DNA from: Steroidobacteraceae bacterium
GTDB lineage: Bacteria; Pseudomonadota; Gammaproteobacteria; Steroidobacterales; Steroidobacteraceae
Assembly (NCBI GenBank): GCA_025451375.1
Contig: JANWKL010000125.1
Coordinates: 1 to 33,967, forward strand
Length of the DNA stretch: 33,967 nt
Reading direction: 5' to 3'
The position numbers and the translations under genes are program-made. This document shows, one piece after another, positions 1 to 33,967 of the stretch (position 1 is its first letter; every line of letters begins with the position of its first letter). The notes beneath the pieces are model-generated. The model made no database searches, was not told the DNA's origin, and saw only the letters and a program-made list of their open reading frames with translations.

Positions 1-851
1 CTTTACTCAACGCCGACATTATTTGGGCCAATAGTCAAGGTTTCCCGGAGGCCTCACAGTATTTCGTGCAGACCACACAGGGCTCAGTAACACCCTCGAT
101 CACGGCGACCGGCGACACGGCAGATTGCTTCAACTCCGCCTCTGTCGCCCTCGCGATCGCTAACAATGGTGCGCCCACCCCTTCGACCATCCACGTCGCG
201 GCAATCGGGCATGAGTCGTTTATTACTTTCTCATCTCCCGGAACGATGAAAATTCAGGTGCCGTGGGTAGGAAATCTCCGCATCCTGGGGTTCACTTGGC
301 AAGACATGTCACCGGGAAGCGGATCAGGGTCGATTACCGCCATTTCAAGCTCAGACCAGTGCAATTTCACAAGAACTGGCGGCCCCGGCGGCGGCAATGT
401 CTGGTACGCACAGAATTGCTCACCGTGTCCGACATGCACGCTGAGCATGACGTGGACCGGAGCCTACTCTTCGCCGCAGGGAAGCTTCCGCTATTACGAC
501 GTGGAGAACGCGCAGGCTTCGTCGTTCCAGAACGCCGCTACAAGCTCCGGGATCACTTGCGGAACAAACATCCCTGACGCACCGACGTTCACCCCAACCG
601 GGGCAAGTAGCGGCTTGGTGATTCAGCAGTTGGGGGACGGCACGGGGCCAGTTACTGGCTTTGCTTCCGGCGCGCCCACGGGCGCGGTGTTTGATCTGTG
701 GACCTTTGCGGGCCAGACCGACAGCGACCTTGCTGACAACGCGGACGCGAGCAGTCACTTGTACTACTCGAGCACATCAACACAGAACTGGAACTTTACA
801 GCGGCGAATGCTAACGAAAATTGCACCACCGCGGCGGCGGCCTTCAACTGA
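1..851 (+). CDS. Hypothetical protein, 5'-truncated by the window edge
   Basis: The reading frame is open from base 3 to the TGA at 849-851, about 282 codons, so the true start lies outside the window; the GTG at 66 is only an internal candidate. I do not recognise the family. The product is rich in Ser, Thr, Gly and Asn, poor in charged residues, and has a Cys cluster (C-S-P-C-P-T-C) in its middle third plus other scattered Cys. This composition resembles secreted or surface proteins of beta type with disulfides, but no motif proves it. Base composition is visibly less GC-rich than the next gene. The 165 bp after its stop hold no gene or clear signal. Confidence 0.6.
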   Translation, partial: LLNADIIWANSQGFPEASQYFVQTTQGSVTPSITATGDTADCFNSASVALAIANNGAPTPSTIHVAAIGHESFITFSSPGTMKIQVPWVGNLRILGFTWQDMSPGSGSGSITAISSSDQCNFTRTGGPGGGNVWYAQNCSPCPTCTLSMTWTGAYSSPQGSFRYYDVENAQASSFQNAATSSGITCGTNIPDAPTFTPTGASSGLVIQQLGDGTGPVTGFASGAPTGAVFDLWTFAGQTDSDLADNADASSHLYYSSTSTQNWNFTAANANENCTTAAAAFN

Positions 852-1016
852 TCTCCGGCGGTCGGTAGCCAGGCACCGTTGGAATACCCGGGGAAGGTGA
901 ACGACCGGGTGCACCGGGCACTGCGCGCCGGCGGGCGGCGGCGTGCGGCGCTTCGCGCTCAACGTGCCGCACCCGGATCGCCTCAAACCAGCATCGCCAT
1001 GACTTAGAATTGAGCC

Positions 1017-1748
1017 ATGAGCAAGACCCCCAGACGAGCACTGGTCACCGGCGGCAGCGGCGGTATCGGCAGCGCCTTGTGCCGCCGCCTGGCGCGCGAC
1101 GGTCACCATGTCTACGTGCATGCGCATCGCGGCGTCGCCGCAGCGGCGGCGCTGGTAGAGGAGATCCGCGCCAGCGGCGGTGAGGCGCAGGCAATCCACT
1201 TCGACATCACGGATGGACCAGCGACGCTCGCCGCACTGACCAGCGCGCTGGAGGCCGGTCCGATTCAGATCCTGGTGAACAACGCCGGCATTCACGATGA
1301 CGCGGTGCTGCCCGGCATGAGCGCCGCCCAGTGGCACCGCGTGATTGATGTGTCGGTTAACGGCTTCTTCAACGCGACGCAGCCCTTGCTTCTGCCGATG
1401 ATCCGTACGCGCTGGGGGCGTATCGTCAACGTCTCCTCAATCGCCGGGCTGATCGGCAACCGCGGTCAGGTGAATTACGCAGCCGCGAAGGGCGCCGTGA
1501 ACGCCGCCACCAAGGCGCTGGCGCTGGAGCTCGCGACGCGCGGCATCACGGTCAACGCCGTGGCGCCGGGCATTATCGGCACGCCCATGACCGAGGGCAT
1601 GTTCGATGCCGAGGCCATCGAGCGGCTGGTGCCGATGAAGCGCGTCGGTCTGCCCGATGAAGTCGCGAACGTGGTGTCATTCCTCGCTTCACCGGACGCC
1701 TCGTACGTGACCGCGCAGGTGATTTCGGTCAGCGGCGGGATGACGTAG
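1017..1748 (+). CDS. 3-oxoacyl-ACP reductase-like short-chain dehydrogenase (FabG-like)
   Basis: This 243-aa protein is a classical short-chain dehydrogenase/reductase of the FabG type, expected to reduce 3-oxoacyl thioesters with NAD(P)H in the cytoplasm. The cofactor motif TGGSGGIG is at residues 11-18, NNAG at 88-91, and the catalytic Ser141, Tyr154 and Lys158 (YAAAK) are all present, with the PG(I)xxTPM segment behind them. Length is normal for FabG (about 245 aa). The ATG at 1017 is preceded only by a weak ribosome site. It stands alone between an unrelated upstream gene and a convergent minus-strand gene, so its pathway (fatty-acid, polyketide or PHA precursor) cannot be decided. A second SDR sits in the PHA locus at 9828. 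Confidence 0.85.
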   Translation: MSKTPRRALVTGGSGGIGSALCRRLARDGHHVYVHAHRGVAAAAALVEEIRASGGEAQAIHFDITDGPATLAALTSALEAGPIQILVNNAGIHDDAVLPGMSAAQWHRVIDVSVNGFFNATQPLLLPMIRTRWGRIVNVSSIAGLIGNRGQVNYAAAKGAVNAATKALALELATRGITVNAVAPGIIGTPMTEGMFDAEAIERLVPMKRVGLPDEVANVVSFLASPDASYVTAQVISVSGGMT

Positions 1749-1767
1749 TTGCGCTAGACCACTTGGA

Positions 1768-2058
1768 TCAAGCCCCGATGACCGCTTCCAGACTGTCGCA
1801 GTTCAAGTTCCGAACGCTGTGGAACCAGCCACCCTCAATCTGGATTTCATTCCACACGCCGTCAGGATCGCGGTAGAGCACACGCCGTACGTCCAGGTCA
1901 TAGCCGGCTGACCTGAGGGCGCGTACCACGGCCGCCGCGTCGTTGGCGATACTGCGACCGTGGCCCAGGTCGACCAGACACAGGGCGCCCGCGCGCTCTT
2001 CGGCGCTAAATACCGCATGCGGCCAGGGGCCCCCGAGGATTGCCACCGGGTTAGTCAT
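1768..2058 (-). CDS. Hypothetical protein, 96 aa
   Basis: Small ORF of unknown family, read here from the ATG at 2058; the frame is open upstream to 2190 but that would overlap the lipoprotein gene extensively. The product has a Val/Leu-rich N-terminal half and a C-terminal half with W-N-E-I-Q-I-E-G-G-W-F. Its ATG overlaps the TGA of a 19-codon ORF (2055-2114) that looks like a signal peptide and itself begins in an ATGA overlap with the DUF4440-like gene. Either this is the third gene of a translationally coupled chain, or a secreted protein whose signal peptide has been separated by a frameshift. Confidence 0.5.
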   Translation of the reverse strand: MTNPVAILGGPWPHAVFSAEERAGALCLVDLGHGRSIANDAAAVVRALRSAGYDLDVRRVLYRDPDGVWNEIQIEGGWFHSVRNLNCDSLEAVIGA

Positions 2059-2114
2059 ACCGACAGACGCGCGACGGCGAGGACAAGTCCTAGCCAGGGC
2101 AGGCGCGGCTTCAT
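2055..2114 (-). CDS. Possible 19-aa coupled leader ORF or detached signal peptide
   Basis: The tiny ORF encodes MKPRLPWLGLVLAVARLSV: a basic N-terminus followed by a hydrophobic run, as in a signal peptide. It starts in an ATGA overlap with the stop of the lipoprotein gene (2114-2111) and ends in an ATGA overlap with the start of the 96-aa gene (2058-2055). It could be a genuine coupling peptide, or the N-terminus of the downstream protein after a frameshift or sequencing error. No SD is needed if translation is coupled. Low confidence that it is an independent gene. Confidence 0.3.
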   Translation of the reverse strand: MKPRLPWLGLVLAVARLSV

Positions 2115-2587
2115 GGGCGCGCTCCTGAGGAATTTGCGATGTCGACAACGCATCTCCAGGAGCCGTCGCGCTCTTTCCTCCAGACCTCAACGGCCCGGTT
2201 GTTCTCCAGCACTGCCCTGCCCTCCGGTGTGGTCAGACTGATCCGGTTGGTGCCGGTCGCGTAGGCGAGGTCCCCAGACTTTGCAACCGAGATGTGATCC
2301 ATGGTCCACGAAATCGAAAAGTCCGGGATGGCGAATGCGCCGGTGACGTAACGCCGAATGGCGTCCCTGCCCACTATCGCCGGAGAGCCAGCTATCAGCA
2401 GAATCGCATCGTCCGACCAGTACGACACCGACTGCTCGATGTCATGCGCCTGCGCCGCCGCGAGCCAGCGGGCATCCGCAGCGCGAATAGCCGCTTCATC
2501 ACCGGTCGGATCCGGGGCCGGCGGGGTCTTGCACGCCGCCACGGCACCGAGTACCACCAAAGTCAACACTGCGTCACGAGTTCTCAT
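2111..2587 (-). CDS. SnoaL-like/DUF4440 lipoprotein
   Basis: A 158-aa protein with an N-terminal lipoprotein signal (hydrophobic run ending in AVAAC, Cys at about residue 19) followed by a SnoaL-like/DUF4440 (NTF2-fold) domain. Typical elements are visible: A-I-R-x-x-D-A-R-W near the start of the domain, S-x-x-Y-W-S-D-D-A-I-L after it, I-V-G-R-D-A-I-R, and a C-terminal W-R-K-E-R-D-G-S-W-R-C-V-V-D-I. The family holds isomerases and ketosteroid-like proteins, but most secreted members have no known substrate. Start chosen at the ATG at 2587 because GGGAG lies 8 nt upstream; a GTG one codon earlier is possible. It overlaps the next ORF by ATGA, suggesting a small operon. Confidence 0.8.
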   Translation of the reverse strand: MRTRDAVLTLVVLGAVAACKTPPAPDPTGDEAAIRAADARWLAAAQAHDIEQSVSYWSDDAILLIAGSPAIVGRDAIRRYVTGAFAIPDFSISWTMDHISVAKSGDLAYATGTNRISLTTPEGRAVLENNRAVEVWRKERDGSWRCVVDIANSSGARP

Positions 2588-2660
2588 CACACGTGCTCCC
2601 TGTCGGGTAACGCGTCATCACCTGCCGGGCTGCACTGCCGCCCGGCAGGTGACCGCCGCA

Positions 2661-3770
2661 CTACTGCTTCACGTAGACAGCCGTCGTCTTCTCGTTCTCC
2701 CGGCCCGGAACCCAGTTCATGTCCGTGAACGAGCCTCCATCGGCCGCCATGTTCCACTCCCCCATGTTGTCCGTCTTGCCATTCATCTTGAAGACGTACG
2801 TGAACCTGGTCGGCGAGAGTCTCTGGTTCGCAACGGTTGTTCCGGGCGGTCCGCCCATGAGCGGATGGTCGCTGCCATCGGTGCGCCCCTCCCAGTGGGC
2901 CTTCATGTCAGGAACCTCGATGTGCAGCACCCCGGGAGCCGGCGCGGCGACCACGAACGTCTGCGGTCCACTGGGCCCGACGACTTTGGCCGTACGCCAT
3001 GTGCCGATCAGGCCGTCTGATCCGCTCACCCGCGTGAAGGTGTCCTCCTCGCGAAACGGGTTGCCGTCGGGCTTCGTACCCGTGAACACCATGTTGAGAG
3101 TCTTGCCATCCGCTGACAGCTCGATATGTCCACTGGAGCGCACCTTGCCCTCCGCCTTGACCACGGTGTCCCAGGCGTTGGTACCCGCCGCGGTCCAGCT
3201 GATCGTGCGGTTGGAATAGGCCTTGTACTCCTTGCCATCGATTCCAAAGTCGAAGCTCGCGGTGCTGCCGTCATCGTAGTGCAGCAACTGGCCCGGGCTC
3301 TTCGAGTACGTGAAGGTCTGCCCGGTGAAATGGCTCCTGGCCGCGTCGAGCCTCCACGTGCCGGTCCAGGGGCTGTCCGCGGTGGAGGCCGCGCCGGCCG
3401 CGGCCTGCTTTTGCCGCTTCCATGCGCGCTTGACCAGGCTGTTGACCCGATCCTCGCACTTATCGGCCACCTTGCTAAAGGTGAGCGCGGCATTTTCATA
3501 CTTCCAGGCATAAGTGCCTGTCTGCTCACCGGCCTTGGAACATGCCCACGGCCCCAGGCTATCAGTCAGCTGCAGTTCGCTCGTCTTGACGGAGTAAGTG
3601 CCGGTGACCTCCAGCGTCTCGCCCTTGTTCACGTGAAACTGTCCCTTGTCATCGAAGCTCACGGTGATGTGCGTTCCTGTGGCCTCATACGTTCCGGTGC
3701 GGAAATCGCCGGCCACCGCGGCGCCGGCCGGCAGCGCGAGCAGCGAACAGAGCAACAGTGTCTTCTTCAT
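2661..3770 (-). CDS. Secreted hypothetical beta-rich protein
   Basis: A 369-aa protein with a clear Sec signal peptide (MKKTLLLCSLLALPAGAAVA, cleavage after about residue 20). The mature part has several internally similar beta-rich stretches of the type G-T-Y/G-T-W-x-x...D-x-x-x-S (GTYEATG, GTYSVK, GTYAWK, GTWRLDAARSHFTG, GTWRTAKV), as in periplasmic lipocalin-like or META-like proteins with no assigned reaction. Two Cys near residues 77 and 104 could form a disulfide. GGGAG lies 8 nt upstream of the ATG. It lies upstream of the lipoprotein gene in the same orientation with a gap of about 70 bp, so co-transcription is possible. Function unknown. Confidence 0.7.
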   Translation of the reverse strand: MKKTLLLCSLLALPAGAAVAGDFRTGTYEATGTHITVSFDDKGQFHVNKGETLEVTGTYSVKTSELQLTDSLGPWACSKAGEQTGTYAWKYENAALTFSKVADKCEDRVNSLVKRAWKRQKQAAAGAASTADSPWTGTWRLDAARSHFTGQTFTYSKSPGQLLHYDDGSTASFDFGIDGKEYKAYSNRTISWTAAGTNAWDTVVKAEGKVRSSGHIELSADGKTLNMVFTGTKPDGNPFREEDTFTRVSGSDGLIGTWRTAKVVGPSGPQTFVVAAPAPGVLHIEVPDMKAHWEGRTDGSDHPLMGGPPGTTVANQRLSPTRFTYVFKMNGKTDNMGEWNMAADGGSFTDMNWVPGRENEKTTAVYVKQ

Positions 3771-3832
3771 GATCTGAACTCCCAGTAAGTGTGTGTGGGT
3801 CGGCGCGCACTACTCTGGCTCGGACGCGCGCA

Positions 3833-4288
3833 TCACGGTGTTGACCCGGCAGCCTCCGGCACGATCACCAGGAAGCTGCCGCTCCAGAACTTCTCGTACG
3901 CCTCGCTTTGCAGGAAATGGCTTCGCGAAGCGCTGTAGTGCGCCTCCCCGGGGCGCACCTCGATGGTGACGAGGCCCCCGGTGGCGGCGCGGATCGCCCC
4001 GGCGTGCACCCCCGCGGCGCAGATCGAGGAGCCGTCGGTGTAGGGGCCGCTGCCGATGACCTGGCCCGCCACGGCCTTGCCCGGCGGGCACCGAAAGCGG
4101 AAGCGCTCGCCGTTCAGGCCGCGCAGGTTCAGGTCCAGGGGGCTCGTGCGCCAGTCGACCTCATGGACCGCCGGCAGCGGCGCTGGTACGGCTGCCGTCG
4201 CGGGCACGGCCCACAGCGCCCCGCCCCAGCCGAGGCAGGCCGTCAGCCATCCGATCCCGATACGACATGGCGCACGCATGGCCGGCAC
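3833..4288 (-). CDS. Secreted LCCL-domain protein
   Basis: A 151-aa protein with a signal peptide (about residues 1-33) and then an LCCL domain at about 60-142. The LCCL hallmark is seen as Y-T-D-G-S-S-I-C-A-A-G-V-H-A-G-A-I followed by G-G-L-V-T-I and a final S-E-A-Y...S-F segment; Cys67 and Cys90 are candidates for a disulfide. LCCL domains were named from Limulus factor C, cochlin and Lgl1 and occur in bacterial secreted proteins, where their ligands are mostly unknown. Starts at residue 1 (4288) or residue 4 (4279) are both possible. It is divergent from the CadC-like regulator with a gap of about 90 bp, so it could be its target. Confidence 0.75.
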   Translation of the reverse strand: MPAMRAPCRIGIGWLTACLGWGGALWAVPATAAVPAPLPAVHEVDWRTSPLDLNLRGLNGERFRFRCPPGKAVAGQVIGSGPYTDGSSICAAGVHAGAIRAATGGLVTIEVRPGEAHYSASRSHFLQSEAYEKFWSGSFLVIVPEAAGSTP

Positions 4289-4377
4289 GCTGAACGCTGG
4301 TGCAGCCGCTGTCCTCGCCGTTTCGCTGGCATTTTTCTGGCAAACTTGTTGCCGCCACGACGGATTACGACAAGTAC

Positions 4378-7209
4378 ATGTCCGCGCTGGGAAATCCCGT
4401 TTATCGATTCGGAGGCTTCGAGCTCGAGCCTGCCGAGCGGCGCCTGTCGGAAGGCGGCAAGGCCGTTTCGCTCACTCCCAAGGTGTTCGACACCCTGGTG
4501 CTGCTGGTGGAGCGTGCCGGCCACGTGGTCAGCAAGGACGAGCTCATGAAGCTCCTGTGGCCGCGCGGCTACGTGGACGAATCCAACCTCACCAAGCACA
4601 TCTGGCTCATCCGCCGGGCCCTGGGCGACGGCGAGCACGACTCGCGCTTCATCCAGACCGTGCCCAAAGTCGGCTATCGTTTCGTGGCGCCGGTAGCCAG
4701 CGGCTCCACGGCCCCCACGATGCCCCTTGCCGGACCGCTACCGCTTGCGGACGGCGCCGATGGCGCGCTCACCGCGACGCCCATGGCCGAAGCACGCCCC
4801 GCGGCTGGCGCGGGTCCTGCCCGCAACCGTCACTGGCTCGTGGGCGGCGCACTCGCCGCCGGCGCCCTGGCGCTGGCCCTCGGTTGGCGGCTGGCCGGTC
4901 CGCTCATGCCGCGATCCGTGGTCCACCACCCGGGTCGCACGGTGGCATTCGTTGGCTTCAGCAACCTCTCAGGTAACGCCAAGGACGCGTGGCTCGCGCC
5001 AGCCCTGACCGAAATGCTCGGCACCGAGCTGAACGTGGCGAACAACCTGCAGGTGGTGCCGGACGAACTGGTGCGCGACGCCAGCGCCGACCTCTCCCCG
5101 CCCGCCGCCGGCGGCTACTCGGCGCCCACGCTGGCGCGTTTGCGGCGGCGGCTGGACGCGGACTACGTCGTGAGCGGCAGCTACCTCGTCACCGGGACTT
5201 CCGACGCCGCGCCGCTGCGGGTCGACATCGCGCTGCAGGACACGCGCACGGGCGAGCTTTTGGCGTCGGTCTCAAACCAGTCGGGCATCACCGGGTTGAT
5301 TGCGCTCGTGACGCAGGCGGGCGCGACGCTGCGCGACAAGCTGGGGGCGAAGTCGCCGGATCCGGCAACACTCAGCCTCGTGGCCAATGCCCAGCCGCCC
5401 AGCATCGATGTAGCCCGACGGCTCGGCTTCGCCCTCGATGCCCTGCATCACTATGACGCGGCGCGCGCACGCGATGAGCTGCTCGAGGCGGTGGCCGAAG
5501 CGCCCGGCTACGCACCCGCCTACACCTTGCTCGCGCAGGCGTGGTCGGCGCTCGGCTACCGTGACAAGGCGCTCGCCGCCGCCGAGCAGGGTGCCCAGCG
5601 CGCCGCCAACCTCCCGCCGGAGCAGCGTCTGCAGACCGAAGCCGTGGTCGACGTGCAGCACGCAGACTGGGCCAAGGCCGTGACCGCCTGGCAGGCGCTT
5701 TCGCAGCTGAGGCCTGCGAGCCTCGAGTACCGGCTGCAGACCATCGACGCACAAATCGCTGCAGGGGCGGCGGCGGGCGCACAAGCGACGCTGCGGGATT
5801 TGCGGCGCCTGCCGAATGCCGACGCCGATCCGCGCACCGAGCTCGCCGCCGCGCGCGTGGCGGGCGAGCTGTCTGATGCGAAGGGCAGCGCGCAGCACGC
5901 TGCCAATGCACTGCGGCTGGCGCAGCAGCACGACGCGGTCGGTCTCATCGCGGAAGCGCAGCTCACCCTCGGCGGCGCGCGCAGCCACCTCAATCGCACC
6001 GAGGAAGCGCGCGCCGGTTTCATGGCAGCTATCGACGCGTATCGTGTGGTCCGCAATCCGCGTGGCGAGGCGGCCGCGCGCACGAATCTCGCGCAGGCGT
6101 TGTCAACCCTCAATCGTAACCAGGAAGCGCGCGAGGAATACCAGCGCGCGATGGCGCTTAGTCAGAGCATCGGTGACCTGAACGGGGTGGCGGCGGTCTA
6201 CCGCAACCTGTGCAGCATGATGTGGCTGGCAGGTGATCGCGACGGCGCCCAGGCGGCCGCCCGCCACGCGCTCGAGCTCGCTCGCGAAACGGGCGATCTG
6301 TCCACGCAGTCGTGGACCCTGCAGGCCCTGGCCACGATTCAGTCTGACGACGCGGCGAGCGACGAGGTGCTGGCCGAGTACCGCGAGGTGGTCACACTCG
6401 AGGAGCGCGCCGGTCATCAGCCCGCCTGGGCGCTCACCAACATCGCCGACGAGCAAAGACTGCGCGGTGAGCTCGATGCCGCCCGTGCCACCTGCGTGCG
6501 CGCGCAGGCGGCGGCGGCGGTCTTGAGCGATCTGCAGTTTGCGGTGTTCAGCGGCTTCACCTGCGCACTGGTCGAGGCAGACCGCGGCAACAGTACGGCG
6601 GCGCGCGCCGGGTTTGAAGACGTCATACGGCGGGTCGGCAGCGGCGGCGACATGAGCTATACCAATAACGCTGACATGATGCTCGCGCAACTCGACATGG
6701 ACGACGGGCAGTGGCGCACGGCGCACGAGCGATTACAGCAGGCGAGCCACGGTTTCGCGGCGGCGGAGGAACGCACCGGCGAGGCCGACGCCGAGGCGAT
6801 GCTGGCGTTGTGTGAACAGGCCCTCGGCGATGCCGCCGCGCGCGACCGCGCGCTGGCCCGGGCACGTACGCTGCGGCAATCCATAACCTCGCGCCAGGAG
6901 GTCTACATGGTGGACATCGCCCTGGCCCGCCTCGGCGACCCGGCGCATCCTGATCCCAGCGCCGCGGCCGACAAGCTGCTCGCCCTGGGCGCGGATGCCG
7001 GGCGGCGCCACTTTCTCGCCTGGTCACTCGAGGCGAAGCTCGCCGCCTGGGAACTACAGCATGCGCAAACCGCTGCGGGCGGTGCGGCCGCGAGCGCGCT
7101 GCACCTTGAAATTGAAACGACCGCCCGCCAGCACGGTTTCGGCCGGATCCTGAAACTCCTGCAACGGCGCGGCGCGCGTGGGGCTGCGCCGCAGGACTCA
7201 CACACCTGA
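4378..7209 (+). CDS. CadC-like transmembrane winged-helix regulator with TPR periplasmic domain
   Basis: A 943-aa protein with an OmpR/CadC-type winged helix at residues 9-105 (L-T-P-K-V-F-D-T-L-x-x-L-V, then K-D-E-L-M-K-x-L-W and V-P-K-V-G-Y-R-F), a Pro/Ala linker, one membrane helix at about 152-174, and a long C-terminal part. That part opens with a TolB-N/FlgO-like segment (residues about 185-320) and continues into Ala-rich helical repeats of TPR type to the end. The architecture is that of one-component membrane regulators that bind DNA directly from the membrane. The open frame runs back to a GTG at 4300, but MSALGNPVYRFGGFEL is the usual start for the domain, so the ATG at 4378 is preferred. 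The divergent LCCL gene is a plausible target. Confidence 0.85.
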   Translation: MSALGNPVYRFGGFELEPAERRLSEGGKAVSLTPKVFDTLVLLVERAGHVVSKDELMKLLWPRGYVDESNLTKHIWLIRRALGDGEHDSRFIQTVPKVGYRFVAPVASGSTAPTMPLAGPLPLADGADGALTATPMAEARPAAGAGPARNRHWLVGGALAAGALALALGWRLAGPLMPRSVVHHPGRTVAFVGFSNLSGNAKDAWLAPALTEMLGTELNVANNLQVVPDELVRDASADLSPPAAGGYSAPTLARLRRRLDADYVVSGSYLVTGTSDAAPLRVDIALQDTRTGELLASVSNQSGITGLIALVTQAGATLRDKLGAKSPDPATLSLVANAQPPSIDVARRLGFALDALHHYDAARARDELLEAVAEAPGYAPAYTLLAQAWSALGYRDKALAAAEQGAQRAANLPPEQRLQTEAVVDVQHADWAKAVTAWQALSQLRPASLEYRLQTIDAQIAAGAAAGAQATLRDLRRLPNADADPRTELAAARVAGELSDAKGSAQHAANALRLAQQHDAVGLIAEAQLTLGGARSHLNRTEEARAGFMAAIDAYRVVRNPRGEAAARTNLAQALSTLNRNQEAREEYQRAMALSQSIGDLNGVAAVYRNLCSMMWLAGDRDGAQAAARHALELARETGDLSTQSWTLQALATIQSDDAASDEVLAEYREVVTLEERAGHQPAWALTNIADEQRLRGELDAARATCVRAQAAAAVLSDLQFAVFSGFTCALVEADRGNSTAARAGFEDVIRRVGSGGDMSYTNNADMMLAQLDMDDGQWRTAHERLQQASHGFAAAEERTGEADAEAMLALCEQALGDAAARDRALARARTLRQSITSRQEVYMVDIALARLGDPAHPDPSAAADKLLALGADAGRRHFLAWSLEAKLAAWELQHAQTAAGGAAASALHLEIETTARQHGFGRILKLLQRRGARGAAPQDSHT

Positions 7210-7213
7210 TGCG

Positions 7214-8284
7214 CTAGCGACGCGCCTGCAGCCAGGACGTGATGCGTGCCGGAATCTGCTCGCGGGCGGCACGGCTCACGTACATGCCAATGTGCCCGGT
7301 GTCGATGGCGCAGCTCTCGTAGTCCTCGCTGCCGATGCAGTGCTCCATCGCAGCCGCGGCGGCCGCGGGCACGATGTGATCCTGGGTGGCGTAGAGATTC
7401 AACACGGGCTGGCGGATGTCACGCAGGTTGACCGGCCGGCCGCCGATTGCGAGCGTACCGCGCAGCAGCCGGTTCTCCTGGTAGAACCAGCGCACGAACT
7501 GCGCCAGCGCCGCCGCCGCCTGCGGCGGGCTGTCGAATATCCACTTCTCCATGCGCACGAAATCCTCGACTGCGCGCTGGTCGGCGTTGCTGGCGAGCAG
7601 GCGCACGTATTTCTGCTGCGCCAGCCGCAACGGCATGAGTGACAGGAACAGCGCGTTCAGGACTTCACCGGGTATGTTGCCGGTCGCGCGGATCAGGTCC
7701 GAGTCCAGCTCGCGAACCCACTTCGACAAGAGGTTGTCGGCCGTATGAAAGTCCACCGGCGTCGTCAGCGTCACGAGGTTCGCGACCTGGCGCGGATGCA
7801 GCGCCGTGTAGCACAGGCTCAGCACCCCGCCCTGGCAGACCCCGAGCAGATCGAGCGCCTCAAGGTCATGGCTCGCAAGCACATGAGCCACGCAGCCGCC
7901 GAGGTGCCGTTCCAGATAGTCCTCAAGATCGGTGCAGCGGTCGGAGTCATCGGCGTCTCCCCAGTCGATGAGGTACACGGTGTGTCCGGCTTCAAGCAGG
8001 CGCCGCACCAGCGAGCGGTCCGGCTGCAGATCAAGAATGTACGGACGGTTGACGAGCGCGAAGCAGATGAGAATCGGCCGTGCATGCCGGGCGGCCCGGC
8101 CGCTGGTTCCGGAAGCCGCCAGCGGTGCGTAGCGGTACAGCGTGGTCTTGCCACGGCTCCACACGGCACGCTTGGCGGAGCAGCCCACCTCCACAGACGC
8201 TGCCTGCCGCAGTTTGTGAAGCGTGTCGGCGAAGCGCGCGTTCAGATCGCCGAACCCTAACGGGTCTGCGGCGGATCGCCTCAA
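7214..8284 (-). CDS. phaC: Class III polyhydroxyalkanoate synthase subunit PhaC
   Basis: This 356-aa protein is the catalytic subunit of a class III PHA synthase, which polymerises 3-hydroxyacyl-CoA on the PHA granule surface together with PhaE. The alpha/beta-hydrolase core carries the modified lipase box G-V-C-Q-G-G with catalytic Cys150, and Asp302 (QDH) and His331 (TGH) complete the triad; the numbers almost coincide with those of the Allochromatium vinosum enzyme (Cys149, Asp302, His331). The length matches class III, not class I. The start is a TTG at 8284 that overlaps the phaE stop as TTGA, which predicts translational coupling. It ends 4 bp from the stop of the convergent regulator gene. 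Confidence 0.93.
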   Translation of the reverse strand: MRRSAADPLGFGDLNARFADTLHKLRQAASVEVGCSAKRAVWSRGKTTLYRYAPLAASGTSGRAARHARPILICFALVNRPYILDLQPDRSLVRRLLEAGHTVYLIDWGDADDSDRCTDLEDYLERHLGGCVAHVLASHDLEALDLLGVCQGGVLSLCYTALHPRQVANLVTLTTPVDFHTADNLLSKWVRELDSDLIRATGNIPGEVLNALFLSLMPLRLAQQKYVRLLASNADQRAVEDFVRMEKWIFDSPPQAAAALAQFVRWFYQENRLLRGTLAIGGRPVNLRDIRQPVLNLYATQDHIVPAAAAAAMEHCIGSEDYESCAIDTGHIGMYVSRAAREQIPARITSWLQARR

Positions 8285-9081
8285 GCCCGGCGTCCTCGCG
8301 CGCGCGTGCCACGACCTGCATTCTTACGTGCCACGGTTTTGCGCTTCGCGGCCACAGGCGCCTGCGCCAATGCCGCAAGCTCCCGGCGCAGCTCTCTGAC
8401 CTGCCCGTAGAGCTCATCCACTTCGTTGCGTGTCGGCAGCCCGAAGGCGCGTGCCAGCGATTCAGCGTGCTTGCGCTGTTCAACCAGCAGCGCCGCGCTT
8501 ACGTTAGCGAGCTGAGACTGCAGACGGGCGAAGTCATCCTTGCGCACCGCCGCCCCATACGCACTCTCTGCGCACTCCACCCACAGCTCATACACCTTCA
8601 TCGCGCTATCGGGCGTTGGGACGCCGCCGGCGAGGCTGCCGAGTCGCGCGGCAAACTGGGTCGCGGCGCTGGTGGCGATTTCATGCCAGTGTCCCGCGAG
8701 CTGCGCCTGCAGCTGCGCGAGCTGCGTAAGCAGTTCGAAGGAGCGCTGCCCTTCTGCCTGCGGGACGGCGCCCACGCCGAGCGGCAACGGAGCGAACGGC
8801 CACGAGCCCCCGCCCGATTTGAACGCTGCCGCAAATCCCGCGGCCGGGTTACCGCCCGCGCCGGCGCCTGGGGAAAACCACGGACCTGCCGATTGTGTGG
8901 CACGCAACCATTGCTCGAACTGGCCGGCGAGCGAGCCGGCGAGCGCTGATGGATCCGGAGCTGCGCCTGCGCCAGCCCCGGCCTGGGCGCCGAAGGACTT
9001 CATGAGTTCGAAGAAGCCCTCAGCGGCACTCGCAAATGCGGCCTCCGGTTTGAAAGCACTGCTCATAAATGGGTTTTCCAT
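8281..9081 (-). CDS. phaE: Class III polyhydroxyalkanoate synthase subunit PhaE
   Basis: A 266-aa protein (261 aa from the inner ATG at 9066) placed directly upstream of, and overlapping, class III phaC. PhaE is the non-catalytic partner that forms the active PhaC-PhaE complex. Recognisable features are the N-terminal F-F-E-L-M-K segment, a Gly/Ala-rich linker, the central W-V-E-C-A-E-S-A-Y-G motif and the C-terminal heptad-rich E-V-D-E-L-Y-G-Q-V-R-E-L-R-R-E-L coiled coil typical of PhaE. The tail is strongly basic (Arg/Lys-rich), possibly for granule or nucleic-acid contact. Neither start has a strong SD. Its promoter region lies back-to-back with that of phaR. Confidence 0.88.
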   Translation of the reverse strand: MENPFMSSAFKPEAAFASAAEGFFELMKSFGAQAGAGAGAAPDPSALAGSLAGQFEQWLRATQSAGPWFSPGAGAGGNPAAGFAAAFKSGGGSWPFAPLPLGVGAVPQAEGQRSFELLTQLAQLQAQLAGHWHEIATSAATQFAARLGSLAGGVPTPDSAMKVYELWVECAESAYGAAVRKDDFARLQSQLANVSAALLVEQRKHAESLARAFGLPTRNEVDELYGQVRELRRELAALAQAPVAAKRKTVARKNAGRGTRARGRRA

Positions 9082-9120
9082 ATTGGATGCACCGCGGAAA
9101 ACGACGCTACGAATCGCAAC

Positions 9121-9134
9121 TTGCAGTCAAGCAA
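9121..9134. promoter_or_regulatory. Inverted repeat TTGC-N6-GCAA in the phaE leader
   Basis: TTGCAGTCAAGCAA is a perfect 4-bp inverted repeat just downstream of the candidate phaE start point. PhaR sites contain TGC/GCA half-sites, so it may be a second type of PhaR site, but the match is short. Confidence 0.25.
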
Positions 9135-9143
9135 TCGGCGCTC

Positions 9144-9171
9144 AAAGTACTAAAAAATCCCTTTTAATCAA
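9144..9171 (-). promoter_or_regulatory. Candidate phaE-phaC promoter
   Basis: On the minus strand TTGATT (9171-9166) and TACTTT (9149-9144) are separated by 16 bp in an AT-rich patch about 60 bp before the phaE start. Matches to the sigma-70 consensus are moderate. Confidence 0.35.
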
Positions 9172-9207
9172 CCAATTCACCCGGGCCCGGGAGGATCGTG
9201 CTGCGTG

Positions 9208-9236
9208 TTGTGCGCTGCATACACTAGGACTATGAT
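9208..9236 (+). promoter_or_regulatory. phaR promoter
   Basis: TTGTGC (9208-9213), 17 bp, TATGAT (9231-9236). The start point should fall near 9243, giving a 30-nt leader to the ATG at 9273. Confidence 0.6.
9211..9223 (+). promoter_or_regulatory. Candidate PhaR operator upstream of phaR
   Basis: TGCGCTGCATACA overlaps the -35 box. The same 13-mer with one change (TGCACTGCATACA) covers the -35 box of the phasin promoter at 10716. The core TGCRCTGCA agrees with the TGC-N3-GCA type of site known for PhaR repressors. Predicts autoregulation. Confidence 0.6.
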
Positions 9237-9272
9237 GCCCGGCGCCGCAGCAACACTGTGCCCGCAGTCACC

Positions 9273-9776
9273 ATGGCCGAAGAACGCCTCATACGCAAAT
9301 ACGCCAACCGCCGGCTCTACGACGCGCGCGAGAGCCGTCACGTAACCCTTGATGACCTGCGCAAACTCGTCGCCGCCGGCGAGCGCATCAAGGTGGTGGA
9401 TGACAAAACCGGCGATGACCTGACACGCAGCATGCTGCTACAGATCATCGCCACCCAGGAACAGTTCGGCACGCCGGTCCTTAGTCTGCCGCTCCTTGAA
9501 GCGATCATCCGCTTCTACGGCAACCCCATCCAGCAGATGCTGACGGCGTACCTCGAGCGCAGCATCGGCGGCCTCGCGCAGCAACAGAAAGTCATGCAAA
9601 CCGAGATGGCCAAGGCGCTCGAAACACCCATGGCGCCGATCGCGGAAATGGCGCGGCAGAACATGGAAATGTGGTCAAAGATGCAGGCCTCCATGCTGTC
9701 CGCCTTCGGCTCGAAGACGAGTCCTGCCGACGAGGACCGGGAACCCGCTCCGGACCCCGGCAAGCGCCGCAGCTGA
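9273..9776 (+). CDS. phaR: Polyhydroxyalkanoate synthesis repressor PhaR
   Basis: PhaR binds both DNA and nascent PHA: with no polymer it represses phasin genes and itself, and it is titrated off DNA by granules. The 167-aa product carries the N-terminal PHB/PHA accumulation regulator DNA-binding domain (I-R-K-Y-A-N-R-R-L-Y-D at residues 6-16, then V-T-L-D-D-L) and one C-terminal PHB_acc domain (L-L-Q-I-I...Q-F-G-T-P-V-L-S at about 50-70), with a helical, Met/Gln-rich tail. Length is within the family's range. The ATG at 9273 begins the conserved MAEERLIRKYANRRLYD; a GTG at 9258 is a weaker alternative. It is divergent from phaE-phaC and first of a plus-strand run of PHA genes. Confidence 0.93.
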   Translation: MAEERLIRKYANRRLYDARESRHVTLDDLRKLVAAGERIKVVDDKTGDDLTRSMLLQIIATQEQFGTPVLSLPLLEAIIRFYGNPIQQMLTAYLERSIGGLAQQQKVMQTEMAKALETPMAPIAEMARQNMEMWSKMQASMLSAFGSKTSPADEDREPAPDPGKRRS

Positions 9777-9827
9777 TCCGGCTTCACCGCCCCTCATCAT
9801 CCCTTTCCGACCAGGAGTCAGCAGTAC

Positions 9828-10589
9828 GTGGACGTTCGCGGCAAAACCATTCTTGTGACCGGAGCCGGCCGCGGTATCGGTCGCTCACTCGCGGTGCACT
9901 TCGCCAGGAAGGGCGCCAACCTTGCCCTGCTCGATACCAACGCGGATGACCTGGATGAAACGCGCATCGAGTGCAGCGCTGACAAGATCGTGGTGCGCAC
10001 CTACGTCGCCGACGCGGCCAATGAGGACAGCGTCGTGGGCGCACTCGACCAGGTAACGTCCGACTTCGGACGCCTGGACGGTCTTATCAACAACGCCGGC
10101 ATCGTGCGCGACGCAATGCTGGTGAAGGTGAAAGACGGCCAGGTGGTCGGCAAGATGACGCTGGCCCAGTGGCAGGCGGTAATCGACGTCAATCTCACCG
10201 GCGTGTTCCTGTGCGCGCGCGAAGCCGCGCAGCGAATGATCTCCCTCACCAGCGGCGGGGTCATTGTCAATGTGTCGAGCATCTCGCGCGCGGGCAATCC
10301 CGGGCAGACCAACTACAGCGCCGCCAAGGCCGGCGTCGCGGCCATGACGGTCGTGTGGGCGAAGGAACTGGCTCGCTATGGAATCCGGGTCGGCGCGGTG
10401 GCTCCGGGTTTTGTGCGCACTCCGATGGTTGCCGGCATGAAGCCTGAGGCACTGGCGAAGATGACCGCGCCCATCCCGCTCGGGCGTCTGGGCGAGCCGC
10501 ACGAGATTGCGCACGCCGTCGGCTTTATCTTCGAGAATGATTTCTTCACCGGGCGCTGCGTCGAGGTTGACGCCGGGCTCCGGATGTAA
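9828..10589 (+). CDS. SDR-family ketoreductase in the PHA locus
   Basis: A 253-aa short-chain dehydrogenase with TGAGRGIG at 11-18, NNAG at 88-91, Ser150/151, and Tyr163-x-x-x-Lys167. It starts at a GTG preceded by CCAGGAG about 12 nt upstream. Position between phaR and the phasin gene suggests it makes (R)-3-hydroxyacyl-CoA from 3-oxoacyl-CoA for the synthases, the role of PhaB, but the sequence carries an insertion around residues 97-112 (L-V-K-V-K-D-G-Q-V-V-G-K) not seen in typical PhaB, so I do not give the symbol. It could equally be a FabG-type reductase linking fatty-acid metabolism to PHA. Confidence 0.85.
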   Translation: MDVRGKTILVTGAGRGIGRSLAVHFARKGANLALLDTNADDLDETRIECSADKIVVRTYVADAANEDSVVGALDQVTSDFGRLDGLINNAGIVRDAMLVKVKDGQVVGKMTLAQWQAVIDVNLTGVFLCAREAAQRMISLTSGGVIVNVSSISRAGNPGQTNYSAAKAGVAAMTVVWAKELARYGIRVGAVAPGFVRTPMVAGMKPEALAKMTAPIPLGRLGEPHEIAHAVGFIFENDFFTGRCVEVDAGLRM

Positions 10590-10714
10590 TGCGACGCACA
10601 ATATATTTGCCGCAAATCGGCCAGTTGGCGGGTGCTTGAGTTACTATTAAATAGAGTATTATCAATTATTTAGATGACTATCGAACCCCACATCCCTCTC
10701 GGACTTAATTCTTC

Positions 10715-10742
10715 TTGCACTGCATACAACTTCATGTAAAAT
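10715..10742 (+). promoter_or_regulatory. Phasin gene promoter
   Basis: TTGCAC (10715-10720), 16 bp, TAAAAT (10737-10742). The start point near 10749 supports the later phasin start codon. The 125 bp upstream, back to the SDR stop, are strikingly AT-rich and hold no gene. Confidence 0.6.
10716..10728 (+). promoter_or_regulatory. Candidate PhaR operator upstream of the phasin gene
   Basis: TGCACTGCATACA, the same motif as at 9211-9223, overlaps the -35 box. This is where PhaR represses phasin genes in other bacteria. Confidence 0.6.
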
Positions 10743-10787
10743 GCTCTCCACAGGATGCACACCTCACACGCACTGGAGAACATGACC

Positions 10788-11144
10788 ATGATCGACCGCA
10801 ACTTCGACCCCTCGAGCCTGCTCACCAACGCCCGTGACGCGTTTGCGCCGGTCCTCAAGGCCCAGCAGGAAGGCTTCAAGAACATCGAGCGTCTGGCCCG
10901 CCTGCAGTACGCCTTTGCCGGCGACCTGCTCGAGAGCGGCCTCGCTCGCGTGAACGCGACCCTGAGCGCGACCAGCCCGATGGAGCTGTTCAGCAAGCAG
11001 GGCGACCTCAACAACCAGTTCGTGGACAAGCTGCGCACGCGTGCCCAGGAATTTGCGACGGTAACGTCCGAGATCCAGGCACAGGTCGGCCAGCTCGGCT
11101 CGCAGATCGCCGCGAAGGCAGTGCCCGCGAAGAAGGCGGCCTGA
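10788..11144 (+). CDS. Phasin (Phasin_2 family)
   Basis: Phasins coat the PHA granule and set granule size and number. The 118-aa product is all-helical with the phasin segments A-R-D-A-F-A-P-V-L-K-A-Q-Q-E-G-F-K-N-I-E-R-L-A-R-L-Q-Y near the N-terminus and a C-terminal Lys/Ala-rich tail (VPAKKAA) common in PHA-associated proteins. Start chosen at the ATG at 10788: GGAG lies 9 nt upstream, while the ATG at 10755 would leave a leader of only about 6 nt from the promoter; 10782 is also possible. It lies between the SDR and a class I PHA synthase, 31 bp before the latter, so the two may be co-transcribed. Confidence 0.85.
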   Translation: MIDRNFDPSSLLTNARDAFAPVLKAQQEGFKNIERLARLQYAFAGDLLESGLARVNATLSATSPMELFSKQGDLNNQFVDKLRTRAQEFATVTSEIQAQVGQLGSQIAAKAVPAKKAA

Positions 11145-11175
11145 TATCTTGGTGGTCTTCCTTAAGGGGACCGCC

Positions 11176-12951
11176 GTGACAGCTCAGTTCAGAAAAAAGC
11201 CCGGCGCGCCGCGTGGTGCGCCGGCTTCCAACACCGATCCAGCTCAGCCCTCCGCCAAGGCTGACATCCAGCGCCAGCTGCGCGCCCACCTCGCCGCCCT
11301 GACGGGCGGACTCGCCCCGGACGATTACCTCAAAGCCTGGTGGCAGTGGTACCTCGGTGTCGCCTCGCAACCGCCGCGACAGGCCGCTCTCGCCCAGAGC
11401 GCCTACGAGAAAGCACTCGACAGCTGGCAGTTCGCCGCCCGGGCATCAGCCGGCTCGCCGCTCTCGCCTGAGCGCGACAACCTGGGATTCGGGGACGAGG
11501 CCTGGAACGCATGGCCCTTCAACGCCGTGGCGCGCACCTACTCCAACTGGGCTTCGTGGTGGCAACAGGCGCTGCAGGCGCCGGCTGGCAGCACGGATTC
11601 CGGCCAGGCGCGGGTGAACTTCGCCGGCCGGCTGCTGCTGGACGCGGCCTCGCCCGCGAATTTCCTGCACACCAACCCCGAACTGCTGAAGCGCACGGCG
11701 GCCGAGTCGGGGCAAAACCTCATCCGCGGCTTGAAGTACTGGCTCGAGGACGCGCAGCGCACGGTGCGCGGTGGCGGTCACTTCCCGGGCACGGAAGGAT
11801 TCGAGGTCGGCAAGCAGGTGGCAGTCACGCCCGGCAAGGTGGTGTTCCGCAACCGCCTCATCGAGCTGCTGCAGTACTCACCCAAGACCAAGACGGTCTA
11901 CGCCGAGCCCATCCTGATCACGCCGGCGTGGATCATGAAGTACTACATCCTGGATCTCTCGCCGCGCAATTCGCTGGTGAATTACCTGGTCGAGAAGGGC
12001 CATACCGTCTTCATGATTTCCTGGAAAAACCCGGACACTGCTGACCGCAGCCTCGGGATGGATGACTACGTGAAGCTCGGCTTCCAGGATGCCCTCACCG
12101 AGGTGCGCCGCCGGATCCCGAAACGCAAGGTTCATGCGGTCGGCTACTGCATCGGCGGCACGCTCCTCGCCATCGTCGCCGCCCAGCTCGCCAAGGGTCG
12201 CGATTCTGCGCTCGCCTCGGTGACTCTGTTGGCGGCGCAGACCGACTTCAGCGAGCCCGGTGAACTGTCGGTGTTCATCACGCCCAGTCAGCTCGGCATG
12301 CTCGAAGCCATGATGCAGAAGACTGGCGTTCTTGAGAGCGAGCGCATGGGCGGGGCCTTCGCCTTGCTGCGCTCACGCGATCTTCTGTGGGCGCCTGCAG
12401 TACAGCAGTACGTGCGCGGCGAGCGGCCCAAGCTCAACGATCTCATGGCGTGGAATGCGGATGGCACGCGCATGCCGGCTCGTATGCACAGTGAGTACCT
12501 CACCCGGCTGTATCTGAACAATGAACTGGCAAGTGGGCAGTTCAGCGTCGCCGGCCAGCGGCTGGATCTGAAGGATGTGAAGCTGCCGATGTTCGTCGTG
12601 GGCACTGAGACTGACCACGTTGCTCCGTGGCACTCGGTCTACAAGACGCGTGCCCTGACCCGCAGCTCCGACTACACGTTCCTGCTGACCAGCGGCGGTC
12701 ACAATGCGGGCATCGTCTCAGGACCGGTGCATCCAAAGCGGCGCCATCGCATGCTGACCTGGACCAACCCGACTGAAACCCTTTCCCCGGATGCGTGGTT
12801 CGCCAAGGCGCCGCTGTTCGAGGGCTCGTGGTGGCCCGCATGGCAGCAATGGGTTGCGGCGCGCTCGTCCGCGAAGCAGGTGCCGGCGCGCCAGCCGACA
12901 GTGAAGGGAAGCTCGCTCGGGGAGGCGCCCGGGCGCTACGTGCGCGAGTAG
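11176..12951 (+). CDS. phaC: Class I polyhydroxyalkanoate synthase PhaC
   Basis: This 591-aa enzyme is a full-length class I PHA synthase, acting without PhaE. Expected features are the N-terminal W-W-Q-W-Y-L region, the N-F-L-x-T-N-P segment around 162-168, the lipase-like box G-Y-C-I-G-G with catalytic Cys325, Asp480 (ETDH) and His509 (SGGH). The Ralstonia eutropha enzyme is 589 aa with Cys319, Asp480 and His508. The start is a GTG at 11176 with AAGGGG 7 nt upstream; the frame is open to a TTG at 11149 without a good SD. Its neighbours are the phasin and PHA regulator, but a class III synthase lies in the same locus, so the cell seems to have two synthase types. Confidence 0.93.
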   Translation: MTAQFRKKPGAPRGAPASNTDPAQPSAKADIQRQLRAHLAALTGGLAPDDYLKAWWQWYLGVASQPPRQAALAQSAYEKALDSWQFAARASAGSPLSPERDNLGFGDEAWNAWPFNAVARTYSNWASWWQQALQAPAGSTDSGQARVNFAGRLLLDAASPANFLHTNPELLKRTAAESGQNLIRGLKYWLEDAQRTVRGGGHFPGTEGFEVGKQVAVTPGKVVFRNRLIELLQYSPKTKTVYAEPILITPAWIMKYYILDLSPRNSLVNYLVEKGHTVFMISWKNPDTADRSLGMDDYVKLGFQDALTEVRRRIPKRKVHAVGYCIGGTLLAIVAAQLAKGRDSALASVTLLAAQTDFSEPGELSVFITPSQLGMLEAMMQKTGVLESERMGGAFALLRSRDLLWAPAVQQYVRGERPKLNDLMAWNADGTRMPARMHSEYLTRLYLNNELASGQFSVAGQRLDLKDVKLPMFVVGTETDHVAPWHSVYKTRALTRSSDYTFLLTSGGHNAGIVSGPVHPKRRHRMLTWTNPTETLSPDAWFAKAPLFEGSWWPAWQQWVAARSSAKQVPARQPTVKGSSLGEAPGRYVRE

Positions 12952-12957
12952 TCGTCG

Positions 12958-13953
12958 ATGCTGCAGGTGTGCATCGTCGGCGCGGGAGCCATCGGCGGCT
13001 TCCTCGGGACGCACCTGGCCTTGTGTGACGGGGTGAGAGTTTCCGCGCTGGCGCGCGGCGCGACACTCACGGCACTGCGCGATCACGGCTGGCGGCTCAC
13101 CGAGGGAGGTCAGCAACTGCGCGCTCCGGCGGGCACGGTCGCGGATGATGCGCGTGACCTCGGCCCGCAGGATCTGGTGATCATTGCGCTGAAGGCCCAG
13201 GCACTGCCGCCACTCGCCCCGACCCTCGGATCGCTGCTCGCTCCCCACACCATCGTGCTGCCGGCGATGAACGGCGTCCCGTGGTGGTTCAGCGCCAGCA
13301 CCCCAGGGCTGGGATCCCGCCCGCTCGCAAGCGTTGATCCCGGTGGTGGCATTGCCGCTGCAATCCCGTTGCCGCACGTCGTCGGTTGTGTTGTCCACGC
13401 GAGCGCCGCGATCACCGAACCGGGCCTCGCCACGCATCGCATGGGACGTGGCCTGATCATCGGCGAACCCACGGGCGAACCCTCGGATCGGGTCGCACGC
13501 CTCGCCGAGGTACTCACGCGTGCGAGCTTCGAAGTCACCTGCTCAAACCGGATCCGCTACGACGCCTGGTACAAGTTGTGGGGCAACATGACCATGAATC
13601 CGGTATCCGCCCTCACGGGCGCGACCACCGACCGGATCCTCGATGATGAGTTGATCAGCGCGTTCTGCGCCGCGGCCATGCGCGAGGCGGCGGTGATCGG
13701 CGGGCGGATCGGCTGCGACGTGCAGCAGTCAGCGCAGGATCGCTTCGCCGTAACCCGCAAGCTCGGCGCGTTCAAGACCTCGATGCTCCAGGACGTTGAA
13801 GCCGGCCGCGGGCTGGAGCTGGATGCGCTGGTCGCAGCGGTTCGCGAAATCGGCGCGCGGGTCGCGGTGGCCACACCGGCGCTCGACGCGTTGCTCGGCC
13901 TCACCCGCCTCTTCGGGCGCGTGCGCGGCCTTTATCCGCAGGAGCGCCGCTAG
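12958..13953 (+). CDS. 2-dehydropantoate 2-reductase-like protein (ApbA/PanE family)
   Basis: A 331-aa protein of the ketopantoate reductase family, with the NAD(P)H-binding motif G-A-G-A-I-G-G at residues 8-14, the conserved A-L-K-A (Lys79) and M-N-G-V-P segments, and the C-terminal domain signature Y-D-A-W-Y-K-L-W-G-N-M-T-M-N-P-V-S-A-L-T. Family members reduce 2-dehydropantoate to pantoate for coenzyme A, but many paralogues act on other 2-oxo acids. It starts 6 bp after the class I phaC stop, so it may be transcribed with it; a CoA-pathway role beside a CoA-releasing synthase would fit but is inference. A hairpin follows. Confidence 0.8.
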   Translation: MLQVCIVGAGAIGGFLGTHLALCDGVRVSALARGATLTALRDHGWRLTEGGQQLRAPAGTVADDARDLGPQDLVIIALKAQALPPLAPTLGSLLAPHTIVLPAMNGVPWWFSASTPGLGSRPLASVDPGGGIAAAIPLPHVVGCVVHASAAITEPGLATHRMGRGLIIGEPTGEPSDRVARLAEVLTRASFEVTCSNRIRYDAWYKLWGNMTMNPVSALTGATTDRILDDELISAFCAAAMREAAVIGGRIGCDVQQSAQDRFAVTRKLGAFKTSMLQDVEAGRGLELDALVAAVREIGARVAVATPALDALLGLTRLFGRVRGLYPQERR

Positions 13954-13970
13954 CATCCTCCCAAAAGCGA

Positions 13971-13990
13971 AACGGCCCCTAAGGGCCGTT
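13971..13990. terminator. Bidirectional hairpin terminator
   Basis: A perfect 8-bp stem, AACGGCCC-CTAA-GGGCCGTT, lies between the convergent reductase and PEP-CTERM genes. A T-rich stretch follows on the minus strand; the plus side lacks a T run. Confidence 0.6.
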
Positions 13991-14016
13991 CGCCAATCAA
14001 CATCCCGAATCGGAAA

Positions 14017-14295
14017 TTACTTCTTGGTGCGCTTACGGCCGAGGCCCGTGAGGCCCAGCCCGCTCAATCCAAGGCCCAGAAGCGCGAGCGTGCCCGGCTC
14101 CGGTACCGACGTCGAGGTGGTCTCCTCGTCGCTGTCAGTGCGGAAACCGCGATCGCGCTCTTCGCGCCCAGAGCGGGCGTCGTGGCTCGCGCAGCCAACT
14201 GCGCATTCCGTGGCGGCGGCGACCGGAACAGTCCAGAGCACCGCGGCGACTGCGCCCACGCTGGCGAGGCCAGCAATCAATGTGATCCTCTTCAT
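14017..14295 (-). CDS. PEP-CTERM sorting-signal mini-protein
   Basis: A 92-aa secreted protein with a signal peptide (about residues 1-28), a very short polar region of about 35 residues rich in Asp, Glu and Arg with two Cys (31 and 35), and a C-terminal PEP-CTERM signal: V-P-E-P-G-T at 64-69, a Gly/Leu transmembrane helix and a basic end (RKRTKK). PEP-CTERM proteins are processed by an exosortase and tied to exopolysaccharide production in Gram-negative bacteria; no exosortase is in this window. AGGAG lies 8 nt upstream of the ATG at 14295, and a sigma-54-type promoter lies about 60 bp further upstream. Confidence 0.85.
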   Translation of the reverse strand: MKRITLIAGLASVGAVAAVLWTVPVAAATECAVGCASHDARSGREERDRGFRTDSDEETTSTSVPEPGTLALLGLGLSGLGLTGLGRKRTKK

Positions 14296-14354
14296 CTCAA
14301 TGTCTCCTATGACCGATCCATAGCCACCGCGGCTTGTCCGGCAGGCAGTAACCA

Positions 14355-14371
14355 AAGCAATTGCCGTGCCG
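14355..14371 (-). promoter_or_regulatory. Sigma-54-type (-24/-12) promoter of the PEP-CTERM gene
   Basis: On the minus strand CGGCACGGCAATTGCTT has GG and GC dinucleotides exactly 10 bp apart and matches TGGCACGGNNNTTGCW at all but the first base. It lies about 60 bp before the start codon, giving a leader of roughly 50 nt. Confidence 0.6.
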
Positions 14372-14400
14372 CTGCCAAAACCCTGTTGTTCAATCAATCA

Positions 14401-14785
14401 CTTGCAGCGCAAGTGCTACTTGACCCGGTACGACGCGTCTCTTAAGTGTCAGATCCGCCGACGTGACCTTGATCACAGAATACCAAGTGAGCCCAGCCTC
14501 TGGGGCTCAACGTGACATATCCCCGGAGCCAAGCTACACAGGCCGTACCCTCGGGTCAAATGTCGCGGCGCAGCATCACCTTCGAACGCAAGCTGAGGAT
14601 ACCCGAACATCGTTACGGTAGTGCTACGGGTGCCGCGGCAGCCGGGACGGCCGCTGTCAAACGCAGCTGCCGTTTTACGTAGTGCAGTTCACAAAAAAGA
14701 CTCTGTAAGCCATTGAATATTGAAAGAAGTCTGCGTTTGTCATCTACTCTCGCCTCCCTCCTGAACGGTCACGGCGGTATTTTGT
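14401..14785. other. Intergenic region without a recognisable gene
   Basis: About 385 bp between the sigma-54 site and the glycosyltransferase gene. I see no ORF of note, no RNA gene and no strong promoter; the region near 14700-14740 is AT-rich and may hold the promoter for the plus-strand glycosyltransferase. Confidence 0.4.
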
Positions 14786-15754
14786 ATGCGCATTGCGGTT
14801 CTCGTCCCCTGCTTTAACGAAGAAGTTGCCATCCAGCATGTGGTGCGGGACTTCCAGAGTGCACTGCCGTCGGCGCGCGTCTACGTCTATGACAACAATT
14901 CCAATGACAAGACGGTGGCGGCCGCCACTGCCGCGGGGGCCATCGTTCGGTCGGAGCCTCGCCAGGGTAAGGGCAACGTCATCCGGCGCATGTTCAGCGA
15001 CATCGATGCGGACATCTACCTGCTGGTCGATGGTGACAACACCTACGAAGCGGCGGCGGCACCGAAGATGATCGAAGCACTCGTGAACGGATCCCTCGAC
15101 ATGGTCGTGGGGCGCCGGGTCGAGGCAGGCGAGCTCGCCTATCGGCCCGGACACCGCTTCGGCAACAGCCTGCTGACGGGTGTGGTGGCGATGATCTTCG
15201 GCAGCTGCACGCAGGACATGCTCTCGGGCTACCGGGTTTTCTCGCGTCGCTTCGTCAAGAGTTTTCCGGCGCTGTCACACGGCTTCGAGATCGAAACGGA
15301 ACTCACCGTCCACGCACTCGAGCTGCGCATGCCGACCCTGGACGTCGACACGCAATACGTGGGCAGACTGCCCGGTTCGCAGAGCAAGCTGAACACGGTC
15401 AGAGACGGCATCCGTATTTTCCGGATGATCGGGGCGCTCGTAAAAGAGGAACGCCCGCTGCAATTCTTCGGCTTAAGTTCGGTCGTGCTTGCGATTGCAT
15501 CCCTGGTCCTGATTTACCCGGTGTTCATGGAATATCTGCGCACTGGCCTCGTGCCGCGTTTCCCGACCGCGATACTGTCGACCGCGATCATGACAGTCGC
15601 GCTGCTGGCGTTCTTTGCGGGATTGATCCTGGACACGGTGACTCACGGCCGGCGCGAGATGAAGCGCCTCACCTACCTCGGCTACAACGGCGTCACGGTG
15701 GCGCTGGAAAACTCCGGCGGCGCTGGCGCGTCCTCCGGGCAATCCGCGTCGTGA
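14786..15754 (+). CDS. Family 2 glycosyltransferase (DPM1-like) with two C-terminal membrane helices
   Basis: A 322-aa protein with an N-terminal GT-A fold: I-A-V-L-V-P-C-F-N-E-E at 3-13, D-N-N-S-N-D-K-T at 36-43, and the metal-binding D-G-D at 82-84. Two hydrophobic helices occupy about 228-250 and 262-285. It resembles dolichol/undecaprenyl-phosphate mannose- or glucosyltransferases, which load a sugar on a lipid carrier at the inner face of the membrane. Its stop overlaps the start of the GtrA gene (GTGA), the classic GT2-GtrA pairing in which GtrA flips the sugar-lipid. No SD precedes the ATG. Acceptor and sugar cannot be told from sequence. Confidence 0.85.
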   Translation: MRIAVLVPCFNEEVAIQHVVRDFQSALPSARVYVYDNNSNDKTVAAATAAGAIVRSEPRQGKGNVIRRMFSDIDADIYLLVDGDNTYEAAAAPKMIEALVNGSLDMVVGRRVEAGELAYRPGHRFGNSLLTGVVAMIFGSCTQDMLSGYRVFSRRFVKSFPALSHGFEIETELTVHALELRMPTLDVDTQYVGRLPGSQSKLNTVRDGIRIFRMIGALVKEERPLQFFGLSSVVLAIASLVLIYPVFMEYLRTGLVPRFPTAILSTAIMTVALLAFFAGLILDTVTHGRREMKRLTYLGYNGVTVALENSGGAGASSGQSAS

Positions 15755-16161
15755 ACCGTGCTTTCGTTGAGCAGGTCGCGCGCTTCCTCGTCGTTGGCAC
15801 CATCGGCTTCGGGATCGACGGCGGCCTGCTCTATCTCCTGGTGCGCAGCGGCGTCGATCCGTATCTCGCCCGCGCGCTGTCGTTTCCGCCGGCGGTCACC
15901 GCTACCTGGTATCTGAATCGGGTTTGGACTTTCGCCGCCCGCCAGGGCGCTGTACGCCGGCAGTACGCGCGCTACCTCGCAGTCCAACTCGTCGGTGCGC
16001 TCAGCAACTACGCCGTGTATGCCGCCATTTTGTCACTCGGTCATCGCACGCCTGAGGGAGCCCTGGTGGCGCTTGCGGCCGGATCGATCGCGGGCCTGGT
16101 CATTAACTTCGCCGGTGCGCGCGCACTGGTGTTCGTGTCGGGCGGCTCCGCCGCCGGCTGA
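15751..16161 (+). CDS. GtrA-family membrane protein
   Basis: A 136-aa protein with four hydrophobic segments and the GtrA opening F-V-E-Q-V-A-R-F-L-V-V-G-T-I-G-F-G-I-D; the A-R-A-L-S-F-P-P-A-V-T-A-T-W-Y-L-N-R segment is also typical. GtrA proteins are thought to move undecaprenyl-phosphate-linked sugars across the inner membrane. GTG start overlapping the GT2 stop, so the two are translationally coupled and probably work as a donor-making and donor-flipping pair for a cell-envelope glycan. Confidence 0.85.
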   Translation: MNRAFVEQVARFLVVGTIGFGIDGGLLYLLVRSGVDPYLARALSFPPAVTATWYLNRVWTFAARQGAVRRQYARYLAVQLVGALSNYAVYAAILSLGHRTPEGALVALAAGSIAGLVINFAGARALVFVSGGSAAG

Positions 16162-16173
16162 TGATCTTTCAGA

Positions 16174-17445
16174 TCAGGCGGCCGCAGGTGTTGCAGGACG
16201 GGCGAACCGCCCCAGCATGACTACCGCCAGACTGGCCCCGAGCAGTGACTCCAGCAGGAGCGCCGGATACAGGTAGCGTATGTCGTGCTGGACGAGCAGG
16301 TAGATCCACAGATATCCGAACAATGCCGCGGCCAGGCAGCGCACGCCCAGTCGATACGGTGAACGCCACAGCAGCACTGCCCCGCCGATGGCGGCCAGGC
16401 TGACCAGGCTCGCAATGACGCTCTGATACCAGCGTGCCGACTTTGGCAGCACCAGATACCCCGCGCGCTTAAGCGTAAGACTCAAGAAGGCGCCCGGATG
16501 CGTCCGGATCCAGCCTAGCGCGCGCTCCTGCAGACGGTGGTTGAATGCCACTTCGCCGAGTTGCCGCACCTCCAGCGCCGCGGTCTTGGAGACGAAGGGG
16601 TGCTGTTGGTTCAGTACCGTGAAGTTGTCATCGGCAACTGGCTGCGTGCCCGGCCCGTTGGACATCGCGAGCTCAATCCCGAGATTGTCACGCATGAAGA
16701 ACCACGCACCCAGCGCCTGGTGATTGCGCACTGTGTAAGGGGCGACAACGATGGCAAATGCGATTCCCGCGATCGCCGTTACTTTGAGCACCCCACTCAG
16801 CCGCCACTGACGCCACGGGCAACCGGCAAAGAACGTGCATACCGCGACTGGCAAAACGGTGGGTGTGCAGTAGGCGGCCACCCCGGTCAACAGGCCGAGT
16901 CGCGCCGCGCTACCAGCGGTAGGCGCCGGTTGTTGGACCGTGCGCGTCATCAGGGTCACGAAGGCCAGCAGAGCCGCAACGGTGAGCGGCGTCTCGTGTC
17001 GCGCGCTGAACTCTATCCAGGGGAACAAAGGGATCAACCAGATCGCCGCCGCAACCAATCCGGACCCGCGCGGCAGGCCGAGTCGGCGCGCGACCGGGAT
17101 GAGGGCCGCGATGTTGCAGGAAGACACGACGGCGAGAATCAAGGACAGGAGCCGCAGGCAGACTGCATCACTCGGCGTCAGCACCCGCACGAGGGCAACC
17201 AGCGCGGGATAGGCCGGGGCGACATGCGCTGTCGGCCCCGTCGGCAGACAGAAAGGATCACCCAGAAAGCCGTGCCGGGCCAAGGTGAGACCCGCGTTGA
17301 GGTTTTCGCTGAGTTCGGCAGGCGGCCGCATGATGACTAGCGGCAGCCGCATCGCCAGCGCGATGGCAAACAGCTCCCAGAAGCCGATCCTGGTAACCGC
17401 ACGCGAGAAAGCCGTAGTGAGTCTATCGAGCCGGGTTGAAATCAT
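16174..17445 (-). CDS. GT39/ArnT-like polytopic membrane glycosyltransferase
   Basis: A 423-aa integral membrane protein with about ten hydrophobic segments. It resembles GT39/PMT-ArnT-like enzymes: a first extracytoplasmic loop with acidic residues (P-P-A-E-L-S-E-N-L-N), the P-Y-T-V-R-N-H segment after the membrane core, and R-D-N-L-G-I-E-L-A-M-S-N typical of bacterial family members. Such enzymes take a sugar from a polyprenyl-phosphate donor on the periplasmic side. It is convergent with gtrA, 12 bp apart; the GT2-GtrA pair could supply its donor. The acceptor is unknown. Confidence 0.75.
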   Translation of the reverse strand: MISTRLDRLTTAFSRAVTRIGFWELFAIALAMRLPLVIMRPPAELSENLNAGLTLARHGFLGDPFCLPTGPTAHVAPAYPALVALVRVLTPSDAVCLRLLSLILAVVSSCNIAALIPVARRLGLPRGSGLVAAAIWLIPLFPWIEFSARHETPLTVAALLAFVTLMTRTVQQPAPTAGSAARLGLLTGVAAYCTPTVLPVAVCTFFAGCPWRQWRLSGVLKVTAIAGIAFAIVVAPYTVRNHQALGAWFFMRDNLGIELAMSNGPGTQPVADDNFTVLNQQHPFVSKTAALEVRQLGEVAFNHRLQERALGWIRTHPGAFLSLTLKRAGYLVLPKSARWYQSVIASLVSLAAIGGAVLLWRSPYRLGVRCLAAALFGYLWIYLLVQHDIRYLYPALLLESLLGASLAVVMLGRFARPATPAAA

Positions 17446-17581
17446 GTCTTGGCGGACGCAACGCGAACGCGCTCAGGTGGGCGCAATATGCTCATGAGCC
17501 CATCTTGACGCGATGAATCGCACCACGACAGCCGCTCTCGCTCAATACGCGAGTTCGCTCACGCTCTGCTGTTCAGCTGCC

Positions 17582-17605
17582 GGACACCTTCGGCCAGGGG
17601 TGTCC
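17582..17605 (-). terminator. Possible hairpin after the tRNA-Ala/tRNA-Glu unit
   Basis: GGACACC and GGTGTCC form a 7-bp stem with a 10-nt loop, 16 bp after the tRNA-Glu end. No T run follows, so termination is uncertain. The remaining intergenic bases up to 17445 show nothing recognisable. Confidence 0.3.
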
Positions 17606-17620
17606 AAGTGATTGATTCAG

Positions 17621-17697
17621 TGGCGTCCCCAAGGGGATTCGAACCCCTGTTACCGCCGTGAAAGGGCGATGTCCTGGGCCAGCTAGACGATGGGGAC
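17621..17697 (-). tRNA. tRNA-Glu(TTC)
   Basis: A complete cloverleaf on the minus strand: acceptor GTCCCCA/TGGGGAC, anticodon TTC in the loop CTTTCAC, T-arm with GGTTCGAATCC, and an encoded CCA. It lies 45 bp after tRNA-Ala and downstream of gltX, the synthetase that charges it. Confidence 0.95.
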
Positions 17698-17742
17698 ACG
17701 CTACGCAGAGTAAAACACTTCAGCGTAATTCACTGATTTTAT

Positions 17743-17818
<76 letters not shown>

Positions 17819-17833
17819 ACGCGAAGCGGGCGG

Positions 17834-17862
17834 ACGCTACGCACCCCACCCGGGGTTGTCAA
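17834..17862 (-). promoter_or_regulatory. Promoter of the tRNA-Ala/tRNA-Glu unit
   Basis: On the minus strand a perfect TTGACA (17862-17857), 17 bp, TAGCGT (17839-17834), then a GC-rich discriminator, starting just after the gltX stop. The start point should fall about 9 nt before the mature tRNA-Ala, as for stringently controlled stable RNA genes. Confidence 0.65.
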
Positions 17863-17868
17863 GCGTAC

Positions 17869-19260
17869 CTAGGCGCGGGCGAGCGCCGCGTCGATCCTCG
17901 CCAGCGTGCGGCCGCGCCCGAGGAGCGCCAGGGTCGCATCGATGGGTGGGGAAGCCGCCGTGCCGGTAACCGCAACCCGCAAGGGTTGCGCGATCTTGCC
18001 GAGCCCCATGCCCAACTGCGTCGCGAGGTCGTTCAGGGCGGCGTGAATCGCGGGCGACTCCCAGGCGGTCAGGGTGCCGAGGCGTTCGCGGGCCTTCGCC
18101 AGCAGCGCCAGCGCGTCGCCCGTGAGGTGCTTGGCTGCGGCCTTCGGATCGACCTCGATGTCTTCGGTGAAGAAAAAGCGGCTGTTCTGCGCCATCTCTT
18201 TCATGGTCTTGGCCCGCTCGCGCTGCGCGAGGATCACTCCCTCAAGCAGCGCCTGATCGGCGCTGTCGACCCCGACGCGTTGCAACTGGGCACGCAGGTG
18301 CGGCACCAGCGATGCGGGCGCCGCACGCACCATGTGCTGTTGATTCAGCCACAGGAGCTTTTCCGGGTTGAACGCCGAGGCCGCCTTGTTCACATCGTGG
18401 ATGTCGAACGCGGCGATCATTTCCTCGCGCGTGAAGATTTCCTGGTCGCCGTGTGACCAGCCAAGGCGTACCAGATAGTTGAGGAGTGCATCCGGCAGGA
18501 AGCCCTCCTCCTGGTACTGCAGGACACTCACCGCCCCGTGGCGCTTGGAAAGCTTGGCGCCATCCGGACCCAGGATCATCGGCACGTGAGCGTACGCGGG
18601 CGGCGTCGCGCCCAGCGCCTCGAGCATGTTCATCTGCCGCGGCGTGTTGTTGAGGTGGTCGTCACCGCGGATGACGTGCGTGACGCCCATGTCCCGATCA
18701 TCCACCACCACGCAGAAGTTGTAGGTGGGCGTGCCGTCGGAGCGCGCGATGATGAGATCGTCGAGCTCGGTGTTCTGGAACGTCACCGGCCCGTGCACGA
18801 GGTCCTGCACCACCACCGCTCCCGTGAGCGGATTGCGGAAGCGCACGACCGGACTTACACCGGCACGCGGCTCGGTGCGCTCGCGGCACACTCCGGTGTA
18901 GCGCGGCTTTTCCTTGCGCGCGATCTGTTGCTCGCGCTGCGCGTCCAGTTCCTCTTTGGTGCAGTAGCAGTGATAAGCGCTGCCGCCTTTCAGCATCTCG
19001 CCAATGACTTCGCGGTAGCGCTCGAAGCGCTGCGACTGGAAATACGGACCCTCGTCCGCACCCAGGCCGAGCCAGGCCATGCCGTCGAGGATCACGCGCA
19101 CCGCCTCATCGGTCGAGCGTTCGCGATCCGTGTCTTCCACCCGCAGGATGAATCTGCCACCGCTGCGGCGCGCGTACAGCCAGCTGAAGAGCGCGGTGCG
19201 GACGCCGCCGAGATGGAGCATTCCTGTCGGGCTGGGGGCGAAGCGCGTAACGACGGTCAT
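17869..19260 (-). CDS. gltX: Glutamyl-tRNA synthetase
   Basis: Class I synthetase that charges tRNA-Glu in the cytoplasm. The 463-aa protein opens with T-R-F-A-P-S-P-T-G-M-L-H-L-G-G (HIGH motif as HLGG), has R-V-E-D-T-D near residue 43, and the K-L-S-K-R-H-G (KMSKS) loop. Length is normal. In the zinc-ribbon region of the E. coli enzyme (C-x-C...C-R-H) this protein shows C-Y-C...C-R-E, so the usual His ligand seems replaced. The ATG at 19260 gives the canonical N-terminus; an in-frame ATG at 19290 exists. The two tRNA genes downstream include its own substrate. Confidence 0.95.
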   Translation of the reverse strand: MTVVTRFAPSPTGMLHLGGVRTALFSWLYARRSGGRFILRVEDTDRERSTDEAVRVILDGMAWLGLGADEGPYFQSQRFERYREVIGEMLKGGSAYHCYCTKEELDAQREQQIARKEKPRYTGVCRERTEPRAGVSPVVRFRNPLTGAVVVQDLVHGPVTFQNTELDDLIIARSDGTPTYNFCVVVDDRDMGVTHVIRGDDHLNNTPRQMNMLEALGATPPAYAHVPMILGPDGAKLSKRHGAVSVLQYQEEGFLPDALLNYLVRLGWSHGDQEIFTREEMIAAFDIHDVNKAASAFNPEKLLWLNQQHMVRAAPASLVPHLRAQLQRVGVDSADQALLEGVILAQRERAKTMKEMAQNSRFFFTEDIEVDPKAAAKHLTGDALALLAKARERLGTLTAWESPAIHAALNDLATQLGMGLGKIAQPLRVAVTGTAASPPIDATLALLGRGRTLARIDAALARA

Positions 19261-19301
19261 GAGGAGGGAGCCAGTGCCGGGGGCGCGCATGGTACCAAGG
19301 G

Positions 19302-19331
19302 TTGTTGCCTTGGTGCAGGGGCGCCTATAGA
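19302..19331 (+). promoter_or_regulatory. Candidate tRNA-Val promoter
   Basis: TTGTTG (19302-19307), 18 bp, TATAGA (19326-19331), then a GC-rich stretch, ending 19 bp before the mature tRNA. Confidence 0.45.
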
Positions 19332-19350
19332 CTTCCGGTCCCTCAAATAA

Positions 19351-19425
19351 GGGCGGTTAGCTCAGCGGTAGAGCACTGCTTTCACACGGCAGGGGCCACT
19401 GGTTCGATCCCAGTACCGCCCACCA
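19351..19425 (+). tRNA. tRNA-Val(CAC)
   Basis: A complete cloverleaf: acceptor GGGCGGT/ACCGCCC, D-arm AGCTCAGCGGTAGAGC, anticodon stem CTGCT/GGCAG with loop TTCACAC (anticodon CAC), T-arm CTGGTTCGATCCCAG, encoded CCA. Its 3' 46 bp are repeated at 26433-26478, the mark of an integration site. Confidence 0.93.
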
Positions 19426-19449
19426 TTCATAAGCACCAACAAAACAAGC

Positions 19450-19483
19450 ATCCAGGAAATCTCCTGGATCGCTGCTTTTTTCT
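19450..19483 (+). terminator. Rho-independent terminator after tRNA-Val
   Basis: A perfect stem ATCCAGGA-AATC-TCCTGGAT is followed by CGCTGC and a run of six T. The 220 bp from here to the next gene hold no other recognisable feature. Confidence 0.8.
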
Positions 19484-19702
19484 GATTGGTCGTTTTTATG
19501 CTTCGGAGCAGGCACCCTGTCGCTGAAGGGTCAGAAGCCGTCAGGCAGCTCATGCTCCGGGCGAAGCTGACCCTGTTCCCGATCTTGAGGCCAGTCAGGT
19601 ACTGCGCTTTGTACAGACTCCTTAGAACATTCGTAGGTTCGGATACTTGAAAAGCACGGCGGCCCAGGCGGATGACTGGGCCGCTGCATCCAACACACCC
19701 CT

Positions 19703-20722
19703 CTACCTCCTGTCGTCGGTTTTCGGGCTTTTCTGCGATGGCGCGGCAGAGCGGTTCGATGAATCCTTCGGGGCGCCGGATTGGCTCACCGACCCGGCGG
19801 CCCGGGCCGCACCGGACGCCATCGCCGAGCCGTCGGCGCGGTTGACGAGCAGCATCCTCGTGCCGCCGTCGAGCCGTACGTTGCGCTTGGTCGAGGCGAT
19901 CACCGAGCCCTGTGCGTTGCCGGCAGACGAGGAGGCCAATTCCAGGCCGTCGATCCCGAACACGCCTTGGCTGCCCGAAGTCAGCATTCCTCTCGCGTTT
20001 AGTCCACCGACCGCAGCCGCCGAATGACCCGTGGCGCCCGCCAGCCCTCCCGCCGGGCTGGACACACCGTGTCCAACGCCCCCGACAAGGCCACCGGCTG
20101 CGCTCACGCCACCGGCCACTGCGCCGCCGCCTCCAAGGAGTCCGCCGCCCCCGCCCCGTGCGGAACCTGCGCCGAAGCCTCCCGCGCCCATGCCGGCGCC
20201 GCCCAAGTCGGAGTCAAGCGAGGCGGCCGACTGCGCCGCCGATACCGCCTGAATCGTTGCGTTTAGAGGAACTTCGTGGCCGTCCCTTAAGACGGCCTTG
20301 TCGAAAACGATCGACAGCACGGACTCGCCAGCCGCACTGCTGGAAGCCGATCGGTCCAGCGGCCGTGCCTGGGTGACGTGGCCCGTGAGCTTCGAGCCCC
20401 GTTTGATGGGGGTGCCATCCGCAGCCTTGGCATCACTATCACTCGTCGCGGTGACAGGATCTCCCGGCTTGGCCTTGCGCGCATCGACTGGTCTGGACAG
20501 CGTGGCATTCATTTCGGAACTACCGGCGGCACCGACCTGCGCAGATTTGGTATCGGCAGATGCCGTGGAAGCGTCGCTGGCAGTGGCGCTCGCGCCGCTG
20601 CGATTCGCGCTGACCGATGTGTCGGGCGTTGTCGAGGCATTGTCCTTTGCGGGAGGGCTGTCGGCGAACGCGTTGCCGGTGGTCGCCAGCAGGGCGCATA
20701 AAAACACGGTCGAAGTCTTCAT
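19703..20722 (-). CDS. Secreted Gly/Ala/Ser-rich hypothetical protein
   Basis: A 339-aa protein with a signal peptide (MKTSTVFLCALLATTGNAFA), a Ser/Ala/Thr-rich low-complexity region (about 21-85), a small beta domain (about 85-185) of the form L-S-x-P-V-D-A-R-K-A-K-P-G-D-P-V-T-A...G-T-P-I-K-R-G-S-K-L-T-G-H-V, and a long Gly/Ala-rich stretch. The beta domain looks like a short segment related to VirB10/TrbI-type C-terminal domains found in secreted proteins, but this is a tentative resemblance and no conjugation gene is near. AAGGAG 10 nt upstream fixes the ATG at 20722. It is the last gene of the island cluster; function unknown. Confidence 0.65.
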   Translation of the reverse strand: MKTSTVFLCALLATTGNAFADSPPAKDNASTTPDTSVSANRSGASATASDASTASADTKSAQVGAAGSSEMNATLSRPVDARKAKPGDPVTATSDSDAKAADGTPIKRGSKLTGHVTQARPLDRSASSSAAGESVLSIVFDKAVLRDGHEVPLNATIQAVSAAQSAASLDSDLGGAGMGAGGFGAGSARGGGGGLLGGGGAVAGGVSAAGGLVGGVGHGVSSPAGGLAGATGHSAAAVGGLNARGMLTSGSQGVFGIDGLELASSSAGNAQGSVIASTKRNVRLDGGTRMLLVNRADGSAMASGAARAAGSVSQSGAPKDSSNRSAAPSQKSPKTDDRR

Positions 20723-20891
20723 GATTCCAGGCTCCTTTCGGCTTGCGGGCCCTACCCCGCCTCCGGGTGGCAACTCTGCAATCCCGGTTGACTCAAATGA
20801 TCGTGACCGAGATCGCATGTGGCGCAATCCGTCCTCGTACACCTGGGAGGGATCACGCACTCATCGGGATATACGACTCAGGTGCCGCGTT

Positions 20892-21173
20892 TCATCCTGC
20901 CGCGCCTGGGCCCGGGGCCGACCCCGGTGGAACTGCCGCCGCCTCGCTGAATCGCAGGCCGATGGCGCATCGACCTTCGCCGCGACTCGTGCAGTAGATC
21001 ACGCGTGCATCGAGTCGAAAGCTTCCGAGCGTATCGGCGATGACGACCCGGTCATCTACGAGGTGTGGTCGTTGCGCCACGATGCGAGCACCGTGCGAAC
21101 TGATGTTTTCAATCAGCACTGGCTCGGAGACGGCCGGCTCGCCCGGTATCTCAAGGCGTGCAGCGATGCTCAT
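20892..21173 (-). CDS. PilZ-domain protein
   Basis: A 93-aa protein made of little more than a PilZ-like beta-barrel: I-E-N-I-S-S-H-G-A-R-I (the D/NxSxxG motif) near residue 23 and A-I-G-L-R-F near the end, with a Pro/Gly/Ala tail. PilZ domains bind cyclic di-GMP, but the RxxxR motif that contacts the nucleotide is not evident before the NxSxxG motif, so binding is doubtful. Start at 21173 is chosen because GGGAGG lies 6 nt upstream; two more in-frame ATG (21179, 21206) exist. The GGDEF gene just upstream ends 56 bp before it, so the two are probably transcribed together. Confidence 0.7.
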   Translation of the reverse strand: MSIAARLEIPGEPAVSEPVLIENISSHGARIVAQRPHLVDDRVVIADTLGSFRLDARVIYCTSRGEGRCAIGLRFSEAAAVPPGSAPGPGAAG

Positions 21174-21229
21174 GGCCATCCTCCCTTCAAGCCTTCCCGA
21201 TTGCATGGGGTACCTCCTGCAGTTCGGCC

Positions 21230-22132
21230 CTAAGACAGGATCGGCGCGGCGCATTCCAGCGAATGCGTAGTCAAAGCCGTGTCTTCGTCGCTAGCTCCTG
21301 GTCTCGTGTCCACCGAAGGCTTGCGGCGGTATAAGGCCGCATCTGCTTGTGCCATGAGCTCAGATAAGGACTGCGGGCGCTCTGTGTCGGAACGCGCCAC
21401 GCCGACACTTAATGTCAGAGCGTATCGGGACTCCCTGGCGCCACGGGCTGCGACACTTTGCCGCACATGCCGGCACAGCTCATCCGCACTACGACGCTCC
21501 CCTTCGATTACCAGAGCAATGAATTCATCGCCGCCGAGCCGCGCGACGATGTCGGATTTGCTGTTGAAGGTGGCTCTGAAGCCCGCGGCCGCTCGCGAGA
21601 GCGCGAGGTCACCTTCGGCGTGGCCAAATCGGTCGTTGATGCGCTTCAAGCCGTCGAGATCGGCGAAAAACACCAGCACGTGCCGTTGCAATCTATGAGC
21701 TGAACGCAGACTCTGACTGGCCAGCACACGAAATGCACGGCGATTGTAGAGACCCGTGAGCTCGTCTCTCAGTGCCAGATACAGGAGCTGTTCCTGTACG
21801 CGCTGTCGACGCTGGGCGTAGCGGATGGCTCTCACCATCGCAAAGGGACGGCGGCCCTGCGGGTCAGAGCACTTAGCGCCCAAATCCGGCAGCAGCAGTA
21901 CGGGCACATTCGGCATCGCTTCCCGGACCCGCAGCGCGGTCTTCGACAGGCGCGCAGCCGGCCAGGTGGAATCCAGCAACACCACGTCGGGTTCCTGCGC
22001 GCCCAGACTTTGGAGTCCGCCGTTCAACCCTGCGACGTCGATCACGTCACAGGTGACAGAGCCATCGTCGACGATCGTGCGGTCCGCCTCGCAAAAATCC
22101 TCGCGTCCGTCGAAGACCAACAGCGCTTTCAT
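21230..22132 (-). CDS. Diguanylate cyclase with degenerate receiver-like N-terminus
   Basis: A 300-aa protein whose C-terminal half is a GGDEF domain (L-R-D-E-L-T-G-L-Y-N-R-R-A-F at about 121-134, F-F-A-D-L-D-G-L-K-R-I-N-D at about 155-167, and an intact GGDEF at 200-204). It should make cyclic di-GMP from two GTP. The inhibitory I-site RxxD reads S-K-S-D here (191-194), so product inhibition is probably lost. The N-terminal 110 residues look receiver-like (A-L-L-V-F-D, P-D-V-V-L-L-D-S-T-W-P), with Asp54 in the phosphoacceptor place but the acidic pair near the start altered. ATG at 22132 has AGGAG 10 nt upstream; an ATG at 22150 is equally possible. It follows the response regulator by 142 bp. 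Confidence 0.85.
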   Translation of the reverse strand: MKALLVFDGREDFCEADRTIVDDGSVTCDVIDVAGLNGGLQSLGAQEPDVVLLDSTWPAARLSKTALRVREAMPNVPVLLLPDLGAKCSDPQGRRPFAMVRAIRYAQRRQRVQEQLLYLALRDELTGLYNRRAFRVLASQSLRSAHRLQRHVLVFFADLDGLKRINDRFGHAEGDLALSRAAAGFRATFNSKSDIVARLGGDEFIALVIEGERRSADELCRHVRQSVAARGARESRYALTLSVGVARSDTERPQSLSELMAQADAALYRRKPSVDTRPGASDEDTALTTHSLECAAPILS

Positions 22133-22251
22133 CGGTGCAACGCTCCTCATGGATTGACCGGCTCCCTTACGGCGCCAAGCGGTGCCTGGCGTTGCCAGAA
22201 CAATAGACCGCGGCAGCAGGACTACAACCGGGTGAACTCTTGAGGATGTGC

Positions 22252-22265
22252 CGGGATATATCCCG
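22252..22265. repeat. 14-bp perfect palindrome CGGGATATATCCCG
   Basis: The palindrome lies between the response regulator and GGDEF genes. Its half CGGGATATA recurs at 20865-20873 between the PilZ gene and the secreted-protein gene, so it may be an operator within the cluster. Confidence 0.4.
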
Positions 22266-22274
22266 AGGGACCGC

Positions 22275-22907
22275 TCAGGGCTCAATGAGTCCGCTGCGGA
22301 TCGCGTAGCGGACCAGGCCGGCAACTTGGTGAATATCGAGCTTTTCCATCAGCTTGGCACGATGGCTATCGGCAGTCTTAGCACTAATGCCTAACAGCGC
22401 CGCGATTTGCTTGGTCGAGCGGCCTTCACCTACCAACTGCAGCACCTGCCGTTCACGCGACGTAAGCGCAACGCTCTCTAGCCCGGTGCCTGCGAGATAG
22501 GCTTCGACGACCGCCTTGGAAATTCTCGGGCTCAGATACACCTCGCCGCACTGCACGTGCTTGACGGCAGCGACCATGTCGTTTCCCGCCTGCGTCTTGA
22601 GAACATAACCGCGGGCACCCGCGCGCAGAGCCTCGATGGCGTAGGGCTCCTCCATATGACGCGTCAGGATGATCGAGCGTGTCTTCGGGCTGATCCGCGG
22701 CATCTCGGTCAGCACCCCGAGGCCACCCAGTTGCGGCATTTCATAGTCCAGAACCGCAACGTCCGGCAGCGACTCGCGAATCACCTCGATGGCTTCCACT
22801 CCCGTCGACGCTTCGCCGACCACCTCGATTTGCTCCTTCTCGAGTAGCAGCCGCAATCCCTGGCGAACGATTGCGTGGTCGTCTGCAAGGACTACTCGAA
22901 TCGACAT
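22275..22907 (-). CDS. NarL/FixJ-family response regulator
   Basis: A 210-aa transcription regulator with a receiver domain (D-D at 9-10, phosphoacceptor Asp54 in V-L-D-Y-E-M-P, T-R switch region, K near residue 104) and a LuxR-type helix-turn-helix at about 145-205 (L-T-S-R-E-R-Q-V-L-Q-L-V-G-E-G...I-A-A-L-L-G-I-S-A-K-T-A-D-S-H). It starts directly after the histidine kinase gene, 1 bp apart, and is its obvious partner. Likely targets are the downstream cyclic di-GMP genes of the island, but no proven site is known. Confidence 0.92.
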   Translation of the reverse strand: MSIRVVLADDHAIVRQGLRLLLEKEQIEVVGEASTGVEAIEVIRESLPDVAVLDYEMPQLGGLGVLTEMPRISPKTRSIILTRHMEEPYAIEALRAGARGYVLKTQAGNDMVAAVKHVQCGEVYLSPRISKAVVEAYLAGTGLESVALTSRERQVLQLVGEGRSTKQIAALLGISAKTADSHRAKLMEKLDIHQVAGLVRYAIRSGLIEP

Positions 22908-22908
22908 G

Positions 22909-23865
22909 TCACGTCTCCAAAGGAATTGACACGACGAGTTCCGTGCCAGCCCCGGCGGCGGATTTAATCTCCAGCGAGCCTCCGAGCGAGCCTGCGCGCT
23001 CGCGAATTCCGATCAGACCAAAGCCCCTCTCGTCAGTTGACGTTTCCGCCAAGTTCACGTCGAAGCCGACACCGTCGTCACGAATATGGCAGGAGATCGC
23101 AGCCGCCTCATGGCGCAGTCGGATCGTTACCTTGGTGGCGCGCGCGTGTCTTACTGCGTTGGTGAGCGATTCCTGCGCGACCCTGTATAACGCAGCCTCG
23201 ATGGGCTCAGGCAAACGCCTCTCGGGTGTGCCTTCGATGGTGATTCGCAGCCCAGAGCGCCGCGAGACGCCTTCCGCGAGATAGGTCAGTGCGGGAACCA
23301 AGCCGAAATCCTTGAGCATCGCGGGCGACAATTCGTGCGACAGCCGCCGCAGTTCTGCCTCGATTCGATCGAGCAGCTCCGTGATATTCGCGACATGACC
23401 CGCCGCCTGCGGCAGATCCTGGGCCAGGTTCGCCGTCGCAATGTAGACTGCTACCAGCAGTTGGCCCGCTTCGTCGTGCAGTGAGTGTGCGATGCGCTTC
23501 GCCTCGCGCTCCAGAACACTGTTGAATCGACGCAGCGCGATGTTTGCGTCGCGAAAGCCCCGATAAGTCATTTCATAGGGGGAGATGCATTCCGCGAAGA
23601 AGTCCGCAGCGCCCGCGAGGGTCGTCGCACATCCTTGAGTGGAGTTCGCGCGCGACAGGAGTGTCTCAAGGCAGGTGTGGTGAATCCGCGCAAGTCCAAG
23701 CAGACCGACTCCTTGCGCGAGTGCAGTGCGCCCTATCTCGTACGCCCGTTCCAACGCGGGTTCGCCGTCGCCCTTAAGATAGCTCTCAACCGCGGACAAG
23801 TAGGCGGTGACGGAAACCGCGCGTTCCGATGGCACCGCCACTGCACTATCACTCCCGTCGATCAC
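22909..23865 (-). CDS. Histidine kinase with RsbU_N-like N-terminal domain
   Basis: A 318-aa cytoplasmic sensor kinase without membrane segments. Residues about 20-100 resemble the RsbU N-terminal domain, the part of RsbU that binds RsbT (Y-L-K-G-D-G-E-P-A-L-E-R-A-Y-E-I-G-R-T-A, and S-P-Y-E-M-T-Y-R-G-F). The HisKA_3 dimerisation domain has His130 in S-L-H-D-E-A-G-Q, and the HATPase has Q-E-S-L-T-N-A-V-R-H-A, D-D-G-V-G-F-D and G-F-G-L-I-G-I-R-E-R-A-G. The GTG start at 23865 overlaps the rsbX-like stop. The domain order implies that RsbT released from the stressosome controls this kinase, in place of an RsbU phosphatase. Confidence 0.88.
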   Translation of the reverse strand: MIDGSDSAVAVPSERAVSVTAYLSAVESYLKGDGEPALERAYEIGRTALAQGVGLLGLARIHHTCLETLLSRANSTQGCATTLAGAADFFAECISPYEMTYRGFRDANIALRRFNSVLEREAKRIAHSLHDEAGQLLVAVYIATANLAQDLPQAAGHVANITELLDRIEAELRRLSHELSPAMLKDFGLVPALTYLAEGVSRRSGLRITIEGTPERRLPEPIEAALYRVAQESLTNAVRHARATKVTIRLRHEAAAISCHIRDDGVGFDVNLAETSTDERGFGLIGIRERAGSLGGSLEIKSAAGAGTELVVSIPLET

Positions 23866-24464
23866 GATTCGCCGCCTCGATAACGCACCAGCAACACAAG
23901 GGCGTCGTCGATGCCCTTGTTGCCCCTTGCCAGAGCTCCGTTTGCGATGCCTTGCAGCGTACCCCGCACGGGCAGGCTCCGAGCAACATCCTGTGCCACG
24001 CCGTCCGTGGTGAATACGAGCAGGTCGTCGCGATCGATCGCCACGACGCTCGCTTGCAGAGGCGGTAAATGCGAGCCGACGACTCCGCTACGCAAAAGGA
24101 GCTTCTCATCGGTGAGGCCCGGTTGCCCTCGTCGCAACACACCTTCGACATTACCAACGCCGGTCCAAGTCATGAGGTGCGCACGCGCGCTGATCGTTGC
24201 AAGACTCAACGCCACTCCGCGCGTGGACCGAAGCGAATCGTGGCAACGCTCAACGAGCACCGTGACTGGATCGCCAGCGTGCTTTTCCAGCACGCCCGCT
24301 GCCACACGCGCTGCCGCTGCGGCTTCGGCACCGTGACCCAAACCGTCGATGACTGCAACCAGGACACCGTCAGACAACTGGCAGAAGACATGCCGATCGC
24401 CCGATTCAGTCTCTCCGGGCATTGCAGCAGTCGCGACACTCCATTCCAGAGCACCCGTCGTCAT
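23862..24464 (-). CDS. rsbX: RsbX-like PP2C/SpoIIE-type serine phosphatase
   Basis: A 200-aa single-domain phosphatase of the PP2C/SpoIIE fold with the metal-binding motifs D-G-L-G-H-G (about 41-46), S-G-V-V-G, T-T-D-G-V and a final D-D-A. RsbX dephosphorylates RsbS and RsbR to reset the stressosome. The ATG at 24464 overlaps the rsbT stop as ATGA; a GTG at 24473 is an alternative. Its size and place straight after rsbT match rsbX in the RsbRST-X modules, and it lacks any sensor domain. Confidence 0.85.
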   Translation of the reverse strand: MTTGALEWSVATAAMPGETESGDRHVFCQLSDGVLVAVIDGLGHGAEAAAAARVAAGVLEKHAGDPVTVLVERCHDSLRSTRGVALSLATISARAHLMTWTGVGNVEGVLRRGQPGLTDEKLLLRSGVVGSHLPPLQASVVAIDRDDLLVFTTDGVAQDVARSLPVRGTLQGIANGALARGNKGIDDALVLLVRYRGGES

Positions 24465-24862
24465 CTTAGCCACTTCGTCACGCGTACCACGGTCCCCCGT
24501 CCGAGGACCGATTCGATTATGAACTCATCCACGAGTCGGCGAACTCCGGGAAGCCCCAAGCCCAGTCCGCCGGATGTCGAATAGCCGTCTCTCATCGCGT
24601 CGTCGATGCTGCGGATTCCCGGTCCGGAATCGCGGCTGATGATCGTCACGCCTTTTGCATTCGCGCTCTCCACGACGCCCAGAACGATTTCCCCCTGACG
24701 CGCATATGACACGATATTCCGTGCCAGCTCCGAGATGGCGGTGGCAATCAATGTTACATCGGTAGCGCTGAAGCCAGTGCGGGCGGCCAGTGCGCGGCCC
24801 TCCTGGCGGGCCTTCACAATGTCAAGGTTTGACCGGATGAGAACGCGAATATCGTCTGGCAC
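24461..24862 (-). CDS. rsbT: RsbT-like serine kinase (stressosome switch protein)
   Basis: A 133-aa GHKL-type serine kinase. The N-box I-S-E-L-A-R-N-I-V-S-Y-A has Glu45 and Asn49, with D-S-G-P-G-I and the Gly-rich G-G-L-G-L-G-L-P-G-V-R lid following, as in B. subtilis RsbT. RsbT is held by the RsbR-RsbS complex, phosphorylates both on stress, and then leaves to bind its target through an RsbU_N-type domain. It starts at a GTG at 24862. Close spacing with rsbS on one side and overlap with rsbX on the other support one operon. Confidence 0.92.
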   Translation of the reverse strand: MPDDIRVLIRSNLDIVKARQEGRALAARTGFSATDVTLIATAISELARNIVSYARQGEIVLGVVESANAKGVTIISRDSGPGIRSIDDAMRDGYSTSGGLGLGLPGVRRLVDEFIIESVLGRGTVVRVTKWLR

Positions 24863-24876
24863 AGGAGCAGATCTCG

Positions 24877-25239
24877 TCAGGAGCTGCTGCGGGCGCGCTG
24901 CTCGAGATGCGCGAGGCCTTCCTCCAGATCGAGAGCAGTAGCCACACCTTCGAGGGTCAACCCCAACTGCACCATGGCAAACGCAACTTCCGGTTGAATG
25001 CCAACGATCACCGTGTCGGCCCCTCGAAGTCGGATCATATACGTGATGTCGCGCAACGTCCGGGTCGCGAACGAATCCATTACATCGAGCGCCGTCACAT
25101 CAACGACCACCCCACGTGATCGAAATTGGATCACGCGGTCGAGGAGTGCACGCCGAAACTGCAGGAGATCTTCGTCCGATAAGGCCGCCTGAATGGTGGC
25201 GATCAGATAGCGACCCTGTTTTAGAATCGGCACCTCCAC
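24877..25239 (-). CDS. rsbS: RsbS-like STAS-domain stressosome scaffold protein
   Basis: A 120-aa single STAS domain, the fixed scaffold of the stressosome. The phosphorylatable Ser56 lies in D-V-M-D-S-F-A-T-R-T-L, matching Ser59 of B. subtilis RsbS (V-I-D-S-F). The start is a GTG at 25239; no strong SD. It follows rsbR by 10 bp. Length is normal for RsbS. Confidence 0.92.
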   Translation of the reverse strand: MEVPILKQGRYLIATIQAALSDEDLLQFRRALLDRVIQFRSRGVVVDVTALDVMDSFATRTLRDITYMIRLRGADTVIVGIQPEVAFAMVQLGLTLEGVATALDLEEGLAHLEQRARSSS

Positions 25240-25249
25240 GATGGAGGCC

Positions 25250-26143
25250 CTACGCCGCGGCGGCCGCTTCCCCTGCGGGGACGACCTTATATCCCAACAG
25301 GCGCTCCGCTTGCTCGATTCCGCCCTGCAGGTCGCCCACAGTATTCATCTTGCCCAGGTCTACACCTATATTCACGATGGTCTGCGCGATCTCCGGCGAC
25401 AGGCCCGTGACGATGACCGTTGCGCCGAGCAGCCGCGATGCTTCCACGGTCTGCACCAGGTGATTGGCGACGGTCGCATCCATCGCTGCAACGCCCGTGA
25501 TGTCGATCACGACCACCTTCGCGCGGTTGGTACGAATGCCGCGCAATAACTGCTCGGTTAGCTGGCGAGCACGTTGCGGATCGATGACACCGATGATCGG
25601 AAGAATGAGCAGGCGCTCGCGTACCTGCAGGACGGGAGTTGAGAGTTCACGTATCGCTTCCTGCTGTTGACGGATGACGCGCTCACGCTCCTGCACGAAT
25701 CCGACGGCCACGGTGTTCGCGATGCGATTTGCCGCCGGTTCGTAGGCATCGAGAATGCGATTGAGCTTGGTGAAGTCACCCTGGTATTTGGCAAAAAGTG
25801 AACGCGCAAGGACATCGCGCAGCAGCAGCACGATGCCTACGACCTCGTGGGTTTCGACGCCGCGCGGAATGATGCGTTCCGAGAGATTCCGGGAATAGGA
25901 CTGCAGAGCCTCAAAAGTGCCGGTCGCGAGCGCTTCCACGTAGTTGTCGTACACTGACGTCGCTTCGGCGAAGATCTCGTCCTTCGTCATCGCTGTCAGC
26001 AATTTGGCTTCGGTGATACGGTTCGCCCATTCTTCTCGTAGTTGCGTCCGATGCTCTCGCAGATGTGCCACAAGCTCTCGCAGGAGCTCGGTCGATTGTG
26101 TGGACGGCGGCTGAAGTACCTCGGCGGGTTTCTTGTTGGCCAC
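25250..26143 (-). CDS. rsbR: RsbR-like stressosome sensor with C-terminal STAS domain
   Basis: A 297-aa protein with an N-terminal helical sensor domain (about 18-155; of the RsbR/RsbRD type, not a globin match I can prove) and a C-terminal STAS domain (about 165-285). The STAS carries A-Q-T-I-V-N-I-G with Thr255, equal to Thr205 of B. subtilis RsbRA, but the other phosphosite region reads M-D-A-T-V-A, so the Thr171 position is Ala with a Thr next to it. GTG start at 26143 with GGAG about 10 nt upstream; the frame stays open to 26422 but the extra codons lie in the att-side region and look non-coding. It is the first gene of the cluster and probably the stress sensor. Confidence 0.88.
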   Translation of the reverse strand: MANKKPAEVLQPPSTQSTELLRELVAHLREHRTQLREEWANRITEAKLLTAMTKDEIFAEATSVYDNYVEALATGTFEALQSYSRNLSERIIPRGVETHEVVGIVLLLRDVLARSLFAKYQGDFTKLNRILDAYEPAANRIANTVAVGFVQERERVIRQQQEAIRELSTPVLQVRERLLILPIIGVIDPQRARQLTEQLLRGIRTNRAKVVVIDITGVAAMDATVANHLVQTVEASRLLGATVIVTGLSPEIAQTIVNIGVDLGKMNTVGDLQGGIEQAERLLGYKVVPAGEAAAAA

Positions 26144-26306
26144 GATACTTGCTCCAATACACCTATTCGGAGGAGATCCCCCCGATTCCCGAGGTACTCT
26201 ACAGGGAGGGAGGGGGCCGCTCATCAGGTAAACACCCGAGGGCGACGACTCAGCGGGGGCCTTGGAGACCGCGCCAGGTCGCAAGCCCGTCGCGATACCG
26301 GACGAT

Positions 26307-26323
26307 GGGACAATTTTGGGACA
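26307..26323. repeat. Direct repeat GGGACA-N5-GGGACA
   Basis: Two GGGACA hexamers 11 bp apart, between the rsbR start and the att-like sequence. Could be part of a recombinase arm site or a regulator site. Confidence 0.35.
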
Positions 26324-26330
26324 GCCCGGT

Positions 26331-26370
26331 CGTGACATTGCGTGATATCGCGTGACATCACGTGATAGCA
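26331..26370. repeat. Four tandem 10-bp repeats, consensus CGTGAYATYR
   Basis: CGTGACATTG, CGTGATATCG, CGTGACATCA and CGTGATAGCA follow each other without gaps, so all copies face the same side of the helix. They lie 62 bp from the att-like core and about 190 bp upstream of rsbR. Confidence 0.7.
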
Positions 26371-26432
26371 AGTGCCTGTTGCAATTGGGAACTCGCCTCG
26401 CATATCGTTGATTTGTAGGCACCCTACTTCCG

Positions 26433-26478
26433 TTTCACACGGCAGGGGCCATTGGTTCGATCCCAGTACCGCCCACCA
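26433..26478 (+). repeat. Duplicated 3' half of tRNA-Val (attR-like)
   Basis: 46 bp from the anticodon loop to CCA match 19380-19425 with one change in the T-arm (CCACTGG to CCATTGG). The 5' half of the tRNA is absent, so it is not a functional gene. Confidence 0.85.
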
Positions 26479-26490
26479 TAAATCAGGCAT

Positions 26491-26646
26491 TTAGCGTTTC
26501 ACGGTCCGTATGCGCGCCAGTTTCTCGCGGCCACCGTGTTTCACCGCTGGTGGATCGAAATCGCTGATCTTGCCCTGCTGCACTTGCTGCCATCCGGCTT
26601 CGACATTCCTGGGCGATGCTCTGAAAGCCGGGTGCACGCCCGTCAT
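26491..26646 (-). CDS. Possible 51-aa ORF next to the att-like site
   Basis: ATG at 26646 with GAGGAACC just upstream, TAA at 26491-26493. The product begins MTGVHPAFRASPR and ends in a basic REKLARIRTVKR. I do not recognise it. Another open minus-strand frame ending at about 26644 precedes it and the pair may be remains of a broken gene. The plus-strand frame 26536-26754 over the same bases has no better support. Confidence 0.25.
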   Translation of the reverse strand: MTGVHPAFRASPRNVEAGWQQVQQGKISDFDPPAVKHGGREKLARIRTVKR

Positions 26647-26763
26647 GGTTCCTCGAAGATCGCCAGGCGCAGCCAGGTGGCGGTGAGATTGCGCAGCGCC
26701 GTGCTCACTGTGGATGACGTGGACTCACTGGAAGGTTCACTGGCAGCACGTTAATAGGGTTTT

Positions 26764-26789
26764 TATACGCTAATTGCAATTTGCGTATA
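26764..26789. promoter_or_regulatory. 26-bp near-perfect palindromic operator
   Basis: Arms TATACGC and GCGTATA flank the perfectly symmetrical AATTGCAATT core; only one symmetric base pair deviates. It covers the -35 box of the promoter below. A further half-site GTTGCGTATAA lies at 26812-26822 in the leader. Confidence 0.6.
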
Positions 26790-26801
26790 GTTCGCTATAC
26801 T
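26774..26801 (+). promoter_or_regulatory. Promoter of the nucleotidyltransferase-DUF1488 gene
   Basis: TTGCAA (26774-26779), 16 bp, TATACT (26796-26801), start point expected near 26808, 25 nt before the ATG at 26833. Confidence 0.6.
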
Positions 26802-26832
26802 CACTCCGACAGTTGCGTATAAGAGCCTTGTC

Positions 26833-28167
26833 ATGCCTGCCCCGGCACTCATCGTGCAGACCACTTACGCAGAACTCCTGGAGCGCTGCGCTGCGACGTC
26901 ATTCGAGGACGCCTTTCGCGAAGACGGTACCTTCACGCCCAAAACGATCAAGGGGCGTCGCTACTGGTACTTCCAGTCCGGAACCGCCCAGGGGCGCTCG
27001 CAACGTTACGTCGGACCGGAGTCCCCGGAGCTGCTCGAGCGCATTGCGCATCACAAGGAGCGCCGGGACGATGAACGTGAGCGGCGCGCCCTGGTATCGA
27101 CGCTGGTGCGTTCATTTGGCCTGCCCTCACCGGTCCCACAACTCGGCGATATCATCGCTGCGCTTGCAGGCGCCGGAATCTTTCGGCTTCGCAGCGTACT
27201 CGTCGGGACAGTGGCGTATCAGTGCTACGCGGGCATGCTCGGGCTTCGTCTACCCGGCGCCTTAGTCCAAACCAGCGACATCGACGTCGCGCAGTTCACG
27301 AACGTATCGGTAGCTATAGGAGATCAGACACCGCCAATGCTGCAGGTCTTGCAGGGGGTCGAGAAGAGCTTCCGCGAGATCCCCCATACTTCCGACTCTC
27401 GCCTGACGTCCAGCTACGTCGCCAAAGGCGGATTGCGGGTCGACTTTCTGACGCCGAACGAAGGTCCCGAAAGCGACCGCCCGCAAACGCTGCCTGCCCT
27501 GCAGACGGACGCGCAGCCGTTACGCTTCCTCGATTTTTTGATTCACGAGCCGGAACAGGCTGTGGTCCTGCACGGGCCCGGCATTCATGTCCGTGTTCCC
27601 GGTCCCGAACGGTATGCGGTGCATAAACTAATTATCTCGATGCGTCGACGCGCGGGAGTCGCGAAGCGGGACAAGGATCTACAACAGGTCGAAGTGCTGA
27701 TCGCGGCGCTTGCGGAAAGGCGCGCCCACGAATTCAGGCGCGTATGGGAGGAAGCCCACCACCGGGGACCTAAATGGCGCAAGCATCTCCTGGAAGGCAT
27801 GACGCGCATCGCGCCGCAGGCGCGCGACCTCATGCTCAAGACCCTGGAGCGGCCTCGCGAGATTCTTCCGGGACTCGATCTGACTTTCAACAATCCTCCG
27901 GCGCGGTATGACTCACACCGGGATGTCGTGGCGTTCACCGGTGAGGCGCTCGGTAGCCTCGTCAGCTGCGCCATCAGCGGCGAAGCGCTCGCAGACTATT
28001 TTGGCGCCGATGGCCTCGACAAGGAGGAACGCGTCGAAGCGTTTCTCAAGAACCGCTCGGCCATCGAGCGTCTGGTGCGCGTAAAGTACCTTTCCGGACC
28101 CGTCGAAGACATTGAAGCGGTGCTTCTTGGCACGATGGACGTCGAGAAGCTGCGGCCGCGGACTTGA
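26833..28167 (+). CDS. GSU2403-family nucleotidyltransferase-fold protein fused to a DUF1488-like domain
   Basis: A 444-aa protein. Residues about 8-335 match the GSU2403 (NTP_transf_8-like) family: an N-terminal F-x-x-K-T-I-K-G-R-R-Y-W-Y-F-Q and Q-R-Y-V-G-P-E-S-P-E-L segment, then a nucleotidyltransferase core with V-G-T-V-A-Y-Q-C-Y and the metal-binding D-I-D in Q-T-S-D-I-D-V-A. Residues about 356-430 look like a DUF1488 domain (Y-D-S-H-R-D-V-V-A-F-x-G, C-A-I-S-G-E-A-L-A-D-Y-F-G, F-x-x-x-R-x-x-I-E). Relatives of the first part resemble AbiEii-like toxins, but no antitoxin gene is adjacent. Function unknown; the elaborate operator suggests tight control. It ends convergently 42 bp from the FecR-domain gene. 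Confidence 0.75.
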   Translation: MPAPALIVQTTYAELLERCAATSFEDAFREDGTFTPKTIKGRRYWYFQSGTAQGRSQRYVGPESPELLERIAHHKERRDDERERRALVSTLVRSFGLPSPVPQLGDIIAALAGAGIFRLRSVLVGTVAYQCYAGMLGLRLPGALVQTSDIDVAQFTNVSVAIGDQTPPMLQVLQGVEKSFREIPHTSDSRLTSSYVAKGGLRVDFLTPNEGPESDRPQTLPALQTDAQPLRFLDFLIHEPEQAVVLHGPGIHVRVPGPERYAVHKLIISMRRRAGVAKRDKDLQQVEVLIAALAERRAHEFRRVWEEAHHRGPKWRKHLLEGMTRIAPQARDLMLKTLERPREILPGLDLTFNNPPARYDSHRDVVAFTGEALGSLVSCAISGEALADYFGADGLDKEERVEAFLKNRSAIERLVRVKYLSGPVEDIEAVLLGTMDVEKLRPRT

Positions 28168-28209
28168 AGCACTCTCAAGGGCGCGAGACGCTTGTGGGCT
28201 GGCCTGTTG

Positions 28210-30369
28210 CTACGCAGTGTGCCCCGGCGGCAGATCCTGCCGATTTGCTGGCGGGGTCGGCTTTTCCGCAGGTCTTTCTGCCGGCTTTGACCGAGTTTCA
28301 GCCTGACGCCGCTGCTCCTGCTGCCTTTCCTGCAGCTGCTGCTGCTGCTGCGCGTGTTGTTGCTGCAGCGCCTGGGTTTGCTGCTGATGCTGCTGCTCGA
28401 GTTGCCGTCGACGCGCCTCGTCAGCCTGTTGCTGGGCAATCTGCTGGTGCTCAAGTTCCTGCTGCCGCTGAACCTGTTGACGCTGCTGCTCCTGCGCGGC
28501 GTGCAACTGTTGCTGCTGCTGAAGATGCTCACGCTCCAGCGCCGACTCCGCGATGCCAGGTGAGGGCGGCCTTGGAGCCGCGGGCAGCTCGTTCGGATGT
28601 ACCGCTCGCGACACCACGGGGTTGGAAGCGACAACCGGTGGCCGCGCCGGCGGACGGTCGGTGCGCGGCGACGGTTCGGCAGCCGGCACGTTTGGTCTGG
28701 CAGCGGGCTGCGTCGCGACATGCGGCATCGCCGGCGGACGATCGGTGCGCGGCGGCGGTTCGGCGGCTGGCATGTTTGCCCTGACGGCAGGCGGCGCAGC
28801 TGCATGCGGCATTGCCGGCGGGGCGATGCGCACCGCGGATGGGCGCGGGGCAACGTTCGGTTGAAGCTGCCGGGTCTGCGCAACCGACAATGGCTTTCCG
28901 GCATTGCTGGCTATCGCGGCCTGGCGCTGAACAAACGCCGGCTGTGGTGGCGGCGGCGCTCTGCGGGCAACGACGGCCCGGGTCTGTACGGCCGCCGGGG
29001 GCTGTTTGGCGCCCGGACGTCGGTCACCGAGCACTGCCTGTCTGGTGGGCACCGCGGCGGGAGCGCGGGCCCGCGCCTGCGCCGTCGCCAGTGCGTGCGA
29101 GTCAACCCGCACGATGTTCTTCGAAACCGGCGCAGCTGAGGCAAACGCCTGTGACGTGGTGGCCGCCACGGCGCCTGGCACCCGGCGATTCACGTAGGTC
29201 ACGTTGGTGACGTTCACGGTCTTGTTGTTGATGATCGTCGTGTTGTAGACATTGTTGATGACGGTTGTATTCACCGTCGTGTTGGACACGTTGATGTTGC
29301 GCACGTAACCGCGGCTCACCGGGTAAGACGGCACGTAAACTTCACGCGGCCCCAACGCAAACCAGGCAACGCCTGCGCCAACGCCCACCCACGCCACGAG
29401 CGCTGGTGCGTATACGGGTCGCACGTAAACCGCCCCCTCGGGGCGGCGCGGGCACGGCACCCAGCCCCACGCGCCGTTGTAGGAAATCCAGCGGCCATAA
29501 TGGAAAGGAGCAAACCCCCACGGTGCATCGTCCACCCAGGTGTAGCCCCACGGCGCAATAAAGGCCCAGTGGCCGTAGTGGTACGGCGCCCAGCCCGCTT
29601 CGACCTGCCGTGGAAACCACACATAGCCATCGTCGGGTGTCTGATTCCAGGTGCCCTGATCATCCAGGTCCTGGTAGCCGATAACGTCCGGGGAAACGTA
29701 GCGAGCGGAAACGGAGGCGTCCCCACGGCGGTCGCGGCCGGCGCTCCAGGCGTCGAACGCGTCCTCGGGACCGCCGGGCTGAGAGGCTTCGGTCAGTTGA
29801 TCGGTACCTGCGAACACGTCTGATTCGTTGGCGCGCACTGAATAGGCAGCGCCACCACCCGTCACCTCGCCCTGGCCGCTGCGCACCCTAACCGCGGTGC
29901 TGTTTCCCGACTCATCGACACTCAGCCGATACAGTCCCGGCCGCAGAATCGAGAACGCGAGATTCGGCGTGTCGATCTCGTAGGTTTCATTGTCGGCGAG
30001 TTGCCGCACGCGCACGAGCAGTGTGCCGGCGCTCAGCTGCACCTGAGTCACCTCATCACCGAGGTTCAAGAATGACACGGCGGTGTTGCTCGCGAGCCGC
30101 AGGAACGAGCCATCCAGTTGCAACTCGACGCGGCCGTCCCGATCGGACCAGAGTTTGTCGCCGGTCGTGAGCGGACGATTGAGCGGCGCTGCGATCCAGT
30201 CTTCGGTGCCGCCGGGCTGGAAGGAGACCGACCCTTCCGCATCCGCGAGCCGCGCTACCCGGGTGGGAGGATCATCCGCATCCGCTGCTGCACGCGATGG
30301 CATGCCCAGGGCCAACACGAGAGTGAAGCCCAGGAGACCCGCAAACGATGCTGGATGCTTGGTGAACAT
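28210..30369 (-). CDS. Secreted FecR/DUF6600-type protein with Q-rich coiled-coil tail
   Basis: A 719-aa exported protein: signal peptide (about 1-28), FecR domain (about 40-185, A-E-G-S-V-S-F, G-D-K-L-W-S-D, R-V-E-L-Q-L-D-G-S-F-L-R-L), a Trp/Tyr-rich DUF6600-like region (about 225-345, G-Y-Q-D-L-D-D-Q-G-T-W, W-A-P-Y-H-Y-G-H-W, A-P-W-G-Y-T-W-V-D-D), an Asn/Thr/Val-rich stretch (358-394), a Pro/Ala region with two 28-residue repeats (about 520-575), and a Gln/Arg-rich coiled coil (about 610-690). Family members sit at the cell surface or periplasm with no known activity. The ATG at 30369 has a GGAGAGG SD 7 nt upstream; the frame continues to 31131 but only as a shadow of the metallo-hydrolase gene. 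Confidence 0.8.
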   Translation of the reverse strand: MFTKHPASFAGLLGFTLVLALGMPSRAAADADDPPTRVARLADAEGSVSFQPGGTEDWIAAPLNRPLTTGDKLWSDRDGRVELQLDGSFLRLASNTAVSFLNLGDEVTQVQLSAGTLLVRVRQLADNETYEIDTPNLAFSILRPGLYRLSVDESGNSTAVRVRSGQGEVTGGGAAYSVRANESDVFAGTDQLTEASQPGGPEDAFDAWSAGRDRRGDASVSARYVSPDVIGYQDLDDQGTWNQTPDDGYVWFPRQVEAGWAPYHYGHWAFIAPWGYTWVDDAPWGFAPFHYGRWISYNGAWGWVPCPRRPEGAVYVRPVYAPALVAWVGVGAGVAWFALGPREVYVPSYPVSRGYVRNINVSNTTVNTTVINNVYNTTIINNKTVNVTNVTYVNRRVPGAVAATTSQAFASAAPVSKNIVRVDSHALATAQARARAPAAVPTRQAVLGDRRPGAKQPPAAVQTRAVVARRAPPPPQPAFVQRQAAIASNAGKPLSVAQTRQLQPNVAPRPSAVRIAPPAMPHAAAPPAVRANMPAAEPPPRTDRPPAMPHVATQPAARPNVPAAEPSPRTDRPPARPPVVASNPVVSRAVHPNELPAAPRPPSPGIAESALEREHLQQQQQLHAAQEQQRQQVQRQQELEHQQIAQQQADEARRRQLEQQHQQQTQALQQQHAQQQQQLQERQQEQRRQAETRSKPAERPAEKPTPPANRQDLPPGHTA
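28645..28812. repeat. 84-bp tandem repeat (two copies) inside the FecR/DUF6600 gene
   Basis: Two in-frame copies with period 84 bp encode 28-residue units ending in R-T-D-R-P-P-A; a third unit begins but diverges. Confidence 0.75.
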
Positions 30370-30531
30370 GAGTGACCTCTCCATTTCCGACAGGGCGCAC
30401 ACTATCGTATCGATACCGCCGGTCCAACCCGGATGCGACCGATCATCCGGCAGGCAGATGAAACGGCACCTGAACGGGCTCGTAACGGGCCAGCCGCGGT
30501 TCCGGTCGCGCCTTGCTAGACTGGCGTCGAC

Positions 30532-31593
30532 ATGCAAGCGCTCGCAGCCGAAGCCAGATCCCCGGACGCCCTGACCTACCCCTGCACCTCGACCCCGGCT
30601 CCGGGGGAAGCGCTGGAAGTGGCTGCGGGCGTGTACTGGCTGCGCATGCCGCTGCCCATGACCTCTTTGAATCACATCAACGTCTGGGCGCTCCGGGACG
30701 GTGAGGGCTGGACGCTGGTGGACACCGGCATGAACACCTCCGACACGGCTGCCGCCTGGCAAAGCGCCTGCGCGACAGCCCTGGGCGGCCTGCCGGTGCG
30801 GCGTGTGATCTGCACGCACATGCACCCGGATCACATCGGCATGGCCGGCTGGCTCACGCGCCAGCACAACTGCCGCCTGTGGACCACCCGCCTGGAGTAC
30901 ATCACCTGCCGCATGCTGGTGGCCGACACCGGACGGGAAGCGCCTGCGGATGCGGTGACGTTCTATCGCGAGGCGGGTTGGGACAGCGACGCGCTCGAGC
31001 ATTACAAGGCGCGCTTCGGCGGCTTCGGGAAAGCGGTGTACGCGCTGCCCGACAGTTACCGGCGGGTCGTCGACGGCGACGAGTTCGATATTGGCGGCAG
31101 GAGCTGGCAGGCAGTGGTGGGCCGCGGGCATTCACCGGAACACCTGTGCCTCTACTGCCGCGAGCTCAAGGTACTGATCTCGGGCGATCAGGTACTGCCG
31201 AGAATCACCTCCAACGTCTCGGTGTTCCCGACCGAGCCAGACGCGGATCCGTTGACTGAATGGCTGGCATCTCTCGCCTCCATCCGCGAGCGGGTCAGCA
31301 ATGATGTGCTGGCGCTGCCCTCTCACAACGAGCCCTTCCACGGTCTGCACGCACGCCTGGAACAACTCATTCGCGGCCACGAAGAGCGGCTCGCACTCCT
31401 GCAGCGCGAACTCGCCACGCCCAAGCGCGCGATTGACATGTTCAGCCTGCTGTTCCGGCGGCGCATCGGCGCGGATGTGCTCAGCATGGCGACCGGCGAG
31501 GCGCTCGCGCACCTGAACTGTCTCATCACCCGCGGCCTTGCGGTGCGCGAAGCAGACGCTGCCGGCATCGGTTGGTACCGGAGCACGACCTGA
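30532..31593 (+). CDS. Metallo-beta-lactamase-fold hydrolase
   Basis: A 353-aa cytoplasmic metallo-hydrolase with the zinc motif H-M-H-P-D-H (His96, His98, Asp100, His101), a second-shell D-T-G at 64-66, R-G-H-S-P-E-H near residue 199, I-S-G-D-Q-V-L-P near residue 222 and a late P-S-H-N-E-P-F. The C-terminal third (after about 260) is a helical extension typical of the larger GloB-like MBL hydrolases. Substrate unknown (thioester or ester hydrolysis are common in the family). Its stop overlaps the next start as TGATG, so it is coupled to the M14 peptidase. Confidence 0.88.
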   Translation: MQALAAEARSPDALTYPCTSTPAPGEALEVAAGVYWLRMPLPMTSLNHINVWALRDGEGWTLVDTGMNTSDTAAAWQSACATALGGLPVRRVICTHMHPDHIGMAGWLTRQHNCRLWTTRLEYITCRMLVADTGREAPADAVTFYREAGWDSDALEHYKARFGGFGKAVYALPDSYRRVVDGDEFDIGGRSWQAVVGRGHSPEHLCLYCRELKVLISGDQVLPRITSNVSVFPTEPDADPLTEWLASLASIRERVSNDVLALPSHNEPFHGLHARLEQLIRGHEERLALLQRELATPKRAIDMFSLLFRRRIGADVLSMATGEALAHLNCLITRGLAVREADAAGIGWYRSTT

Positions 31594-33344
31594 TGCCAGA
31601 CCACACCCTCACGACCGTCGCGGAAGAATCGGGCTTTCGGCGCACCGGGCGCGGCGACGAAGTCACGCGCCTGTGCGCGGCCTACGCTGCGGCCTGGCCG
31701 CGGGCGGTTCGGACTCTTACGTTCGGCCGCTCCGCCGAGGGGCGACCGATGCGTGCACTGCTCGCGTGCCGCACGGACCCGCACCGGGTACCGGTCCTGA
31801 TGCTGCAGGCGGGCATTCACCCGGGCGAGAGCGACGGCAAGGATGCGGGCTTCATCGCGCTGCGGGAAATCCTCGGCGAGACCGTCGCCCCCGGAGTTCT
31901 CGAACGTATGGCGATCCTGTTCGTGCCGGCGTTCAACGTCGACGGCCATGAGCGCTTTGGCCGCTGGAACCGGCCCAACCAGAATGGCCCCGAAGAGATG
32001 GGCTGGCGCACCACCGCTCAAAACCTCAATCTCAACCGCGACTACGCCAAGGCGGACGCGCCCGAGATGCGCGCGCTCCTCGGCCTCGTGCGCGAATGGG
32101 ACCCGCTGGTATGCGCGGACCTGCACGTCACCGACGGCGCGGATTTTCAGCCCGACATCTCCTTGCAGGCCGAACCGATCAACCAGGGTGACGCGCGGCT
32201 GTATGCGAGCGGACGGGAACTGCGCGATGCCTTGATCGCAAAGGTCGCAGCCGATGGCTCCATGCCGCTGCCCTTCTATCCTGACTTCGCAAAGCCCGAC
32301 GACCCGGCTTCGGGCTTCCTCTTGACCGTGTATTCGCCGCGCTTCTCGACCGGCTACTTTCCGCAGCGCAATCGTTTCACGGTGCTGGTCGAGACCCACT
32401 CCTGGAAGGACTACGCCACCCGCGTGCGCGTCACGCGCAACACCATCGTCGGGCTGGCCGAGCTCGTCGCGGCGCATGGCAACCGATGGCGTGAAGAGAC
32501 CCTCAAGGCGGATGCCACAGCGGCGCGCCTCGGGGGCACGCAGGTCGTGCTCGACCACAGCTCCGGGTGGCGCGAGGGCGCCAGTGGCGCACGCACCGAG
32601 GCCGCCGGCGCGAGCGTTTCGCACCTGATCGACTTCCCCGGTTACGCGTACACGCGCGATGTGTCCCCCATCTCGGGCGAGCCCGTGACGGTGTACGACC
32701 CGAAGACGCCTCAGATCTGGCATGTGCCATATCGCGACCAGGTCTCGCCATCCCTGACGGTAAAAGCCCCGCTTGGTGGGTACGTGGTGCCGCTCGCGTG
32801 GACGCAGGACATCGGCGCCCGCCTGGCATTCCACGGGATCCGGTGCGAACCGGTGCCCGCCAGTCGAAACGAGGTGCGCATCGAGGCTTACCGCGCCGCG
32901 ACCGTCCACTGCGCCGCGACCCCCTTTGAAGGCCGCATGCGCGCGACTCTCACCGGCAGCTGGCAGCGCGAGACCACGGACGTTGCCGCCGGCGCCTTGT
33001 TCGTGCCGATCGCGCAGCCGCTGGCGCGACTCGTGATGCACCTGCTGGAGCCAGAAGCGCCGGACTCCTTCGCGGCGTGGGGGTTCTTCAACGCCTGTTT
33101 CGAGCAGAAGGAATACACGGAAAGCTACGTCGCCGAGCAGATCGCGCGCACCATGCTCGCCGAGCAGCCGGATCTCGCCGCGCAGTTCGCGCGCAGACTG
33201 AAGGACGACCCGGCATTCGCGGCAAGTCCCGCGGAGCGGCTGGATTTCTTCCTCCGTCGCCACAGTTCGTGGGACTCACACTACAATCTCTATCCCGTGT
33301 TCCGCGTGGACGAGTCGCTGATTTCAACCCGCCCCGCGGTTTAG
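31593..33344 (+). CDS. M14-family zinc metallopeptidase
   Basis: A 583-aa protein whose first 300 residues form an M14 (carboxypeptidase A-like) domain. The zinc ligands appear as H-P-G-E (His76, Glu79) and L-H-V (His178); N-L-N-R-D-Y follows the usual N-R spacing, and V-L-V-E-T-H-S-W-K holds the likely catalytic Glu. There is no evident signal peptide. The C-terminal 280 residues form additional beta-rich and helical regions with no family I can name. Start at 31593 (TGATG with the previous stop) is preferred over an in-frame TTG at 31572. Likely cleaves peptides or peptide-like amides; physiological substrate unknown. Confidence 0.85.
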   Translation: MPDHTLTTVAEESGFRRTGRGDEVTRLCAAYAAAWPRAVRTLTFGRSAEGRPMRALLACRTDPHRVPVLMLQAGIHPGESDGKDAGFIALREILGETVAPGVLERMAILFVPAFNVDGHERFGRWNRPNQNGPEEMGWRTTAQNLNLNRDYAKADAPEMRALLGLVREWDPLVCADLHVTDGADFQPDISLQAEPINQGDARLYASGRELRDALIAKVAADGSMPLPFYPDFAKPDDPASGFLLTVYSPRFSTGYFPQRNRFTVLVETHSWKDYATRVRVTRNTIVGLAELVAAHGNRWREETLKADATAARLGGTQVVLDHSSGWREGASGARTEAAGASVSHLIDFPGYAYTRDVSPISGEPVTVYDPKTPQIWHVPYRDQVSPSLTVKAPLGGYVVPLAWTQDIGARLAFHGIRCEPVPASRNEVRIEAYRAATVHCAATPFEGRMRATLTGSWQRETTDVAAGALFVPIAQPLARLVMHLLEPEAPDSFAAWGFFNACFEQKEYTESYVAEQIARTMLAEQPDLAAQFARRLKDDPAFAASPAERLDFFLRRHSSWDSHYNLYPVFRVDESLISTRPAV

Positions 33345-33356
33345 CCGAGGTCAATT

Positions 33357-33967
33357 TTGCGATTTCGAAAGTTACTCACCCTGTCGGTGGTCGCCGGGGC
33401 TCTCACCGCGAACGGCGCTGCGTGGTCGCAAACTACCGATGCGCCCTCCCCCTCGCCTGTTGAATCGCCGCCAGCGCCTGCCAGCGATGCGCATAGGGCG
33501 GCGATCGCGGGGCTCGGTTCTGACATCCAGGCCTACTTCACAGCCCCGCTGCATTGGGACCAGAGCGACTGGACCTGGTTCGGCGGTGCGATCGCGGTGA
33601 CCGCGTTGGCGCACCACTACGACTCCGACGTGCGCAAACACTTCACGAGGAATCTGGCTTCCGTGCAGAAGAACCATTCCGACGACGTGAAGGATGCGAT
33701 TCCGACCGCGGCGGTGTTTCTGGCGACCTGGGGCTACGCCAGCCTGATCGATAGCAACGATGGCCGCAGCGAGGCGTGGGCGATGTTCGAAGCCGCGGGC
33801 CTCGGTGGCGTGAGTGCCTACGCTCTGAAATACACCTTTCGCCGCGAAGGTCCCGATGACACCAGCAACCCAAACCAGTGGTTTAAGGGCGGCGGCGCAA
33901 GTTTCCCGTCGTTCCACACCACCGCCGCGTTCGCCGTCGGCACGGTGCTGGCGGAATCAGGCAGCGA
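33357..33967 (+). CDS. PAP2-family phosphatase, 3'-truncated by the window edge
   Basis: The frame opens at a TTG at 33357 with GAGG 6 nt upstream, 12 bp after the M14 stop, and runs off the window after about 203 codons. A signal peptide covers roughly residues 1-24, then a Pro/Ala/Ser-rich linker. The PAP2 motifs are visible near the end: K-Y-T-F-R-R-E-G-P and G-G-G-A-S-F-P-S-F-H-T-T-A-A-F-A, the PSGH-type phosphatase motif. Such periplasmic enzymes dephosphorylate lipid phosphates such as undecaprenyl pyrophosphate. No other start codon gives a better N-terminus. Confidence 0.75.
   Translation, partial: MRFRKLLTLSVVAGALTANGAAWSQTTDAPSPSPVESPPAPASDAHRAAIAGLGSDIQAYFTAPLHWDQSDWTWFGGAIAVTALAHHYDSDVRKHFTRNLASVQKNHSDDVKDAIPTAAVFLATWGYASLIDSNDGRSEAWAMFEAAGLGGVSAYALKYTFRREGPDDTSNPNQWFKGGGASFPSFHTTAAFAVGTVLAESGS

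Follow-up and report, generated by a model that had tools for sequence, protein, structure and literature searches.

The stressosome operon of a Steroidobacteraceae bacterium seems, on balance, to have exchanged a partner-switching sigma factor for a two-component phosphorelay and c-di-GMP as its output, with the response regulator probably acting at the promoters of rsbR and of a diguanylate cyclase gene. The window, that is, the whole stretch of 33,967 nucleotides analysed here, carries all eight genes that an earlier note had read from the sequence, in the order given there and on the minus strand (26143-20892), followed by a ninth gene:

25250..26143, minus strand: rsbR, with RsbRD_N and STAS domains (Pfam)
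24877..25239, minus strand: rsbS, with a STAS domain (Pfam) and MDSF from residue 54
24461..24862, minus strand: rsbT, switch kinase, with HATPase_c_2 (Pfam)
23862..24473, minus strand: rsbX, PP2C-type feedback phosphatase (Pfam SpoIIE, 36.3 bits, cut-off 25)
22909..23865, minus strand: histidine kinase, with RsbU_N at 21-99, HisKA_3 at 123-182 and HATPase_c at 224-317 (Pfam)
22275..22907, minus strand: NarL/FixJ-type response regulator, with Response_reg and GerE (Pfam), a receiver with D54 and a LuxR-type HTH (alignments)
21230..22150, minus strand: GGDEF protein, predicted diguanylate cyclase (Pfam PF00990, 4.8e-34)
20892..21206, minus strand: PilZ protein (Pfam, 30.6 bits, cut-off 22.5)
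19703..20722, minus strand: 339-aa protein on the island, without a Pfam match, with a signal-peptide-like start (by eye)

The tight spacing with several overlaps described for this operon applies to rsbT/rsbX (13 nt) and rsbX/kinase (4 nt), with the kinase and narL spaced by 1 nt, but not to narL and the GGDEF gene, which are separated by a 124-bp gap containing one promoter-like and one operator-like sequence. The starts of the GGDEF gene (ATG 22150) and of the PilZ gene (ATG 21206) were picked by comparison with locus L016. The gene of the 339-aa protein lies 169 bp past PilZ, inside the span given by the earlier note; its own copy is the sole one among the fetched loci, and its participation in the circuit is doubtful.

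STAS-domain RsbR and RsbS and the GHKL kinase RsbT are found in one operon (Pfam), and phosphorylatable Ser/Thr residues are present in the STAS region. In RsbR, STPV begins at residue 169 and MDAT at residue 222 (P0001 numbering); we take these to be the likely phospho-threonine places, and the MDSF of RsbS is presumably its phosphorylatable place, both with roles as in Bacillus. RsbT has R19, R23 and D78 at these numbers and A at 24, as judged by residue numbers only and not by alignment with the B. subtilis protein; D78 is assumed to have a functional role. The residues R19, R23 and N24 of RsbT are named in PMC12143880. The two-component part consists of a HisKA_3 and HATPase_c kinase with a conserved His and of a receiver and LuxR-type HTH regulator with a conserved Asp. 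That this system works instead of sigma-B agrees with the gene content: RsbU, RsbV, RsbW and sigma B-type genes are absent from the operon (Pfam), and none of the three matches of the SigB/F/G model in the bacterium's own genome (93.5% complete assembly) reaches the cut-off.

The N-terminus of the kinase, formerly described as RsbU_N-like, is indeed recognised by that profile (PF08673, Pfam; 30.7 bits, cut-off 25.5), as are all 17 kinases of the profile built here. The latter matches the structures 2j70, 2j6z, 1w53 and 2j6y, all of RsbU (E 1.2e-5 to 2.4e-4), and finds the solved B. subtilis RsbU with a best E of 1.2e-5. RsbU_N runs directly into HisKA_3 and the kinase has no further input domain (Pfam); H130 lies in HDEAGQ, and no membrane segment is seen by eye. 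Four N-terminal helices (19-102) appear in the AlphaFold2 single-chain model, and the matches of a fold search with the kinase were all taken up by the kinase domains, leaving the N-terminus unaddressed. According to the alignment, the place of RsbU E24 is invariant in 17/17 kinases (E35 in the window), and that of Y28, a residue which Bacillus RsbU needs to bind RsbT, varies among them (E39 in the window). Coupling of RsbT to the kinase is supported in so far as the kinase carries the domain which RsbT binds in RsbU; its novelty does not, and the RsbU_N kinase is counted here as known, because such histidine kinases in proteobacterial stressosome operons have been reported (PMC12143880, PMC9237108), among them the modelled gammaproteobacterial 'NreB' MBI3545564.1 (PMC12143880 Fig. 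5E). The kinase coupling was thus proposed earlier, and the DNA wiring seems to be new.

The gene-neighbourhood comparison that the earlier note had called for showed that R-S-T-X-kinase-NarL recurs in Gammaproteobacteria, one 'Deltaproteobacteria' MAG and one Acidobacteria MAG. Of the 17 kinase loci, 15 have R-S-T-X and the remaining two are interrupted by contig ends; rsbT was located for all 17, on a second contig in G774 and after narL in L024. L019 and L063, whose contigs end inside the kinase gene, were excluded from the narL and GGDEF counts; row L029, apparently the contig of L016, and row L020, which lies inside L035, were dropped. In all 15 loci with a continuing contig narL follows the kinase (after about 1.4 kb in L031), and the gene after narL encodes a GGDEF protein in 12 of them but not in the other three. 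These GGDEF genes belong to at least two lineages, probably three (tree with one outgroup only), and PilZ accompanies them in 3 of the 12 loci (phmmer). In some genus mates, that is, L028 and L033, the GGDEF residues are degenerate in the alignment, and therefore catalysis may be lost there.

Two operator-like sites, each next to a proposed promoter, are located in the window:

26224..26241, minus strand: O1, operator-like site upstream of rsbR, a 7-2-7 inverted repeat, CCTCGGGTGTTTACCTGA (motif search; leave-one-out)
26196..26223, minus strand: proposed rsbR promoter, weak, with tgagcg immediately following O1 at the -35 place, a 16-bp spacer and TAGAGT at the -10 place
22228..22245, minus strand: O2, operator-like site in the narL-GGDEF gap, CCTCAAGAGTTCACCCGG (matrix scan; 6/7 core bases)
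22200..22227, minus strand: proposed GGDEF promoter, with TTGTAG abutting O2, a 16-bp spacer and TATTGT

An 18-bp NarL-like 7-2-7 palindrome precedes rsbR in all ten loci of the motif search, from which L016 and L030, near-copies of the window and of L028, respectively, were excluded. It scores 18.4 bits with 150 random starts, and 25 shuffled controls with 60 starts each gave 10.66 +/- 0.29 bits (maximum 11.24). In the leave-one-out scan, O1 is rank 1 of 67,900 with 24.3 bits, the next site elsewhere having 10.7; the rsbR sites take rank 1 in seven of the ten loci and ranks 2, 2 and 3 in the others. The best site of all twelve control loci, which have RsbU_N without the kinase-narL pair as classed by phmmer against the window proteins and not by Pfam, reaches 5.8-11.0 bits, and five of these loci have an rsbR match. 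The site is missing in 2 of 16 rsbR upstream regions (L019 and L063). The half-site is YACCYGA, which we take to differ in orientation from the TACYYMT heptamer of E. coli NarL. The palindrome is presumably bound by the NarL-type regulator. At rsbR, where the register was read by eye, tgagcg is not -35-like; TTG occupies the abutting -35 place in three of the ten rsbR loci, the window not being among them.

O2 is rank 4 of 67,900 in the matrix scan, ranks 1 and 2 being O1 and its reverse, and has a p of 0.0037 in the separate matrix test of the gaps. All seven gaps with a recognisable GGDEF promoter have five to seven of the seven core bases in the -35 register, against 2.5% of positions, a count which covers three clades and a promoter pattern picked after inspection of the sequences. 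The matrix test at the GGDEF gaps, with the least favourable member from each of six clades, gave a combined p of 1.4e-4; taken alone, the matrix is not significant in 7 of the 12 narL-GGDEF gaps, and the promoter pattern is without a match in 5 of the 12. E. coli NarL is described as activating from 7-2-7 sites that abut the -35 (PMC7419079).

The GGDEF protein of the window has an intact RLGGDEF and is a cyclase by prediction. RxxD, the inhibitory-site motif that may precede GGDEF, is absent in front of it (by eye). The PilZ protein has RLEGR and NISSHG (by eye), presumably forms of the c-di-GMP-binding motifs RxxxR and (D/N)xSxxG. The proposed c-di-GMP output is backed by the recurrence of GGDEF genes (12 of 15 loci) and by the common operator-like motif; a transcriptional link, through the regulator on the GGDEF promoter, is more likely than a direct one.

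The palindrome at rsbR and its repetition before the GGDEF -35 suggest a path from the stressosome through RsbT, the kinase and the regulator to its own operon and to the cyclase. In Bacillus, stress makes RsbT phosphorylate RsbR and RsbS and leave; here too, RsbR and RsbS would hold RsbT until it phosphorylates both upon stress and departs. Free RsbT would then dock on the RsbU_N domain, ordering the linker and shifting the enzyme to its kinase mode, and the phosphate would be passed to the NarL-type regulator, as the adjacent genes and the family indicate. A phosphorylated regulator dimer would bind the 7-2-7 palindrome before the rsbR promoter, by which the whole operon would be autoregulated, and before the cyclase promoter, from which the cyclase gene would be transcribed separately. 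Activation is presumed at the latter, because the site abuts the -35, as it does at yeaR and ogt of E. coli. The c-di-GMP formed would act on the PilZ protein, in loci that have one, and RsbX would reset the sensor.

The same sites could serve repression of the stressosome operon and the cyclase gene, so that stress would lower c-di-GMP or RsbT would switch the kinase to a phosphatase. Bifunctional HisKA_3 enzymes are known to have the HDxxxQ form that is seen in the kinase, and most rsbR loci, the window too, are without a -35-like sequence after the site, which makes the activator reading less secure at rsbR. However, the GGDEF sites end where the -35 starts, as at the NarL-activated yeaR and ogt (PMC7419079), and repression is considered unlikely, though with an appreciable chance. 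Phosphorylation might also branch: the kinase would act on the GGDEF protein itself, at its receiver-like N-terminus (cf. Vibrio D1-D2), and on the NarL-type regulator as a second target. Over 44 columns this N-terminus can be aligned with the regulators' receiver domains, aspartate on aspartate (hhalign, E 4.8e-4), and its model has a strand-helix pattern, but the hhalign probability is low (32%), as is the confidence of the model (block-mean pLDDT 29-55). It is, moreover, limited to the window and L016, the other GGDEF proteins having PAS, coiled or short helical N-termini, and the site before the GGDEF gene is a simpler link; branching is thus quite improbable.

A direct action of RsbT on the cyclase, parallel to the kinase, would follow the proposal for MtG of Moorella thermoacetica, a GGDEF protein reportedly under RsbT/RsbU_N control according to Quin in 2012, as cited in PMC12143880 and PMC4976288. 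It is very unlikely here, where the window GGDEF protein has no RsbU_N (Pfam) and the helical domain at the N-terminus of seven relatives shows no relation to it (profile comparison, probability 0.1%). Chance neighbourhood, with the GGDEF and PilZ genes as unrelated cargo, would suit the island location and the presence of PilZ in three loci only; against the 12 of 15 loci with GGDEF after narL, in several lineages, and the common motif in fixed register in 7/7 gaps with a recognised promoter, it is extremely unlikely. The preferred reading remains the phosphorelay with the regulator at both promoters.

A wider regulon was considered and rejected. Across 12 module-bearing genomes, the pattern TNRGGNNTTYMCCYGR has 26 matches, against 16 of the pattern read backwards; five are upstream of rsbR, one is the GGDEF site of G702, and of the remaining 20, 17 fall within open frames of at least 100 aa. 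The open-frame criterion is weak, because the window's rsbR site is also inside such a frame, and in 7 of the 12 genomes the rsbR site escapes the exact pattern, so that other sites may likewise have gone undetected. In the window's own genome this pattern matches the rsbR site and one place within a 472-aa frame, and with a simpler one there are seven matches versus two for the control, with only the rsbR site above 13 bits.

The operon was also said to lie on an apparent island, and two boundaries confirm this:

19351..19425, plus strand: tRNA-Val (anticodon CAC), left boundary (ARAGORN)
26433..26486, plus strand: copy of the tRNA-Val 3' part (anticodon loop onward) plus a few bases, right boundary (sequence identity)

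The copy of 54 nt is 93% identical to 19380-19433, at a distance of 7053 nt, and the 25-nt tRNA end has two matches in the window and none in 100 shuffles. The stressosome operon is the main cargo of this 7-kb island. No integrase match was found among the nine minus-strand genes or ten of the longer frames on the plus strand. The tRNA-Val is intact in 19 of the 29 genus loci fetched, and the search for an empty site gave no match to the island's right flank in the 29, the 19 with the tRNA included. The whole unit probably moves horizontally.

Among known systems, RsbRST-RsbU-sigma B of Bacillus subtilis shares R, S, T, X and an RsbU_N target, but its PP2C target, partner switching and sigma factor are all lacking in this operon. 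The MtG stressosome of Moorella also has its output to c-di-GMP; there, RsbU_N is part of the GGDEF protein, with no phosphorelay in the part of the account available, whereas here it belongs to the kinase. Published proteobacterial RsbU_N kinases (Heinz et al. 2022, PMC9237108; PMC12143880) are likewise fusions beside stressosome genes and proposed RsbT targets. Unlike here, the accessible text of both papers describes no NarL-type operator, NarL-GGDEF-PilZ tail or island, and the RsbR surveyed in PMC9237108 is globin-coupled, in contrast to RsbRD_N. In Vibrio vulnificus RSTX-D1-D2 (PMC10014275, PMC9237108), the genes after rsbRSTX encode a two-component system linked to c-di-GMP. RsbU_N was not detected in the V. 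vulnificus proteins, and D1-D2 themselves are predicted to act on c-di-GMP, as opposed to the separate NarL-type regulator and GGDEF protein of the window; the authors' attempts to show RsbT interacting with the kinase downstream gave no positive result (PMC9237108). The NarX-NarL system of E. coli has a HisKA_3 kinase, a NarL regulator and, at yeaR and ogt, a 7-2-7 inverted repeat abutting the -35, but a nitrate input through a membrane sensor (PMC7419079).

The RsbT-binding domain is the only recognised input of the kinase and there are two operator-like sites, so the path from stressosome to c-di-GMP is testable with few proteins and two promoter fusions. A more tentative view is that of a stress-memory switch, mobile and self-contained, that sits on an integrase-less tRNA-Val island and has its strongest operators at its own operon and its own diguanylate cyclase; it would combine an RsbT-started phosphorelay, positive feedback on the sensor and c-di-GMP as a plug-in output. 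The findings bear on the signal output of stressosomes in bacteria without sigma B. If true, one transferable unit would join sensor complex, phosphorelay and second messenger, and its presence in several phyla, with different GGDEF proteins recruited repeatedly, would mark it as a c-di-GMP stress module that can be transferred.

The minus strand of the window, from 26143 to 20892, encodes RsbR, RsbS, RsbT, RsbX, a histidine kinase, a NarL-type regulator, a GGDEF protein and a PilZ protein, all eight scoring above the Pfam cut-off for their families. These are the genes of single orientation named in the earlier note. The tight spacing also described there holds from rsbR to narL, where genes overlap or lie at most 14 nt apart, but not at the GGDEF gene, which is preceded by a 124-bp gap. 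The contig (C125) belongs to a 2.66-Mb genome of 173 contigs, 93.5% complete.

The RsbU_N-like N-terminus attributed to the kinase is borne out by PF08673, which scores 30.7 bits over residues 21-99, above its cut-off of 25.5, and is matched by 17/17 N-termini of this kinase and its relatives. A profile of the 17 N-termini matched the RsbU N-terminal structures 2j70, 2j6z, 1w53 and 2j6y (E 1.2e-5 to 2.4e-4), and the AlphaFold2 model of the kinase (5 sequences; mean pLDDT 69.8 for the whole model) folds residues 19-102 into four helices, whose block-mean pLDDT is ~60-90. HisKA_3 (123-182) follows directly after this domain, and no other sensor domain was found in the kinase by Pfam. In the 17-kinase profile alignment an invariant glutamate, E35 in the window (position 20 of A3), is aligned on RsbU E24, and RsbU Y28 is not conserved; PMC12143880 counts both RsbU residues among those implicated in RsbT binding. 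The same paper names RsbT R19, R23 and N24. By residue number alone, the RsbT of the window carries R at 19 and 23 and A instead of N at 24. Judged by its sequence, the kinase is a predicted RsbT-type target.

RsbU_N is rare, with 8/369 genomes in the class sample, 8/396 in the order, 8/58 in the genus and 10/398 in the phylum (the samples overlap, and the window's genome is counted in each). RsbU_N-HisKA_3 kinases were compared at 17 loci, namely the window and the fetched loci L016-L019, L023, L024, L027, L028, L030-L035, L063 and L064, which include 'Gammaproteobacteria bacterium isolate palsa_1201' (L016), a 'Deltaproteobacteria' MAG (L017) and Acidobacteria MAGs (L018, L019). All 17 have rsbT, located after narL in L024 and on another contig of the genome (L128) in the case of L035. 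The gene-neighbourhood comparison proposed in the earlier note relies on the 15 loci whose contig extends beyond the kinase gene: narL follows the kinase in 15/15 (~1.4 kb further on in L031), and in 12 of them narL is in turn followed by a GGDEF gene (the window, L016, L018, L023, L027, L028, L030, L032-L035 and L064), none being found there in L017, L024 and L031. PilZ was found only in the window, L016 and L018.

Five of the ten matching phylum-sample genomes (L053, L054, L055, L058 and L060) have a pair of closely spaced RsbU_N stretches, which may represent adjacent RsbT targets; the second stretch in genome G876 falls below the cut-off. Two consecutive RsbT-like genes, which were aligned, are found in the stressosome clusters of L021, L022, L025 and L058.

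The N-termini of the GGDEF proteins vary, being receiver-like (window, L016), PAS (L023, L064) or, judged by eye, coiled (L027) and short helical (remaining loci). In the tree of the 12 GGDEF domains and one unlinked GGDEF, nine group together and L027 is placed beside the unlinked one. On this tree, with thin outgroup sampling (one sequence), the GGDEF genes were likely recruited more than once. Two genus mates carry altered GGDEF motif residues (GGNEF and SGDEF; L028 6489-7295 and L033 6485-7381), and because of these changes their cyclase may be decaying or have turned into a receptor.

The apparent island of the earlier note is recovered as 7 kb between two boundaries:

19351-19425, tRNA-Val (CAC) beside gltX, left boundary
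26433-26486, 54-nt, 93% copy of the 3' part of tRNA-Val, right boundary

The recognised genes between them are those of the operon and one encoding a protein of 339 aa for which Pfam gave no match, and no integrase match was obtained in the recognised island genes or in ten longer plus-strand frames. Partial copies of the tRNA-Val 3' end recur in seven or eight genus mates, on eight stretches (L128-L135), several in a row in L130, L134 and L135. Neighbouring copies there are ~0.8-3.6 kb apart and enclose one to a few ORFs; the corresponding distance in the window is 7 kb. Because the copies recur and 9/14, the window's included, begin at tRNA base 30, tRNA-Val(CAC) appears to be a hot spot for integration within the genus. 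The elements may form a tRNA-bounded family mobilised in trans. An empty site was not found, the island's right flank being without a match in 29 genus loci (19 with the tRNA). Immediately to the right of the island lies a nucleotidyltransferase (NTP_transf_8) with a DUF1488 tail (26833-28167), followed by a frame of 973 aa that carries FecR and DUF6600 domains (28210-31131). In the case of L016, no tRNA was found within its 14.5 kb, though the operon is present, and the neighbours differ from those of the window. Together with the patchy occurrence (8/58 in the genus), this argues for horizontal movement of the operon.

The motif nnTnnGGTnTTTACCnGA was found upstream of rsbR in 10/10 loci searched, with 18.4 bits versus 10.66 +/- 0.29 (maximum 11.24) in 25 dinucleotide shuffles (150 random starts for the real set, 60 per shuffle). 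Its 16 central bases, TCRGGTR-TT-YACCYGA, form a 7-2-7 inverted repeat. In leave-one-out scoring of all positions on both strands, with the test locus and its close relatives excluded from training, the rsbR site ranked 1 in 7/10 loci and 2, 2 and 3 in L023, L027 and L064; in L023 and L064 the top score elsewhere is that of the narL-GGDEF gap site. Outside the training set, the site is present in L016, L030 and L088 (rsbR of genome G774, 26.3 bits), is weaker in L031 (14.1 bits, 12.4 on the opposite strand) and was not found in L019 and L063, so 14/16 rsbR upstream regions carry it. In 12 RsbU_N loci lacking the kinase-narL pair, five of them with an rsbR match, no site exceeded 11.0 bits. The rsbR promoter itself is poorly defined, because the -35 place after the site reads tgagcg in the window and starts with TTG in only 3/10 loci (L017, L023 and L064).

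Promoters fitting YTGNNN-16-TA(T/C)NNT, a pattern picked after inspection of the gap sequences, were found in 7/12 narL-GGDEF gaps. In all seven, from three clades, the 18 bases abutting the -35 share 5-7 of 7 core bases with the rsbR motif, against 2.5% of positions across the 12 gaps. Independently of this, the rsbR-trained matrix gave p 0.0014 to 0.031 for the gaps of L023, L064, the window, L016 and L034 and p >0.05 for the remaining seven; Fisher's combined p was 1.4e-4 (least favourable member per clade, six clades). The window's gap site (22228-22245) ranks 4 of 67,900, ranks 1 and 2 being the rsbR site and its reverse. Across the 12 module-bearing genomes no wider collection of sites was apparent, and a regulator dedicated to the module is only suggested, because the exact pattern fails to recover the known rsbR sites of 7 of these genomes.

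The central inference of the earlier note, a kinase-coupled stressosome, is not new, since PMC12143880, PMC9237108 and PMC10014275 already cover such coupling. For stressosomes with globin-RsbR, PMC9237108 distinguishes eleven kinds of modules downstream, RsbU_N being present in some, and reports that Vibrio RsbT gave no positive interaction with its kinase. PMC10014275 describes the Vibrio RSTX-D1-D2 module, with motility effects thought to run through c-di-GMP. The literature search returned no paper uniting rsbT, PilZ and stressosome, and for stressosome and Acidobacteria it returned a single paper, on blue-light sensing. Among openly accessible papers, no title or abstract opening described an operator arrangement like that at rsbR and the cyclase gene. 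Within the same literature, no account was found of how regulator, motif and cyclase are wired here or of the mobile location of this wiring.

At the level of the DNA, the parts and their order are established, as are the RsbU_N domain of the kinase, the recurrence of the arrangement at other loci, the motif and the two ends of the island. From these, RsbR/RsbS would release RsbT, which would bind and stimulate the kinase, and the kinase would phosphorylate the NarL-type regulator. Activation rather than repression is the weakest step, and the main rival is a regulator that represses from the motif; E. coli NarL activates yeaR and ogt from 7-2-7 sites adjoining the -35 (PMC7419079). With an activating regulator, binding to the motif would switch on both the stressosome operon and the cyclase gene, and c-di-GMP would be read by the PilZ protein.
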